Positions 1 through 64,000 of a stretch of DNA of 64,000 bases are shown in pieces. The notes under the pieces were generated by a model. It made no database searches, was not told the origin of the DNA, and saw only the letters and a list, made by a program, of their open reading frames with translations. The stretch is taken from contig NZ_NPZB01000001.1 in the NCBI RefSeq assembly GCF_002895945.1, positions 1,069,501 through 1,133,500 on the forward strand. Reading direction: 5' to 3'. The number at the start of each line of letters is the position of its first letter. Positions within the stretch are counted from its first letter, which is position 1. The position numbers and the translations under genes were made by a program. The DNA is from Solilutibacter silvestris. Lineage in GTDB: Bacteria > Pseudomonadota > Gammaproteobacteria > Xanthomonadales > Xanthomonadaceae.

Positions 1-747
1 CACTTCGATGTCGCCATTGGGGAAGATGGTTTCGCCGCCGCCATCGACGTCGTTGAGATACATCACCAGGGTGGCGATGCGTTGCCCGAACTTGAGGTGC
101 ATGGCCTCGCCGGGGGATGCGAAATCGAAATAGTCGTAGTGCGCCTGGTATTCCGCGCCGACGCCGTAGCGCATCACCTGCAGGCCTTCGCCGTGTGGCA
201 CCGGGATGCCGGTCATCGCCTCGATGCGCTTGTCTATGCGGTCGATCAACGCGGTTTCGGCGAGACGCAGCATCACCAGTTCGCTGGTGCGGCGTTCGTC
301 CACGGCGTCGCCACCGTCCACGCTGTTGACCACGGTGGCGCGGCTCATGCGCCCGCGCGCGTACTCGATCAGTTCGCGGCATTCGTCGGCGGTCAGGAAA
401 TTCCCCAGTGCCAACACGTAGGGGCGGCCCGAGCGCGCGACGATGCGGATGTCGCCATGGTCGGCCGGAATGCGGTTGCGCGCTTCCGCCAGCGCGATGG
501 TGTGCGAGGGCGTGAATTCCTCGGCCCAGGTGGCGGGAGGCTTGGCGTTCTCGGCGGCCTTGGCCTGCTTGGCGATGATGTCGTCGAGTTTCTCCGGCGT
601 ATCGAAGGCGAGCGCGCAGGCCTGCTCGGTGGTTTTCGCGTCGTAGCCGGTATTGAGCATCGAAGCCATCACCAGCTCGCGCGTGGTGCCGTCGTCAAGG
701 CGGTCGCGCAGCCAGCGGGCGAGGTCGATGTGGAGTTGCAGGCTCAT
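1..747 (-). CDS. 2OG-Fe(II) oxygenase, prolyl 4-hydroxylase-like (partial, C-terminus outside window)
   Basis: The minus-strand reading frame starts at the ATG at 747 and runs off the left edge after 249 codons. The first ~90 residues are helical and lead into a double-stranded beta-helix region with a VMRYG..AEYQAHYDYFDF segment. Its H-x-D (HYD) matches the first two iron ligands of the prolyl 4-hydroxylase family; the distal His and the Arg/Lys that binds 2-oxoglutarate would lie beyond the window. Bacterial members hydroxylate proline or other side chains of unknown proteins in the cytoplasm. The substrate cannot be told. The only other ATG just upstream (755) is out of frame and stops at once, so 747 is the likely start. 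No Shine-Dalgarno sequence is visible. Confidence 0.8.
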   Translation of the reverse strand, partial: MSLQLHIDLARWLRDRLDDGTTRELVMASMLNTGYDAKTTEQACALAFDTPEKLDDIIAKQAKAAENAKPPATWAEEFTPSHTIALAEARNRIPADHGDIRIVARSGRPYVLALGNFLTADECRELIEYARGRMSRATVVNSVDGGDAVDERRTSELVMLRLAETALIDRIDKRIEAMTGIPVPHGEGLQVMRYGVGAEYQAHYDYFDFASPGEAMHLKFGQRIATLVMYLNDVDGGGETIFPNGDIEV

Positions 748-757
748 GCGTTCATTT

Positions 758-773
758 TGCACAACGGGTGCCA
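758..773 (-). promoter_or_regulatory. Candidate sigma-54 (-24/-12) promoter
   Basis: On the minus strand the sequence reads TGGCACCCGTTGTGCA. It has GG and GC at the 12-base spacing of RpoN promoters and matches nearly all conserved positions. It lies directly upstream of the hydroxylase-like gene. The predicted transcript would begin at or next to that gene's ATG at 747, which would be unusual, so this is only a candidate. rpoN itself is in this window. Confidence 0.3.
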
Positions 774-801
774 GTGCCAAGTGTAGCCGGCTGCGATCGG
801 G

Positions 802-807
802 TAGAAT
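802..807 (+). promoter_or_regulatory. Probable -10 box of the riboswitch/btuB transcript
   Basis: TAGAAT lies just before the start of the cobalamin riboswitch. This is the position expected if transcription begins at about 813-815. No convincing -35 hexamer is visible. Confidence 0.4.
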
Positions 808-813
808 GCGCGG

Positions 814-1028
814 GCCTCGGTGACCGCGTGAGCGGTTGAAACGGGAATCCGGTACGCGCGTCGTGCATCACGACAGCGCAAACCCGGAGCTGCCCCCGCA
901 ACGGTAGGCGAGCAGGGTCGATGGTTCCATCCAGGAATTTCGGCCCCGGATCGGCGAATGCCACTGTGCTTCGAGCATGGGAAGGCGCCGCGTCCGCAAC
1001 GCTCGCGAGCCCGGAGACCGGCCGAAGC
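814..1028 (+). promoter_or_regulatory. Cobalamin (B12) riboswitch
   Basis: The leader carries the hallmark conserved blocks in order. They are GGGAATCCGGT near 842, the B12 box GGAGCTGCCCCCGCAACGG near 887-904, GCCACTGTGC near 959, a TGGGAAGGCGC block near 979, and GCGAGCCCGGAGACCGGCC near 1005-1023. The ends can pair (CCTCGG near the start with CCGAAG at the end) to close the outer stem. It lies ~125 bases upstream of a BtuB-type receptor gene. Adenosylcobalamin binding is expected to lower expression of that gene. Confidence 0.93.
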
Positions 1029-1153
1029 ATTCCCGGACATGCGGTGGGCATGGTGGCGGTGATCGCGGCTTGCCCGTGTTTCCGTTGCTGGCTCCTGCAT
1101 GTCGTTCTTTCGACTCTCCGCGCGGGCAGGCGCGGGCACCAGGAGCTACACCG

Positions 1154-3028
1154 ATGCAACCCCACAAGAATCCTTCCCGCCGCGCGCTCGTCGTGGCGTT
1201 GGCACTCGTCACGTCCTCGTCGGCCTTCGCACAACAGGCCGACGACAGCACGCTCGGCACCGTCAGTGTCACCGCTACCCGCAGCGAGCGCGGTCCCGCC
1301 TCGCTCGCCGCCAGCACCACGATCACGCGTGCCGACATCGAACGCCTGCAACCGTCGTCGCTGCCGGAACTGCTGCGCGGCCAGCCCGGTCTCGCCATCT
1401 ACAACCAGGGCGGTGAGGGCAAGTTGTCCGCCGTGTTCCTGCGCGGCACCAGCCCCGGCCAGGTGTTGGTGATGATCGATGGCGTCAAGATCGGTTCGGT
1501 CTCCGCCGGCATGTCGGCGCTGCAGGACATTCCCGTCGCGCAGATCGAACGCGTCGAAATCGTGCGCGGCCCGATGTCGTCGTTGTACGGTTCGGAAGCG
1601 ATCGGCGGCGTGATCCAGATCTTCACCCGTCGGCCGCAGGCCGATGGCGTCTCGCCGCATGTCGGTGTTGCGCTCGGCACCTACGACACATTGAAGAGCG
1701 ATGCCGGCCTCGATGGTCGCCGCGGTGGTTTCTGGTATTCCGCCAATGTCGCTTATGACCGCACCCGCGGCTTCAATGCCTGCAATGGCGATCCGGTCAC
1801 GTTTGCCGGTTGTGGCGTGATCGAACCCGATCGCGATGGCTACATCAATCGTTCCGCCAACGTCGCGCTGGGCTATCGCTTCAACGAAGCGTGGAAGGCC
1901 GATGCGCGGGTGATGCGCATCCAGGGCGACAACAAGTACGACGGTTCCTGGGCCAATCGCAGCACGATCGTGCAGCAGGTCGCCGGTGCCCATGTGCAGT
2001 ACGCGCCGCTGCAATGGCTGGCGATCGATCTCAACGCCGGTCGCAACGACGACCAGGCGAAGAATTACAGCCCGTACGGGTTCGTTGGCTTCATCAACAC
2101 CCGTCGTGACAGCGCCAGCCTGAAGGCCGATATCGGCACGCGCACCGATCTCGCCACTGTCGGCATCGATTGGCAGCGCGATTCGCTGGTCAGCGACACG
2201 CCCTACGATGCCACTCGCCGCAACACCCATGCACTGTTCGCCGACTGGCGCGGCGATTTCGGTTCGCAGCATCTGCAGCTGGGCGCGCGCCACGAAGACA
2301 ACAGCCAGTTCGGCACGCATGACACCGGGCACGTCGCCTGGGGTTGGGATCTCACCAAGGCGTTGCGCATGAGCGCGAACTACGGCACCGCCTTCCGCGC
2401 GCCGACCTTCAACGATCTCTACTACCCCGGCTTCAGCAACCCGAACCTGCGGCCGGAAACCTCGCGCAGCATCGAGCTCGGCGTCGACGGATCACACGAT
2501 TGGGGGCGCTGGGGCGTGCATGCCTATCGCAACGAGTTGCGTGACCTGATCGCGTTCAACCCATTCCTGACCTCGCCGAGCAGTCCGTGGGGCATGCCCG
2601 ACAACATCCAGCGTGCACGCATCAATGGCGTCGAAGCAACGCTCGGCACCACGCTGGCGAAGTGGGACATCAACGCGACGGCCAGCGTGCTCGATCCGCG
2701 CAACAAGACGCCGGGTTCGGCCTACGACAATCTGTTGAACCGTCGTCCGCAGCGCATCGCACGCATTGATGCCGATCGCAGTTTCGGCCAGTGGAGCGTT
2801 GGTGCGTCGATCAACGGCGCCAGCCATCGTTTCGACGATCCGGCCAATCGCGTGCGCATGGGCGGCTACGCCACCAGCGACCTGCGCGTGGCCTATCGCC
2901 CCGATGCCGCGTGGACGCTGCAACTGACCGCGCAGAACATCTTCGACAAGGCCTATGAAACCGCGCGCTGGTACAACCAGGCCGGCCGCACGTTGATGTT
3001 CAGCGTGCGCTGGCAGCCGAAGCAGTAA
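1154..3028 (+). CDS. btuB: TonB-dependent vitamin B12 receptor BtuB
   Basis: A 624-residue outer-membrane receptor that imports cobalamins using TonB energy. Residues 1-26 form a signal peptide ending AFA. A TonB-box-like stretch (LGTVSVTATR) follows at about 33-42. The plug domain has the typical IERVEIVRGPMSSLYGSEAIGG block, then a 22-strand-type barrel ends in an aromatic-rich strand (LMFSVRW). Length matches BtuB. The start at 1154 follows AGGAG at 1141 and leaves the complete riboswitch in the leader; longer open frames upstream would overlap the riboswitch. Regulation by B12 is strongly implied. A terminator hairpin follows at 3053, so the gene is probably transcribed alone. Confidence 0.92.
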   Translation: MQPHKNPSRRALVVALALVTSSSAFAQQADDSTLGTVSVTATRSERGPASLAASTTITRADIERLQPSSLPELLRGQPGLAIYNQGGEGKLSAVFLRGTSPGQVLVMIDGVKIGSVSAGMSALQDIPVAQIERVEIVRGPMSSLYGSEAIGGVIQIFTRRPQADGVSPHVGVALGTYDTLKSDAGLDGRRGGFWYSANVAYDRTRGFNACNGDPVTFAGCGVIEPDRDGYINRSANVALGYRFNEAWKADARVMRIQGDNKYDGSWANRSTIVQQVAGAHVQYAPLQWLAIDLNAGRNDDQAKNYSPYGFVGFINTRRDSASLKADIGTRTDLATVGIDWQRDSLVSDTPYDATRRNTHALFADWRGDFGSQHLQLGARHEDNSQFGTHDTGHVAWGWDLTKALRMSANYGTAFRAPTFNDLYYPGFSNPNLRPETSRSIELGVDGSHDWGRWGVHAYRNELRDLIAFNPFLTSPSSPWGMPDNIQRARINGVEATLGTTLAKWDINATASVLDPRNKTPGSAYDNLLNRRPQRIARIDADRSFGQWSVGASINGASHRFDDPANRVRMGGYATSDLRVAYRPDAAWTLQLTAQNIFDKAYETARWYNQAGRTLMFSVRWQPKQ

Positions 3029-3052
3029 GGACGAAGGGTCGGGGGAGGGGGA

Positions 3053-3087
3053 GATGGCCTGTGGCACATGTCGCAGGCCATCGTTTT
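3053..3087 (+). terminator. Rho-independent terminator after btuB
   Basis: A perfect 9-bp stem (GATGGCCTG at 3053-3061 with CAGGCCATC at 3074-3082) and a 12-base loop are followed by GTTTT. It sits 25 bases after the btuB stop codon. Confidence 0.8.
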
Positions 3088-3125
3088 GTGCACACTCCGG
3101 CGATTGCCCCCGGGGAAGTCGTGCC

Positions 3126-4763
3126 ATGTCGAAGTCGTTGCCGCGCCACGCGTTGACCGTTGCCCTGATCGCCGCCAGTGGGCTTGTATGGACGAGCGCA
3201 TGGGCGGGAACGCCATTGCGGGTCGAACTGCCTGCGAACAGTGCCGCTGCATCCGGTCGCCTCTTGATCAGCCTGCAGCCGGCCGCCGCGGCGGAGAAGG
3301 CGGCGAAGGACGGCAAGGTGATGCATATCGAAGTGAGTCCCTTCGGCTATTCCGGTGGCGCGTTGATTGGCATGGACGTGCCGGGGATCGATGCCGGGAA
3401 AGCATTTCTGGTCGATACCGAAACGATGGCGTATCCGTCCGGGCTTTCGGCCTTGCTGGCGGGTGATTACTACGTGCAGGCGGTGCTCGATACCGCGCGC
3501 GACAACAATTACGGCGGCAGCAGCGACGATATTTCCAGCACGCCGCAGAAAATCACCCTCGGCAAGGGGGGCGATCTTCCGCTGTTGATGCTCGACCAGC
3601 GCGAGCCGCCAGCGGGCGACTATTGGGATCTTCCGGCAGGCATGCCCGAAGCGATGCGCGCGCAGATGTCGGCGGCGAAACCGCACGTGAAGCCGCTCGA
3701 TATCGTCAGTCCGAAACTGAGCGCGTTCTGGGGCCGTCCGATCCACATGCGCGGCTGGGTGGTATTGCCGCCTGGCTATGACAAGGGCAATGACCATTAT
3801 CCGGTCGCCTATTCCACCCACGGTTTCGGCGGCACTCTGCGTTCCCAGTTGTACAGTGCCGCATCGGCCTCGGCCAGCATGGAGAAGGGCGACACGCCGC
3901 CGATGATCTGGGTGTTCCTCGACGAATCCAGCGCCACCGGCACCCACGAATTCGCCGATTCGGTGAACAACGGGCCATGGGGCGCGGCGCTCACCGAAGA
4001 ACTGATTCCGCAGGTCGATCGCGACTACCGCACCGATGGCAAGGCGGCGAGTCGTTTCGTCACCGGCCATTCCTCCGGCGGCTGGGCGTCGCTGTGGTTG
4101 CAGGTGCGCTATCCCAAGGTGTTCGGCGGCGGATGGCCGACTTCGCCTGATCCCGGCGATTTCCACGACTTCACCGGCGCCGATCTCTACGCGCCGAATG
4201 CGAACGTCTACCACCACGCCGATGGCACGCCGATCCCGCTGGTGCGCGACCACGCCAAGGTGATCGCCAGCTTCGAGCAGTTCGCCAAGCTCGAGGAAGT
4301 GACGGGCCCGGTGGGCGGGCAGATGGCCTCGTTCGAATGGGTGTTCTCGCCGCGTGGCACCGATGGCCGGCCGATGCCGATGTTCGATCGCCGCAGCGGC
4401 GCGGTCGATCCGCATGTGGTCGCCTACTGGCGCGACCATTACGACGTTGCCCATCGCATCACCACGCAATGGAACACGCTGAAGCCCGATCTCGATGGCA
4501 AGGTCCATCTGATTGTCGGCACCGCAGACACGTTCTATCTCGATGGCGCCGCGCGCAAGCTGCAGGCGGCGATGAAGTCGGTTGGCGCCAAGACCGATTT
4601 CCGCTTCGTGCCCGATCGTACCCATGGCGATCTCTACACCATCGGCGACAACAAGCGCGCGCTGGGTCGGGTGATCGCGTGGGAGATGTATCGCGTCGCG
4701 CGGCCGGACGCAAAGTTGCCCACCGATCTGCCCAAGGTGCCGGTGGAAGCGGCGGCGAAGTGA
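3126..4763 (+). CDS. Exported esterase-family alpha/beta hydrolase
   Basis: A 545-residue protein with an N-terminal signal peptide (hydrophobic stretch ending TSAWA, ~residues 10-26). The C-terminal half is an esterase (enterochelin esterase-like, PF00756-type) alpha/beta-hydrolase fold. The nucleophile elbow is GHSSGG, with Ser near residue 316. A candidate acid is Asp468 in VGTADTFYLDG and the candidate His is residue 500 in DRTHGDLY, so a complete triad can be seen. The first ~150 residues look like an extra beta-rich domain. It acts in the periplasm or outside. The ATG at 3126 follows a GGGGAAG and is preferred over the ATG at 3054, which lies inside the btuB terminator. A metallopeptidase gene follows 26 bases downstream, so the two are probably co-transcribed. 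Substrate unknown. Confidence 0.82.
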   Translation: MSKSLPRHALTVALIAASGLVWTSAWAGTPLRVELPANSAAASGRLLISLQPAAAAEKAAKDGKVMHIEVSPFGYSGGALIGMDVPGIDAGKAFLVDTETMAYPSGLSALLAGDYYVQAVLDTARDNNYGGSSDDISSTPQKITLGKGGDLPLLMLDQREPPAGDYWDLPAGMPEAMRAQMSAAKPHVKPLDIVSPKLSAFWGRPIHMRGWVVLPPGYDKGNDHYPVAYSTHGFGGTLRSQLYSAASASASMEKGDTPPMIWVFLDESSATGTHEFADSVNNGPWGAALTEELIPQVDRDYRTDGKAASRFVTGHSSGGWASLWLQVRYPKVFGGGWPTSPDPGDFHDFTGADLYAPNANVYHHADGTPIPLVRDHAKVIASFEQFAKLEEVTGPVGGQMASFEWVFSPRGTDGRPMPMFDRRSGAVDPHVVAYWRDHYDVAHRITTQWNTLKPDLDGKVHLIVGTADTFYLDGAARKLQAAMKSVGAKTDFRFVPDRTHGDLYTIGDNKRALGRVIAWEMYRVARPDAKLPTDLPKVPVEAAAK

Positions 4764-4789
4764 CATCCACATTCAAGGGAAACGCAAGC

Positions 4790-6424
4790 ATGCAACGCAC
4801 ACTTCTTGCCGTCGCCACGGCGACTGCTCTCTTCGGGCAACTTCTGGTCGCGCAACCATTGCGGGCAGCCGCCCTCGGCGATGCCACCGACGCGCAGATC
4901 GCCAAAATCGTCAATGAAGGGTTGAGCCACAGCCAGGCCATGGCCAATGCATCCGAGTTGATGGATGGCATCGGTCCGCGCCTGACCAATTCCGAGAATT
5001 TCGACAGGGCCGCCGACTGGGCATTGGGCAAGTTCAAAACATATGGATTGAGCAATATCCACAAGGAGTCCTATCCATTCGGCGTCAACTGGAACCTCGA
5101 TTCCTGGGACGCGAAGATGGTGCAGCCGCGCGCGATCACCATGCGCGCGATGCCGGTCGCATGGACGCCGCCGACCAACGGCACCATCACCGCGCCGGTG
5201 ATCCTCGCGCCGATGAGCAAGAAGGAACATTTCGACAAGTGGCGCGGCAAGCTTTCCGGCAAGATCGTGCTGGTCAGCCTGCCGGGCGAGGCGAGCCAGT
5301 CGGAGAAGCCGCAATTCCATCGCCTCGACGGCAAGGAACTGGCCGATCTCGACAAGTACGACCTGCCGGGTGACGAATCGCAGCCATACAAGGGCTTCAG
5401 CAAGTCGGTGGCGTTCGCGCGCGAGTTGTCGCAGTTCCTCAAGAGCGAGGGCGCAGTCGCGATGGTGCGCAAGAGCTATCGCGAAAATGGTCTGGTCAGC
5501 GGCGAGGGCTACAACATCGATCCGGCGAAACGGCTGGTGTTGCCGTTCATGGAATTGTCGTCGGAAGATTATCGCCGGCTGGCGCGACTGGAGACGACGG
5601 GCAAGCCGCCGGTGATCAGCCTTGAAATTGCTGCGCATACCAATGACGCCGACACCAGCGCCGACTACCTGATCGCCGATATCGCCGGCAGCGATCCCAA
5701 GGCCGGCTACGTGATGGCCGGTGGTCACTTCGACAGCTGGATCGCCGCCGATGGCGCGACCGACGATGGCGTGCCGAGCGTGATCGTGATCGAAGCCGCG
5801 CGCATCATCCGCAGCCTCGGCGCGCAACCGAAGCGCACGATCCGCTTCGCCCTATGGTCGGGCGAAGAACAAGGCCTGCTCGGTTCCATCGCCTACATCG
5901 AGAAGCATCTCGCCACCCGGCCGGTCGATCGCAACGCCTACGGGGTCGAGCGTTTCGCGACATGGGCGACGCAGTTCCCGATCACCAAGGGACCGGACTA
6001 CGACCAGCTCAAGGCCTATTTCAACCTCGACAACGGCGCCGGCAAGATCCGCGGCATCTACGCCGAGAACAACATCGCTGCCGAACCCCTGTTGAAGAAG
6101 TGGCTGTCGCCGTTCGCGGGCATGGGCGCGGGCACCGTCGTCGGCAGCCGCACCGGCGGCACCGATCACGAATTCATGCAGGCGGTGGGATTGCCGGGCT
6201 TCGAGTTCATCCAGGACCCGCTCGATTACGGCAGCCGCGTCCACCATTCCAACATCGACACGCTCGACCACGCCCCGCCCGATGACGTGCGCCAGGCCGC
6301 GACGGTGCTGGCCGCGATGCTGTGGCAGGCGGCCAACAGCGATGCCGTGCTGCCGCGTCCGCCGTTGCCAACCGCACCCAGCAAGAGCAATCCGTTCAGG
6401 ATCGATGACCCCGACAAGGATTGA
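4790..6424 (+). CDS. Exported M28-family zinc metallopeptidase
   Basis: A 544-residue exported peptidase. A signal peptide spans about residues 1-28 (ending LRAAA), and a protease-associated-type insert probably occupies the middle. The M28 catalytic core shows all expected metal ligands: His313 (GGHFDSW), Asp325 (ATDDG), the Glu359-Glu360 pair (SGEEQG), an Asp in FNLDNG, and the final His in HHSNIDT near 486. Members are aminopeptidases or carboxypeptidases with two zinc ions. The start at 4790 follows AAGGGA and gives a good signal peptide; the longer open frame upstream only overlaps the esterase gene in another frame. It probably forms an operon with the esterase, suggesting extracellular nutrient breakdown. 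Confidence 0.88.
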   Translation: MQRTLLAVATATALFGQLLVAQPLRAAALGDATDAQIAKIVNEGLSHSQAMANASELMDGIGPRLTNSENFDRAADWALGKFKTYGLSNIHKESYPFGVNWNLDSWDAKMVQPRAITMRAMPVAWTPPTNGTITAPVILAPMSKKEHFDKWRGKLSGKIVLVSLPGEASQSEKPQFHRLDGKELADLDKYDLPGDESQPYKGFSKSVAFARELSQFLKSEGAVAMVRKSYRENGLVSGEGYNIDPAKRLVLPFMELSSEDYRRLARLETTGKPPVISLEIAAHTNDADTSADYLIADIAGSDPKAGYVMAGGHFDSWIAADGATDDGVPSVIVIEAARIIRSLGAQPKRTIRFALWSGEEQGLLGSIAYIEKHLATRPVDRNAYGVERFATWATQFPITKGPDYDQLKAYFNLDNGAGKIRGIYAENNIAAEPLLKKWLSPFAGMGAGTVVGSRTGGTDHEFMQAVGLPGFEFIQDPLDYGSRVHHSNIDTLDHAPPDDVRQAATVLAAMLWQAANSDAVLPRPPLPTAPSKSNPFRIDDPDKD

Positions 6425-6463
6425 CGCTCCTGCTGCGCTCGCCCTGCAGTGCAGGCGAATGGG

Positions 6464-6491
6464 TTCTGAGCCGCGTCTGGCAGGTTAAAAT
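6464..6491 (+). promoter_or_regulatory. Candidate promoter placing +1 at the yheS start codon
   Basis: A -10 hexamer TAAAAT at 6486-6491 is separated by 16 bases from TTCTGA at 6464-6469. Exactly six bases lie between the -10 box and the ATG at 6498, so the transcript would start at or near the A of the start codon. No Shine-Dalgarno sequence is present. The same geometry is seen before queE. Confidence 0.45.
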
Positions 6492-6497
6492 GGCCGG

Positions 6498-8351
6498 ATG
6501 ATCTCTTTTCGCAATTTCGCCCTGCGTCGCGGCGAACGTCTCCTGCTGTCCGATGTCGACCTGACCCTCCATGCCGGCTACCGCGTCGGTGTGGTCGGCC
6601 GCAACGGCGCCGGAAAAACCTCGCTGTTCGCCGCGTTGCTGGGTGAAGTCGAACCCGACAAGGGCGACCTCGACCTGCCCGGCAAGGCGCGCATCGCCAG
6701 CGTCGCCCAGGAAACGCCGCATTTGCCCGATCCCGCGCTCGACTTCGTGCTGTCGGGCGATGCCGCGTTGCATGCCGCAGTCCGCATGGAGCGCGAGGCA
6801 ATGGCCAACGAGGATTGGGAGGCCGTCGCCGAGGCGCACCACCACTTGGGTGAACTCAATGGCTACGACGCCGATGCGCGTGCCGGTCGCTTGCTGCACG
6901 GTCTCGGTTTCCCCGCGTCCACCCACGACAACGCGGTCTCCGATTTCTCCGGCGGTTGGCGGGTGCGCTTGAACGTGGCCCGTGCGCTGATGACGCCGAG
7001 CGACCTGCTGCTGCTCGATGAACCGACCAACCATTTGGATCTCGACGCCGTGGTGTGGCTGGAAGACTGGCTGCGGCGCTACGACGGCACGCTGCTGGTG
7101 ATCTCGCACGATCGCGAATTCCTCGACAACGTCACCACCCACATCCTGCATCTGCATGATGGCAAGGCGAAGCTCTACGTCGGCAACTACACCGCATTCG
7201 AGCGCCAGCGCGCCGAACACCTGCGCCAGCAGCAGATCGCGTTCGAGAAGGAACAAGTCGAGCGTGTGCATCTGCAGAAATTCATCGACCGCTTCAGGGC
7301 CAAAGCCAGCAAGGCGACCCAGGCGCAGAGCCGGATGAAGCGGCTGGAAAAACTCGCCGGGACCGAAGCGGTGCGCGCCGAGCGTTCGCTGCACATCGAT
7401 TTCCCGGAACCGGCGCGCATGCCGAATTCGCTGCTGTCGTTGCGCCATGTCGATGCCGGTTATGGCAAGGACGCCGTCATCCTCCGCGATGTCGGGTTCG
7501 TGCTGGAAGCCGGCGATCGCATCGGCCTGCTCGGTGCCAACGGCGCCGGCAAGTCGACGCTGGTGAAAACGCTGGTCGGCGATCTGGCGCCAGTCTCCGG
7601 CGAACGCAGCGCGCATCCGGATCTCGCGATCGGCTACTTCGCGCAGCACACGGTGGAATCCTTGGTGGCAGGCACTTCACCGATCGATCATCTCAAGGAA
7701 ATCGCGCCGACCACATCGACGCAGGAGTTCCGCAACTTCCTCGGGCGCTGGCAGTTCCCCGGCGATCGCGCGTTCGAAGTGATCGACACGTTCTCGGGTG
7801 GCGAGAAGGCGCGACTGGCGTTGGCCCTGATCGCATGGCGCAAACCCAACTTGTTGCTGCTCGATGAGCCGACCAACCATCTCGACCTCGAGATGCGCGA
7901 AGCGCTGGCCGAGGCACTCAGCGATTTCGACGGCGCGATCGTGATGGTCAGCCATGACCGCCATCTGATCGGCCTGGTTTGCGACGAGTTCTGGCGCGTC
8001 CACGATGGCGAGGTCGAACCCTTCGACGGCGATCTCGACGACTACGCGGCGTGGTTGCGTTCGCGGCCACAACCGGGCGATGCGAAAACGGAAGCGAAGA
8101 AGCCAGCGTCGCCAACGCCGGCACCCGTCGCGAAAAAACCGGCGGTCAAGATCAACCAGCACAAGCTGGCGCAAGCCGAGACGCGGGTGGCGCGACTGGA
8201 GGAAAAGCTGGCCGAATGCGCGGCGCAACTCGGTGATCCGGCGGTGTACGCCGATGCCGATCGTGTCGCCGAACTTGGGCGCACGCAGATGCAGTTGCGC
8301 GGCGAACTGGAAGCAGCGGAAGGCGAGTTGCTGGCGTTCTACGAAGCCTGA
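6498..8351 (+). CDS. yheS: ABC-F family ATPase, YheS-like
   Basis: A 617-residue soluble protein with two ABC ATPase domains and no membrane segments, as in ABC-F ribosome-associated factors. Walker A motifs are GRNGAGKT near residue 34 and GANGAGKS near 345. Signature motifs are FSGGWR and FSGGEK, and each half has the LLLLDEPTNHLDL Walker B. The linker between the halves is charged and helical, as in translation factors of this group. The C-terminus has a lysine- and proline-rich spacer followed by a coiled coil (~540-617). The N-terminus (MISFRNFALRRGERLLL) resembles E. coli YheS rather than EttA or Uup. Its likely role is to relieve particular ribosome states. Confidence 0.9.
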   Translation: MISFRNFALRRGERLLLSDVDLTLHAGYRVGVVGRNGAGKTSLFAALLGEVEPDKGDLDLPGKARIASVAQETPHLPDPALDFVLSGDAALHAAVRMEREAMANEDWEAVAEAHHHLGELNGYDADARAGRLLHGLGFPASTHDNAVSDFSGGWRVRLNVARALMTPSDLLLLDEPTNHLDLDAVVWLEDWLRRYDGTLLVISHDREFLDNVTTHILHLHDGKAKLYVGNYTAFERQRAEHLRQQQIAFEKEQVERVHLQKFIDRFRAKASKATQAQSRMKRLEKLAGTEAVRAERSLHIDFPEPARMPNSLLSLRHVDAGYGKDAVILRDVGFVLEAGDRIGLLGANGAGKSTLVKTLVGDLAPVSGERSAHPDLAIGYFAQHTVESLVAGTSPIDHLKEIAPTTSTQEFRNFLGRWQFPGDRAFEVIDTFSGGEKARLALALIAWRKPNLLLLDEPTNHLDLEMREALAEALSDFDGAIVMVSHDRHLIGLVCDEFWRVHDGEVEPFDGDLDDYAAWLRSRPQPGDAKTEAKKPASPTPAPVAKKPAVKINQHKLAQAETRVARLEEKLAECAAQLGDPAVYADADRVAELGRTQMQLRGELEAAEGELLAFYEA

Positions 8352-8393
8352 TACTTTCAATCCTGCCGATGAGGCACCTTCGGGAGGGGTGGC

Positions 8394-9551
8394 ATGACGT
8401 TGTCGCAGACATGGCTCGCATGCGTGTTGTTGTCGTTGTTGGCGTGGTCGGGACAAGCCGGTGCGCAACAACGCGTGGTCAAGATCGACGATTTTTCGCC
8501 CGACTACCGCGCGACGATCACCACCGACATGAAGGATGCCAAGGAAGTCTTCTTCCCGGGCACGATCGAGGTTTTCGACAAGCACAGCGGCAAACGCCTG
8601 ATCGAAGTCAACTCGCCCGAATTGGCATTCGAGGTCAAGGCTGGCAAGACTGCCGCCAATGTCCGGCAATTGCCCTATGGCGAACAGAGCGTCCTGATCT
8701 ACGACGATTTCAATTTCGACGGAAAGAAGGATCTGGCGATCATGGACGGCCAGAATTCCTGCTATCACGGCCCGTCGTTCCAGGTATATCTGGCGACGGA
8801 CCACGGTTTTCGCGCGAGCCCCGACTTCACCCGCCTGGCGCAGGACTATTGCGGCATGTTCCAGAGCGATCCTGCCACGCGGCGGATCCACGTGATGACC
8901 AAGGACGGTTGCTGCTCGCACCTGTTCGAGGAATATGGCGTTGCCGCCGGGCTTCCGGTGTTTCTGCAATCACGCGATGAAACGCTGGTGCAGGGCACGC
9001 TGTTCGAATACATGGCGATCACCGAAACGCACGGGGCTGGCAAGCAGGCGCGCACGCGCAAAAGCATCGAACTGGATGTCCCGGATCAGGAACCTGCCAA
9101 ATCCGGGAATGGCGCGACGGTGGCGCTGCTGCGTTTCCGCCTGGCCAAACGGTCGCAGCGCGAGGTGATGGTCATCCGCGATCCCGAAGCGAAGTTCGTC
9201 GATTACGTATTGCGTGATGCGAAGAGTGGGCAAGTCGAATTCGCTTATTCGCTGGCGGTGCAAGGCGTGCTTCCCGACTCGGAGCGACGGGCGAAACAGT
9301 GGGCGGATGCCAACAACGATCCTGGAAACGAGGTGTATCGCGCGCGCCTGGGGTGTGCTGCCGGATCGCTCGACTTCAACAACGCCGGCACGCATTACCG
9401 CGTGATCGACATGCCCAATCGGCTCGGGGTTGAAGTGACCGAGAATGGCCGCACGACGTTCCTTCCCGGCGATCCTGCTACGCGCAAGGGCAGTTTGAAG
9501 TCGCTGCAACAAGGCAAATGGGAGAACGTCGCGGCGTCGACCTGCAACTAG
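8394..9551 (+). CDS. Exported protein of unknown function with Ca-binding-like loop
   Basis: A 385-residue protein with a signal peptide (about residues 1-24, ending AGA or GAQ) and no membrane anchor. Residues ~100-150 contain YDDFNFDGKKDLAIMDGQ. This is a D-x-N-x-D-G calcium-loop pattern of the FG-GAP/EF-hand-like kind, and is followed by CYHGPSFQVYL. The pattern recalls Xanthomonas XAC2610-type periplasmic proteins, one of which acts as an immunity protein, but I can only suggest the resemblance. Six or more cysteines suggest disulfides. The ATG at 8394 follows GGGAGGGG. It stands alone between yheS and a convergent SIMPL gene. Confidence 0.65.
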   Translation: MTLSQTWLACVLLSLLAWSGQAGAQQRVVKIDDFSPDYRATITTDMKDAKEVFFPGTIEVFDKHSGKRLIEVNSPELAFEVKAGKTAANVRQLPYGEQSVLIYDDFNFDGKKDLAIMDGQNSCYHGPSFQVYLATDHGFRASPDFTRLAQDYCGMFQSDPATRRIHVMTKDGCCSHLFEEYGVAAGLPVFLQSRDETLVQGTLFEYMAITETHGAGKQARTRKSIELDVPDQEPAKSGNGATVALLRFRLAKRSQREVMVIRDPEAKFVDYVLRDAKSGQVEFAYSLAVQGVLPDSERRAKQWADANNDPGNEVYRARLGCAAGSLDFNNAGTHYRVIDMPNRLGVEVTENGRTTFLPGDPATRKGSLKSLQQGKWENVAASTCN

Positions 9552-9611
9552 CCGGAAGCCTGCCTGCGTGCTGGCCAATGCGCCATTGCCGTAACGCGCA
9601 CACTCATGCCG

Positions 9612-10331
9612 TCAATCCTTGAGGAAATATTCGACCGTCGATACCACGCGCACCTTCTTCACCTGCGGGCTGCCGGCATCGCGATTGCTGATGTCGACCA
9701 CGCCCTGGTTGGCGGTACGGATGCCGCCGATGCGCGCGCCGCTGTCCTTGGCGAACTGTTCGGCGGACTTGCGTGCGTTGGCGGTCGCCTCGGCGATCAG
9801 GGCCGGCTTGATGTCGTTGAGTTTGGTGTAGTCGAACACCGGGCCGCTCGGTGCAGCGCTTTCACCGCTGCCATTCCCGCCCAGTACGACACCTTTCGCC
9901 AGCAGATCACCGCTGTGGCGCAGCGCGTCCATCGCTTTCGCGACCTTGGTGGTGCGCAGGGTCACGGTGGTGGAATAACGGTAACGCTCCGGCGGCTTGT
10001 TTTCGCCATAGGCATACGCCCAGCGGTCCTCGAGATTGGCCGGCGCGACCACGATTTCATCATCGCCAAAGCCTGCGCCCTTGAAGAACTCGCGGATGGC
10101 TGCGGTATGCGTTTCCAGTCCGTGTTGCACCTCGCCGAGATCGTTGCCGGACACCGTATGCGCCAATGGCCAGACGACGAGATCGGCATCCACCACTTTT
10201 TCGGCCGAGCCTTTCACCGAGACATAGCGATCGCCGGTGCGCAGGCCGGACAGGCCTTGCGACACGAACCAGCCGCCGACGGCAAGGCCGAGTGCGACGA
10301 GAGTCGCTGCAAGAATGGTACGAGTCTGCAT
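9612..10331 (-). CDS. SIMPL (DUF541) domain periplasmic protein
   Basis: A 239-residue protein with an uncleaved or signal-type hydrophobic N-terminus (ILAATLVALGLAVGGWFV). It is followed by a SIMPL/DUF541 domain that begins YVSVKGSAEKVVDADLVVWPL and ends KVRVVSTVEYFL. Family members are oligomeric periplasmic proteins (compare E. coli YggE, linked to oxidative stress), with no known catalysis. The ATG at 10331 is chosen because the longer frame reads through the upstream DUF3011 gene in the wrong frame. It lies 11 bases downstream of the DUF3011 gene and is probably co-transcribed with it. Confidence 0.82.
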   Translation of the reverse strand: MQTRTILAATLVALGLAVGGWFVSQGLSGLRTGDRYVSVKGSAEKVVDADLVVWPLAHTVSGNDLGEVQHGLETHTAAIREFFKGAGFGDDEIVVAPANLEDRWAYAYGENKPPERYRYSTTVTLRTTKVAKAMDALRHSGDLLAKGVVLGGNGSGESAAPSGPVFDYTKLNDIKPALIAEATANARKSAEQFAKDSGARIGGIRTANQGVVDISNRDAGSPQVKKVRVVSTVEYFLKD

Positions 10332-10342
10332 GTGGTCGTTCC

Positions 10343-11035
10343 TCACTGTGCACCGAAGCGGGCACGGCAGCCGCCGCTCACCCACAGGCCCTGGCGGGCG
10401 TTGTAGCCCCAGTTGCGGCCCTGCATGCAGGGCGAGTTCGACAACTGTTGCTGCAGGTAAGGCATGCCTTGGTTGCGATCCCAGGCGCAGGTGGTCGGGC
10501 GCGATCCATGGCTGGAACAAGTCACCGAATAATTGCTGGCAAAGCGCGCGAATTCACCGCGGCAACCGTGATTCACCCAGACCTGGCCGTTGCGGGAATC
10601 CCAGCTGTACCCGCGTCTGCAGTCGTTGCTGGAGAGTTGCCGCACCAGGCGCGATTGCCCTTGCCATGGCGTCGGGCAGGTTTGCGTGCGGTTGCCTTGG
10701 CTTTCGCAACGGATGGCCTGCGTTCCGGGGCCGGGGCCAGGACCGACACCGCCGTTGCCGGTGAGCGATCTGGCGATGTCCGACTTGATCTGGCTGAAGT
10801 TCCAGTTCGAACGGTTGACCTGATCGAGATAGAAACGCAACTGGTCATCGGGGATGCGGCGGCCGCGCGACTGTTCCGAGTATTCCTGGCTGATCACCCG
10901 GACCTGGTCGTTCTGGGACAGGGTGCGGAGGTTTTCCGGCGCGTAGGCCCGGGTCTGGAATTGCGCCACGGCCGTGGCCGGAACGAGCAATGCCAGCGCA
11001 GACGCGATAGCGAACGATTTGGGCAATGAAACCAT
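10343..11035 (-). CDS. DUF3011 exported cysteine-rich protein
   Basis: A 230-residue exported protein. The signal peptide (MVSLPKSFAIASALALLVPATAVA) is about 24 residues. A short N-terminal domain (25-110) may bind or regulate. After a Gly-Pro linker near 115 there are two DUF3011 repeats, each with C-x-S or C-x-S-x..C at the start and a WV..GCR ending (WVNHGCRGEF and WVSGGCRARF). The eight cysteines are probably disulfide-bonded in the periplasm or outside. Function is unknown; the family is common in Xanthomonadales. The ATG at 11035 is preceded by GGAGGGAGAGG. It is divergent from the fmdB-type gene. Confidence 0.8.
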   Translation of the reverse strand: MVSLPKSFAIASALALLVPATAVAQFQTRAYAPENLRTLSQNDQVRVISQEYSEQSRGRRIPDDQLRFYLDQVNRSNWNFSQIKSDIARSLTGNGGVGPGPGPGTQAIRCESQGNRTQTCPTPWQGQSRLVRQLSSNDCRRGYSWDSRNGQVWVNHGCRGEFARFASNYSVTCSSHGSRPTTCAWDRNQGMPYLQQQLSNSPCMQGRNWGYNARQGLWVSGGCRARFGAQ

Positions 11036-11141
11036 GACGACCTCTCCCTCCAGACGGTGTATGGGTGTCTTGCGGTGGCAACCACGTTGAAAACGGCGCG
11101 CCAAGCCCCACAATAACGCTTTGCATCCCGCTAAACACGCC

Positions 11142-11444
11142 ATGCCCATCTACGCCTTCGTCTGCGACACCTGCGGCCACGAGTTCGACCGTTTGCAAAA
11201 ACTGTCCGATCCCGACCCCGACACTTGCCCGAAGTGCGGCGCCCACACGGTGAAGCGCCAGCTGACGGCGCCCAGCTTCCGGCTGGCCGGTGGCGGCTGG
11301 TACGAGACCGACTTCAAGAAGGACGGCGACAAGAAGCGCAATCTCGCCGGTGATGGCGCGAGCGATGGCAAGCCCAAGAGCGATGCGGCGCCCAAGCCCG
11401 CGCCCACCCCGGTGCCCACCACGCCGAAATCGTCGGATTCCTGA
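11142..11444 (+). CDS. FmdB-type zinc-ribbon regulatory protein
   Basis: A 100-residue protein whose first ~45 residues form the FmdB/CxxC_CXXC_SSSS zinc ribbon (MPIYAFVCDTCGHEFD and TCPKCGAHTVKR), with two CxxC pairs to bind one zinc. The rest is a low-complexity Lys/Pro/Ala-rich tail. Members are small putative regulators of uncertain role. The ATG at 11142 is chosen because MPIYxFxC is the conserved N-terminus; the frame can be extended seven codons upstream. It lies 76 bases before aspS, an arrangement common in related genomes. Confidence 0.85.
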   Translation: MPIYAFVCDTCGHEFDRLQKLSDPDPDTCPKCGAHTVKRQLTAPSFRLAGGGWYETDFKKDGDKKRNLAGDGASDGKPKSDAAPKPAPTPVPTTPKSSDS

Positions 11445-11520
11445 TCCCCGCACCGTCCGGGCTAAAATATCCGGTTCCCGGCACTGTGGCCGGACTTGAA
11501 GCCGAATTCCCGGAGTCTCC

Positions 11521-13278
11521 ATGCGTAGCCATTTCTGCGGCCTGATCGACGAATCGTTGATCGGCCAGACCGTCACCCTTTGCGGCTGGGCCGACGTCGC
11601 CCGCAACATGGGCGGCCTGGTCTTCATCGACCTGCGTGACCACGAAGGCATCGTCCAGATCGTCGCCGAGCCGTCGGATGTCGCCGGCAATGCTGAAGTG
11701 CTGGCCGTGGCTGCGCAGATCGGCTACGAGGACGCTCTGTGCGTGACCGGCATCGTGCGCAAGCGCGAATCCGTCAACAACAAGATCCGCACCGGCCAGG
11801 TGGAAGTCGTCGCGACGAAGATCGAAGTGGTGAACAAGGCCGAGCCGCTGCCGTTCCATCACCACGAGAATCCGGGCGAGGACGTGCGCCTGAAGTATCG
11901 CTATCTCGACCTGCGCGCGCCGGAAATGCAGCGCAAGATGCGCACGCGCACCAAGCTGGTGGCGACGCTGCGCCGTTACCTCGACGAACGCGGTTTCCAG
12001 GATATCGAAACGCCGATCCTGACCAAGGCGACGCCGGAAGGCGCACGCGATTTCCTGGTTCCCGCGCGTATGCATCCGGGCGAGTTCTACGCGCTGCCGC
12101 AGTCGCCGCAACTGTTCAAGCAGATCCTGATGATGGCGGGCTTCGATCGCTACTACCAGATCGCACGCTGCTTCCGCGACGAAGCGTTGCGCGCCGATCG
12201 CCAGCTCGAGTTCACCCAGCTCGACATGGAATTCGCGTGGGTGGACGAAAAGATCGTGCAGGACACCGTGGAAGAGATGATCCGCGAGGTGTTCAAGGAA
12301 GTGATCGATGTCGAACTGGTGAATCCGTTCCCGCGCATGACCTATGCCGAAGCGATGCGTCGTTACGGTTCCGACAAGCCCGACCTGCGCATTGCGCTGG
12401 AACTCGTCGATGTCGCCGAGCTGGTGAAGGGCAGCGAATTCAAGGTGTTCACTGATGCCGCCAACGATGCCGACGGCCGTGTCGTCGCACTGCGCATTCC
12501 CGGCGGCGCGTCGTTGTCGCGCAAGCAGATCGACGAATACGCCGCCCACGCCGCCAAGTACGGTGCCAAGGGACTGGCCTACGTCAAGCTCGACGAAGCG
12601 GGCGCGATCAATTCACCGATCGCCAAGTTCTTCGCCGAGGATGCCTTCCAGGCGCTGCTCGCTGCGATCGGTCTGAAGAATGGCGACATCGCGTTCTTCG
12701 GTGCTGGCGCGTACAACAAGGTCAGCGATTTCATGGGCGCGTTGCGCCTGAAAGCCGGCAAGGATTTCGGACTGATCGCCGCAGGCTGGGCACCGCTGTG
12801 GGTCACCGATTTCCCGATGTTCGAGTGGGATGAGGAAGAACAACGTTACGTCGCGCTCCATCACCCGTTCACCGCGCCGGCGGTCGACAGCATCGATGAT
12901 CTGCGTGCGAACGCGAAGGCCGCAGTATCGCGCGGCTACGACATGGTGCTGAACGGCAACGAGATCGGTGGCGGCTCCATCCGCATCCACAGTTCGAAGA
13001 TGCAGTCAGCGGTGTTCGAACTGCTCGGCATCGACGCCGAGGAAGCGCAGGCGAAATTCGGCTTCCTGCTCGATGCGCTGAAATACGGCGCGCCGCCGCA
13101 TGGTGGCATCGCCTTCGGCATCGATCGCATCGCCGCATTGATGGCCGGCAGTGAATCGATCCGCGACGTGATCGCCTTCCCCAAGACCACCGGTGCGCAA
13201 TGCCTGATGACCGGTGCGCCGTCGGAGGTGCCGGACAAGCAGCTGGCGGAAGTACACGTCCGGGTGCGCAAGGAGTGA
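11521..13278 (+). CDS. aspS: Aspartyl-tRNA synthetase
   Basis: A 585-residue class IIb synthetase that charges tRNA-Asp in the cytoplasm. The N-terminal OB-fold anticodon-binding domain covers ~1-105 ([20 protein letters not shown]). Class II motif 2 is visible as [19 protein letters not shown] near 220-240, and motif 3 as [10 protein letters not shown] near 530. The bacterial-type GAD insertion domain lies between. Length fits the bacterial enzyme (~590). A TAAAAT at 11463-11468 may be a -10 box, giving a leader of roughly 45 bases, and GGAG sits just before the start. The downstream acetyltransferase gene overlaps its stop codon. Confidence 0.96.
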
Positions 13279-13784
13279 TCCGGCGCGCGGTTGCCGACGA
13301 CATCGAAGTGCTGTCGGCGCTCTCGCGCGACACCTTCACGGACACGTTCGGCCACTGCTACACGCCGGACGATCTGCGCGGCTACCTCGATGCCACCTAC
13401 GAACCGACACGCTACCTCGCGCAGCTCGAGGAGCAGGGCTGCGCTGCGTGGCTGCTGGAAGACGGCGGCCATGCCATCGGCTACGCGATGGCCGGTCCCT
13501 GCAAGTTGCCGCATGCCGACGTGCAGCCAGGCGACATGGAGCTGATGCGGCTATACATCCGTGGCGAACACCAGAACGGCGGCCACGGTGCGCGCCTGTT
13601 CGATGCGGCGATGGCATGGATCGTCGCCAATGCGCCACGCAGCTGCTGGCTCGGCGTATGGAGCGAAAACCTTGGCGCGCAGCGCTTCTACCAGCGCCAC
13701 GGTTTCCGCAAGGTCGGGGAATATCTCTACGAAGTCGGTGCCGCCCGCGACCTGGAATTCATCTTCCGCCGCGACATGGACTGA
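13275..13784 (+). CDS. GNAT family N-acetyltransferase
   Basis: A 169-residue single-domain GNAT enzyme that transfers acetyl from acetyl-CoA to an unknown amine. The beta4/acetyl-CoA-binding part shows [21 protein letters not shown], where an R/Q-x-x-G-x-G/A-like loop is recognisable as H-Q-N-G-G-H-G. The C-terminal part has [18 protein letters not shown], typical of the fold. The start is taken as the GTG at 13275, which overlaps the aspS stop codon (GTGA) and suggests translational coupling. The frame remains open further upstream inside aspS, but those codons are the aspS sequence in another frame. Confidence 0.82.
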
Positions 13785-13834
13785 ATGATTGCGGGTGCAT
13801 ACTGGATGCCTCTGGTCCTGAAGGAGAATCTGCG

Positions 13835-14359
13835 ATGCGCACCCTGACCATTGCCCTGGCATCCGCACTGCTCGCGGCCTGCGCCGCGACGCCGGCACGC
13901 GACCCACAACCGCTGCAATTGCCCGCCAATGATCGCGTCAACGTATCGTGGGCCGATCCTGCCTCCTTCAGCGAACACAGCTGCGATTTCGCACCGGGTG
14001 GCCGCGACAACGCCTGGGTCGGCGATCTTGCGAAATACACCCGCGACCAGGCCATGAAGCGCCTGCCTGCCGGCGCCCATCTCGATGTGCGTTTCATCGA
14101 TATCGATCGTGCCGGCGAATGCCGCCCCGATCGCATGGGATCCGAGCAGATCCGCATCATCCGCGACATCTACCCGCCGCGCATCACCCTGCATTACCGG
14201 CTGTCGGGCACCGGCGTGGCCGCGGCGGATGCCGATGCCAGGTTGAGCGATCTCGCCTTCATGATGAATCCGCCGGGCCTGCCGGGAAACAGCGATCCGC
14301 TGCGGTACGAGAAGCGCGTGATCGACGACTGGTTGCGGAAGTTGCTCGGAAAGCGCTGA
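13835..14359 (+). CDS. DUF3016 lipoprotein
   Basis: A 174-residue predicted lipoprotein. The signal peptide ends in a lipobox (ALLAAC, Cys16) with Ala at +2, which favours outer-membrane sorting. The mature part is a DUF3016 domain with RVNVSWADPASFSEH near the start, LDVRFIDIDRAGE in the middle and PPRITLHYRL near the end. Function is unknown. The ATG at 13835 is preceded by AAGGAG at a good distance. Its stop overlaps the start of the next gene (TGATG), so the two are co-translated. Confidence 0.8.
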   Translation: MRTLTIALASALLAACAATPARDPQPLQLPANDRVNVSWADPASFSEHSCDFAPGGRDNAWVGDLAKYTRDQAMKRLPAGAHLDVRFIDIDRAGECRPDRMGSEQIRIIRDIYPPRITLHYRLSGTGVAAADADARLSDLAFMMNPPGLPGNSDPLRYEKRVIDDWLRKLLGKR

Positions 14360-14994
14360 TGTCGCGTCCGCGCGTGGTGTTGCTGCATGGCCTGTGGATG
14401 CACGCACCGGCCATGCACTGGTTTGCATCGCGTCTGCGTGGACATGGGTTCGACGTCGCACCCATTGGATATTTCAGCGTGCTGGAGAGCACGACGAGCG
14501 CGGTCTCGCGCATCATGCGCGCGCTGGATGAACGTCCGGGCACGCATCTGGTGGGCCACAGCCTTGGCGGATTGCTGGCGTTGCAGGCTGCGACGCGATC
14601 ACAGCCGGGGCGGGTGGTGTGCCTGGGATCGCCGCTGGCGGGAAGCCGCGCGGCCGACGGCGTTGCATCGCGGGTGCCAGCGGGACGCAGTCTGATCGGG
14701 CAGCACCATGAATTGCTGTTCCAGGGCGCTGGTGCGTTACCGGCAGGGATCGAGGTTGGAATGATCGCGGGCACCCTGCCGCGCGGGCTGGGCGGCGTGA
14801 TCGCGCGCTTGCCGGGACCGCATGACGGCACCGTCGCGGTCGAGGAAACCCGGGTTCCGGGGTTGGCCGGTCATGTCGTGGTCGAAGCCAGCCACAGCGG
14901 CCTGATCTTCTGCCGGGAAGCGGCCGATCATGCCGCCTGTTTCCTCCGAGCAGGACGTTTCGAGGAAACGGCGGCATTGACGGCGATCGCGTAA
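14359..14994 (+). CDS. Alpha/beta hydrolase (lipase-like)
   Basis: A 211-residue cytoplasmic alpha/beta hydrolase without signal peptide. Features are the oxyanion region [16 protein letters not shown] at residues ~6-21, the nucleophile elbow GHSLGG near 71 and a late His in EASHSGLIF near 178. The Asp is probably in [12 protein letters not shown]. The short form resembles PGAP1/lipase-like small serine hydrolases. Substrate unknown. It starts at the ATG overlapping the stop of the DUF3016 gene (TGATG). Confidence 0.83.
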
Positions 14995-15025
14995 AATCGC
15001 TGTTTTCCCCGATACGGTTGCATCC

Positions 15026-15742
15026 ATGGGTCGTGGTCCCTCGATCGAGCAGCGCAAGAACGCTGTCGATGCCCAGCGCGGCAAGATTTTCACCAAGGTG
15101 ATCCGCGAGATCTCCGTCGCGGCGCGTGCCGGTGGCGGCGATCCGGCGAGCAACCCGCGCCTGCGCAGCGCCATCGACAAGGGCCTGTCGGCCAACATGA
15201 CCAAGGACGTGATCGAGCGCGCGATCAAGAAAGCGACCGGCGAACTCGAAGGCATCGAGTACGAGGAAATCCGCTACGAAGGTTACGCACCCGGCGGTGT
15301 CGCGGTGATCGTCGATTGCCTCACCGACAACCGCGTGCGCACGGTGGCCGATGTCCGCCATGCCTTCACCAAACACGGCGGCAACATGGGCACCGAGGGT
15401 TCGGTCGCCTTCATGTTCCACAAGCTCGGCGCGTTGAGTTTCGCCGCCGGTGTCGACGAGGATCGCGTCACCGAAGCGGCGATCGAAGCCGGTGCCGATG
15501 ACGTGGTGACCTACGATGATGGCGCGATCGACGTCATCACGACGCCCGATGCGTTCAACGACGTCAAGGACGCGATGGTCGCCGCCGGGCTCGTGCCCGA
15601 TCTCGCCGAAGTGACGCTGCGCGCCGACAACGATGTTGCCGTCACCGGCGATACCGCCGAGCAGGTGCGCAAGCTGCTGGCGCGCATGGAAGAGATGGAC
15701 GACGTGCAGGCGGTGTATTCCAACGCGGAATTGCCGGAGTGA
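15026..15742 (+). CDS. yebC: YebC/PmpR family protein
   Basis: A 238-residue member of the YebC (TACO1/PmpR) family, with the conserved N-terminus ([15 protein letters not shown]) and the [19 protein letters not shown] block at ~94-112. It was long described as a DNA-binding regulator near ruvC; more recent work on the family links it to translation of proline-rich stretches. It lies 22 bases upstream of ruvC, the classical location. A TAAAAT at 14992-14997 could be the -10 box. There is no clear Shine-Dalgarno before the ATG. Length is typical (~240). Confidence 0.94.
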
Positions 15743-15764
15743 CGAGTCGCGAAGGTCCAGCTGC

Positions 15765-16295
15765 GTGAGCGGATCGGTCCGCATCCTCGGCATCGATCCG
15801 GGATCGCAGCGCACCGGCGTCGGCATCATCGATGTCGCGACGGACGGCAAGCTCGTGCATGTCCATCACGCCGCGATCAACCTGCTTGGCGCCGAGGATT
15901 TCCCGCAGCGGCTGGGCGAACTGGTGGCAAGACTCGGCGAATTGCTGGTCGAATGGCAACCGGACGAAGTGGCGATCGAGCAGATCTTCCTCGCCCGCAA
16001 TGCGATGTCGGCACTGAAGCTCGGGCACGCACGCGGCGCAGCGATCGCGATCTGTGCCGGCCGAGGCCTCAAGGTGAGCGAATATGCCGCGAAAGAGGTC
16101 AAGCTGGCCCTGGTCGGCCGCGGTGGCGCCGACAAGGAGCAGGTGCAGCACATGGTCGGGGCGATGCTGAATCTCAAGGGTAAATTGCAGGCCGATGCCG
16201 CTGATGCGCTTGCCGTCGCGGTGACGCATGCGCACGTGCGCGCGAGTGCGGCACGGTTGGGCGTCGGCGTGCGCCAGGCGTGGTCGAGGAGGTGA
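15765..16295 (+). CDS. ruvC: Crossover junction endonuclease RuvC
   Basis: A 176-residue Holliday-junction resolvase that nicks RuvAB-bound junctions symmetrically. Acidic catalytic residues are visible: Asp in ILGIDPGS (near 10), Glu in VAIEQIF (near 70), and the Asp pair in [11 protein letters not shown] near the C-terminus. The GTG start at 15765 follows GAAGG and gives the usual family length (~173); longer reading would only overlap yebC. ruvA follows after a 124-base gap that contains hairpins. Confidence 0.95.
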
Positions 16296-16356
16296 AGCGG
16301 CGCGCTTGCGAACCACTGGTTCGCGCGCCGCTGAACGACCGGCCATGGATGGCCGG
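16296..16356. repeat. Two hairpins between ruvC and ruvA (possible intergenic repeat element)
   Basis: The first inverted repeat spans 16296-16332 (AGCGGCGCGC..GCGAACC against GGTTCGCGCGCCGCT). The second is a perfect palindrome, CCGGCCAT-GG-ATGGCCGG, at 16339-16356. The CCATGGATGG centre followed by a GTGGGTATTTTC-like tail resembles the ATGGATGC...GGACGTATTCACGG element at 54222-54367. This suggests dispersed copies of one repeat family. It could attenuate or stabilise the ruvC-ruvA message. Confidence 0.6.
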
Positions 16357-16419
16357 GCCGTGGGTATTTTCGTCGATGATGTTCCGCCAAGGATGGCAAC
16401 GAATGAAAGGGCTCTCACA

Positions 16420-17007
16420 ATGATTGGACGACTGAAAGGCGTAGTGATCCACAAGCAACCGCCATGGCTGGTGGTCGACGTGCATGGCGTCGGCTACGAG
16501 CTGGAAGCGCCGATGAGCACCTTCTATGACCTGCCGGAAGTGGGCAAGGACGTGGCGTTGTTCACCCACTACGCGCAAAAGGAAGACAGCGTTTCGCTTT
16601 ACGGTTTCCTCACCGATGGCGAGCGCCGGCTGTTCCGCGACGTGCAACGGGTCAGCGGCATCGGCGCGAAGATCGCGCTGGCGGTGTTGTCCGGCGTCAG
16701 CGTTGACGAATTCGCACGCCAGTTGCAGACCTCGGACGTGACGGCGTTGACGCGCATTCCCGGCATCGGCAAGAAGACCGCGGAACGCATGGTGGTGGAA
16801 TTGCGCGATCGCGCCGCCGACCTCATCGGCAGCGGTCCGGCGTTCACCGCGCAGGGACCGGCCGATCCGCAGTCGGAATCGCTGGTCGCGCTGCAGCAGC
16901 TGGGCTACAAGCCGGCCGAAGCCGAACGCATGGTCAAGGCGGTGGCCGCGGCCGGCGACAGCGTTGAGGCGATCATCCGCAAGGCCCTGCAGCAGGCGCT
17001 GCGCTGA
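16420..17007 (+). CDS. ruvA: Holliday junction branch migration protein RuvA
   Basis: A 195-residue tetrameric DNA-binding subunit that recognises four-way junctions and loads the RuvB motor. The N-terminal OB fold begins [20 protein letters not shown]. Two helix-hairpin-helix motifs follow ([11 protein letters not shown] and [13 protein letters not shown]), then a short linker and the RuvB-binding C-terminal three-helix domain ([19 protein letters not shown]). The ATG at 16420 is preceded by AAAGGG. The frame extends upstream but only across the hairpin region. Confidence 0.95.
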
Positions 17008-17060
17008 CGCGCTCACGGCCATCGGCGTACCATGCGCCCTTGGACGGTTTTCCTCTCGAA

Positions 17061-18980
17061 ATGAACGACCACCCCAAGCCCACGGCGCACGCACAGACTG
17101 GCCATGGTCACCAAGCTCCGGGTGGGCTATCGGGGCTGGTGCTGGGCGCCATCGGCGTGGTCTTCGGCGATATCGGCACCAGTCCGCTCTATACGCTGAA
17201 AGAAGCCTTCATCCCGCACTACGGCCTGTCACCCGACCACGACACCGTGCTCGGCGTGCTGTCGCTGGCGTTCTGGGCGTTGATGATCGTGGTCACGCTG
17301 AAGTACGTCACCGTCATCATGCGCGCCGACAACGAAGGCGAGGGCGGCATCATGGCGTTGATGGCGCTGGCGCAGCGCACGCTCGGCAAGACCTCGCGTT
17401 CGTTCTACGTGGTCGGCATCCTCGGCATCTTCGGTGCGTCGCTGTTCTTCGGCGATGGCGTGATCACGCCCGCCATCACCACGCTGTCGGCGGTCGAAGG
17501 CCTGGAAGTCGCGGCACCGGCGTTGCACAGCTTCATCCTGCCGCTCACCATCGTCATCCTCATCGGCCTGTTCGTCAGCCAGCGCTTTGGTTCGGCCACG
17601 GTCGGGCGCGTGTTCGGGCCGGTGATGGTGGTGTGGTTCCTGACGCTGGCGGCGATCGGCATCCACAACATCATCGTTGCACCGGAAGTGGTCCATGCGC
17701 TGAACCCGGTGTGGGGCGCGCGCTTTTTCATCAGCCATGGCTGGCACGGCATCTTCATCCTCGGCGCGGTGGTGCTGACCGTCACCGGTGGCGAGGCGTT
17801 GTACGCCGACATGGGGCATTTCGGTGCCAAACCGATCCGTGCGGCCTGGTATTTCTTCGTGCTGCCGTGCCTGGTGATGAATTATCTCGGGCAGGGTGCG
17901 CTGCTGCTGGAAGATCCGGGTGCCAAGAGCAATCCGTTCTTCCAGGCGGTGCCCGACTGGGCGCAGCTGCCGATGGTGATCCTGGCGACGATGGCAGCGG
18001 TCATCGCATCGCAGGCGGTGATCACCGGCGCGTTCTCGGTGGCGCGATCGGCCATGCAGCTGGGCTACATCCCGCGCATGTTCGTGCGCCATACCTCGCG
18101 CGAGACGATTGGCCAGATCTACGTGCCCGGCATCAACTGGTTCCTGATGCTGGCGGTGATTGCACTGGTGATGACGTTCCGCACCTCCACGGCATTGGCC
18201 ACCGCCTACGGCGTGTCGGTGTCGGGCACGATGCTGATCGATACCCTGCTGCTGGCATTGGTCGCCAATCGCCTGTGGCCGCGGCAACGCGTGTGGGTGC
18301 TGCCGTTGTGCGTGGTGTTCTTCGTGGTCGATCTCGCTTTCCTGGTCGCGAACGCCGTCAAGTTCTTCGATGGCGCATGGTTCCCGCTGCTGCTGGCGAC
18401 GATCATCTTCACCCTGATGCGCACCTGGCGCCGCGGCCGCGAACTGCTGCGCGCGGAAGTGCAAAAGGATGGCATCAAGCTCGATGGCTTCCTGCCCGGG
18501 TTGATGCTGGCGCCGCCGGTGCGGGTGCCGGGTACCGCGATTTTCCTGTCCGCCGACTCGGCGATGGTGCCGCACGCGCTGCTGCACAATCTCAAGCACA
18601 ACAAGGTGCTGCACGAACGCAACATCTTCCTGACCGTGAAGACGTTGACGGTGCCTTACGCGCATCGCGACCAGCGCTTGAAGGTGCAGTCGATCGGCGA
18701 CGAGTTCTATCGCATCACCATCGCGTTCGGGTTCGTGGAAACGCCGGACGTGCCGCGCGCGCTGATGCAACTGGCCGATTGCAGCCACATGTGCCTCGAC
18801 CCGATGGACACCACGTATTTCGCCAGCCACGAAACCATCATCGCCAGTGCGCGTCGCGGCATGCCGATCTGGCGCGACAAGCTGTTCGCGCTGATGCATC
18901 GCAACGCCGTCTCGGCGACATCGTTCTTCCACATTCCCGGCAACCGTCTGGTTGAACTCGGCGCGCCGGTCCAGATCTGA
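17061..18980 (+). CDS. kup: KUP-type potassium transporter (copy 1)
   Basis: A 639-residue inner-membrane K+ uptake protein, probably a K+/H+ symporter. It carries the family hallmark [19 protein letters not shown] near residue 35 and about twelve hydrophobic segments up to ~residue 460. A cytoplasmic C-terminal domain follows. The ATG at 17061 is preferred; an in-frame TTG 21 bases upstream is possible. No strong Shine-Dalgarno is seen. A second, closely similar kup gene follows after nine bases, and the pair separates ruvA from ruvB. The two proteins share almost all motifs, including the [10 protein letters not shown] block and the C-terminus (GNRLVELG), indicating tandem duplication. Confidence 0.93.
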
Positions 18981-18989
18981 CGGATATCG

Positions 18990-20906
18990 ATGAACGCATC
19001 CACAAACGAACATGGCAGTTCGCAGCAAGCGCATGGTCACGGCGGGGCGCTCGCCGCGCTGGCAGTCAGCGCGCTCGGCGTGGTTTTCGGCGATATCGGC
19101 ACCAGCCCGCTGTACACGGTGCAGGAAGCATTCACGCCGCACTACCAGCTGAGCGTCAACCACGACACAGTGCTCGGCCTGTTGTCGCTGATCATCTGGA
19201 CGATCGTGTTCGTGGTGACGGTGAAGTACGTCGCCATCATCATGCGCGCCGACAACGAGGGCGAAGGCGGCATCATGGCGCTGATGGCGTTGACGCAAGG
19301 CGCGCTCGCCAAGAAGATGCCGAAACTGATGTACTGGATGGGCATACTCGGCATCCTGGGTGCGGCGCTGTTCTTTGGCGACAGTGTGCTCACCCCTGCA
19401 CAAACCACCTTGTCCGCCGTAGAGGGCCTGCAGGTAGTGACGCCGGCGTTCAGTCACACCATCGTGCCGGTCTCGTTGGTGATCCTGGTCGGACTGTTCA
19501 TCGGCCAGAGACTCGGAACGGCGCGCGTCGGCCGCGTATTCGGCCCGGTGATGGTGGTGTGGTTCGTCGCCATCGCGGCGATCGGCATCTGGAATATCCG
19601 GCTGGCGCCGGAAGTGTTGAAGTCGCTCAATCCGTGGTGGGGATTGAAGTTCTTCCTCGACCATGGTGTTGCCGGGCTCACCATCCTCGGCGCGGTAGTG
19701 CTGGCGGTCACCGGTGGCGAGGCACTGTATGCCGACATGGGCCACTTCGGTGTGAAACCGATCCGTACAGCGTGGTATTTCGTGGTGCAGCCATGCCTGA
19801 TCCTCAATTACATGGGGCAGGGCGCGCTGGTGCTGGTGCGACCGGCGGCAATTGGCAATCCCTTCTACGAATCGGTGCCGAAACCACTACTGATTCCGAT
19901 GGTGATCCTGGCGATGCTGGCGGCGATCATCGCCTCGCAGGCGGTCATTACCGGCGCGTTCTCGATGGCGCGATCAGCAATGCAGCTCGGCTACATCCCG
20001 CGCATGCAGATCCGCCACACCTCGCGCGACACCATCGGCCAGATCTACGTGCCGGCGATCAACTGGACGTTGCTGGTGCTGGTGATCGCGGTGGTGATCG
20101 GCTTCGGCAGCGCGACGCGATTGGCGACGGCTTACGGCGTTTCGGTAACCGGCACGATGCTGATGACCAGCATCCTGATGATCGTCTACCTGCACAACAC
20201 GCAAAAGATCCCGGCGCTGCTGTTCTGGCCATTGGCGGCGATCTTCGTGCTGGTGGACGTGGCGTTCCTCGGCGCCAATCTCGCCAAATTCATGGATGGC
20301 GCGTGGTTCCCGCTGCTGCTCGGCCTGATCATTTTCACCATGATGCGCACCTGGCGTCGTGGTCGCGAGCTGTTGCGCAGCGAGATGCAGAAGGACGGCA
20401 TCCAGCTCGACGCGTTCCTGCCCGGGCTGATGCTGGCACCGCCGGTGCGGGTGGAAGGCACGGCGATCTTCCTGACCGCCGACAAGACGATGGTACCGCA
20501 CGCCTTCCTGCACAACCTCAAGCACAACCGCGTGCTGCACGCGCGCAACATCTTCCTGACGGTGACGACACTGACGGTGCCGGTGGCGCCGCAGGGGCAA
20601 CGGCTGTCGGTGCAGGCGATCGGCGACGAGTTTTATCGTGTCGTGGTGCGTTTCGGCTTCATGGAAACGCCGGACGTGCCGCGCGCGCTGATGGAGCTGT
20701 CGGATTGCAGCCAGATGTGCCTTGATCCGATGGATACCACGTATTTCGCCAGCCGCGAACGCATCGTCGCCGTGCGTCGCCACGGCATGCCGATCTGGCG
20801 CGACAAGCTGTTCGCCTTCATGATGCGCAATGCCGCGCCGGCCAGCGACTTCTTCAACATCCCCGGCAACCGGCTGGTCGAACTCGGCACGCAGGTACAG
20901 ATATAG
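18990..20906 (+). CDS. kup: KUP-type potassium transporter (copy 2)
   Basis: A 638-residue paralogue of the preceding kup gene, with the same [19 protein letters not shown] motif, the same layout of about twelve membrane helices and a long cytoplasmic tail. Sequence divergence is spread over the whole length, with clear differences in the second half of the membrane part (for example [23 protein letters not shown]). It is therefore an old duplication rather than an assembly copy. It ends two bases before the ruvB start, so it is likely expressed with ruvB. Whether the copies differ in affinity or regulation cannot be seen. Confidence 0.93.
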
Positions 20907-20908
20907 AC

Positions 20909-21949
20909 ATGAACGAAGAGCGCATCATCGCTTCCGGCGCCACCCGCGAGGACGAGGCCAGCGAAGCCAGCATCCGCCCGCGCCGGCTCGCCGATTACCT
21001 CGGCCAGCAGCAGGTGCGCGAGCAGATGCAGATCTTCATCGACGCCGCGCGCGGGCGCAGCGAAGCGCTCGATCATGTGCTGATCTTCGGCCCGCCCGGG
21101 CTCGGCAAGACCACGCTATCGCACGTCATCGCCAACGAACTCGGCGTCAACCTGCGGGCGACCAGCGGCCCGGTGATCGAACGCGCCGGCGATCTCGCCG
21201 CGCTGCTCACCAACCTGCAGCCGCACGACGTGCTGTTCATCGACGAAATCCATCGCCTCTCTCCCGTGGTGGAGGAAGTGCTGTATCCGGCGATGGAAGA
21301 TTTCCAGATCGACATCATGATCGGCGAAGGCCCGGCCGCGCGCTCGATCAAGCTCGACCTGCCGCCGTTCACCCTGGTCGGCGCGACCACGCGCGCGGGC
21401 CTGCTCACCGCGCCGCTGCGCGATCGTTTCGGCATCGTCCAGCGACTGGAGTTCTACAGCAGCGTCGAACTGACGCAGATCGTGACGCGCTCGGCGCAGA
21501 TCCTCGGTATTCCCTGTGAAGCGGAAGGCGCTGTCGAAATCGCGAAACGGTCGCGCGGTACGCCACGCATCGCCAATCGCCTGCTGCGGCGCGTGCGCGA
21601 TTACGCCCAGGTGCGCGCCGATGGCCGCATCGATCGCGACAGCGCGAACGCCGCGATGCAGATGCTCAAGGTCGACCCGGAAGGATTCGACGAACTCGAT
21701 CGTCGCCTGCTCAACCTCATCATCGAGAATTTCGACGGTGGTCCGGTCGGCGTCGAATCGCTGGCGGCAGCGCTCAGCGAGGAGCGCGGGACGCTGGAAG
21801 ACGTGATCGAACCCTACCTGATCCAGCAGGGCTTCCTGGTGCGGACCGCACGCGGGCGCATGGCCAGCCACAAGGCCTATCGCCATCTCGGCCTGAAGCC
21901 GAAGCGCGCGCCGGAACCGGAATCCGGCGATCCGGAGGCGTTGTTTTGA
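20909..21949 (+). CDS. ruvB: Holliday junction DNA helicase RuvB
   Basis: A 346-residue AAA+ hexameric motor that drives branch migration with RuvA. Walker A is [11 protein letters not shown] near residue 60, and Walker B is [10 protein letters not shown] near 110. The sensor/arginine-finger region [15 protein letters not shown] sits near 158-172. The C-terminal winged helix contains [28 protein letters not shown]. Length is typical. The ATG lies directly after the kup stop codon. The ruvB stop overlaps the TTG start of ybgC. Confidence 0.97.
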
Positions 21950-22392
21950 ACGAAGCCCTAACCGCCGACGCCGCAGCCCTTGCGTTCCAGTGGCCGGTGC
22001 GCGTGTACTGGGAGGATACCGATGCCGGTGGCGTGGTCTATCACGCGCAGTATCTTGCCTTCATGGAGCGTGCGCGCAGCGAATGGATGCGGGCGATCGG
22101 CCACGGCCAGGAACTTTTGCGCGATCGCGATGGTCTGGTCTTCGTGGTGCGGGCCATGCAGGTCGATTTCCGCTCGCCGGCGCGGCTCGACGATGCGTTG
22201 CTGGTGAGCGTGGAATTGCGCGAATGCCGGCGCGCATCGTTGCTGTTGCGGCAGGAGATCCGTCGCGATGGCGCGTTGCTGGTGGATGGCGAGGTGCGGA
22301 TCGCCGCACTGGCGGCCAGCACGTTCCGGCCATGCGCGCTGCCACCGCTGTTGTTCGAACAATTGAAATCGCATGAACACAAAGGTGATTGA
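21946..22392 (+). CDS. ybgC: Tol-Pal system-associated acyl-CoA thioesterase YbgC
   Basis: A 148-residue hotdog-fold thioesterase, the first gene of the tol-pal operon. The active-site region reads [25 protein letters not shown], with the catalytic Asp in [11 protein letters not shown]. The start is a TTG at 21946 that overlaps the ruvB stop codon. GGAGG lies about eight bases before it, which supports the rare start. Its stop overlaps the tolQ start (TGATG). Its substrate in this organism is unknown; E. coli YbgC acts on acyl-CoA and associates with phospholipid synthesis enzymes. Confidence 0.9.
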
Positions 22393-23129
22393 TGGTGTCC
22401 TCGATGTTGCTTGATCCACTGCCGAATAGCGTGCCCTCCGCACTTCCGACCGCCGAATTCAATCCGCTGCAACTGGTGCTGCACGCCTCGCTGCCGGTGC
22501 AGTTGGTGATGGCGATGTTGCTGGTGGTGTCGGTGATGTCGTGGGCGATCATCTTCCGCAAACGCGCGCAACTGGGCGCCGCCGAGCGCGAGGCCAACGG
22601 CTTCGAGGAACGCTTCTGGTCGGGCGCGCAACTTGGCGACTTGCATGCACGTGCCGGCAAGAACGGCGCGATCGATGGCATGGAGGCGATCTTCGATGCC
22701 GGCATGCGCGAATTCCAGCGGGTGACGCAGATGCGCGGTGCCGACAGCCGCCTGCAGCTGGAAGGCGCGCAACGCGCGATGCGTGCCACCACCGCGCGTG
22801 AACTCGATGGCCTCGAACACAACCTCGAATTCCTCGCCAATACCGGTTCGATCAGTCCCTACATCGGCCTGTTCGGAACAGTGTGGGGCATCATGATTTC
22901 GTTCCAGGGGCTGGCCACGCTCAAGCAGGCGACCATCGCCACCGTCGCGCCGGGAATTTCCGAGGCGTTGATCGCCACCGCGATGGGCCTGTTCGCGGCG
23001 ATTCCGGCGGTCTGGGCCTACAACCGCCTCGCCACCCGCGTCGATCGCCTCGCGTCGCGCTACGACGCCTTCGCGGAAGAATTTTCGTCGATCCTGCAGC
23101 GCTGGTCGCCGCTGCCCGACGCGCGCTAA
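22392..23129 (+). CDS. tolQ: Tol-Pal system inner-membrane proton channel subunit TolQ
   Basis: A 245-residue inner-membrane protein of the MotA/TolQ/ExbB family. Membrane segments lie near residues 35-55 ([18 protein letters not shown]), ~155-175 ([18 protein letters not shown]) and ~195-215 ([22 protein letters not shown]). With TolR it uses the proton gradient to energise TolA. AAAGG precedes the ATG, which overlaps the ybgC stop. A nearby in-frame Met four codons on is an alternative start. The gene overlaps tolR (TAATG). Confidence 0.95.
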
Positions 23130-23572
23130 TGGCCGGTCGTTCGACAACGCGGCGACGCAAGCACCGGCTGAAGTCGGAGATCAACGTCGTGCCTTACATC
23201 GACGTGATGCTGGTGCTGTTGATCATCTTCATGGCGACCGCGCCGCTGCTCAACCTCGGCGTCGATGTCAACTTGCCGCAGAGCAGCGCACAATCGATCA
23301 AGGCCGATGTCGAACCGGCGATCGTCAGTGTCGGCGCCGACGGTGCCTTGTCGCTCACCATCGACGGCGCGCGCACGCCATCATCGCGCGACGATGTGGT
23401 GCAGCGCGTGCAGGCCTTCGTCGCCGCACATCCCGACGCAGCGGTCTATGTCGCCGGTGATGCCCGCGCGTCCTACCAGACCGTGTATGACGTGTTGAGC
23501 CTGTTGCAGACGCAGGCGCATGTGCCGCGGGCCGGACTGATGAGCATGCCGGGCGGAGCATCCACCCAGTGA
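23129..23572 (+). CDS. tolR: Tol-Pal system protein TolR
   Basis: A 147-residue ExbD/TolR family protein. A basic cytoplasmic N-terminus precedes one membrane helix near residues 20-40. This helix carries the essential Asp in the [20 protein letters not shown] stretch, and a periplasmic domain follows. With TolQ it forms the proton-driven stator for TolA. It overlaps tolQ upstream by one base and tolA downstream (GTGA), so translation of the three is coupled. Confidence 0.95.
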
Positions 23573-24438
23573 AGGAGCAGCGCGCCGCTGCCGCGCGCGG
23601 GACGGGTTACGCGATCCTGCTGCACGTGGTCCTGATCGGGCTGCTGCTGTTCGGTTTGCATCGTGCCAGCCAGCAGGGTGGCGATGCCGGTGGTGATGGC
23701 GCGTTGCAGGCGGACGTTGCGTCGGTAAACGATCTCTCGGCGAAGACGCGGCGCGCGTTGCTGGGCCAACCGAAGCAGGTCGAGCAACCGTTGCCGCAAC
23801 CGATCGAAACCCCGACGCCGAAGGAAACACCGAAGCCGGAGCCTGTGCAGACGCCGCCGCAACCGGTGACGAAGGACGTGCCGCCGCAAAAACCGCAGCC
23901 GGAGCGTCCGCAACCGTCGAAGCCCGAGCCGAAGTCGCTGCCGGTGGATGCAAGCAAGAAGGTTCCGATGCCGGAGCCGGCGAAGAAACCTGCCGAACCC
24001 GACCTCGCGGCGTTGGCCGCCGCACAGGCGGCGCGTCTGGCAAAAGCGACGAACCTGGCGAAGCAGCGCGCTTTGCAGGTGGCGGACGCCGGTGCGCCCG
24101 ATGGTGGGCACGAACAGGCGTCGGCGCGTGCGGGAGTCGGTTCCGGCAAGAGTCGCAACAGTGGCCAGCAAAAATGGCTGGATGCGGTCGGGCGCGCGAT
24201 CGAGGCGAAATGGGTGCGCCCGGATGACATTGCGCCGGGCCAGACCTGTCCGATCCACATCCGCATCATTCCCGGCGGCGAAGTGATCGCGGCATCGGTG
24301 CAGCCGGGTTGCCCATATTCCGAAGAGGCAAAGCGCAGCGTGGAAAAAGCGGTGCGCGACGCCAGCCCGTTGCCATTCAAGGGCTACGAGGACGTCTACA
24401 CGCGTGATTTCACTGCCAATTTCAAGCCGTCACGGTGA
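23569..24438 (+). CDS. tolA: Tol-Pal system protein TolA
   Basis: A 289-residue protein with one N-terminal membrane helix ([21 protein letters not shown]). A long periplasmic region follows: first rich in Pro/Lys/Glu (residues ~60-140), then Ala-rich helical. The globular C-terminal TolA domain (~195-289) contains [13 protein letters not shown] and KPSR. It spans the periplasm to contact TolB and Pal. It is shorter than E. coli TolA, with the middle mostly a proline-rich linker rather than a long helix. The GTG start at 23569 overlaps the tolR stop. A 115-base gap without a clear terminator separates it from tolB. Confidence 0.9.
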
Positions 24439-24553
24439 CATTGAGCCCGGGCAGCCAGCCTGTGCCGCGATGTTCATAGTGAACCACCATTCAGCTAACT
24501 GACGTCCCCGCGTTTACCCTAGTTGGACGCATCCCACACGGTGATATTTCCCG

Positions 24554-25831
24554 ATGCGAATCTTTTTCGCGCTTTGCCTTTCCATCTTGTCTGGCGCAGC
24601 TTTCGCGCAGTCCAGTCCGCAAGTCGACGTGATCGGCGGTCGCGATGCCGCGCAGCCGATCGCAGTGGTCCCATTCGCAGGGAGCGGTAGCGGCGAGAGC
24701 GATATCGCCGCGGTGATTCGTGCCGACCTGCAACGCTCCGGTCAGTTCAAGGCGATGCCGGAATCGGCGATGCCGGAAAAGCCGAGTACCGCCTCCGAAT
24801 TGCATCTGCCGGTATGGCAGGCTGCGGGTCAGGGCCTGGTGTTGATCGGCCGCGTGACTGCCGGCGCATCGACGCGGGTGGAATACGAGTTGTTCGATGT
24901 CGCGCACAAGCAGCGATTGCTGGGTTTCGCCAAGAGCGGCCCGGCCAGTGCCGCGCGTGACATCGCCCACCAGATCGCCGATGACGTTTACCAGAAAATG
25001 TTGAACGTGCGCGGCGCGTTCTGGACGCGCATGGCCTATGTGCGCGTCGAAGGTGTTGGCAAGCACGCGACCTATCGCCTCGTGGTCGCCGATGCCGATG
25101 GCCACAATGCTCGCGTGCTGGAAAGCGCCAATGCGCCGATCATGTCGCCGACGTGGAGCCCGGATGGCAAGCGCATCGCCTACGTGAGTTTCGCCAACGG
25201 CAATTCCACGGTGAAAGTGCGTGGTCTCGCCGGCGGTGACGTCACCGTTGCGTCGTTCCACGGTCTCAACGCCAGTCCGTCGTTCTCGCCGGATGGGGCG
25301 CGTCTCGCGATCACGCTGTCGCGCGATGGCAATCCCGAAATCTATACCTTGCCTTCCAGCGGCGGCGCGCCGACGCGCATCACCCACCAGCTCGGCATCG
25401 ATACCAGCCCGGCATGGACATCCGCGGGCATCTACTTCACTTCCGATCGCGGCGGCCGCCCGCAGATCTACAAGACCTCGGCCTCAGGCGGCAGTGCCGG
25501 TCGCGTCACCTTCCAGGGCGACTACAACGCCGATGCGGCGTTCTCGCTCGACGGCAAAGTGATGGCGGTGACGCAGGGCAACGGCGGCAACTATCGCATC
25601 GCGGTGTTCGATACCCGCAGCGGTCCGGGCCAGTGGACCACGGTGTCGCCGGGTTCGCTCGACGAATCGCCGAGCGTGGCGCCGAATGGCAGCATGGTGA
25701 TGTACGACGCCCACGAAGGCAGCCACAACGTCATCCATGTGGTGTCGGCCGATGGCCGCGTGCGCGAACGCATCGATACCGGCGGCAACGCCCAGGATCC
25801 GGCATGGTCGCCGTATCGCAACATCCAGTAG
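24554..25831 (+). CDS. tolB: Tol-Pal system periplasmic beta-propeller TolB
   Basis: A 425-residue periplasmic protein with signal peptide 1-18 (ending AFA). The N-terminal domain covers ~22-160. A six-bladed WD40/PD40 propeller follows with repeated motifs such as SPTWSPDGKRIAYVS, SPSFSPDGARLAITL, DTSPAWTSAGIYFTSD and a final QDPAWSPYRN. TolB binds Pal and the TolA C-terminus to help outer-membrane constriction and lipid homeostasis. No good Shine-Dalgarno sequence is seen directly before the ATG. Confidence 0.95.
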   Translation: MRIFFALCLSILSGAAFAQSSPQVDVIGGRDAAQPIAVVPFAGSGSGESDIAAVIRADLQRSGQFKAMPESAMPEKPSTASELHLPVWQAAGQGLVLIGRVTAGASTRVEYELFDVAHKQRLLGFAKSGPASAARDIAHQIADDVYQKMLNVRGAFWTRMAYVRVEGVGKHATYRLVVADADGHNARVLESANAPIMSPTWSPDGKRIAYVSFANGNSTVKVRGLAGGDVTVASFHGLNASPSFSPDGARLAITLSRDGNPEIYTLPSSGGAPTRITHQLGIDTSPAWTSAGIYFTSDRGGRPQIYKTSASGGSAGRVTFQGDYNADAAFSLDGKVMAVTQGNGGNYRIAVFDTRSGPGQWTTVSPGSLDESPSVAPNGSMVMYDAHEGSHNVIHVVSADGRVRERIDTGGNAQDPAWSPYRNIQ

Positions 25832-25869
25832 ATTGAATTGAAACAACGGAATCTGAAGGAGTCGGAAAA

Positions 25870-26409
25870 ATGAAAACCTTGCGTGCCGCCATGATCGCGA
25901 TCGCCTGTTCGGGCTTGATCGTCGCCTGTTCCACCAAGACCAAGGACACCGCACCGCCGCCGGTGGTCGATTCCGGCGCCCAGAACAATACCGGCAACAA
26001 GGCCGATACCGGCGTGTCCACCGCGCCGATCGGTGGCGCCTATGGTCCCGGCGATCTCGACAAGGACGCCTGCCTGAAGAATCGTTTGGTGTATTTCGAT
26101 TACGACTCCGACATCACCAAGCCGGAATTCCAGGCATCGATCGGTTGCCACGCCAAGTACCTGCGTGATCGCCCGTCCGCGCGCATGCGCCTGGAAGGCA
26201 ATACCGACGAACGCGGCAGCCGCGAATACAACCTTGCGTTGGGTGAGCGTCGCGCCCGCAGCGTGTCGTCGGCGATGCAGGCAATGGGCGCAAGCACTGG
26301 CCAGATCAGCGTGGTGAGCTACGGCGAGGAGCGTCCGGAATGCCGCGAATCCGACGAATCGTGCTGGAAGCAAAATCGCCGCGTGGACATCAACTACACC
26401 ACGCCCTGA
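25870..26409 (+). CDS. pal: Peptidoglycan-associated lipoprotein Pal
   Basis: A 179-residue outer-membrane lipoprotein. The signal peptide ends in a lipobox (LIVAC, Cys near residue 20). A Pro/Asn/Gly-rich linker follows, then an OmpA-like peptidoglycan-binding domain (~75-179): VYFDYDSDITKPEF, LEGNTDERGSREYNLALGERRA and NRRVDINY. It tethers the outer membrane to peptidoglycan and binds TolB. AAGGAG precedes the ATG. cpoB begins two bases downstream. Confidence 0.96.
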   Translation: MKTLRAAMIAIACSGLIVACSTKTKDTAPPPVVDSGAQNNTGNKADTGVSTAPIGGAYGPGDLDKDACLKNRLVYFDYDSDITKPEFQASIGCHAKYLRDRPSARMRLEGNTDERGSREYNLALGERRARSVSSAMQAMGASTGQISVVSYGEERPECRESDESCWKQNRRVDINYTTP

Positions 26410-26411
26410 GC

Positions 26412-27113
26412 ATGGCCATGCGTCTTGCCATTCCCGCATTGTGGCTGGCGCTGCTGTTGCCGGCAGCGCCTGCTTTCGCGCAGAAAGCCAGCCTGGCCGA
26501 ACGTGTCGACGCACTGGAGGCACATGCCGCCGATGACAGTGCCAAGCTGGAGACGCTGAACCAGATCAACGCGCTCAAGGAAGAAATCCGCGGCCTGCGT
26601 GGGCAAATGGAAGAGCTGCAACAGCAGCTCAACCAGCAGAAGGAAGCCGCGCGCAACCAGTACCTCGATATCGATGGTCGCTTGAATCGCCTCGAGGGCG
26701 GCAAGCCTGCGGCCACTGGTGGCGATCAGGGCGCGAACGCGTCGCCGCAACCCGCGGAGCCTGCGGCCAATGCGCCTGCCGAGATGGCTCCGGCGGCATC
26801 GAACGGGAATGATCGCGCCGATTACGATGTCGCGTTCAAGGCGCTGAAGGGTGGCGATTACGTCACCTCGTCGCGCGGCTTCAAATCCTTCATCGACCGC
26901 TGGCCAAAGAGCGCGCTGCTCCCGAATGCGCGCTACTGGCTGGGCGAGAGCTATTACGCCACCGGCAATTACGCGCTGGCCGCGCAGCAGTTCAAGCAGG
27001 TGGTGGATACCTATCCAACCCACCCCAAGGCCGCCGATGCCGCGCTGAAGCTGCGGATGTCCCAGCAGGCGATGAAACAGCAAAAACCGCTGAGGAAGCC
27101 TGCCGCAAGGTAA
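26412..27113 (+). CDS. cpoB: Cell division coordinator CpoB (YbgF)
   Basis: A 233-residue periplasmic protein with signal peptide 1-24 (ending PAFA). A coiled coil (~26-100, LETLNQINALKEEIRGLRG) is the trimerisation/TolA-binding part. An Ala/Pro-rich linker follows, then TPR repeats (YDVAFKALKGGDYVTSSRGF and LPNARYWLGESYYATGNYAL). It couples Tol activity to septal peptidoglycan synthesis in E. coli. The first ATG (26412) is used; a second lies two codons on. It completes the ybgC-tolQRAB-pal-cpoB set. Confidence 0.93.
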   Translation: MAMRLAIPALWLALLLPAAPAFAQKASLAERVDALEAHAADDSAKLETLNQINALKEEIRGLRGQMEELQQQLNQQKEAARNQYLDIDGRLNRLEGGKPAATGGDQGANASPQPAEPAANAPAEMAPAASNGNDRADYDVAFKALKGGDYVTSSRGFKSFIDRWPKSALLPNARYWLGESYYATGNYALAAQQFKQVVDTYPTHPKAADAALKLRMSQQAMKQQKPLRKPAAR

Positions 27114-27116
27114 AAT
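27111..27116 (+). promoter_or_regulatory. Candidate -10 box six bases before the queE ATG
   Basis: TAAAAT overlaps the cpoB stop codon. Exactly six bases separate it from the ATG at 27123, the same geometry as before yheS. This would yield a leaderless or near-leaderless queE transcript. No Shine-Dalgarno sequence lies in the 9-base gap between the genes, and no clear -35 hexamer is visible. Confidence 0.4.
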
Positions 27117-27122
27117 GACGGC

Positions 27123-27812
27123 ATGAACGCCGTTGTCGCTACCGCGATCGAGCCGTCGTCGGAGCCAACCTCCGAGCGGTTGCGGATCACCGAAATCTTC
27201 CTGTCCCTGCAAGGCGAGGCCCGCGATGCCGGCTGGCCTACGGTCTTCGTGCGCCTGACCGGCTGCCCGTTGCGTTGCCTCTATTGCGATACCGCCTATG
27301 CCTTCCACGGTGGCGAATGGGTGGGGATCGACGACATCGTCGCGACCGTCGCCGGCCATGGCGTGCGCCACGTTTGCGTGACTGGTGGCGAACCGCTGTC
27401 GCAGAAACGTTGCATCCAGTTGCTGAAGAAATTGTGCGATGAAGGATGGATCGTCTCGCTGGAAACGTCTGGCGCGATCGACATCGGCGACGTCGACGCG
27501 CGGGTATCACGCGTGGTCGACATCAAGACGCCGGGTTCCGGGGAAGTGGAACGCAATCGTTGGGAGAACATCGCGTTGCTGACAGCGCATGACCAGGTCA
27601 AGTTCGTGATCTGTTCGCGCGAGGATTTCGACTGGGCACGCGCCGTGGTGAAGGAACATGCATTGGACACGCGCTGCGACGTGCTGTTTTCGCCCAGCCA
27701 CGGACAAATCACGCCGCGCGAGCTGGCCGACTGGATCGTCGCAGAGCACTTGCCGGTGCGCTTCCAGATGCAGTTGCACAAACAGTTGTGGGGCGAGGAG
27801 CCGGGACGATGA
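27123..27812 (+). CDS. queE: 7-carboxy-7-deazaguanine synthase QueE
   Basis: A 229-residue radical SAM enzyme that converts 6-carboxy-tetrahydropterin to 7-carboxy-7-deazaguanine in queuosine synthesis. The iron-sulfur cluster cysteines are in [14 protein letters not shown] (C-x3-C-x2-C) near residues 50-57. A glycine-rich SAM-binding part follows ([11 protein letters not shown]). The N-terminal [24 protein letters not shown] is family-typical. The start at 27123 adds ~20 poorly conserved residues. It overlaps queC by four bases. Confidence 0.94.
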
Positions 27813-28492
27813 CGCCAGCAGTGATATTGGTATCGGGTGGGATGGATTCGGCTGTGGTGCTGGCGCTCGCACGCGAGCAGGGATTCGCCGCGCATGCATT
27901 GAGCGTGCGTTATGGTCAACGTCATCTCTCCGAACTCGATGCCGCCCAGCGCGTGGCAAAGGTGCTCGGCGCGGTCGAACACAAGATCGTGGAGATCGAC
28001 CTGCGCGCCATCGGTGGTTCGGCGCTGACCAGTGACATCGATGTGCCAACCGATGCCGATGGCCACGAGATCGGCACCGGCGACATTCCCGTGACCTACG
28101 TGCCTGCGCGCAACACGTTGATGCTGTCGGCGGCGCTGGGCTGGGCGGAAGTACTCGGCGCGAACGACATTTTTTGCGGCGTCAATGCCGTCGATTACTC
28201 CGGCTATCCCGACTGCCGTCCGGAGTTCATTGCCGCATTCGAAGCGCTGGCCAACCTCGCCACCCGCGCCGGGGTGGAAGGCACGCGCTTCCATGTGCAT
28301 GCACCACTGATGCGAATGACCAAGGCCGACATCGCCCGCGAGGGCGAGCGGCTGGGCGTGGATTTCGCGCAGACCGTGAGTTGCTACCAGGCCGACGAAG
28401 CCGGCCGTGCCTGCGGCCATTGCGATGCCTGCCTGCTGCGCGCCCGCGGGTTCGCCGATGCCGGGCTGGCCGATCCCACCCGTTATCGTTGA
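27809..28492 (+). CDS. queC: 7-cyano-7-deazaguanine synthase QueC
   Basis: A 227-residue ATP-dependent enzyme that turns the carboxylate made by QueE into preQ0. The PP-loop motif is [14 protein letters not shown] at residues 6-19. The zinc site is in the C-terminal [21 protein letters not shown], with four cysteines. The [13 protein letters not shown] and [16 protein letters not shown] blocks are characteristic. The ATG at 27809 overlaps the queE stop (ATGA), so the two steps are co-expressed. A tRNA-Lys gene follows 43 bases downstream. Confidence 0.96.
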
Positions 28493-28535
28493 TTCGTTAC
28501 AATATGTGGGCCCGGTGCAATGCCGGGTCTTGGCC

Positions 28536-28611
28536 GGGTCGTTAGCTCAGTCGGTAGAGCATCGGACTTTTAATCCGTTGGTCGACGGTTCGAATCCGTC
28601 ACGACCCACCA
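28536..28611 (+). tRNA. tRNA-Lys (anticodon TTT)
   Basis: The 76-nt sequence folds as a cloverleaf. The acceptor stem pairs GGGTCGT with ACGACCC, the D arm contains TAGCTCAGTCGGTAGAGC, the anticodon loop is CTTTTAA, the T arm is GACGGTTCGAATCCGTC, and the CCA end is encoded. TACAAT at 28498-28503 is a plausible -10 box of its own promoter. Confidence 0.97.
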
Positions 28612-28907
28612 GTTCCTCACCCTTGCATGAGCCTCGCGACTTGAATTCCTGTCGCGCTGCAGCGCGTTGCGCGTGATCGTACCCTCAACTTATTCAATGT
28701 GCGGCTGAACATGAACGCGGATGACGCAATGCGCGTCACATTTTCATTTCCTCATCCAGTCCAATTGTGTGGCCGGGTTCAAATTTTTGCTTGCTGAAGC
28801 TGAATTTGAGTAATCCTTGTGAATTCGTTGTGATAGGGCGAATGAGATACTCCCTGCATGGAAGTTCCGGCTGGTTGAGCTGGGCTGTGCTGCTGCAAGG
28901 GGGAGTG
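28612..28907 (+). other. Non-coding leader region upstream of the surface cluster
   Basis: About 300 bases, visibly more AT-rich than the flanks, between tRNA-Lys and the DUF11-OmpA gene. It holds one small hairpin (28723-28739). The frame of the following gene stays open from 28767 but has no ribosome site until ~28897, so this part is probably untranslated. I see no recognisable riboswitch or clear promoter; regulatory sequences for the surface cluster are expected here. Confidence 0.5.
28723..28739 (+). terminator. Weak hairpin, possible terminator after tRNA-Lys
   Basis: TGACGC and GCGTCA form a perfect 6-bp stem with loop AATGC, followed by CATTTTCATTT. The stem is short and the T-run imperfect, so it may instead be a binding site. 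Confidence 0.3.
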
Positions 28908-31900
28908 GTGTCATTCAAGGAACGATTGCGCGCATTTTCGGAGCGCACCAGCCGCATGCCAGCGGCTGTTTTTTCATTCATTTTTGCGTCGCTGATTGCA
29001 CTCTCCCCTCAAGGTGCGATGGCGCAAGTCGTGAACACGGCAACGGTGACGCCTCCGCAGGATGGCAGTGTCGTCAATGCCGGAACAGCATGCACGAGCG
29101 CTGGTAGCGTTTTCAACGGATCGGGCAAGCAGGAATGCAAGGCTACCGATACCGACACCCTTCTTTTTCCCGTCACCATCACCAAGACGGTGACGGTTAC
29201 CGGCGGCACGCCAGCAGGCGGCACGCCAGGGAATTTCAACTTCAGTTTGAGTTGCGCGACACCAACGGCTACGTATACCGGAACGATCACCTTCGCTTCC
29301 GGCGACACCAGCAAATCGACGGTCGTGAATGTTCCAGCCGGCTCGACCGCATGCACGTTGAACGAAACGGCCACCCCCACCGCGCCCGCCGGATATGCCT
29401 GGGGCGCGGCCACGTATGCCAATCCCGCCGGCACCATCAATGCGGCGGCGAGCGGCACGATCACCAACCCGCTCAATCGCCAGAGCGCGCAACTCATCCT
29501 GCAGAAGACCTGGGCGGCCAACAGCATTGCCGGCGACCAGACCACGGTGACGACCGATACATTCGCTAATAACGCGAGTTCCGGCGCATCCACCGCACTA
29601 GCGGCGGGCAACACGACGGCAGGCGCGGCGGTCACGGTCTATGTCGGTGAATCGGCCAACATTTCCGAAACGGGTTTCCCCAACCTGTCCAACTACACCC
29701 AATCTTGGAGTTGCACGGGTGGTGGATCCCTGAGCGGGAACAAGATCACGATCGCTGCTGCCGATGTCGGCAAGACGATTACTTGCACCGAGAGCAATAC
29801 GCGCAAGACGAAGACGCTGACGGTGGCGAAGACGTGGTCGGCGGGTGCGTTGGCGGGTGACACGGCGACGGTGAGCGTGCCGGCGAGCCTGGGCAGTGCG
29901 ACGAGCGGCTCGTCGGTGGCGACGGCGGCGGGCAATACGACGACGGGCACGGGCGTGACGGTGTCTGCGGGTGCGAGCGGTGCGCTGAGCGAGGCGTTCA
30001 CGGTTGGCAGTGGTCTGAACTACACGGCGAGCTACAGCTGTACGGCGGGCGCGACGGTGGATGCGTCTGGGACCGTGACGATCGATGCGACGGCGGCGTC
30101 GCCGACGTGCACGATCACGAATACGCGCAAGACGAAGACGCTGACGGTGGCGAAGACGTGGTCGGCGGGTGCGTTGGCGGGTGACACGGCGACGGTGAGC
30201 GTGCCGGCGAGCCTGGGCAGTGCGACGAGCGGCTCGTCGGTGGCGACGGCGGCGGGCAATACGACGACGGGCACGGGCGTGACGGTGTCTGCGGGTGCGA
30301 GCGGTGCGCTGAGCGAGGCGTTCACGGTTGGCAGTGGTCTGAACTACACGGCGAGCTACAGCTGTACGGCGGGCGCGACGGTGGATGCGTCTGGGACCGT
30401 GACGATCGATGCGACGGCGGCGTCGCCGACGTGCACGATCACGAATACGCTTATCCCGAAGCCCGCGCTGACGATCGTGAAGAGTGCGGGCAAGCCGACG
30501 GTGAACAAGGGTGCGAGCAACACGCTCACGGATGCGGGCGACACGATTGCGTACAGCTTCGTGGTGACGAACACGGGCAACACGCCGCTGATAGCGGTAG
30601 TGGTGAACGACACACAGCTGGATGCTGCGGCGAACTGCCCGGCGACGATGCTGGCGGTGGGCGTGAGCATGACCTGCACAGGCACGCACACGATTACCCA
30701 AGCGGAAGTGAACGCGGGCAAGTCGGACAACAGCGCAACCGCGGGCGGCACGCCGCCGAACGGGACGCCGGTGCTCTCGCCGCCGTCGACGACGACGACG
30801 CCGATTGCATTGACGCCGGTTATGACGCTAAAGAAGACGGCGGACAAGGCAACGTACTCGGTGGTGGGTGACGTGATCACCTACACGTACACGCTCACGA
30901 ACATGGGCAACGTGGCGATCAACGGCTTGTCGGTGACGGACGACAAGCTGGGAACGGTCGGCAATTGCACGCCAGCCAACTTGGCGCCGAGTGGACAGGG
31001 CACGTCGGTGGCAACTTGTTCGGCGACACACACGGTGACGCAGTCCGACCTTACGGCAGGTTCGATTACGAACGTTGCAACAGGGCATGGCACGCCGGTG
31101 GGCGGAATGCTGGTACCTCCTACGGCAACGTTGACGGTGACGGCCAAACCCAATCCGATCGTGGCCAAGGACGACTCGTACCCGAACATCAGCGGAGCAA
31201 CGGGTGCGACGACGGCAAGCGTGATCGTCAACGACACGTTGAATGGCGCGACGCTGACGACAGGCGATATCGGCGCGAAGGTTGCGCTGACGCCGGGTAC
31301 AGCGCCGACGACCACGTCGGGTGGCATCGTGATGAATCCGGACGGCACCATCACGGTGAAGCAGGGCACGCCGGCGGGTACGTACACCTACCCGTACACG
31401 ATCTGCGAGAAGCTCAATCCGAACAACTGCTCGACAGCTACGGCCACCGTGGTGGTGAACGCCGCCCCGATCGTTGCCATCCCCGACGTTTACACCGGCA
31501 TCAACGGTGCGACGGGCAACCCGAACGCGGGCAATGCCTACGGCAACGACACGTTGGGCGGCCAGCCGGTGGATCCGGCGAAGATCGTCGGAACGGTGGT
31601 CACGCCGGCAACGCCGATCAATGGCGGCCCGGTGCCGAGCCTCGATCCGGTGACGGGTGCGGTGAGCGTGCCGTCAGGCACACCTGCGGGCGACTACCAG
31701 ATCAGTTACAAGATCTGCGAGAAGCTCAACCCGTCCAACTGCTCGACAACGACGATCGATGTGAAAGTGGTAGCGGCCGCGATCAAGGCCATCGATGACG
31801 ATCACTCTTCCGATCCGATCAACGGTGGCAATGGCGGCAACACGCCAACGGTGCTGGGCAATGACACGCTCAATGGCCAGCCGGTCAGCGCGACGACGGT

Positions 31901-34106
31901 GACGTTGACGCCGGGCGCCAGTCCGAATCCGGGCCTGGTGATGAATCCCGACGGCACCATCACGGTGAAGCCGGGTACGCCTGCGGGCACGTATGCCTAT
32001 CCATACACGATCTGCGAGAAGCTCAATCCGGCCAATTGCTCGACGGCGACGGCGACGGTGAAAGTGACCGCTCCGGTGATCATTGCGACGCCGGATACGC
32101 CGCCTGCCATCGACAGCACGACTGGCGGCAACACCCCGAGCGTGCTGATCAACGACACCATCAATGGCCAGCCGGCGACCACGGGCAATGTGGTGCTGAC
32201 GCCGGGCAACAGCCCCAACTCGGGTCTGGTGATGAATCCGGACGGCACCATCACGGTGAAGCCGGGCACGCTCGCAGGCACGTATACCTATCCGTACACG
32301 ATCTGCGACCGCATCAATCCGACCAACTGCGCCAATGCCACGGCAACAGTCGTGGTGACGGCCCCGGCATCGATGCGGGTGACCAAGACGGCGCAGCCGA
32401 GCAATGTCCACGTCGGTGACCTGGTGCGTTACACGCTGACCATCGAGAACACCGGCAGCGTGCCTGTGAATGCGGCGACGCTGATCGATACGCCGCCGGC
32501 AGGCTTCAGCTACGTCGACAAGTCGATGACGATCGTCGATCGCGACAACAAGGCCAACATGATCGCGACTCGCACGCTCATCGTGTCGGGCATCGACATC
32601 GACGTCGGCCAACGCGCGGTAGTGACCTACATGCTGCGCGTGGGTGCGGGCATCCATCCGGGCACGTACACCAACCAGGCGTTGATGCAGGATCGTGGCC
32701 GCGATGCCTCCAACATCGCGACGGCCGATGTCCAGGTAGTCGGCGATCCGATGACAGACGACACATTGATTGTCGGTACGGTGTTCGATGACCGCGATGG
32801 CGATGGCTGGCAGGATTCCGCGACGGCATCGGGCCTGAAGGCGCAGGGCGGATTCTCGCCGGCGGCCTACGTGTCCAACTCGACCACGGTGGATCGTGGC
32901 GATGGCCCGAAGCCGGAGGCCGATCACAGCTCGCCGATGCTGCATGGCATTCCCTTGGGCGAACTCAAGGGTCGCCAGTCGGATGCCGATCCGGTGGCGA
33001 AGCACCAGATCGTGATCCGCCAGCATCTGCGCGAACTCGCTTTCAACGATGACTTCGTACTGACCTCGAAGGAAGGCGTCACCGTGCGCATGGATGCCGC
33101 CGGCAAGACCCGCGTCGAGACCAGTGGCGATGCAGCCAAGGGCTTGAATGCAGTCGATCTGAAGGTGGAGCGCAAGATCGCGCAGGTCGAAGACGGCTAC
33201 CAGGTCGACTACGTCATCAGCAATGCCGGCGTCGACGAACGTGGTATCCCCGGCGTGCGCATCGCGTCGGTGGAAGGCTTGCTGATCGAAACCGACCAGT
33301 TCGGTCGCTATCACCTCGCGGCAATTCCAGGTGGCCCGGACACGCGTGGCCGCAACTTCATCCTCAAGGTTGATCCGTCCACGCTGCCGCCAGGCACCAC
33401 CTTCACCACCGACAATCCGTTGGTGCGCCGAGTGACCCCTGGTCTGCCGGTGCGCTTCGACTTCGGCGTGAAGTTGCCGTCCGGCGTGATCGAAGGTGCG
33501 ACCGAACTGTACGAGATGGAGCTGGGCAAGATGATGTTCGATCCCGGCAGCGCCAGGCTGCACGAGCGATACGCCCCAGTGGTCCGGAATATTGCCGATG
33601 AAATTCGCGGCCATGGTGGCGGTGAAGTGGTGATCGCGGCGCAGGGCGAGGACGAATTGCTCGCGTTCGATCGCGCGGTGGCGGTGCGCAAGGCGCTCAT
33701 TGCGGCGTTGCCGGTGGAGATCGCGGCCAAGACCCGCGTGAGCCTGCGCACCAATCCGGCCGATGCGCGAAGTACAGTGGTCGGACTGCTGCAGTGGCCG
33801 CAGATCGGCAATGTGTTGTTCGACACCAACAAGTCGACGATCAAGCCCGAATTCGCGCCTTTGATCGCGAGGATCGCCGATTACCTCGTGCAGTCGGAAA
33901 CCAAGCGTGTCGTCATCAGCGGTCATGCCGACCCGCGGGCATCGGATGCCTACAACGATGCGCTCGGCATGCGTCGCGCCAAGGCTGTGTTCGACGCCAT
34001 CACCGCACAATTGCCCGAATCCAAGCGCAAGGGAGTCCAAGTTGAGTTCGAATCTGGTCCGTCCAGTTCCTCCGGACAGCACAACGCCCAGGAGGGCCGG
34101 CCATGA
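28908..34106 (+). CDS. Giant exported DUF11-repeat protein with C-terminal OmpA-like domain
   Basis: A 1732-residue exported protein. The signal peptide ends GAMA at residue 39. Order of parts: a Thr/Cys-rich beta region (40-295); two identical 108-residue modules (297-404 and 405-512); two DUF11/DUF7507-type modules (~518-746); four ~98-residue modules (~749-1152), most with NPDGTITVK..TPAGTY and an ICEKLNP.NCS end; another DUF11 (~1156-1285); an SdrD-B/carboxypeptidase-regulatory-like stretch with VGTVFDDRDGDGWQD; then two OmpA-like units near 1544 (MMFDPGSARLHERY, degenerate) and 1638 (LFDTNKSTIKPEF...VVISGHADPRASDAYND...RRAKAVFDAI). The OmpA part should hold peptidoglycan; the repeats could extend outwards. 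The GTG at 28908 follows AAGGGGGAG; a GTG one codon earlier, an ATG at 28842 and one at 28956 are alternatives. It overlaps the next gene (ATGA). Function unknown; surface structure inferred. Confidence 0.8.
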   Translation: MSFKERLRAFSERTSRMPAAVFSFIFASLIALSPQGAMAQVVNTATVTPPQDGSVVNAGTACTSAGSVFNGSGKQECKATDTDTLLFPVTITKTVTVTGGTPAGGTPGNFNFSLSCATPTATYTGTITFASGDTSKSTVVNVPAGSTACTLNETATPTAPAGYAWGAATYANPAGTINAAASGTITNPLNRQSAQLILQKTWAANSIAGDQTTVTTDTFANNASSGASTALAAGNTTAGAAVTVYVGESANISETGFPNLSNYTQSWSCTGGGSLSGNKITIAAADVGKTITCTESNTRKTKTLTVAKTWSAGALAGDTATVSVPASLGSATSGSSVATAAGNTTTGTGVTVSAGASGALSEAFTVGSGLNYTASYSCTAGATVDASGTVTIDATAASPTCTITNTRKTKTLTVAKTWSAGALAGDTATVSVPASLGSATSGSSVATAAGNTTTGTGVTVSAGASGALSEAFTVGSGLNYTASYSCTAGATVDASGTVTIDATAASPTCTITNTLIPKPALTIVKSAGKPTVNKGASNTLTDAGDTIAYSFVVTNTGNTPLIAVVVNDTQLDAAANCPATMLAVGVSMTCTGTHTITQAEVNAGKSDNSATAGGTPPNGTPVLSPPSTTTTPIALTPVMTLKKTADKATYSVVGDVITYTYTLTNMGNVAINGLSVTDDKLGTVGNCTPANLAPSGQGTSVATCSATHTVTQSDLTAGSITNVATGHGTPVGGMLVPPTATLTVTAKPNPIVAKDDSYPNISGATGATTASVIVNDTLNGATLTTGDIGAKVALTPGTAPTTTSGGIVMNPDGTITVKQGTPAGTYTYPYTICEKLNPNNCSTATATVVVNAAPIVAIPDVYTGINGATGNPNAGNAYGNDTLGGQPVDPAKIVGTVVTPATPINGGPVPSLDPVTGAVSVPSGTPAGDYQISYKICEKLNPSNCSTTTIDVKVVAAAIKAIDDDHSSDPINGGNGGNTPTVLGNDTLNGQPVSATTVTLTPGASPNPGLVMNPDGTITVKPGTPAGTYAYPYTICEKLNPANCSTATATVKVTAPVIIATPDTPPAIDSTTGGNTPSVLINDTINGQPATTGNVVLTPGNSPNSGLVMNPDGTITVKPGTLAGTYTYPYTICDRINPTNCANATATVVVTAPASMRVTKTAQPSNVHVGDLVRYTLTIENTGSVPVNAATLIDTPPAGFSYVDKSMTIVDRDNKANMIATRTLIVSGIDIDVGQRAVVTYMLRVGAGIHPGTYTNQALMQDRGRDASNIATADVQVVGDPMTDDTLIVGTVFDDRDGDGWQDSATASGLKAQGGFSPAAYVSNSTTVDRGDGPKPEADHSSPMLHGIPLGELKGRQSDADPVAKHQIVIRQHLRELAFNDDFVLTSKEGVTVRMDAAGKTRVETSGDAAKGLNAVDLKVERKIAQVEDGYQVDYVISNAGVDERGIPGVRIASVEGLLIETDQFGRYHLAAIPGGPDTRGRNFILKVDPSTLPPGTTFTTDNPLVRRVTPGLPVRFDFGVKLPSGVIEGATELYEMELGKMMFDPGSARLHERYAPVVRNIADEIRGHGGGEVVIAAQGEDELLAFDRAVAVRKALIAALPVEIAAKTRVSLRTNPADARSTVVGLLQWPQIGNVLFDTNKSTIKPEFAPLIARIADYLVQSETKRVVISGHADPRASDAYNDALGMRRAKAVFDAITAQLPESKRKGVQVEFESGPSSSSGQHNAQEGRP
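29796..30443 (+). repeat. Perfect 324-bp tandem duplication (two units)
   Basis: Units 29796-30119 and 30120-30443 are identical base for base in my reading, and seven bases of a third start follow (AATACGC). Each encodes 108 residues, from NTRKTKTLTVAKTW to ASPTCTIT, so the frame is kept. Within the unit all 21 Ala codons are GCG and all but one Thr codon are ACG. Confidence 0.95.
31153..32364 (+). repeat. Four diverged ~98-codon repeats
   Basis: At protein level, four consecutive modules begin with a PIVA.DD-like segment and carry an NDTLNG- or NDTING-like motif. They end with a YPYTICEKLNP.NCSTATATV block; the second is the most diverged (QISYKICEKLNP). Approximate borders are 31153, 31465, 31780 and 32068. 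At DNA level they share long stretches, such as GACGGCACCATCACGGTGAA, in units 1, 3 and 4. Confidence 0.85.
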
Positions 34107-37100
34107 AGAAGACGAAACTCAAACTGCTGGACTACACGCTGATGTGCATGCTCTCGGGCATGGCCGCCGGTGTGCACGCGCAAAACACGATTCCGATGGA
34201 GGGGAACACGCCGGCGTCAACTGTTGGCGATACCGCCACCAACAAGCCGGCACGGGATCAGCAGCTGCCAGCCACCACGAATTGCGGCAGCGATGGTTGC
34301 AGTGATGATGGCAACATGCTGTTCAAGGTGATCAGCCGCGGCAAGCGCGACCCGGTGGTGGTGGGCACGGAGAAATCCGATTCGCAAACACTGCAGCCCG
34401 ATCGCCGCGTGTCGGTCAAGACGGGAAAAGTCACGAGCGACTGGAAGCACGATCTTGCGCCCGGACAAGCCGTCGCCGTCGGAAAATGGTCGGTGCAATT
34501 GCCCAATGGCGGCGTGATCTGGGCGACCGAAGATCCCAATCTCGGCCAGCCGCAGATGGCGGTTTCGGCGAGCAATCTCGTTGCCTATGACGGCAGCAAG
34601 ATCACCAAGCCGGTGAAGTTCTACGGCAGCAGCAACTATTCGGCGTTCATGAAACGCGCCGAGATCGTGGTGTTCCGTGCCAGCGACAGCGATCTGGTGA
34701 CGCCACTGGCGACGATTCCACTGAAACTCGGCGCGATCATGGAAGGCGAGTGGGATGGCCACATCGATGCCGCCACGGGCGCGCCGTTGCGCGTCGGTGA
34801 CGAACTGACCTACGTCGTGCGTGCATATTCGGACGACAAGACTTACGACGAGACCTATCCCGCGCGCATGCAATTGGTGCGCCCGGAGGAAATGGAAGTC
34901 CAGCAGCAACGCACCACCGCACAATCCGTGCAGAACGGACAGCGTCCGCTGACCGATGCCGCCGCCAGCGAGATGCTGCAGATCCAGCAGGTGTTCGGCC
35001 AGAACACGCTGCGCCAGCAGAACATCGCGGTGTACGGATCGCGCGTGCGCATCCAGGGTCGCAACGTTCCCGACCAGCGGCAGGTGACGATCAACGGGCA
35101 GTCGATGCCGGTCGATCTCGAACGCAAGTTCGTCTCCGAATACCTGTTGCCAATCGGTCGCTACGATTTCGACGTGCTGGTCGGCAAGGATGGCGACGTC
35201 AATTCCGCACACAAGAAACTCGACATCGATGTCACCGGACGCTATTTCTTCGGCGTCGGCATTGCCGATTTCACCTTGTCCGGCAACAGCGTGTCCGGCT
35301 CGGTCGAACCGCTGGCCAACCAGCCGCAGTTCACCAAGGACAGCCTGCTGGAAGGGCGCCTGGCGTTCTATCTCAAGGCCAAGGCCAAGGGCAAATACCT
35401 GTGGACAGCGCAGGCCGATACACAGGAAAAGCAGGTCTCGCAACTGTTCACCGGTTTCTGGAAGGCGGACGCGACCGACGTGTTCCGCCAGCTCGATCCC
35501 GATGCCTACTACCCGGTCTATGGTGACGATTCCACGACGTATCGCGATGTCGACACCATGGGACGCCTGTACCTGCGCGTCGATTGGGACAAGAACCAGG
35601 CGTTGTGGGGCAACTACAACACCGGCCTGACCGGCACCCAGTACGCGCAATACGTCCGCAGTCTCTACGGCGCGGCAGTGGCGTGGCGTTCGCAAGCAAC
35701 AACGAAATACGCCGAGCCCGATACCGTGTTGCGCGCCTTCGGATCGCAAGCACAGAGCACCCCCGGCCACAGCGAATTCCTCGGCACCGGCGGCAGCCTG
35801 TACTACCTCAAGCACACCGGCATCCTGCCCGGCTCGCAACAGGTGGTGCTGGAGATCCGCGATCCCACCACGGGCTCGGTGATCAATCGCGTCACCCTCG
35901 CCAATGGTGTCGATTACGAGATCGACGCCTACCAGGGCCGCATCCTGCTGACGCGCCCGCTGTCGCAGGTCGCCAGCGAAAACGTGCACACGCTGACGCG
36001 CGATACCCCGTTGACCGGCTACACGCAGATCCTGCTGGTCGATTACGAATATGTGCCACAGGGCTTCAAGGCCGATGACGTCGCTGCCGGCCTGCGCGTC
36101 AAGCACTGGTTCGGTGATCACGTCGGCGTCGGCGCGACCTATGTCGACGAGAATCGCTCCGGTGACGATTACCGCATGGCCGGTGCCGATCTCACCTTGC
36201 AGGCGGGTCGTGGCACCTACCTGAAGGTCGAACAGACGCACACGCAATCCACCAGCGCACCGATCTTCTATTCCAGCAACGGTGGCTTGAGCTTCACCCA
36301 GACCAATGCCGCGCAACTGGCGAACGCCAGCGGCACCGCGCGGGCGGTCGAAGCGCGCATCAACACCAAGGAACTGGGCTGGACCCAGCGCGAATGGCAG
36401 GGCGGTGCGTGGTGGCGCGATGTCGATGCGGGGTATTCGATCTCGCGTTACGACATCGGCCAGCCGGTGCATGAAGTCGGCGCCGAAGTGCTCGGCGATG
36501 TCAGCGACGTGCTGCGGATGTATGCCCGCGTCAGTCGTGCCGAACGCGGCAGCGATTTGCTCGAACAGGCACAGATCACCGCCGACTGGCGCTTGAACGA
36601 ACGTTCGTTGCTGAGCGCGGAACTGCGTCGCGTCGATCAGCGCAGCGCTGGCGTCGAAAGCGTCGGCACCTTGCTGGCGGCCAAGTATTCACAGCACATC
36701 GGCACCTCGCTCGATGTCTACGGCATCGCCCAGCTCACGCTCGACGACGACAGTGGCAAGTACGCCAAGAACAATGCGTTCACCGCGGGCGCCAAGTACA
36801 TCTTCGGCAACCTCTCGAACATCGGCGGCGAAGCGACGGTGGGCGATCGCGGCAATGCGGTCAGCGTCAACGGCGAATATCGCGTCAGTCAGAACCACAC
36901 GCTGTACGCCAACTACACCTATTCGACCGACACCACCCAGTACGACCCGCTGTTCAATCCCAGCGTGACGCCGGGTTGGACCGTGGGCCAGCGCTGGCAA
37001 CTCAACAGCAAGGTCAACGTCTTCAACGAGAGCCAGTACCTGAAGGCGCCGAACCAGTCCGGCCTCGCCAACACTTTCGGCATGAACTTTTATCCGTCGC

Positions 37101-37891
37101 AAGGATGGAACACCGGCTTCACCCTGCAGCAGGGTTCGCTGGACCAGGCCGATGGCAAGACCAACCGCCAGGCGATCAGCGTCACCGGTGGCTACACCAA
37201 CCCGGTTGCGCAGTGGCAGAGCAAGCTGGAGTGGCGCAAGGACAGCGGCGCCGAACGTCGTCGCCAGTGGGTGACCACCAACTGGTTCAACTACAAGTGG
37301 AACGAAAGCCTGCGTTTCGCCGGACGACTCAACATGTCCGACACGCAAGACGAAGTGCAGTCGATCGCCGGTGCGCGCTTCGTCGAAGGCAATGTCGGCT
37401 TCGCCTGGCGTCCGTGGAATTCCACCAAGTACGCACTGCTCGGCAAATACACCTATCTGTATGACGTGTCGGCATTGCCGCAGGTGGGCAGCGATACCGC
37501 CTACTACGACCAGCAAAGCCGCGTGTTCTCGATCGAAGGCGTCTATCACCCGCTGCCGCGCTGGGAATTCTCGGGCAAGCTGGCGCGTCGCGATGGCGAA
37601 GTGCGCTTCGGTCGATTCACCGGCGCATGGGAAAGTTCCGCGGCGACCTTCGGTGCAGTACAGGTGCGCTACGGCTTGATCCACACCGACTGGAACGCGC
37701 TGGCCGAATACCGCTGGCTGGGCGTCGACAAGGGCGGCATCCGCAAGGGCGTGCTGCTCGGCATTGATCGCAACATCACCAAGGGACTGCGTGTCGGCGT
37801 CGGCTACAACTTCACCGATTTCAGCGACAACCTCACCGACTTCAGCTACCGCCATCGCGGCTGGTTCCTGAACGTGGTGGGGAGTTATTGA
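34103..37891 (+). CDS. Very large outer-membrane beta-barrel protein candidate
   Basis: A 1262-residue exported protein with signal peptide 1-26 (ending GVHA). Residues ~30-330 are a soluble part with a C-x4-C pair (TNCGSDGCSDDG), followed by beta-sandwich-like segments. One of these (~300-400) reads NIAVYGSRVRIQGRNVPDQ. From ~430 to the end there are many alternating aromatic/polar strands (for example RLYLRVDWDKNQ, GVGATYVDEN and HTLYANYTYSTD), finishing RGWFLNVVGSY with a terminal aromatic residue, as in outer-membrane barrels. There is no TonB box or plug domain. The ATG at 34103 overlaps the stop of the DUF11-OmpA gene (ATGA), so the two are translated together. I do not recognise the family. 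A likely role is a pore or anchor for surface display of the neighbours; this is inference. Confidence 0.75.
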   Translation: MKKTKLKLLDYTLMCMLSGMAAGVHAQNTIPMEGNTPASTVGDTATNKPARDQQLPATTNCGSDGCSDDGNMLFKVISRGKRDPVVVGTEKSDSQTLQPDRRVSVKTGKVTSDWKHDLAPGQAVAVGKWSVQLPNGGVIWATEDPNLGQPQMAVSASNLVAYDGSKITKPVKFYGSSNYSAFMKRAEIVVFRASDSDLVTPLATIPLKLGAIMEGEWDGHIDAATGAPLRVGDELTYVVRAYSDDKTYDETYPARMQLVRPEEMEVQQQRTTAQSVQNGQRPLTDAAASEMLQIQQVFGQNTLRQQNIAVYGSRVRIQGRNVPDQRQVTINGQSMPVDLERKFVSEYLLPIGRYDFDVLVGKDGDVNSAHKKLDIDVTGRYFFGVGIADFTLSGNSVSGSVEPLANQPQFTKDSLLEGRLAFYLKAKAKGKYLWTAQADTQEKQVSQLFTGFWKADATDVFRQLDPDAYYPVYGDDSTTYRDVDTMGRLYLRVDWDKNQALWGNYNTGLTGTQYAQYVRSLYGAAVAWRSQATTKYAEPDTVLRAFGSQAQSTPGHSEFLGTGGSLYYLKHTGILPGSQQVVLEIRDPTTGSVINRVTLANGVDYEIDAYQGRILLTRPLSQVASENVHTLTRDTPLTGYTQILLVDYEYVPQGFKADDVAAGLRVKHWFGDHVGVGATYVDENRSGDDYRMAGADLTLQAGRGTYLKVEQTHTQSTSAPIFYSSNGGLSFTQTNAAQLANASGTARAVEARINTKELGWTQREWQGGAWWRDVDAGYSISRYDIGQPVHEVGAEVLGDVSDVLRMYARVSRAERGSDLLEQAQITADWRLNERSLLSAELRRVDQRSAGVESVGTLLAAKYSQHIGTSLDVYGIAQLTLDDDSGKYAKNNAFTAGAKYIFGNLSNIGGEATVGDRGNAVSVNGEYRVSQNHTLYANYTYSTDTTQYDPLFNPSVTPGWTVGQRWQLNSKVNVFNESQYLKAPNQSGLANTFGMNFYPSQGWNTGFTLQQGSLDQADGKTNRQAISVTGGYTNPVAQWQSKLEWRKDSGAERRRQWVTTNWFNYKWNESLRFAGRLNMSDTQDEVQSIAGARFVEGNVGFAWRPWNSTKYALLGKYTYLYDVSALPQVGSDTAYYDQQSRVFSIEGVYHPLPRWEFSGKLARRDGEVRFGRFTGAWESSAATFGAVQVRYGLIHTDWNALAEYRWLGVDKGGIRKGVLLGIDRNITKGLRVGVGYNFTDFSDNLTDFSYRHRGWFLNVVGSY

Positions 37892-37944
37892 TCGATGCTT
37901 GGAAGGGTGCCTCGCTGCATCGCTTTCGCAATGGGGAACGAATC

Positions 37945-39681
37945 GTGTTCGTGAACAAGTCCGATGTGATGCGCAATTGGCATCTGCGTGTGTGTCTCCT
38001 GCTTGCCGGTTTGTTGCTGGCCGGGCAGGCGATGGCGCAAACAGTGCGTTGGGAGGACTATCGCGGCGATCAGAACACCGCTACCGATGCCAACTACAAC
38101 GGCCCCTCGGGCATCCCGAAATTCACCAATTATCCCAATGCCGTTGCCATCGCCAACTTGCGGGCGGTGTCGGCGAATTCCGCGAACGCGGTGCGGACCG
38201 GAACCAGCGCCACCATCGACTTCGCCAGCGGTGCCACAAACGCCTTGTGTGACAACCGGAGCAACACCAACAGCGTGCCGTGTCGCCTCCAGGCGCAGGG
38301 CAAGGTTGCGTATGCATTGGTCCAGTTCCCGAACGCCGGTACCTATACCATCGCCGCCGCGCATGACGACAACGTGGTGATCGAACTGTCACCCGATTTC
38401 ACCAACACGAATTACCGCACGGCCAGTTACAGCATCCTGGCGGGTTCGGTGTCCGACTGGAGCAGCAGCGAAACGGATTTCCAGACTTTTGGAACCTTCA
38501 CCGCTGCCAACGCCAACAGTTGCGCGCTGCTGCGGATGTACTGGAACAACCAGGCAGGCTTGAACTACAACCACTTGCAATGGACCACTCCTGGAGGCAC
38601 CACCCAGATCATCCCCGCGTCGGCGTTTCGCGACCCGGCGTCCGTGAGCAGCGCCAATGGTTGCAACGGTTCGATCAGCGGCAACGTCGCCGGCATCACC
38701 TTGAACAAGGTGATCGGTTCTCCGCGTATCGATGCCGCCGACCAGTTCACCATCCAGATCGGCCTCACCGCGGGCGGGGGCACAGTCGCTGCCGCGACCA
38801 CGGCCGGTTCCGGCACCGGGCAACAGGCCAGCACCAACTTCGCGACGACGACTGGCATGACGTATTACCTGCGCGAAGTGATGGCAGCGGGCTCATCCAG
38901 CCTCGCGAATTACGACACCACCTCGATTGCCTGTACCCGCAACGGGACCGCGTTCGCGCCGACCGTTGTCTCTTTGCCGAATCGACAATGGAGCGTTGTG
39001 CCGGGCGCGACCGACCAGATCGTCTGCACCATCACCAACACGACGACAGCGGTGAAGCCGAGCGTAACCGTCAACAAGGTCAGCGTGGGCGGCACTGGTG
39101 CGTTCACCTTCAGCGGCAGCAATGGCGTGACCAGCCAGACCATCACCACCACGGGCGACGGCGTGCCCGCGGCGGGCACTTCAGACCCGTTGACGACTGC
39201 CGGTACGCAGACCACCGTCACCGAAGGCTCGCCGCCGACAGGTTGGACTCTGCAAAGCATCGGTTGCAGCGGCATGGGCTCGGGCGGCACGGCCACGCCG
39301 AACATCTCCACGCGCACGGTGACGCTGGATGCCGCCGCCACCGCGAATGGCAGTGCCATCGCCTGCACGTTTACCAACCGCAAGCTCACGGTGGACCTGT
39401 CGATCACCAAGACCGACGGAGTCACTTCGATCGTCGCCGGCAGCACCACGACTTACACGATTCGCGTCACCAACAACGGTGTCGACACCGCGACGGGCGC
39501 GACAATTACCGATCCGGTTGCATCCCATCTGACCAAGACGGCGGTTGCCTGTTCGGCTACGCCCGGGCAATGCATTGCCGCGCCAACGATCTTGCAACTG
39601 GAAAGTGCCGGCGGATATGCACTTCCCGCCCTGGCGGCCGGGCAGTTCTACGAAATCAGCGTGACCTGCAACGTCAATTGA
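37945..39681 (+). CDS. Exported PA14-like / DUF11 protein
   Basis: About 578 residues with a signal peptide (hydrophobic VCLLLAGLLLAGQAMA, cleavage near 31). Residues ~33-230 resemble a PA14/GLEYA-type beta-barrel. The pattern includes FPNAGTYTIAAAHDDNVVIEL, then LRMYWNNQAGLNYNHLQW and an ending at IIPASAF; such domains often bind carbohydrate. Two prealbumin/SpaA-like beta modules follow (~250-475, each with a Cys near IACT), then a DUF11 module (~484-578: VDLSITKTDGVTS) that ends SVTCNVN. There is no C-terminal anchor. The GTG at 37945 follows GGGGAA; the ATG at 37969 also gives a full signal peptide and is the main alternative. The gene starts 53 bases after the barrel gene. Function inferred: secreted or surface-bound adhesin component. 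Confidence 0.7.
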   Translation: MFVNKSDVMRNWHLRVCLLLAGLLLAGQAMAQTVRWEDYRGDQNTATDANYNGPSGIPKFTNYPNAVAIANLRAVSANSANAVRTGTSATIDFASGATNALCDNRSNTNSVPCRLQAQGKVAYALVQFPNAGTYTIAAAHDDNVVIELSPDFTNTNYRTASYSILAGSVSDWSSSETDFQTFGTFTAANANSCALLRMYWNNQAGLNYNHLQWTTPGGTTQIIPASAFRDPASVSSANGCNGSISGNVAGITLNKVIGSPRIDAADQFTIQIGLTAGGGTVAAATTAGSGTGQQASTNFATTTGMTYYLREVMAAGSSSLANYDTTSIACTRNGTAFAPTVVSLPNRQWSVVPGATDQIVCTITNTTTAVKPSVTVNKVSVGGTGAFTFSGSNGVTSQTITTTGDGVPAAGTSDPLTTAGTQTTVTEGSPPTGWTLQSIGCSGMGSGGTATPNISTRTVTLDAAATANGSAIACTFTNRKLTVDLSITKTDGVTSIVAGSTTTYTIRVTNNGVDTATGATITDPVASHLTKTAVACSATPGQCIAAPTILQLESAGGYALPALAAGQFYEISVTCNVN

Positions 39682-39787
39682 TCTGCCGCAGGAACAATTT
39701 TTTGCTGGCTGGGATCACGAATTCGCCGGGTTGACCGCAACCGATTGGGCGTATCGTACGGGCACGCATTCACGCTACATTGCTCTG

Positions 39788-41287
39788 ATGACCAATTGTC
39801 GTTTTGCATGGCTGGTTCGATGGAATGCTGCACGGACGGCGTTGCCCACGTTGCTGCTGGCGATGTGCATGCCTTCGTTGGCGCAGGCCCAGCTGTATTC
39901 GAAGACGACATCCGGCGCCTGGAGCTACACCATTCCGGCCAATACCTATTTCGTCACGGTGACCGTGGTCGGCGGTGGTGGTGGCGGTGGTGGTTGGGAC
40001 GCAGTCGGCAAGGGTGGTGATGGCGGAAAGAGCGCCAGCGTGACTGGGGTTGTCGGTGTCACTCCAGGGCAAGTATTGAGCGGTACGGTTGCAGCCGGTG
40101 GTACCGGTGGCGCGTCGCCTAACAGCGCTGCCCCATGCACGGGTGGTGGTGTTGGTGGAACGGGTGGCGCGACGGGTGGCCGTGGCGGCCATCAGAGTTG
40201 CGGATCCGGATACAGCGGCGGCGGCGGTGGCGGCGGCGGAAGTACCACGCTGGTGATCAGCGCGAACATCGTGTTGCAGGCCGGTGGCGGTGGCGGTGGC
40301 GGTGGTGGCGGATTGAACAACCCGGCAACGGTGACCGGTGTGGCTGCGAATGCAACCGCATTGACGGGTGTTGCGACGTGTTCGGCCACGGCTGGTGTCC
40401 AGGGTACGAATGCCCCGGGCGATGGTGGCGGTGGCGGTGGCGGCGGCGCTGGATCGACAGGAGGCGCCGGAGGTAACTTCGGTGCCGATAACACCACGAC
40501 ACCTTCAACCGCAGGCGGCGGTGGTGGTTCCTGCTACCTGACGGGTGGTGCCACATATGTCGATGCCGTGGCGTTGGCGACCGGAGTCGGTGGTGGTACT
40601 GGTGCAACCGGATACGCGACCGGCGGCAGTGGAAGCACGGGTAGCGTGACGATCACGGCGCTGCCCTCGTTGCTGTTGCAGAAGACTTGGGGCGCGAACT
40701 CCCGCACCACGGACAGCATCGCCGTTTCGACGACGGGTGGAACCAAGGTTGCCACGGTGTCTTCCAGTGGAGTCGTGGCAGGTGGAACCACGGCTGGAAC
40801 CCGCGTCTACGAGAAAGCCGGCGATGCCATCACGTTGCCGGCGGAAACATTCACGCCAGGTGCGAGTTCGACGGCATACACGGCGACCCTGACCTGCACC
40901 AACGCGACCTCGCCACCAACGAACGCAACGCCGCCGCGCAGCATCACCCTCACGGCTGCGGACACGGCCGCCGTGTGTACTTATACAAACAAGCCGAATG
41001 CCGATCTCTCGATCACCAAGAGCAATGGCGTCACGACGGTGGTATCGGGCCAGCCAACGACATACACCATCGTGATCAGCAACGGCGGGCCTGCGCCTGC
41101 CAACAATTCGACCGTGACGGATACGCCGGGTTCGGGCTTGAGTGGCTGCGTGGTGACGTGTACCGGAACTACTGGCGGTGCATCGTGTCCGGCACCGCTG
41201 GCGAACGTGCTGACAAGCGGTGCGACAATTGCGACCCTCCCGGGAAGCAGCACTGTCACGCTATCGGTCACTTGCAACGTCAACTGA
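39788..41287 (+). CDS. Exported glycine-rich / DUF11 protein
   Basis: About 499 residues with a signal peptide ending LAQA (34). A beta-strand entry (WSYTIPANTYFVTVTVVGGG) opens a glycine-rich domain (~61-285) with runs of up to 9-10 glycines, of the Gly-rich exported type. Then a module starting LLLQKTWGANS (~296) is similar to one in the DUF11-OmpA protein (LILQKTWAANS). The C-terminal DUF11 module (~405-499, ADLSITKSNGVTT) ends SVTCNVN, as in the preceding gene product. The ATG at 39788 is chosen for the signal peptide although no Shine-Dalgarno is seen; a TTG at 39731 is possible. A 106-base gap separates it from the gene before. Its stop codon touches the stop of the convergent mgtE. Confidence 0.7.
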   Translation: MTNCRFAWLVRWNAARTALPTLLLAMCMPSLAQAQLYSKTTSGAWSYTIPANTYFVTVTVVGGGGGGGGWDAVGKGGDGGKSASVTGVVGVTPGQVLSGTVAAGGTGGASPNSAAPCTGGGVGGTGGATGGRGGHQSCGSGYSGGGGGGGGSTTLVISANIVLQAGGGGGGGGGGLNNPATVTGVAANATALTGVATCSATAGVQGTNAPGDGGGGGGGGAGSTGGAGGNFGADNTTTPSTAGGGGGSCYLTGGATYVDAVALATGVGGGTGATGYATGGSGSTGSVTITALPSLLLQKTWGANSRTTDSIAVSTTGGTKVATVSSSGVVAGGTTAGTRVYEKAGDAITLPAETFTPGASSTAYTATLTCTNATSPPTNATPPRSITLTAADTAAVCTYTNKPNADLSITKSNGVTTVVSGQPTTYTIVISNGGPAPANNSTVTDTPGSGLSGCVVTCTGTTGGASCPAPLANVLTSGATIATLPGSSTVTLSVTCNVN

Positions 41288-42649
41288 TCAACGCATCAGC
41301 AACAGCGTCGCCAGTCCAAGGAAACTCAGGAACCCCATCACGTCGGTGATGGTGGTGAGGATGACGCCGCCGGCCAGCGCGGGATCAAAGCCCATGCGCT
41401 TGACCATCACCGGCACGAACACACCGCCGAGCGCGGCCGCGGTGAAGTTGATGGTGAGCGCCAGTGCGATCACGAATGCCAGCATCGGGTCGTGGAACCA
41501 CAGCAGCACGATCAGCGCCAGCAGCAGGCCGATGCCGATGCCGTTGATGATGGCGATGCGCACTTCCTTCCACACCAGCGTCATCACGTTGCTGGGGCCG
41601 ATCTGGCCGAGGGCGAGGCCGCGCACCATCAGCGCCAATACCTGCGTGCCGGAATTGCCGCCCATGCCGGCGACGATCGGCATCAACACCGCCAGCGAGA
41701 CGAGATGGGCGATCGTGCCCTGGAACTGGCCGACCACCGATGACGCGAGGAAGGCAGTGCCAAGGTTGATGGTGAGCCACAGCATGCGTCGGCGGAATGC
41801 GCGGCGCACCGGCGAGAACAGGTCTTCTTCCTCGTCGAGGCCTGCCGCCGACATCGCCTGGTGTTCGGCCTGGTTGCGGATGATGTCGACGACGTCATCG
41901 ATGGTGATGCGGCCGAGCAGGATGTTGTTGTCGTCCACCACCGGCGCCGAAATCCAGTCGTGGTCGGAGAACTGGCGCGCGACTTCATCCGAGGTTTCGT
42001 GGACGTCGATCGCCGGTTGCTCGTCGTCCATCAACTCGTTCACCGAGGTGTTCGAATCGTGGGTCAGCAACGCCTGCAGCGCGATGCGTCCGAGGTACTG
42101 GTGGCGCTTGCTCACCACGTAGAGATGATCGGTGTGTTCCGGCAGTTCGCCGCGCAGGCGCAGGAAACGCAGCACGACATCGACGGTGGTGTCGGTGCGC
42201 ACGGTGACCACGTCGGGATTCATCAGGCGGCCGGCGGTGTCTTCCTCGTAGGACAGCACCTGTTCCAGCCGTTCGCGATTCTCGCGATCCATCGACTTCA
42301 ACACTTCGTCGACGACGGTGTCGGGCAGATCCTCGGCGAGATCGGCGAGATCGTCGATGTCGAGGTCTTCGACCGCGGCGACCAGTTCGTCGGGATCCAT
42401 GTCGGCGATCAGGCCTTCGCGGACTTCCTCGCCGACGTGGACCAGTACCTCGCCGTCATCTTCGGGATCGACCAGACCCCAGACCACGCTGCGCTTGGGT
42501 GGCGGCAACGATTCCAGCAGGTTGCCGATTTCCGCCGGCGACAACGTGTTGACGAGCCGACGCACTGGCCCGAGGCGGCCGCTGTCGAGCGCGTCGCTGA
42601 GCAGGCGCAGCTGTCGTGCAGTCTTGTCGTGGCGGAGGATTTCGGCCAA
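41288..42649 (-). CDS. mgtE: Magnesium transporter MgtE
   Basis: A 453-residue Mg2+ channel. The acidic N-domain (~1-135) contains the repeating VDPEDDGEVLVHV and LDIDDLADLAEDLPD segments. A CBS pair follows (~140-265: AGRLMNPDVVTVRTDTT and LLGRITIDDVVDII). The C-terminal five-helix pore has the family motif MPIVAGMGGNSGTQ and an Asp in TITDVMGF. N and CBS domains sense cytoplasmic Mg2+ and gate the pore. It is the last gene of the long minus-strand run, starting 12 bases after the EI gene. Such linkage to the PTS genes is common in this order. Confidence 0.95.
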   Translation of the reverse strand: MAEILRHDKTARQLRLLSDALDSGRLGPVRRLVNTLSPAEIGNLLESLPPPKRSVVWGLVDPEDDGEVLVHVGEEVREGLIADMDPDELVAAVEDLDIDDLADLAEDLPDTVVDEVLKSMDRENRERLEQVLSYEEDTAGRLMNPDVVTVRTDTTVDVVLRFLRLRGELPEHTDHLYVVSKRHQYLGRIALQALLTHDSNTSVNELMDDEQPAIDVHETSDEVARQFSDHDWISAPVVDDNNILLGRITIDDVVDIIRNQAEHQAMSAAGLDEEEDLFSPVRRAFRRRMLWLTINLGTAFLASSVVGQFQGTIAHLVSLAVLMPIVAGMGGNSGTQVLALMVRGLALGQIGPSNVMTLVWKEVRIAIINGIGIGLLLALIVLLWFHDPMLAFVIALALTINFTAAALGGVFVPVMVKRMGFDPALAGGVILTTITDVMGFLSFLGLATLLLMR

Positions 42650-42661
42650 GACGCGCTTCCG

Positions 42662-44386
42662 TTAATCCATCGCGGCGGTGGCGTGCAGCCAGTCGAGGAT
42701 GGCGGCGCGATCCTGCAGGCGCAGCAACTGCGGCAACATCGCGCGGCGCGCTTCGAACGAGCAGGCGCGGATGGCCTTGCGCACTTCCAGCAGGCTCGAC
42801 GAGTGCATGCTGAACTGCTCGAGGCCGAGCGTGAGCAGCAATGGCGCGAACATCGGATCCGCGGCGAATTCCCCGCACATCGCCACCGGCCGTCCGCGCA
42901 GGCGCGCGGTGCGGATGATGTCGGCGAGCACGCGCAGCACCGCCGGATGCAGCGGCGTGTAGAGATCGTCCAGCGCATCATTGCCGCGATCGGCGGCGAG
43001 CAGGTATTGCACCAGGTCATTGGTGCCGATCGAGACGAAATCGACCAGGCCGATCCAGCGCGACATCGACAACGCGGCGGAGGGGACCTCGATCATCGCG
43101 CCGAGCGGCACTTCCTCGCGGATCGCAGTGTGCGTCTTCGACAGTTCCCCGTGCAGGCGCTTGACGCGCAGGCGCACCGCCTTGATCTCCTCGCGGCTCG
43201 ACACCATCGGCAACAGGATGCGCACCGGTCCGTAGGCCGAGGCGCGCAGGATCGCGCGCAGTTGGTCATCGAACAAATCGGGACGACGCAGCGACAGGCG
43301 GATGCCGCGCACGCCGAGCGCGGGGTTGGGTTCGTCGGGGAGGGCGAGGCCAGTGCGGTCGGCCTTGTCGGCGCCGATGTCGAGCGTGCGGATGGTGACG
43401 GGACGCCCGGCCATGCCGAGCACGGCATCGCGGTAGGCGAGGAACTGCTCCTCCTCGTCTGGCACTTCATCGCGTTGCAGGAACAGGAATTCGGTGCGAT
43501 AGAGGCCGACGCCATTGGCGCCGAGCATGTGGCCGGTGGCGATGTCCTCGCGCGTTTCCGCGTTGATCCACAGTTCGATGTCGTGGTCGTCGCGGGTACG
43601 GGTGCGTTCACGCCGGAGTTTTTGCAGGGCCTTGCGTTCGCGCTGTTCCTCGCGGGCCTTGGTCCGGTGCTGGCGCAGGTCGCTGGCCGATGGCTCGACG
43701 ATGATCGCGCCGCTGTCGCCGTCGACGATCAGCACGTCGCCGTCGTTGATGTCGGCCAACGCTTCGGCGGAACCGCTGACCATCGGCAGGTGCAGGCTGC
43801 GCGCGAGGATGGCGCTGTGCGAATAGGCGCTGCCGGAGACCGAGACGATGCCGAGCACGCCCTGCGATGGCAACTTGGCGAGATCGGCGGGCGCGACGCT
43901 GGGGCTGACGAGTATGTCGCCCGCGGCGCCTGCGGTCTCGGCATCGCGCTGGTGCAACGCGGTGTGGATGCGCAGGATCACCTGGTCGATGTCTTCCATG
44001 CGTCCGCGCAGATAGGCATCGTCCATCGCGGCGAACGCGGCGGCGACGCGGTCGCGTTGCAGGCGCAGGGCGTAGTCGGCGCTGCACAGTTCGTCCTGCA
44101 CCAGCGATTTCAGGCCGCGCAACAGTTCGAGATCGTCCAGCACCAGGGTGTGCACGTCGATCAGGTCGCGCACTTCGGGGGTCAGGCTGTCTTGCAGCTT
44201 CTCGCGCAATGCGGCCATCTCGCCGCGCACCACGCCGATCGCGGAACGCAGCCGTGCCAGTTCGTCCGGCACATCGGCTTGCGGGATATGTTCCTCACGG
44301 ATCTGCAGGGGGTGGGTGTGCACCACGCGCGCACGACCCAGCGCGCTGCCGCGCGCGGCCGGTTGCCCCTGGTAGACACGACGCAC
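42662..44386 (-). CDS. ptsI: Phosphoenolpyruvate-protein phosphotransferase (enzyme I)
   Basis: A 574-residue EI that takes phosphate from PEP and passes it to HPr. The phospho-His region is SGSAYSHSAILARSLHLP near residue 190. The PEP-binding site includes TEFLFLQRD near 300 and the C-terminal MCGEFAADP near 505, where Cys is the acid-base residue. It has no N-terminal GAF domain, so it is the classical EI and not PtsP. The GTG start at 44386 follows AAGGGGAA and lies three bases after the HPr stop. No sugar-specific permease is in the window, consistent with a purely regulatory PTS acting with HprK. Confidence 0.94.
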   Translation of the reverse strand: MRRVYQGQPAARGSALGRARVVHTHPLQIREEHIPQADVPDELARLRSAIGVVRGEMAALREKLQDSLTPEVRDLIDVHTLVLDDLELLRGLKSLVQDELCSADYALRLQRDRVAAAFAAMDDAYLRGRMEDIDQVILRIHTALHQRDAETAGAAGDILVSPSVAPADLAKLPSQGVLGIVSVSGSAYSHSAILARSLHLPMVSGSAEALADINDGDVLIVDGDSGAIIVEPSASDLRQHRTKAREEQRERKALQKLRRERTRTRDDHDIELWINAETREDIATGHMLGANGVGLYRTEFLFLQRDEVPDEEEQFLAYRDAVLGMAGRPVTIRTLDIGADKADRTGLALPDEPNPALGVRGIRLSLRRPDLFDDQLRAILRASAYGPVRILLPMVSSREEIKAVRLRVKRLHGELSKTHTAIREEVPLGAMIEVPSAALSMSRWIGLVDFVSIGTNDLVQYLLAADRGNDALDDLYTPLHPAVLRVLADIIRTARLRGRPVAMCGEFAADPMFAPLLLTLGLEQFSMHSSSLLEVRKAIRACSFEARRAMLPQLLRLQDRAAILDWLHATAAMD

Positions 44387-44389
44387 TGG

Positions 44390-44659
44390 TCATTCCCCTT
44401 CGTCGAAGCGACGTGCGAACAGATCGACGACCGCGGCGACCGCAGCCTCGGCGTCATCGCCTTCGGCACGCACCACCACCACGCTGCCGACGCCGGCTGC
44501 CAGCATCATCACGCCCATGATGCTCTTGGCATCGATTTCGCGACCGCGCGCCGCCAGCATGATCCGCGACTTGAACGGCGTCGTCGTCTGCACCAGTTTC
44601 GCGCTGGCCCGCGCGTGCAGGCCGAGTTTGTTGATGACGGGAATTTCGCGTTCGATCAT
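44390..44659 (-). CDS. ptsH: Phosphocarrier protein HPr
   Basis: An 89-residue HPr. The EI-phosphorylated His is in NKLGLHARASAKL (residue ~15). The regulatory Ser is in DAKSIMGVMMLAA (residue ~46), the target of the HPr kinase encoded three genes upstream. It relays phosphate between EI and the EIIA proteins. It sits between the EIIA-Man gene (three bases) and ptsI (three bases), all one transcript. Confidence 0.96.
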   Translation of the reverse strand: MIEREIPVINKLGLHARASAKLVQTTTPFKSRIMLAARGREIDAKSIMGVMMLAAGVGSVVVVRAEGDDAEAAVAAVVDLFARRFDEGE

Positions 44660-44662
44660 TGT

Positions 44663-45055
44663 TCAGCCCTCGTCCAGCACAACGCCGTTGCGTCCGCCCA
44701 CCGATGCGATCGACTGCAATCCGGCGAGATCGTGATCGGCGTAATTCATCACCCGCAGCACCATCGGCAGGCTCACGCCCGACACGCGCTTCGCCGGTGT
44801 GCCCAGGCGCACCAGTTGCGCGGCGAGATTGCTCGGGCTGGCGCCATAGACATCGGTCAGCACCAGCACGCCATCGCCGTCGTCGACCTTGCGCAGTTCC
44901 GCGCTGGCCAGCGGCAACGCGGTTTCGAGGTCGAGGTCGAACGGCAATTCGTAGCTGCCGGCACGCAGCGGCATCCGCCGCAACATGCGTTCCGCGACCG
45001 CCAGCAGGGGGCGGGCGATACCTTCATGGGTGACGAGGAGGAGTCCGACGCTCAT
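44663..45055 (-). CDS. PTS system mannose-type EIIA component
   Basis: A 130-residue EIIA of the mannose (EIIA-Man/PtsL-like) class. The phospho-His is in LLVTHEGIARPLL near residue 10, and the VLVLTDVYGASPSN block is family-typical. No cognate EIIB/C/D genes are nearby. In related proteobacteria this stand-alone EIIA, with EI, HPr and HprK, forms a regulatory chain rather than a sugar uptake system. It starts 30 bases after rapZ. Confidence 0.9.
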   Translation of the reverse strand: MSVGLLLVTHEGIARPLLAVAERMLRRMPLRAGSYELPFDLDLETALPLASAELRKVDDGDGVLVLTDVYGASPSNLAAQLVRLGTPAKRVSGVSLPMVLRVMNYADHDLAGLQSIASVGGRNGVVLDEG

Positions 45056-45085
45056 GGCGCCAAGGTAACAGAAACCGCGGAAAAC

Positions 45086-45952
45086 TCACTCGAGTTCGCG
45101 ATGGAACGTCGCCACTTCCTGCCAGCCGCGGGCACGCGCGTGCTCGGCGATCGTTTCGGCGAGATACACCGATCGATGGCGACCGCCGGTGCAACCGAAG
45201 GCGACGGTGACGTAGCTGCGGGTGTCGTCCTGCAGCTTCGGCAACCAGGTATCGAGGAACTCGGTGATCTGGCGCAGGTAGGTGGTGACTTCCGGCTCGC
45301 CTTCGAAATATTCGCGCACCGCCTTGTCGCGGCCGGACAACGGGCGCAGCGCCGGTTCCCAGTGTGGATTGGGCAGCATGCGCACGTCGAGCACGAAGTC
45401 GGCGTCGCTGGGAATGCCGCGCTTGTACGCGAACGATTCGAACAGCAGTGACAGCGAGTGGTCGGACGACAGCTGGAGTTCGTTGGTGAGTGCGCGGCGC
45501 AACTGATGGACGTTGAGCGAGCTGGTATCGATCACCACATCGGCGAGCGCGCGCAATGGCTTCAGCGCCTGACGTTCCAGTCGCAACGAATCGGCGAGGG
45601 CGAGGCCGAGATGGCTGAGCGGATGCTTGGCGCGCGATTCCGCATAGCGTTTCACCAACACCTCGTCGGCGCTTTCAAGGAACACCAGTTGCGGATCGAG
45701 CCCGATCGCGCCGACTTCGCCCAACCACTCCGGCGTGCGCGCGAGATCGCTGCGACTGCGCACGTCGATGCTCGCCGCCATCTTGTCGACCGGAATGCCA
45801 TCGTCGGCGATCATCCGCCGCGCCCATCCCGGCAGCATTTCCGCCGGCAGGTTGTCGACGCAATGGAAACCGTGGTCCTCCAGCGTGCGCAAGGCGACCG
45901 ATTTCCCGGAACCCGACATGCCGGTGACCAGGACGAGGCGGGGGGCGGTCAT
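45086..45952 (-). CDS. rapZ: RNase adapter protein RapZ
   Basis: A 288-residue P-loop protein. Walker A is [18 protein letters not shown] at residues 6-23. The C-terminal domain contains [17 protein letters not shown] near 255, with cysteine and basic residues for RNA or metabolite binding. In E. coli it guides RNase E to the sRNA GlmZ and so controls glucosamine-6-phosphate synthase; here GlmZ itself is not visible. It overlaps hprK by four bases. Confidence 0.94.
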
Positions 45953-46896
45953 GGCGAGGGTTCCAGAAAATGCGAGTGACGCGCCATGAAGGCGGCGGCG
46001 GGATCGACGCCCTTCGAGCGCAGGATGTGCTGGCGCGTCGCCGCTTCGGTAAGCACGGCGAGGTTGCGACCGGGCATCACCGGCAGGGTGATGCGCGGGA
46101 CGTCGAGATCGAGGATGCGCGTGGTATCAAGGTCGCCAGTCAGGCGATCCATGCCGCCGGGCTTGGGCTCGAGGTGCGGGCGGGTGAGATGCACCACCAG
46201 CCGCAGGTATTTGTTGCGCTTCACCGCGGTGTCGCCGAAGGTCTGGCGCACGTTGAACACGCCGATGCCGCGGACTTCCAGCATGTCCTGCAGCAATTCC
46301 GGACAGGTGCCGTCGAGGACATCGGGCGCGATCTGGGTGAACTCGGGCGCATCGTCGGCGACCAGGCGATGGCCGCGCGTGACCAGTTCCAGCGCCAGTT
46401 CGCTCTTGCCGGCGCCGGATTCGCCGGTGATCAGCACGCCGATCGAATAGATCTCCATGAACACGCCGTGCAGGGTGACGCGCGGTGCCAGCCTGCGCGC
46501 GAGGAAATACTGGATGTGGTTGAACAGTTCGTGGCCACGCCGTGGCGAAACCCATAGCGCGATGCCGCTTTCCTCCGCGGCCTGCAGCAGGTCGGCGGGA
46601 CAGTCCTGGTTCTTGCTGATGACCAGCGCCAGTGGGCGCGCATCCATGATGCGACCGATCACGTCCCAGCGCGGGCGCGCGTCCAGCGAGTCCATCCACG
46701 CCAGTTCCTCGGCACCGAGGATCTGCACCTTGTTGGGATAGATGATGTTGAGATAGCCGGCCAGCGACGGCCGCCGTGCATTGGTATCGACCGATTCCAG
46801 CACCTGCGCTTCGCCGTTGCGTCCGGCCAGCCAGCGCAGGTCGAGTCGCGATTGCAGCTCGTCGAAGGTTTCGCGCGCGTTGACCGAGAGCGTCAT
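45949..46896 (-). CDS. hprK: HPr kinase/phosphorylase
   Basis: A 315-residue bifunctional enzyme that adds or removes phosphate on the regulatory Ser of HPr. The N-terminal domain is ~1-130. The kinase domain has Walker [17 protein letters not shown] near 155, the VADDAPEF segment, and the family signature around [16 protein letters not shown] near 205-220. It links the phosphorylation chain to metabolic state in proteobacteria with incomplete PTS. It overlaps both ptsN (upstream) and rapZ (downstream) by four bases. Confidence 0.95.
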
Positions 46897-47321
46897 GGCG
46901 TTGCGCCGTCACTGAGCAGCTGGAACAGCGCATCGTCATCGGGCGCGGCGCGCAGTCGTTCGCGGAAGTGTTCGTCGGAAAACAACGCGGCGACATCGGC
47001 CAGCGCGTGCAGGTGTAGTTGCGGATTCTCGGCCGGCATCAGCAACGCGAAGATCAGGTCGACCTCCTGCTCGCCGAAGTGGGCTGGCTTGGCGAGGCGC
47101 AGGAAGGCGCCGGAGGGTTCGCGCAATCCGGCAACACGGCCGTGCGGGATCGCGATGCCGTGGCCAATCGCGGTGCTGCCCATCTGTTCGCGCTGGCGCA
47201 GGGCGTCGAACGCACCGGCGTCGCCAAGCAGGGCGGCGACGGCAGCGAGGGCGTCGGGGCAGTCGAGCGCGCGTTCGCTGGTACTGACGCGTTCGCGGCG
47301 GAGCAATGGGGCAATCGGCAT
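46893..47321 (-). CDS. ptsN: Nitrogen PTS EIIA protein (EIIA-Ntr)
   Basis: A 142-residue EIIA-Ntr. The phospho-His lies in [14 protein letters not shown] near residue 60, and the domain continues to the C-terminus ([12 protein letters not shown]). It is a signalling protein known in other bacteria to act on K+ transport and sensor kinases. This is of note with two Kup genes elsewhere in the window. The ATG at 47321 is chosen because the conserved sequence begins just after it; upstream codons look like read-through. No clear Shine-Dalgarno is visible. Confidence 0.92.
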
Positions 47322-47395
47322 GGACCAGGCCGGGGAGATGCTGGCGGGAAGGATAGCAGTCCGGCAGGCGCTGCCACGCGCCTGCCGTGCATACC

Positions 47396-47713
47396 CTACA
47401 GCTGCTGGCGCACCGAATCGCCGCGACCGTGGTCGACCATGCGGTCCTTCACCTTCTGCAGCGAACGATCCAGCTTGTCCACCAGGATGTCGATCGCGGC
47501 ATACATGGTCGGCGCGCTGGCCTCGGCGTGCAGGGTGCGACCGTTCGCGGTCACCGTGCCTTCGGCGCAATGGTGCGGCTTGTCGATGGAGAGCTGGATC
47601 CTCGAGTCGAACGGATGCTCGAAATGACGGCAGAGTCGCTGGAACTTCTCGTTGGCATAGGTGCGCAGCGCGTCGGTGACTTCAAGCTGGTGGCCGTGGA
47701 CTTCGAGATTCAT
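47396..47713 (-). CDS. hpf: Ribosome hibernation promoting factor HPF (short form)
   Basis: A 105-residue protein covering the whole short HPF/YfiA fold (MNLEVHGHQLEVTDALRTYANEKF to VDKLDRSLQKVKDRM). It blocks the decoding centre and favours 100S ribosome dimers in stationary phase. AGGAG precedes the ATG at 47713; an upstream in-frame start would add 15 poorly conserved residues. Position directly after rpoN is conserved in many proteobacteria. Confidence 0.94.
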   Translation of the reverse strand: MNLEVHGHQLEVTDALRTYANEKFQRLCRHFEHPFDSRIQLSIDKPHHCAEGTVTANGRTLHAEASAPTMYAAIDILVDKLDRSLQKVKDRMVDHGRGDSVRQQL

Positions 47714-47798
47714 GGCGGCTCCTGTGTTGCCCGGGTGGGCGCATCCAGCATTGCGCAATCCGGGGTAGGTGGCGTGAAAATTTCGTCAACACGTTTCG

Positions 47799-49241
47799 TT
47801 AATTCATGCGCACGCGTTCGTTCGACGGTGGAATGCGCATGAGGTCACGATATTTGGCGATGGTGCGCCGGGCGACCGGGATTCCGGCCAGCTTCAGTTT
47901 GTCGGCCAGTGCGGCATCCGACAGCGGCTTGCGCGGATCCTCGGCGGCGACCAACTGGCGCAGCATCGACTGGATCGCGGTGCTCGATGCTTCGCCGCCA
48001 CCGCCGGTGTCGATGCCCGAGGCGAAGAACGCGCGCAAGGGCAGGGTGCCGCGCGGGGTGCGCACGTGCTTGCGGGCGATCGCGCGCGAGATGGTCGATT
48101 CGTGCAGCGCGAGTTTCACCGACAGTTCGCGCAGGGTGAGCGGGCGCAGCGCCTGTTCGCCGAATTCGAGGAAGCCCGCCTGTTCGCGCGCCAGGCAACG
48201 CACGACGTTGAGCAGGGTTTCGCCGCGGGCGCGGATGCCTTTCAGCAGCCAACGCGCTTCCTGCAATTGCCCGCGCAGATAGCTGGCGTCGTCGCGGCTG
48301 GCGCGGCGGATCATCCGCACATAGCCTTCCTGGATACCGATGCGTGGCACCGAATTGCCGGTCAATGCCACTTTCCACACGCCGCGATCGCGCCAGATCA
48401 CCGCATCCGGGATCACGTAGGTGTCCTGTTCCAGCGGCGCCATCGCTGCGCCCGGTTTCGGGTCGAGACTGCGCAGCAGGGCGATGGCCGCGTCGGCGTC
48501 CTCGCGGCTGCAACCGAGCAGGCGCGCCGCGCCTTCCGCGCCGAGTTTCGGCAGGCGTTCCAGTTGCGGGCCGCACAACGTCAATGCGAGATCGCGTTCG
48601 CGTGTCGGCGGCAGCATGCGCAATTGCAGCGACAGGCATTCGCCGAGATCGCGCGCGCCGACGCCGGGCGGATCGAAGCGTTGCAGCTGCGCCAGCACCA
48701 GTGAGATTTCATCCGCGCTGGCATCGATCTCGGGGTGCAGGGCATCGGCGATCGCGACCAGCGGATCGCGCAGGTAGCCGTCGTCGTCGATGGCATCGAT
48801 CAGCGCCACGCCGATCGCCTGCGCGCGGGCATCGAGCGGACTCAGGTGCAATTGCCAGCGCAGGTGTTCCTGCAACGATTCCTGCGCGGCCTGGTTGAGG
48901 CGGGGATCGTCGCCCTCGTCATCATTGTCGCCCGGCGTCCATTGGCCGACGACATCACCTTCGTCCAGCGTCCAGGTGTCGTCGCCGGCATCACCGGAGG
49001 ATGTCTCGTCGTTGCGCGGCGATTCGTCATCGGCCGGCTTGGCATCGTCGCCGTCCTCGCGCGCCTCGCTGGTGCTCAGCTCGCCATTCTCCAGCCAGTC
49101 GAGCAGCGGGTTGCTCTCGATCGCCAGCGTGACTTCCGCTTCCAGCTCCAACGCCGACAGTTGCAACAGGTGCAATGACTGGCGCAACTGCGGCGTCAGC
49201 GACAGTTGTTGCGATTGCGAGAGATTGACCTGTTGCTTCAA
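47799..49241 (-). CDS. rpoN: RNA polymerase sigma-54 factor
   Basis: A 480-residue sigma-54. The glutamine-rich activator-interacting region I is at 1-50 (QSQQLSLTPQLRQSLHLLQL). An acidic region II follows (~50-110), then the core-binding part. A helix-turn-helix lies near 365-400 (TLRELSVKLALHESTISRAI), and the RpoN box ARRTIAKYRDLM is near 458-469. The start is a TTG at 49241 with GGAGG four bases before it, as no ATG fits the conserved N-terminus. It follows lptB by 44 bases. Confidence 0.96.
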   Translation of the reverse strand: MKQQVNLSQSQQLSLTPQLRQSLHLLQLSALELEAEVTLAIESNPLLDWLENGELSTSEAREDGDDAKPADDESPRNDETSSGDAGDDTWTLDEGDVVGQWTPGDNDDEGDDPRLNQAAQESLQEHLRWQLHLSPLDARAQAIGVALIDAIDDDGYLRDPLVAIADALHPEIDASADEISLVLAQLQRFDPPGVGARDLGECLSLQLRMLPPTRERDLALTLCGPQLERLPKLGAEGAARLLGCSREDADAAIALLRSLDPKPGAAMAPLEQDTYVIPDAVIWRDRGVWKVALTGNSVPRIGIQEGYVRMIRRASRDDASYLRGQLQEARWLLKGIRARGETLLNVVRCLAREQAGFLEFGEQALRPLTLRELSVKLALHESTISRAIARKHVRTPRGTLPLRAFFASGIDTGGGGEASSTAIQSMLRQLVAAEDPRKPLSDAALADKLKLAGIPVARRTIAKYRDLMRIPPSNERVRMN

Positions 49242-49285
49242 ACCGCCTCCGGGGGAATCGGGCGGTCTCCCTCAGACTGTGTTTG

Positions 49286-50005
49286 TCACAGACGGAAAGA
49301 TTCGCCCAGGTACACGCGACGCACGTCGGCGTTGTCCAGCAGCTCCGCCGGAGCGCCTTGGGCCAGGACCGCGCCTTCATTGAGAATATACGCCCGGTCG
49401 CAGATGCCAAGCGTCTCGCGCACGTTGTGGTCGGTGATCAGCACGCCGATGCCGCGATCCTTGAGGTGGCGGACGATGCGCTGGATCTCGGTGACGGAAA
49501 TCGGATCGACGCCGGCGAAGGGTTCGTCCAGCAGCATCAGGCGCGGGCGTGCGGCCAACGCGCGGGCAATTTCGACACGGCGACGCTCGCCGCCGGAGAG
49601 GCTGGCGCCCATCTGGTCGGCGACGTGGGCGATCTGCAATTCGTCCATCAGCGATTCCAGCTCGCGACGGCGACCGTTGGCGTCGAGGTCGGTGCGCAGT
49701 TCCAGCACCAGGCGGATGTTGTCCCGCACCGACAGCTTGCGGAACACCGAGGGTTCCTGCGGCAGGTAGCCGACGCCGAGCTTGGCGCGGGTATACATCG
49801 GCAGCGGGGTGATGTCCTTGCCGTCGAGGGTGATCCTGCCGGCATCGCCCTGGACCAGTCCGACGATCATGTAGAAGCAGGTGGTCTTGCCGGCGCCGTT
49901 CGGTCCGAGCAGTCCGACCACTTCGCCGGCATCCAGCGTGAGTCCGAAATCGCGCACCACTTCGCGCGACTTATAGCTCTTGCGCAGTCCTTCCGCGGCC
50001 AGCAT
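49286..50005 (-). CDS. lptB: LPS export ABC transporter ATP-binding protein LptB
   Basis: A 239-residue ATPase of the LptB2FGC complex that extracts LPS from the inner membrane. Walker A is [13 protein letters not shown] near residue 35, the Q-loop is YLPQEPSVF, the signature is [16 protein letters not shown], and Walker B is [13 protein letters not shown]. The ATG at 50005 matches family length; the open frame continues upstream only through lptA in the wrong frame. It begins two bases after lptA. Confidence 0.96.
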
Positions 50006-50007
50006 GG

Positions 50008-50511
50008 TCAGGCGCCCGACTTCGGCTGCAGGACCATGTGCACGCGCTGACCGGGACCGCCGCCGCTGTTCACCGTGCCGGTCTTCATGTTGTAGGTGAC
50101 CTTCTCGCTGTTGAGCGTGCCCTTGGGCTGGGTGATAACGACGTTGCCGGTGAACACCGCGATGTCGGTGTCGAGGTTGTAGTCGACGTTGGCGGCGGTC
50201 GCCTTCATCGGCGAACCATCGTCGAGGATTTCGGTGAGCACCACCGGCGAACCGGTCATCAGCATGCGGTACGCCTTGCCCTTCCTCGACCACACGGTGC
50301 CGTGGGCGCCCTTCGCCGTCATGGTGCCCTGGACCACCGAAACATTGCCGTCGAGAATGCTCGGCGTATCGTCCTTGGTCGACATTTGACCTTGGTCCGC
50401 CTCGATGTTGGTCGGCTGCTTGCGATCGGAGGTTTTCGCCACCGCCACGCCGGACACGGCGAGAACCAGCAACGATGCGGTGAGCAGACTAGCGCGCAGC
50501 TTGGGGGGCAT
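50008..50511 (-). CDS. lptA: LPS transport periplasmic protein LptA
   Basis: A 167-residue periplasmic bridge protein with a signal peptide ([17 protein letters not shown], cleavage near 26). The OstA/LptA beta-jellyroll begins [19 protein letters not shown] and includes [16 protein letters not shown]. Head-to-tail copies carry LPS to LptD. The ATG at 50511 is preferred because AGGA lies at a good distance before it; another ATG at 50529 would add six residues. It overlaps the lptC end by 23 bases. Confidence 0.9.
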
Positions 50512-51058
50512 ACTGGATCCTGACTTCATTGTGGAGCACGACGCGGTCCTGGTTGAAATCGGCGTCCAGCCCGCGACCCTTGATTATAGTGCCCGGCTTG
50601 GTGATCACGACCGCGTCCTGTGAGGTGGCGCGTTCCTTGCCCTTCTCGGTGAACACGTCCAGCGTCGGGCTGGCAATGCGGCCCTGGTTGGCGTCGCCTA
50701 CGGGAGAATCGACCACCGCATCGCCGCGCAGCTTCACCTGCTCGCCCTTGGCGCTCACCCACGCGGTCTTCGCCGTCGCTCGCCAGCGCCGGTTGTTGCG
50801 ATCGGGGAACAGGAAGGTCGGGGTATCGAGATCCATCGCCTGGGTGTCGGGATTGCGCCGCAACTGGGGTGCTGACACCGTCAGCGCTTCCGTGCCCTGC
50901 TGGTTGAGGGAGACCATGGTGAAATCGTTCAGCACGTAGTCGGGGCGATATTCCGCCGGACCGCGGGTCTTGAGATGGTTGTTCTCGTTCCAGATCGCCA
51001 GGCCCGCCAGCACGGCGGCCACACTCAATGCCAGCGTCAGCCAACCGCGCCAGCTCAC
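50489..51058 (-). CDS. lptC: LPS export system protein LptC
   Basis: A 189-residue single-pass inner-membrane protein. The membrane helix is at ~5-24 (LTLALSVAAVLAGLAIW), then a periplasmic LptC/OstA-like fold (YVLNDFTMVSLNQQG to [13 protein letters not shown]). It receives LPS from LptBFG and passes it to LptA. The GTG start at 51058 overlaps the kdsC stop codon (GTGA). Confidence 0.92.
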   Translation of the reverse strand: MSWRGWLTLALSVAAVLAGLAIWNENNHLKTRGPAEYRPDYVLNDFTMVSLNQQGTEALTVSAPQLRRNPDTQAMDLDTPTFLFPDRNNRRWRATAKTAWVSAKGEQVKLRGDAVVDSPVGDANQGRIASPTLDVFTEKGKERATSQDAVVITKPGTIIKGRGLDADFNQDRVVLHNEVRIQYAPQAAR

Positions 51059-51597
51059 GGGTGTTCTCCCAGTGCGAGGATGGCGTCGAGCTTGCCGTGT
51101 GCGGCCAGCAGCAGGTCGCAGGCATCGCGCGCGCCACCGCGGCCGCCCTTGCGTGGGGTGATCCAGTCGGCTTCGGCGAGGACCCACGGATGGGCATCGG
51201 CCGGCGCGATCGACAGGCCGACCGCGCGCAGGGTGGCGAGATCGGGCAGGTCGTCGCCCATGAAGGCGACTTCATCCATGGCGATGCCCATTTCCGCAGC
51301 GATGGCCTGCATGCGTGCCAACTTGCGGCGTTCATGGGTATGGATGTGCTGGACACCGAGCGATTGGCCGCGCAGTTCCACCAGCGGACTGATGCGGGCG
51401 GTGACGATCGCGGTATCGATCCCGGATTCGCGCAGCAGGACCATGCCCATGCCGTCCTGGGCATGGAAGCTCTTGAATTCGTGGCCGTGGTCGTCGAACT
51501 GCAGGCGGCCGTCGGTCAGCGTGCCGTCGACATCGAAGCCGATCAGGCGGATGCGGGCGGCGCGCGCGAGCAGGTCGGGGGTATAGGGAGGATGCAT
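51055..51597 (-). CDS. kdsC: 3-deoxy-D-manno-octulosonate 8-phosphate phosphatase KdsC
   Basis: A 180-residue HAD-superfamily phosphatase of the KdsC type that releases phosphate from KDO-8-P. Motif I is LIGFDVDGTLTDG near residue 20. The region SFHAQDGMGMVLLRESG is family-typical. Motif II is in IVTARIS, and the final FMGDDLPDL carries the metal-binding Asp pair. The ATG at 51597 fits; the frame extends 13 codons further without conservation. It lies ten bases after kdsD. Confidence 0.94.
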   Translation of the reverse strand: MHPPYTPDLLARAARIRLIGFDVDGTLTDGRLQFDDHGHEFKSFHAQDGMGMVLLRESGIDTAIVTARISPLVELRGQSLGVQHIHTHERRKLARMQAIAAEMGIAMDEVAFMGDDLPDLATLRAVGLSIAPADAHPWVLAEADWITPRKGGRGGARDACDLLLAAHGKLDAILALGEHP

Positions 51598-51607
51598 GAA
51601 TGGCCGA

Positions 51608-52597
51608 TCACACCACGCGGGCGCGCAACAGGTCATGAATGTTGAGGGCGCCGACCACCCGGCGCTTGCCGTCGACCACGACCAACGCGTTGATCTTGTG
51701 CGCTTCCATCAGCTGGGCGGCTTCGATCGCCAGCGCGTCTTCGCTGATCGTGCGCGGCGTTTTCGTCATCAATGTCGCGATCGGCGTGGCACGGACGTCG
51801 ATACCGTCATCGTCGAGGGTGCGGCGCAGGTCGCCGTCGGTGAACAGGCCGAGCAGGTGGCGTTCGCCATCGACCACGGCGGTCATGCCGAGCCGCTTGC
51901 GGCTCATTTCCACCAATGCTTCGCCCAGCGTGGCATCGGCGGGGACGGTGGGCACGCTGTCGCCGCCGTGCATCACGTCGCGGATATGCAGCAACAGGCG
52001 GCGGCCGAGGCTGCCGGCCGGGTGCGAACGCGCGAAGTCCTCGGCGGTGAAGCCGCGTGCTTCCAGCAGGGCGACGGCCAGCGCATCGCCCATCGCCAGC
52101 GCGGCGGTGGTGCTGCTGGTCGGGGCGAGATCGAGCGGGCAGGCTTCGGCGGGCACGCTGACATCGAGATGGACGGCGGCTTCGCGGGCGAGGGTGGAAT
52201 CGGGACGTCCGGTCATCGCCACCAGCACATTGCCCTGGCGCGCCAGCACCGGCAGCAGCATCAGCAGCTCGTCGGTTTCGCCGGAGTTCGACAGCGCCAG
52301 CACGGTATCGGCGTCGGTGATCATGCCGAGGTCGCCGTGGGCCGCTTCGCCCGGATGAACGAAGAAGGCCGGGGTGCCGGTCGAGGCAAAGGTCGCGGCG
52401 ATCTTGCGCGCCACGTGCCCGGACTTGCCCATGCCGACGCAGACCACGCGGCCACGGGTGGCCAGCAGCAGTGTGCAGGCGCGGCTGAAGTCGCCGTCGA
52501 TGCGCGCAACGACCGCACGCAGGGCTTCGATCTCGATGTCGAAGACACGGCGGCCGCTGGCGGCGAAGTTGGGTTTGGCGGGTCCGGTGACGGACAT
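51608..52597 (-). CDS. kdsD: Arabinose-5-phosphate isomerase KdsD
   Basis: A 329-residue enzyme that makes arabinose 5-phosphate for KDO synthesis. The SIS sugar isomerase domain (~40-180) contains VVCVGMGKSGHVARKIAATF and SNSGETDELL. It is followed by LAPTSSTTAALAMGDALA and two CBS domains (~205-329). It heads the minus-strand kds-lpt-rpoN-pts series. A TACAAT on the minus strand at 52635-52630 may be its -10 box. The gene is divergent from ibaG. Confidence 0.95.
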   Translation of the reverse strand: MSVTGPAKPNFAASGRRVFDIEIEALRAVVARIDGDFSRACTLLLATRGRVVCVGMGKSGHVARKIAATFASTGTPAFFVHPGEAAHGDLGMITDADTVLALSNSGETDELLMLLPVLARQGNVLVAMTGRPDSTLAREAAVHLDVSVPAEACPLDLAPTSSTTAALAMGDALAVALLEARGFTAEDFARSHPAGSLGRRLLLHIRDVMHGGDSVPTVPADATLGEALVEMSRKRLGMTAVVDGERHLLGLFTDGDLRRTLDDDGIDVRATPIATLMTKTPRTISEDALAIEAAQLMEAHKINALVVVDGKRRVVGALNIHDLLRARVV

Positions 52598-52629
52598 TTC
52601 CCCGGGTTTCCTTTACTCTTGTCGCGGTC

Positions 52630-52635
52630 ATTGTA
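52630..52635 (-). promoter_or_regulatory. Candidate -10 box of the kds-lpt-rpoN transcript
   Basis: TACAAT on the minus strand lies 32 bases before the kdsD ATG in the divergent kdsD-ibaG gap. The -35 is not clear. Confidence 0.35.
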
Positions 52636-52656
52636 GCCGTGACCACGTCGAGACCG

Positions 52657-52899
52657 ATGCGCGCCGAAATCATCCAGGAATTGATCGAAACCGGGTTGCC
52701 CGGCGCTCGCGCGCAGGTGCAGGGGGCCGATGGCGTCCATTTCGAGGGCGTGGTGGTGAGCGCCGGCTTCGAAGGCAAGTTGCCGTTGGCCCGTCACCGC
52801 ATGGTCTACGCCACTTTGGGCGAGCGCATGGGCGGCGAGATCCACGCGCTGTCGTTGCGCACCCTGACCCCCGCCGAGGCAGCCGCCGCCGGCTTGTAA
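52657..52899 (+). CDS. ibaG: BolA family protein IbaG
   Basis: An 80-residue BolA-like protein (MRAEIIQELIETGLPGARAQVQG to HALSLRTLTPAEA) resembling E. coli IbaG (YrbA). Such proteins pair with monothiol glutaredoxins and iron-sulfur clusters. The region that usually carries the BolA metal His reads LARHRMVYATLGERMGGEIHAL. Location just before murA is as in E. coli. The ATG at 52657 is preferred to an in-frame GTG at 52639. Confidence 0.88.
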   Translation: MRAEIIQELIETGLPGARAQVQGADGVHFEGVVVSAGFEGKLPLARHRMVYATLGERMGGEIHALSLRTLTPAEAAAAGL

Positions 52900-54204
<1,305 letters not shown>

Positions 54205-54221
54205 CGCGCGCGGCAGGCCAA

Positions 54222-54367
54222 GGCATCGCCCGGCTGTGCGCCTTGCGGTTCGTCCGCAGTGGCCGACCATTCCGCCGCATGGATGCAGCGGCTGAGCCTA
54301 CACGGACGTATTCACGGTGTGTCGGCCACTGCGGATAACCGCTAAAGGCACACAGCCGGGCGATGGC
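54222..54367. repeat. Long imperfect inverted repeat between convergent murA and DUF3108 gene
   Basis: The arms 54222-54267 and 54321-54367 are nearly perfect reverse complements. Shared blocks are CATCGCCCGGCTGTG, GCCTT, GCGGTT and TCCGCAGTGGCCGAC. The 53-base centre holds a smaller stem (GCCGC at 54274-54278, GCGGC at 54288-54292) and ATGGATGC...GGACGTATTCACGG, the kind of sequence seen in dispersed intergenic repeats of Xanthomonadales and pseudomonads. It probably serves as a two-way terminator. A related motif lies between ruvC and ruvA. Confidence 0.85.
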
Positions 54368-54376
54368 TTTCCGCCC

Positions 54377-55033
54377 TCAATCGATGCTCTGCAACTTGAG
54401 ATCGATGTTGTCCTGATTCTTGTGGATGCGCACCGGCACCGGATACCCGGTCGCGACCCACAACACCAGGTCCTCGCCAGTCACCTTCGTCGCCTGCACC
54501 TGCTTGCCGGCGATGGTCAGCGTTTCCTTGCCGGCGATGGTGAAACTCACTGACTTCGCCTTGCCGTTGTCGACCAGACGATAGTGCAGCGGCTTGCCGG
54601 CCTCGACATCGCGGACGACCGCGAGATTCATCAGCATCGCATCGACATCACCCGCTTGCAACGCGACCGGGCCGCGACGATCCGGCTTTACCTTGCCCGA
54701 CCATGTCGCTTCGCGCTTGCCCCAGTCGTAATTGGCGTTGCGCAGGTCGGATTTGAACAACACGTTCGTCGCGTCCTGTCCGCTGAGCGGGCGCCAGTTG
54801 CCGCCGACGTCCTCGAAGGTGGTGCTCTGCTTCGCCGATCCCACGCTGGCAGTGATCGACATGCTGTACTTCCACTCGTTGCCGCCCTGCGACACCAGGC
54901 TCATCTTGCCGGCGCCGGCCATGCCCATGTAGCTGGCCTGATAGGTGGCGTTGAACGGCTTCAGTGCAGCGTGTGCCGACAGGCTGGCAGCGAACAGGCC
55001 GGTGGCCAGCAGTGTGGTGAGGATCGGTTTCAT
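54377..55033 (-). CDS. DUF3108 exported protein (copy 1)
   Basis: A 218-residue exported protein with signal peptide 1-22 (ending SAHA). A DUF3108 beta-rich domain follows: LKPFNATYQASYMGMAGAG near the start and LVLWVATGYPVPVRIHKNQ near the end. Family function is unknown; members are periplasmic. The ATG at 55033 overlaps the stop of the upstream DUF3108 paralogue (ATGA), so the two are translated together. Confidence 0.85.
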   Translation of the reverse strand: MKPILTTLLATGLFAASLSAHAALKPFNATYQASYMGMAGAGKMSLVSQGGNEWKYSMSITASVGSAKQSTTFEDVGGNWRPLSGQDATNVLFKSDLRNANYDWGKREATWSGKVKPDRRGPVALQAGDVDAMLMNLAVVRDVEAGKPLHYRLVDNGKAKSVSFTIAGKETLTIAGKQVQATKVTGEDLVLWVATGYPVPVRIHKNQDNIDLKLQSID

Positions 55034-55851
55034 TTCGCGGGGCCCTTGTAGTCGGTCAACAGCAGTTCGAGTGTGCCGGTATCGCCGTCTTTCTGCACGA
55101 TGCGCACCGGCGTCGGGACATTGTCGGAGACCCAGGCATCCATGCCGTCGCTGCCGGCATTGGTGCGGCTGACATGCCAGGCATCGTAGGAGAGGTCGCC
55201 GACAGTGATCGTTTCCTTCGCGGCGGAGGTGATGAACGCCTGCAAACGCGCACGGCCGTTGTCGACCACGCGGTATTGCAGCGGCTTGCCGGCGTCGGCA
55301 TCGCGCACCACCGCGAGGTTCACCAGCAGCGTGTTCATGTCGCCGGGCTGCAACGCCACCGGCGCACGACGCTTGCTGCTGACATCGCCGGTCCACTGTG
55401 CGCTGTTGCGCGACCAGTCGTAGCTGCCGGTGATGCGCTGGCTGCGCAACAGCAGGTTCTTGATCGTGGCTTGGCTAAGCGGGCGGAACGTATCGCCAAC
55501 GCGTTCGAACACCGTGCTTTGCTGGAGGTTGAGCCCGGCGAGACCGGCCAGTCCCTGGGTGCCGCGGATGCCAAGATCAAGCCGCCAGCGGCCACCGCCG
55601 AGATCGACTACCTGCATCGAGGCGACGCCTGCGGGACTGCCATTGCGCGCGACGGAATACGTCGCCCGGAACGGCACCAGGACCTTGCGCGGCAGGGGCG
55701 GCAGCGCGGCATCCGGCGCAACGATCACTTGCGGGCTGGTGGGCGCGGGCACAGTCGCCTGGGCGATCGCCAGTGGCGACAACACGCAGGCAAAGCCCGC
55801 CAAGGCGCTGGCAACAAACGGTTTCACAATGGGGAGACCCGTATTCATCAT
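55030..55851 (-). CDS. DUF3108 exported protein (copy 2)
   Basis: A 273-residue exported protein with signal peptide ~1-30 (ending AIAQ). A Pro-rich stretch and a DUF3108 domain follow: VLVPFRATYSVARNGSPAG and DNVPTPVRIVQKDGD. The DIRG..WRPLS-like pattern found in copy 1 is matched by DTFRPLSQATIKNLLL. It shares the LMNLAVVRD.EAGKPL..R.VDNG block with copy 1, so the two are paralogues. The ATG overlaps the purN stop codon. Confidence 0.82.
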   Translation of the reverse strand: MMNTGLPIVKPFVASALAGFACVLSPLAIAQATVPAPTSPQVIVAPDAALPPLPRKVLVPFRATYSVARNGSPAGVASMQVVDLGGGRWRLDLGIRGTQGLAGLAGLNLQQSTVFERVGDTFRPLSQATIKNLLLRSQRITGSYDWSRNSAQWTGDVSSKRRAPVALQPGDMNTLLVNLAVVRDADAGKPLQYRVVDNGRARLQAFITSAAKETITVGDLSYDAWHVSRTNAGSDGMDAWVSDNVPTPVRIVQKDGDTGTLELLLTDYKGPAK

Positions 55852-56510
55852 TCCGCGAACTCTAGCCGTCGCGGTGTAAACAGCGTATGACCGTCGAGGA
55901 TCGCGGTCGAGTCGCGTTCATGCAGGCGGCCCGCCACCGCCCAGCGCAGCACTTCCGGCAGCAGCAGGTGTTCCTGCACCAGCACGCGCGCTGCCAGCGT
56001 TTGTGGGGTGTCAGTAGCTTGCATGGGAACGGCGACTTGGGCGATGACCGCGCCGGCATCGAGTTCGGGGATGACGAAATGGATGCTGGCACCATGTTCG
56101 CGATCGCCGGCTTCGAGCGCATGGCGGTGGGTGTCGAGCCCGCGATGGCGCGGCAGCAGTGACGGATGCACGTTCAACATGCGTCCGCGGAAGCGTTCGA
56201 CGAAGGCGTTGCCGAGGATGCGCATGTAACCGGCGCAGACGATCCAGTCCGGGCGCGCGGCGGCGATGGCATCGCCCATGGCCTGCTCGAAGGAGGCGCG
56301 GTTGGGGAAATCGCCCGGTTTCGCACTCCAGCGCAGTTCGGGCGCCACGTGTTGCAAGGCGGTGCAGGCCGGTTTGTCCGAGAACACGCCGACGACTTCC
56401 GCGTCCAGCGTTCCGGCGCTGATGGCGGAGAGGATCGCGTCGAGATTGCTGCCGCGACCCGAGCACAGCACCGCGAGGCGCGGCAGCGGCGATGCCTGCA
56501 CGCCGCTCAT
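55848..56510 (-). CDS. purN: Phosphoribosylglycinamide formyltransferase PurN
   Basis: A 220-residue folate-dependent GAR transformylase of purine synthesis. The N-terminal LAVLCSGRGSNLDAIL binds the phosphoribosyl part. Catalytic Asn and His are in MLNVHPSLLP, and the Asp in IPELDAGAVIAQ. It starts four bases after purM and is co-transcribed with it. The start at 56510 gives the usual N-terminus plus eight residues. Confidence 0.95.
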   Translation of the reverse strand: MSGVQASPLPRLAVLCSGRGSNLDAILSAISAGTLDAEVVGVFSDKPACTALQHVAPELRWSAKPGDFPNRASFEQAMGDAIAAARPDWIVCAGYMRILGNAFVERFRGRMLNVHPSLLPRHRGLDTHRHALEAGDREHGASIHFVIPELDAGAVIAQVAVPMQATDTPQTLAARVLVQEHLLLPEVLRWAVAGRLHERDSTAILDGHTLFTPRRLEFAE

Positions 56511-56514
56511 GGCA

Positions 56515-57552
56515 TCAGCGGATGTGCAGGCGTTGGTCGCCGTGCGCCGGCGTGACCTGGCCGATCGGCCAGTGCGCGAGGCCAAGGCGATCGAGGTCCG
56601 CATTCACCGCGGCCACGTCATTGGGCGCGACGATCAGCACGAAGCCGACGCCGCAGTTGAAGGTGCGCCACATTTCCTCGCGCGGCACGTTTCCTTCGCG
56701 CTGCAGCCAGTCGAACACGGCGGGCAGTGGCCACGAGGATGTATCGATGTCCAGGCCGAATTCCTTCGGCACCACGCGGATGATCTTCTCCACCAGTGCG
56801 CCGCCGGTGACGTGGGCCATCGCGTGGATATCGTGTTTCGCCAGCAGTTCCAGCACCGGCTTGACGTAGATGCGCGTCGGCTCCATCAAGGCATCGGCCA
56901 GCTTGACGCCACCCACTTCCATATCCAATGGATTGCCGGCACGTTGCAGGATCTTGCGGATCAGCGAATAGCCGTTGGAATGCGGGCCGCTGGAGGCGAT
57001 GCCGATCAGCACGTCGCCGCTGCGCACCTTGCTGGAATCGACCAGCTTCGATTTCTCCACCGCACCGACGGTGAATCCGGCGAGATCGTATTCGCCGGGC
57101 GGGTACATGTCGGGCATTTCCGCCGTCTCGCCGCCGATCAGCGCGCAGCCGGCGATCTCGCAGCCCTTGGCGATGCCGGCGACCACGTTCACCGTGGTTT
57201 CGACATCGAGCTTGCCGGTGGCGAAGTAGTCGAGGAAGAACAGCGGTTCGGCGCCCTGGACCAGCACGTCGTTGACGCACATCGCCACCAGATCCTGGCC
57301 GATGTTGTCGTGGCGATCCAGCTGCTTGGCGAGGATCAGCTTGGTGCCGACGCCATCGGTGCCCGAGACCAGCACCGGTTCCTGGTAGCGACCGGCAAGA
57401 TCGAACAATCCGCCGAACAGGCCGACGCCGCCCAGCACTTCCGGGCGCATGGTGCGCCGGACCAGCGGTTTGATGCGTTCCACCACCTCGTTGCCCGCGT
57501 CGATATCGACCCCGGCGTCGCGGTAGGTCAGTGGCGTCGGACTCTGGGACAC
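56515..57552 (-). CDS. purM: Phosphoribosylformylglycinamidine cyclo-ligase PurM
   Basis: A 345-residue AIR synthetase. The N-terminus [20 protein letters not shown] is diagnostic. ATP-binding and dimer parts include [35 protein letters not shown] and [12 protein letters not shown]. The GTG start at 57552 is the one consistent with the conserved N-terminus. TAAACT on the minus strand near 57586 may be a -10 box. Divergent from the DUF2066 gene, as in many gammaproteobacteria. Confidence 0.96.
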
Positions 57553-57699
57553 GGCGGAAATTCCGGGAAAACGGCCTGCAAGTTTAAAACTTAACCCGGG
57601 TGTCTGCATGCGTGGCGCGGGTTGGCGGGGCGTCGGGATGGACGCATCACGCCCCGTGCGGCACCATTCACGGGTGAGGTTGGCCCGCAAGGAGCCCTG

Positions 57700-58854
57700 A
57701 TGCGAGCGTTCAAACTGTTCTGCTGCGCGTGCCTGCTGGCGCTGGCGATGCCGGTCGCGCTGGCCCAGCGCGTGGAAGGCGATCGTGCTTCGGCCGAAGG
57801 CCAGTACGCGACCGAGGTCGTGGTGCGCAACCAGTCCGAGGCCGAGCGCAACAATGGATTTTCGCGCGCGCTGCTCAAGGTGCTGTCCAACGTGTCCGGC
57901 GAGCGCAATCCGATCGCCCGGCCCGGCGTGGCCGATGAAATCCGCAATGCCAAGGACTATGTCACCAGCTTCGATTTCCGCCAGGACGAGGGCGTGTCGA
58001 CCACGGGCGCGCCGACGTTCAAGACCATGCTGGTGGTGCGTTTCAACCCGGCCAAGGTGACCGATCTGGTCGCCAGGACCGGCATGTCGAGTTGGCCGGA
58101 ACCGCGCCCGAAGCCGGTGCTGTGGCTCGCCATCGATGATGGCAGCGGTCCGCGCCTGGTCGGCTTGGCGCAGGCCAATGCCGCGCGGCCGGTACTCGAT
58201 CGCGCCAAGGGGCGTGGTTATCGACTCGGCTTGCCGACGGGCAGCGCCTCGGAACAGGTGATGGCCGGTTCTATCTGGCGCAGCGATGTCGCCGCCGTGG
58301 CGCGCGCATCCGCGGCCTACGATCCGCCGATGCAACTGGTCGGCAAGCTCTATCGCACCGGTGCGTCGTGGCGCGGCGACTGGGTCTTCGTCGACAAGGG
58401 CAAGGTGCTGGCGCGCTCATCCACCAGCAATGCCGATGCCCGCGTCGCGATGGCGGGTGGCGCCGACATCGCCGCCGATGCGCTGATCCGCAAGTACGCG
58501 CGTCCCGGCAAGCCGGTGCCGAAGCAGAACAGCAACGAGGTCGCCGATTTCACCATCCAGCTGGTGGGCATCAATTCCAGCGAAGACTATCTGCGCGCGA
58601 TGGCGTGGCTGGAAAGCCAGCCGCAGGTCAAGCGCGTGGTGCCGGTGGATGCCACCGCCGACGGCATGCACCTGCGCATCTCGGTTGCGGGCGGTGGTGC
58701 CGGACTGGCGACGCTCGCCGCCAATGGTGGCGTGATGGTGCCTGAAGCTGCACCCGCATCCACGTCTGTGCCGGACAACAGTGGCGATGGCAAGAAACCT
58801 GCCGTCGACACCGACAAGACGCCGCCACTGCCAACCGTTTACCGGGTGCGATGA
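57700..58854 (+). CDS. DUF2066 exported protein
   Basis: A 384-residue exported protein with signal peptide 1-22 (ending ALAQ). The DUF2066 domain follows, with [21 protein letters not shown] and [10 protein letters not shown] near the start and [23 protein letters not shown] in the middle. A Pro/Lys/Asp-rich tail ends it. Function is unknown, but its place between purMN and perM-hda is conserved in gammaproteobacteria. AAGGAG precedes the ATG. The stop overlaps the next start (ATGA). Confidence 0.88.
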
Positions 58855-60023
58855 ACACGGACTCGCCGCGGGCGTCGCTCGCCGGGATCGCGGCGTTCTA
58901 CCAGCGCGTGCAATTCGCAACGCTCGCGCTCGCCGTGCTGTGGTTGCTGTCGCATCTCGCCTCGGTGCTGGTGCCGTTCCTGGTGGCATTGCTGCTGGCG
59001 TGGCTGGGCGATCCCTTCGTGCGTCGCCTGCAGGCGCGCAAGCTGTCGCGCAATCTCGCGGTGGTGCTGGTCTACCTGGGGATGCTGCTGATCGTGGTGA
59101 TCGCGGCGTTGGTGCTGGTGCCGTTGATCGAGCGTCAGATCGCGACGCTGATCGCGGCATTCCCGCGCTATCGCGACTGGTTCCTCGCCACCGCAATCCC
59201 GTGGATCGAACATCGCTTCAACGTGCAACTCAGCGACTGGCTGGATACCGGACGCATCACCGCCTGGCTGGAAGACCACTGGAAGCAGGCGGGCGGTTAT
59301 GCCGGCACCGTGCTCGGCGTGGTGTCGCGCTCGGGCTTCCGGATGCTCGGCTGGGCGGTGAACCTGGTGCTGATCCCGATCCTGACGTTCTTCTTCCTGC
59401 GCGACTGGGACGACATCGTGCGCCGCATCACCGCGCTGGTGCCGCGCGACCACGCCGATCTCGCGCAGCGTCTGGCCAAGGAGTCCAGCGACGTGTTGCG
59501 CTCGTTCCTGCGCGGCCAGTTGCTGGTGATGCTGATCCTCGCCATCCTCTACGCGGTCGGACTGCGCGTGGCCGGCCTCGAACTCGGCATCCTGATCGGC
59601 ATGCTCGCCGGCCTGTGTTCGTTCGTGCCATATCTTGGTCCGATCGTGTTGTTGCTGTTGGGCTGCGGCGCAGCGCTGGCGCAATATGGCGACTGGCATT
59701 ACCTGATCGGCGTGTTCGTGGTGTATGGCGTCGGCCAATTGCTCGAAAGCTATGTGCTCACGCCGAAACTGGTCGGCAAGAGCATCGGCCTCGGCGAAGT
59801 CTCGGTGATTTTCGCGGTGATGGCGGGTGAAGCGCTGTTCGGTTTCCTCGGCATGCTGCTGGCGCTGCCGGTGGCAGCCGTCGGCAACGTGCTGATGCGC
59901 CACGTCTACCAGACCTATCTCGCCAGCAGCCTCTATCGCGGCGACGAGCCGGCGCAATCGCAGCTCATCGTGCCCGGCAGTATTATTGACGAGACGCACG
60001 GCAACAGCGACGTTCCCGGGTGA
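58851..60023 (+). CDS. perM: AI-2E family transporter PerM-like
   Basis: A 390-residue inner-membrane protein of the PerM/AI-2E exporter family with about eight hydrophobic segments. The conserved middle and C-terminal motifs are LGILIGMLAGLCSFVPYLGP and LVGKSIGLGEVSVIFAVMAG. It has no known substrate; relatives act as Na+/H+ antiporters or small-molecule exporters. It overlaps the DUF2066 gene and precedes hda by one base. Confidence 0.9.
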   Translation: MNTDSPRASLAGIAAFYQRVQFATLALAVLWLLSHLASVLVPFLVALLLAWLGDPFVRRLQARKLSRNLAVVLVYLGMLLIVVIAALVLVPLIERQIATLIAAFPRYRDWFLATAIPWIEHRFNVQLSDWLDTGRITAWLEDHWKQAGGYAGTVLGVVSRSGFRMLGWAVNLVLIPILTFFFLRDWDDIVRRITALVPRDHADLAQRLAKESSDVLRSFLRGQLLVMLILAILYAVGLRVAGLELGILIGMLAGLCSFVPYLGPIVLLLLGCGAALAQYGDWHYLIGVFVVYGVGQLLESYVLTPKLVGKSIGLGEVSVIFAVMAGEALFGFLGMLLALPVAAVGNVLMRHVYQTYLASSLYRGDEPAQSQLIVPGSIIDETHGNSDVPG

Positions 60024-60024
60024 C

Positions 60025-60717
60025 GTGAGCCGGCATCGCATCCAACTGCCACTGGCGCTGGCCACGCGCGCCGATCGACGCTTCGGGGATTTCGTCGGCG
60101 CTGCCGCGCGGATATTGGCGGACGGCATCGACGCTGGCGACCAGCGTGCCTGGTTGCTGACCGGACCCGCTGGCGTCGGCAAGACGCATCTGTTGATGGC
60201 GACGCACGCAGCGCATCCGCAAGGTTCCGCGTATCTGGCATTGCCACAAGTGGCCGGCAGCCTCGCCGATGTCGCGCCGATGTTCGAGCAGCATCGATTG
60301 CTCGCGCTCGATGGCCTTGAAGCGCTCATCGGACATCGCGACGACGAGGTCGCCTTGTTCGATCTCCACAATCGCGTGCTCGATCACGGAGGGCAGTTGC
60401 TCTACGCAGCGCGTTCGCCGCCGGAACAGCTTGCATTCGCGTTGCCGGACTTGCGTTCGCGCTTGACGCAGGCGACGCGCCTGCCTTTGTCGCCACTGGA
60501 TGAAACGCAGCGATCGGAGTTGCTGCGTGCGCGTGCGGCACAACGCGGATTGGTGTTGGATGATGCCGCAGCGGAGTGGTTGATGCGTCGTTGCGAGCGC
60601 GATCTCGGCAGCCTGATGGACGTGCTGGATCGACTCGATCACGCTTCGCTGGCAGCGCAGCGTCGCCTCACCGTGCCGTTCTTGCGCGAAGTGCTGGGCA
60701 GTCGCGACGACGGTTGA
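60025..60717 (+). CDS. hda: DnaA regulatory inactivator Hda
   Basis: A 230-residue DnaA-like AAA+ protein. Walker A is LLTGPAGVGKTHLL near residue 44. Walker B is LLALDGLEALIG, and the box VII/arginine region is PDLRSRLTQATRLPLS. It lacks the DnaA DNA-binding domain. With the clamp it stimulates ATP hydrolysis by DnaA and so limits re-initiation. An N-terminal IQLPLAL is the clamp-binding motif. The GTG start at 60025 follows the perM stop by one base. The stop lies five bases from the stop of convergent murU. Confidence 0.92.
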   Translation: MSRHRIQLPLALATRADRRFGDFVGAAARILADGIDAGDQRAWLLTGPAGVGKTHLLMATHAAHPQGSAYLALPQVAGSLADVAPMFEQHRLLALDGLEALIGHRDDEVALFDLHNRVLDHGGQLLYAARSPPEQLAFALPDLRSRLTQATRLPLSPLDETQRSELLRARAAQRGLVLDDAAAEWLMRRCERDLGSLMDVLDRLDHASLAAQRRLTVPFLREVLGSRDDG

Positions 60718-60722
60718 AGTGT

Positions 60723-61430
60723 TCAGGGCGCGGAATTCAGCTCTTCATCCAGTGCCGCCAATCGTTCCGGCGTGCCGACATCGGTCCAGCGACCATGGTG
60801 ATGTGTCGCCGTCATCGCATCGCGCGCAATCGCGGCTTTCATCAGCGGCAACAAACGAAAACGCGGCGGGGTTTCATCCGCGCCATCGGCATCGCCGACA
60901 CAGTCGCGCCAACCGTCGAGAAAACCTGGGCGATAGACGCCGATGCCGGAGTAGGTGAGTTTTTCGTCCCCTGCCATCCGCACATGGCCATCGTCGGCGA
61001 GCGCGAAATCGCCCCGGGGGTGCTGTGGCGGATTGTCCACCAGCACCAGATGCGCATCGCCCGCCGGTTCGCGCGGCAGCAGGGCGAAATCGAAATCGCT
61101 CCAGACATCGCCATTGACCACGAAGAACGGCGCGTCGCCGAGCAAATGGCGCGCGTTCCACATGCCGCCGCCGGTTTCCAGCGGTCGTGCGCCTTCGTGG
61201 ATGAAATGCAGGCGCAATCCCCAGCGCGAGCCGTCGCCGAGTTGTAGCGGGAACTGTTCGGCCAGCCATGACGTGTTCACCACCACGTCGCTGATGCCAA
61301 GCGCGGCGAGTTTCTCCAGATGCCATTCGATCAACATCTTGCCGCCAGCGTGCAACAGCGGTTTCGGTGTGTGGTCGGTGAGCGGACGCATGCGCTCGCC
61401 GAAACCGGCGGCGAAGATCAGTGCCTTCAT
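60723..61430 (-). CDS. murU: N-acetylmuramate alpha-1-phosphate uridylyltransferase MurU
   Basis: A 235-residue nucleotidyltransferase. The signature MKALIFAAGFGERMRPLTDHTPKPLL is at the N-terminus, then ETGGGMWNARHLLG and VVNGDVWSD with the metal-binding Asp. With AmgK it forms the recycling route from MurNAc to UDP-MurNAc known in pseudomonads, which bypasses MurA. The ATG at 61430 overlaps the amgK stop (ATGA), which supports this assignment over a generic sugar-phosphate nucleotidyltransferase. Confidence 0.9.
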   Translation of the reverse strand: MKALIFAAGFGERMRPLTDHTPKPLLHAGGKMLIEWHLEKLAALGISDVVVNTSWLAEQFPLQLGDGSRWGLRLHFIHEGARPLETGGGMWNARHLLGDAPFFVVNGDVWSDFDFALLPREPAGDAHLVLVDNPPQHPRGDFALADDGHVRMAGDEKLTYSGIGVYRPGFLDGWRDCVGDADGADETPPRFRLLPLMKAAIARDAMTATHHHGRWTDVGTPERLAALDEELNSAP

Positions 61431-62440
61431 CGCGGGAGATTCCCGTGCGCGGCCATGGCCGGCTTGACGCGGCGCTGGATGAAGTCGTGGAGAGGAACGA
61501 GTTGCGGATGGCGCGGCAACACGGTGTCGAGATAGGCGATGAAACGCGGCGCATCGTCGAGGTATTTCGGTTTGCCATCGCGATATTTCAGTCGCGCGAA
61601 GATGCCGAGGATCTTGAGGTGGCGATGTACGCCCATCAGGTTGACGTCGTGCAGGAAGCGTTCGATCGGTGGCAGCGGCAATCCGCTGGCGACGGCGCGG
61701 CGATGGTATTCCCGCAACCACGCCTGCACGCGTTGCTCCGGCCAGCTGATGAAGGCGTCCTTGAACAGCGAAGCGGGATCGTAGGCGATCGGGCCGGCAA
61801 CCGCGCCCTGGAAGTCGATCACCGCGGGCGATTCCCCGCTCGTCGTGCGCATCAAGTTGCGTGGCATGAAGTCGCGATGCACCAGCACCTGCGCTTGCGC
61901 CAGTGCGGCATCGACCAGATGGAGAGTCGCCGCGTCGAGGAGTTCCATCTCGGCGCAGTCCAGTGTCAGCCCGAGATGGCGGATGCAGAACCATTCGTCG
62001 AACAGTCGCGGTTCCATCGACAGGCGTTCACGGTCGTAGCGCGGGAAATCCTGCGGTGGCGCGATCGCCTGCAGTTTCGCCAGTTGCACGAATGCACTCT
62101 CGAACAGGCTGTCGGCATTGGCGTCGACAAGATCGTGCAGATAGGTGTTCGTGCCAAGGTCTTCCAGCAACAGGAAACCGTGTTCGATGTCGCTGGCCAG
62201 AACTTCGGGCACGCGCACGCCACCGTGTTCCAGCAGGTCGCGGATCTCCAGCCACGGCGCCACGTCCTCCAGCCCCGGTGGCGAATCCATGACGATCCGC
62301 GTGGGCGAGGAATCGGTGCGCCAGTAGCTGCGGAAACCGGCATCGAACGAAGCGCGCTGCTGGGCGGTGTCAGTGCCGAGGACGCGTGATGTCCATGCGA
62401 CGCGCTCGAGATCGCGGGGAGATAGTGTTTCATCGGTCAT
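61427..62440 (-). CDS. amgK: N-acetylmuramate/N-acetylglucosamine kinase AmgK
   Basis: A 337-residue aminoglycoside-phosphotransferase-fold kinase. The catalytic loop is LVHRDFMPRNLM near residue 195 and the metal-binding DFQ is in VIDFQGAVAGP. N-terminal GFLLLEDLG is the hinge-like segment. It phosphorylates C1 of MurNAc/GlcNAc from cell-wall turnover, giving the substrate for MurU, whose gene overlaps its end. It is the first gene of the pair. Confidence 0.9.
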   Translation of the reverse strand: MTDETLSPRDLERVAWTSRVLGTDTAQQRASFDAGFRSYWRTDSSPTRIVMDSPPGLEDVAPWLEIRDLLEHGGVRVPEVLASDIEHGFLLLEDLGTNTYLHDLVDANADSLFESAFVQLAKLQAIAPPQDFPRYDRERLSMEPRLFDEWFCIRHLGLTLDCAEMELLDAATLHLVDAALAQAQVLVHRDFMPRNLMRTTSGESPAVIDFQGAVAGPIAYDPASLFKDAFISWPEQRVQAWLREYHRRAVASGLPLPPIERFLHDVNLMGVHRHLKILGIFARLKYRDGKPKYLDDAPRFIAYLDTVLPRHPQLVPLHDFIQRRVKPAMAAHGNLPR

Positions 62441-62488
62441 CCAGCCAGCTTACCGTGCGCATCCTGCGCGGGACAGGGGCCGCAATGC

Positions 62489-62516
62489 ACAACGCCCCGG
62501 CGGACCGGGGCGTTGT
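62489..62516 (-). terminator. Strong hairpin after the GlsB-type gene
   Basis: ACAACGCCCCGG and CCGGGGCGTTGT form a perfect 12-bp stem with a 4-base loop, 26 bases beyond the stop of the minus-strand GlsB-type gene. A clear T-run is missing on both sides, so it may work as a terminator or an mRNA 3'-end stabiliser. Confidence 0.6.
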
Positions 62517-62541
62517 CGTCTTGCAGGATTGCGAATGGATG

Positions 62542-62790
62542 TCAGGCGTTGCTGCTGGCCATCTTGCCGCGGATGAATTCGTAGATGAACAACAACACGA
62601 TGGCGCAAACGATGGAGATGATGAATCCGATGACGCCCCCGCCGGCATAGAGCATGCTGCCGATGTAGGCACCGGCGATGCCGAGGATGATCGTGATGAT
62701 CCAGCCCATCGGGTCCGCGCCGGGCTTGAAGAAGCGCGCGAGGATACCGATGACCGCGCCGATGATGATGGTGTACAGAATGTGGCCCAT
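62542..62790 (-). CDS. GlsB/YeaQ/YmgE family small membrane protein
   Basis: An 82-residue protein with three hydrophobic helices (LYTIIIGAVIGILARFF, WIITIILGIAGAYIGSML and IGFIISIVCAIVLLFIYEF). It carries the glycine-rich patterns of the transglycosylase-associated/GlsB family. Members are stress-induced membrane proteins of unknown biochemistry. The gene is alone, with a hairpin after it. Confidence 0.9.
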   Translation of the reverse strand: MGHILYTIIIGAVIGILARFFKPGADPMGWIITIILGIAGAYIGSMLYAGGGVIGFIISIVCAIVLLFIYEFIRGKMASSNA

Positions 62791-62892
62791 ATCTCTGAAT
62801 CCCTTTGAGTGTGGTGGGAGTGGTGCCGGCCGATCCTAGCAAGGTCCGCGTGTGGGCCGTGTTGCCCTGCGGCATGACCGCTCCGGACCGGC

Positions 62893-64000
62893 TCAGGCCG
62901 CTTGCGCCAAGGCCTCCAGCGGCAGGCCATGGAGCGGCGGCGCGCCGAACCAGTGCAGTCGCGTTGCCAGTGCGGCCACTTCGCCGACGAACAGGATCGC
63001 TGGTGCGGAAACACGATGGGTATTGGCGAGTTCGGGCAGTTCCGCCAGCGTGCCGACGACGACGCGCTGTCCGGCGCGGGTGCCGTTTTCGACCAGGGCC
63101 ACCGGTGTCCGCGCATCGCGACCATGCGCGATCAGGCGATCGCGGATGCGCTCGAGTCCGGACACGCCCATGTAGAACGCGAGGGTTTGGCGATCCTGCG
63201 CCAGTGCCCGCCAGTCGATGCCGTCGTCCTCGTCCTTGGTATGCGCGGTGACGAAACGCACCGACTGCGCGTGCTCGCGATGGGTGAGCGGGATGCCGGC
63301 GTAGGCGCCGCAGGCGATCGCTGCGGTGATGCCGGGCGCCACCTCGAAATCTATGCCGTGCGACTGCAGCACTTCGAGTTCCTCGCCGCCGCGACCGAAG
63401 ACGAAGGGATCACCGCCCTTGAGCCGCACCACGCGCTTGCCGGCCAGGGCCTGTTCCACCAGCAGGCGATGGATGCCGGATTGGGTGGCGGCGTGGTCGC
63501 CGCCGACGCGCTTGCCGACTTCGATCAGTTCGGCATCGCGACGGGCCAACGCCAGCACCTCGGCGCTGACCAGGCGATCGTGCAGGATCACGTCGGCTTC
63601 GTTGAGCAGGCGCAGCGCGCGCAACGTCAGCAATCCGGGGTCGCCGGGGCCGGCGCCGACCAGGGCGACGCGACCGCGAGATGGCGGCGCGGCATCGAGA
63701 TTCGCCTGCAACGCCCGTTCCGCGCTGATGGCATCGCCACGCCGCAGCAGCGCCGGGATCGGGCCTTTAAGAATGCGATCGAAGAAGCGGCGGCGCGCGG
63801 GAAGATCGGGCAGTCGCTCGCGGATACGCGCACGCGATCGCTGCAGCAGTTCGGCGAGTGCGCCCAGCGATTCGTCGAATTGCGTTTCCAGTTGCTCGCG
63901 AATGTGGCGCGCCAGCATCGGTGCGCCACCGCCACTGGAAATCGCGATCTGCAACGGGCCGCGTTCGACGCGCGCGGGCAGGTGGATGCTCGACAGTTCG
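62893..64000 (-). CDS. cysG: Siroheme synthase CysG (partial, N-terminus outside window)
   Basis: The last 369 codons of a multifunctional siroheme synthase. The N-terminal precorrin-2 dehydrogenase/ferrochelatase part is cut by the window edge ([19 protein letters not shown] is its end), and a dimerisation segment follows. The SAM-dependent uroporphyrinogen-III methyltransferase is complete: [36 protein letters not shown] and [21 protein letters not shown]. The internal start-like TTG at 63954 is not the true start because the CysG frame continues upstream. The product makes siroheme for sulfite or nitrite reductase. Confidence 0.94.

Follow-up and report, generated by a model that had tools for sequence, protein, structure and literature searches.

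Four consecutive genes on the plus strand of the window (the whole stretch of 64,000 nucleotides analysed here) raise the question of whether their products build one surface structure, and by which joint. An earlier note on this DNA had described four plus-strand genes lying between housekeeping genes; all four open reading frames, P1 to P4 in Table 1, are intact, and the cluster sits between queC/tRNA-Lys and mgtE/ptsI. The translational coupling claimed from P1 to P2 is seen as an ATGA overlap of stop and start. The true start of P3 is probably a GTG or ATG downstream of the TTG that opens its frame, and that of P4 probably an ATG downstream of its TTG, because the signal peptides begin at those positions. 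Promoter and terminator scans gave no matches above chance level. Judging from sequence patterns, it is quite likely that the locus encodes a two-part fibrillar adhesin, in which a split CLIPPER (DUF11) domain joins interchangeable heads to the P1 stalk, probably covalently.

Table 1. Positions of the four genes and of features of the predicted head-stalk joint within the window
Feature	Position	Strand	Description
P1	28908..34106	+	1732 aa, GTG start; giant stalk protein
P1 predicted mature N-terminus	29025..29174	+	QVVNTATVTPP...ATDTDTLLFPV; free CLIPPER/DUF11 strand 8-9 hairpin, predicted "tag"
P1 Asn43 codon	29034..29036	+	predicted to form the isopeptide bond; corresponds to Asn806 of 9IFR
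Complete CLIPPER/DUF11 inside P1	32376..32696	+	residues 1157-1263 (Pfam); comparison for the split domain
P1 OmpA domain	33807..34037	+	about residues 1634-1710 (profile match); predicted peptidoglycan anchor
P2	34103..37891	+	1262 aa; predicted outer-membrane beta-barrel protein, invariant partner of P1
P3	37888..39681	+	597 aa as open frame from TTG, start probably 37945-37969; head protein
P3 C-terminal CLIPPER acceptor half	39385..39678	+	strands 1-7, end VTCNVN-stop
P3 Lys508 codon	39409-39411	+	in acceptor half
P3 Asp542 codon	39511-39513	+	in acceptor half
P4	39731..41287	+	518 aa as open frame from TTG, start probably ATG at 39788; head protein
P4 C-terminal CLIPPER acceptor half	40997..41284	+	strands 1-7
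P4 Lys430 codon	41018-41020	+	in acceptor half
P4 Asp464 codon	41120-41122	+	in acceptor half

P1 consists of a signal peptide, a putative N-terminal donor hairpin, prealbumin-like repeats, DUF7507 (CLIPPER_2) repeats, cadherin-like repeats and a C-terminal part, which holds a complete CLIPPER/DUF11 domain, a conserved CnaB-like linker region and the OmpA domain. Its earlier description as a DUF11-repeat/OmpA protein agrees with matches to DUF7507, DUF11 and OmpA above the Pfam cut-offs. As in a fibrillar adhesin, a signal peptide, a repeat stalk with isopeptide-type domains and a cell-wall anchor domain are present; the window P1 has no adhesive head on its own chain, which starts with the hairpin, and the heads are separate genes. 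In fused relatives a head is found on the same chain as P1 (CshA_NR2 among the matches). P3 is composed of a signal peptide, a PA14-like-looking head, SpaA_3, SpaA_4 and a C-terminally shortened CLIPPER domain. Of the PA14-like/DUF11 label given to it before, the DUF11 part holds by Pfam, as do SpaA_3 and SpaA_4; the PA14-like head is plausible by eye and found no match in Pfam or, by sequence search, in the PDB. P4 has a signal peptide, a glycine-rich head, a prealbumin-like domain and again a C-terminally shortened CLIPPER domain, and the glycine-rich/DUF11 label is appropriate, with DUF11 matched by Pfam and Gly_rich_2 slightly below the cut-off. The shortening of DUF11 in P3 and P4, and the missing piece on the P1 N-terminus, had escaped the earlier note.

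The two parts are complementary. Head C-termini cover positions 1 to about 84 of the 114 positions of the DUF11 profile and then end, after strand 7. The mature N-termini of P1 match the end of DUF11, with median positions of 83-100 on our own profile versus 2-76 for the head domains. Individually, they score weakly against the CLIPPER profile, as expected at about 25 residues, and therefore a profile was built from the N-termini themselves; trained on these alone, it matched strands 8-9 of internal DUF11 domains with E-values down to 3e-14. Free hairpins are confined to P1, the remaining matches being detached P1 N-termini, besides two 8-bit chance matches. Hairpins on the N-termini of heads, which would permit head polymerisation, were looked for and none was found. 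Orphan heads in barrel-bearing genomes end 0-2 residues beyond strand 7 in 17 of 17 cases, and the DUF11 proteins with a visible end in six barrel-less genomes (n=9) all extend at least 57 residues past the last match. Some of the DUF11 proteins of barrel-less genomes have hydrophobic tails at the C-terminal end.

The residues of the predicted bond are divided along the same line, with Lys and Asp on the heads and Asn on P1, and the strands of the domain are not all in one chain. Neither Lys nor Asp varies among 56 aligned head C-termini, and both are kept in 96 of 98 unique ones. The hairpin Asn is present in all of the mature P1 N-termini (34/34), 3-8 residues from the N-terminus; in the window, Asn43 is the fourth residue of the predicted mature chain. 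Internal CLIPPER copies have the complete Lys-Asp-Asn triad in 306 of 311 cases. The AlphaFold2 models are of single chains, and the C-terminal domain of P3 modelled in this way reached a mean pLDDT of 90. Because the lone domain is folded with such high confidence, it might be stable without its partner. Compared with 9IFR, the model gave a weak Foldseek match (E 0.6, probability 0.98).

The structure 9IFR is a CLIPPER domain from the fibrillar adhesin B9T28_05395 of Acinetobacter silvestris, a one-piece homologue of P1; according to passages of the paper describing it, its bond joins Lys715 on strand 1 to Asn806 on strand 8 with an Asp assisting, and bonds of CLIPPER type link the first and penultimate strands (PMC12617251). 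B9T28_05395 is the same 2129-residue protein as P1 of a locus in our set (L071), where a P2 homologue follows it. It shares with the window system a head, a stalk of CLIPPER and cadherin-like domains, an OmpA anchor and the same Lys-Asp-Asn chemistry; unlike the window system, it is a one-piece protein and its bond is intramolecular. A neighbouring barrel, a split domain and an intermolecular CLIPPER bond are not described in these passages of PMC12617251.

P1 and P2 are adjacent in essentially all of about 80 informative loci, most of which come from one family, and the pair spans Lysobacteraceae, Comamonas, Variovorax, Hydrogenophaga, Acinetobacter and Microbulbifer. The number of heads per locus ranges from 0 to 4, close relatives carry different heads at the same site, and orphan head copies are found elsewhere in genomes. 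What persists as a unit is the pair of P1 and P2, with P3 and P4 as exchangeable heads. The four-gene unit supposed before is upheld in that P1 and P2 stay together, and fails in that P3 and P4 are replaceable. Likewise, the proposal of one surface structure gains support through a specific joint and loses P3 and P4 as fixed parts.

Head genes follow the hairpin: one is present in the same locus in 23 of 24 cases with a P1 hairpin versus 0 of 15 without (Fisher p=6e-10; L050, in which the P1 N-terminus is not visible, was excluded from the count). Six independent contrasts for this association were obtained on the P2 tree, and none was opposite. Two hairpin loci have no head gene, L032 within the locus DNA examined and L073 in the flank examined. 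Two apparent cases of heads without a hairpin, L031 and L109 (the latter from the second set), were rejected as exceptions: the P1 frame is broken in both, and the hairpin is carried by a detached fragment. A paralogous system, with heads upstream of P1', shows the same break.

In most hairpin-less loci, P1 is fused to head families which elsewhere occur as genes of their own (E to 1e-144). Fused heads of CshA type are followed by a complete DUF11 domain. The fused relatives L053 and L089 have no CLIPPER at the junction, and for the N-terminal heads fused in L039, L042, L067 and L079 the set contains no separate counterpart. The P2 tree shows six or more interconversions of fused and split forms. 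One genome (G018) is a natural knockout of P1 and P2, in which the heads are kept and both partners are absent; these heads hold the only two substituted Lys/Asp sites among the 98 unique head C-termini, Asp to Glu in one head and both Lys to Asn and Asp to Asn in the other. As a true exception of heads without a barrel this genome was rejected, being a remnant beside an IS-type transposase.

The following arrangement is proposed. The OmpA domain of P1 would grip peptidoglycan while the repeats extend outward, making the N-terminus the tip; P2 would be a dedicated barrel that exports P1 or holds it at the outer membrane, and P3, P4 and their orphan relatives at other genomic sites would serve as alternative heads. 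The head C-terminus would supply CLIPPER strands 1-7 with the reactive Lys and catalytic Asp, and the mature P1 N-terminus the absent strand 8-9 hairpin with the reactive Asn. Once the signal peptide has been cleaved off, the hairpin would insert in the open head domain and complete the sandwich, and an intermolecular isopeptide bond would form between Lys and Asn, a natural tag/catcher. Docking of heads on the stalk is well supported by these comparisons. With Lys and Asp on the head and the Asn-bearing third on the P1 tip, the cell appears to glue heads to the stalk, and since the isopeptide domain is split between two genes, one stalk and barrel could take many heads. On balance, we favour a gene-encoded tag/catcher that ligates interchangeable heads, some of them encoded far off, covalently and without an enzyme to a peptidoglycan-anchored stalk.

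Donor-strand complementation in the style of chaperone-usher pili, with no covalent bond and with Lys, Asp and Asn kept for packing only, would by itself account for the complementary halves, the co-occurrence and the fused relatives. By sequence, the anatomy of the heads and the P1 N-terminus fits an incomplete Ig-like domain completed by a neighbour; in FimH-FimG-FimD, the adjoining protein fills the incomplete Ig-like C-terminal domain of the head with its own N-terminus, beside an outer-membrane barrel. The window system differs in that it would donate two strands instead of one, and in its giant peptidoglycan-anchored stalk and its predicted covalent bond; P2 has no usher family match in Pfam or NCBIfam and only a generic Foldseek likeness to FimD, and a dedicated periplasmic pilus chaperone is absent among the four genes. 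Purely non-covalent docking is nevertheless unlikely, given that all three bond-forming residues are retained on the correct halves, that the fold makes the bond in the crystal of a homologue, and that both heads in the genome without P1 have lost Lys and/or Asp.

The shortened C-terminal DUF11 could also be a sorting signal read by P2, with the P1 hairpin unrelated. A common C-terminal domain on cargo with varied heads beside a large barrel is the logic of type IX secretion, whose barrel is likewise very large and whose cargo also ends in an Ig-like domain, and P2 is always nearby or in the genome. However, P2 is equally conserved in 15 fused loci without any head gene, and head genes track the P1 hairpin rather than P2. 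P2 has no sequence match to SprA and a weak structural one (TMq 0.20), and the known C-terminal sorting models, including the Por-type domain, have no match on P3 or P4. Sortase, PEP-CTERM and IPTL-CTERM sorting find no counterpart in heads that end ..VTCNVN with no transmembrane tail. Sorting of this kind is highly improbable. A split left over from gene fission or domain shuffling, with the halves never in physical contact, would suit the interconversions on the P2 tree, by which breakage is common. The break nevertheless falls at the same strand across different gene orders, both halves remain conserved, free hairpins are found on P1 alone, and key residues are altered only where P1 is lost; a relic can hardly be credited.

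Few tricks of protein engineering are used as widely as dividing an isopeptide domain into a tag and a catcher. If the tag/catcher reading proposed for P1 and its heads is true, the same invention was made by evolution, which apparently switched repeatedly between one-piece and split forms, and a large supply of ready-made two-strand N-terminal tags exists. It would also explain the swapping of heads on a fixed, anchored stalk in Gram-negative bacteria and give a function to many genes labelled "DUF11 domain-containing protein". In SpyTag/SpyCatcher and other tag/catcher pairs, an isopeptide domain is likewise cut into a Lys-bearing catcher and a short tag strand (PMC5487036). Those pairs were engineered from one-chain domains, whereas the window system would be a natural split of a CnaA-type fold, its tag a two-strand hairpin at the mature N-terminus and its catalytic acid on the catcher. 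The archaeal threads of Saci_0406 also combine donor-strand complementation with a proposed isopeptide bond between subunits, in which the N-terminal alpha-amino group would bond to an Asn of the subunit two positions away; these threads are homopolymers, and the protein and its assembly are unrelated (PMC9715654).

P2 matches nothing in Pfam, NCBIfam or PDB sequences, and a check against known transporter families, prompted by the earlier note, gave no sequence match. Its AlphaFold2 model is a large beta-barrel of more than 30 strands, of moderate confidence, whose likeness is to barrels in general; identification as an usher, LptD, TonB receptor or SprA was rejected, with generic barrel matches only and TM-scores below 0.4. 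Classical and inverse autotransporter arrangements were not seen, P1 and P2 being separate genes in the loci examined. If the reading is true, P2 would define a new family of outer-membrane barrels. An apparent fusion of P2 to a head in L064 was rejected as evidence of linkage, as the end of P2 is disrupted there and the frame continues beyond it. A paralogue of P2, 54% identical, is present at G000:C2:470919-474563.

The four consecutive genes that an earlier note had described at this place are present and intact (see the table). In Pfam, the giant stalk protein P1 displays DUF7507, DUF11 and OmpA domains, the head protein P3 contains SpaA_3, SpaA_4 and DUF11, and the second head, P4, combines DUF11 with a glycine-rich domain at borderline score. 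The C-terminal DUF11 domain of the heads stops at about position 84 of the 114-position profile, with the C-terminus there or at most about seven residues on; a complete DUF11 domain, such as the copy inside P1, has two further strands beyond this break. Directly behind its signal peptide (slash), P1 of the window reads AMA/QVVNTATVTPP...ATDTDTLLFPV, and its counterparts begin with A/QTSVTNTATVTPPSG...NNSATDTD. Sequence comparison indicates that this mature N-terminus, a free hairpin of strands 8-9, is the strand pair absent from the head domains. A profile trained on 34 P1 N-termini alone also recognizes internal DUF11 domains, aligning to their strands 8-9 at E-values down to 3e-14, and on the complete 104-position DUF11 profile the median coverage is 2-76 for head domains and 83-100 for P1 N-termini. 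No free hairpins were found on proteins other than P1. Modeled alone with AlphaFold2, the P3 C-terminal domain reaches a pLDDT of 90, and the crystal structure 9IFR is among its Foldseek matches (probability 0.98, TMq 0.64, weak E of 0.6). In five loci (L027, L036, L044, L075, L082), a repeat domain of the form DFCxxxxxFxIxNGVxIYRYS... rather than CLIPPER repeats lies directly behind the hairpin.

According to PMC12617251, CLIPPER is the recent new name of DUF11, and 9IFR has a Lys715-Asn806 isopeptide bond beside a catalytic Asp, the bond in this fold class running from the first to the penultimate strand. The source of the 9IFR domain, a 2129-residue protein of Acinetobacter silvestris, is the P1 of one of our loci (L071); its catalytic Asp is residue 749 by our count versus 748 in that paper. 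When this triad is mapped onto the split system, P1 supplies the Asn and the heads supply the Lys and Asp. Both head residues are invariant across 56 aligned heads; among 98 unique heads each is found in 96, one additional fragment having a gap in the Lys column. The Asn is present in all 34 P1 N-termini.

Coordinates and predicted bond-forming residues of the features in the window's genome (G000)
Feature	Location	Residues	Remark
tRNA-Lys gene	window 28536-28611		directly upstream of P1, queC on the other side
Genes P1 to P4	window 28908-41287		plus strand
Tandem duplication in P1	window 29796-30450		324-base unit, perfect duplicate
P1		Asn43	hairpin residue
P3		Lys508, Asp542	acceptor-half residues
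P4		Lys430, Asp464	acceptor-half residues
Paralogous pair P1'/P2'	G000:C2:462-475 kb (L092)		head gene directly upstream of P1', not downstream of P2'
Orphan head	G000:C1:593-594 kb (L091:3874-6207)	Lys and Asp intact	acceptor domain, remote from stalk genes

Hairpin and head genes occur together. Among 39 loci with a readable P1 start, 24 have the hairpin and 15 do not, and a head gene is found in the same locus in 23 of the former versus none of the latter (Fisher p = 6e-10). On the P2 tree, well-supported branches record six or more switches of the hairpin state, and the head gene was not opposite to the hairpin in any of the independent contrasts (up to six). The sign test on these contrasts alone is borderline (p 0.03-0.06) because the pairs are few; a second sample, drawn from 101 genomes of the family, agrees with the co-occurrence.

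P1 proteins that lack the hairpin mostly begin with a head homologous to the separate heads of other loci. The CshA_NR2/GEVED head of L043 matches the N-terminal part of P1 from Stenotrophomonas, Comamonas and Acinetobacter (E 1e-97 to 1e-144), the separate heads of L082, L020, L044 and L075 align with the P1 N-terminus of L056, and that of L027 with those of L053 and L089. In the fused CshA-type P1, a complete DUF11 domain stands directly behind the head, with Lys, Asp and Asn on a single chain; in L053 and L089, no CLIPPER lies between the head and the next domain. The P1 N-terminal domains of L039, L042, L067 and L079 have no separate counterpart among the loci of this set.

In genomes with the barrel, all 17 head genes located apart from P1 end 0-2 residues past strand 7. 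In six barrel-less genomes, all 9 DUF11 proteins with a visible end extend at least 57 residues beyond the last match; several visibly span strands 8-9, and some end in a hydrophobic tail. One genome (G018) has neither P1 nor P2, and two congeners carry both. Its two leftover heads (L129, L130), one adjoining an IS3-like transposase, are the only ones among the 98 with substituted residues, one having Glu in place of Asp and the other Asn in place of both Lys and Asp, which looks like decay after partner loss. P2' of the paralogous pair is 54% identical to P2, and the head-first layout of this locus is shared by two other genomes (L124, L125); the head again breaks off after strand 7 and retains its Lys and Asp, and P1' starts with the hairpin and its Asn.

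The stalk and barrel form a constant pair. Across 80 P2-bearing loci from public genomes (Lysobacter, Luteimonas, Pseudoxanthomonas, Stenotrophomonas, Comamonas, Variovorax, Hydrogenophaga, Acinetobacter and Microbulbifer), P1 adjoins P2 wherever the neighboring DNA was covered, in the order P1 to P2. The sole exception is L056 of Pseudoxanthomonas yeongjuensis, with P2 before P1 and the head fused to P1. The length of P1 open frames varies between 926 and more than 4,700 residues, whereas P2 homologues are 53-90% identical to that of the window. Downstream of P2 there are 0, 1, 2 or 4 head genes, and among close relatives with the same mgtE neighbor beyond P2, the first head of L012 is unlike that of L013, L014 and the window. 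P2 itself has no sequence matches in Pfam, NCBIfam or PDB, the last even with a 57-sequence profile. AlphaFold2 predicts a large beta-barrel with a provisional count of more than 30 strands (mean pLDDT 69), and Foldseek matches this model to barrels in general, with nothing more specific. Distant relatives at L126-L128, L133 and other places sit in larger open frames, some aligning across about 1130 residues at 32-34% identity and others in the 417-717 region only; by sequence they seem to be a wider barrel superfamily without a name.

The comparisons argue strongly that the hairpin docks into the head domain, and the evidence that a covalent bond forms at the joint is good but indirect. In the proposed mechanism, heads and P1 would be exported by Sec, and signal peptidase would free the hairpin, which would complete the open head domain; the isopeptide bond would then form as in a one-piece domain. 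P2 would export or hold the stalk, and the OmpA domain would tie it to peptidoglycan. Judged solely from its invariant pairing with P1 and the predicted barrel, P2 is proposed as a candidate translocon. The literature searched, which lay mostly outside subscription papers and preprints, yielded no account of a natural system with such a joint. As far as that literature shows, no natural system is known to join two different proteins via an isopeptide domain whose parts come from separate genes, which would make the proposed joint new; were only the non-covalent reading true, the novelty would be smaller. Chaperone-usher pili and engineered tag/catcher pairs are among the nearest precedents. 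Others are archaeal threads (PMC9715654), the one-piece adhesin and CLIPPER domain of PMC12617251, and a helical-hairpin protein, cited in the latter paper, that has a natural isopeptide of the intermolecular kind.

The tandem duplication in P1 encodes two identical 108-residue prealbumin-like repeats and is a very recent lengthening of the stalk.
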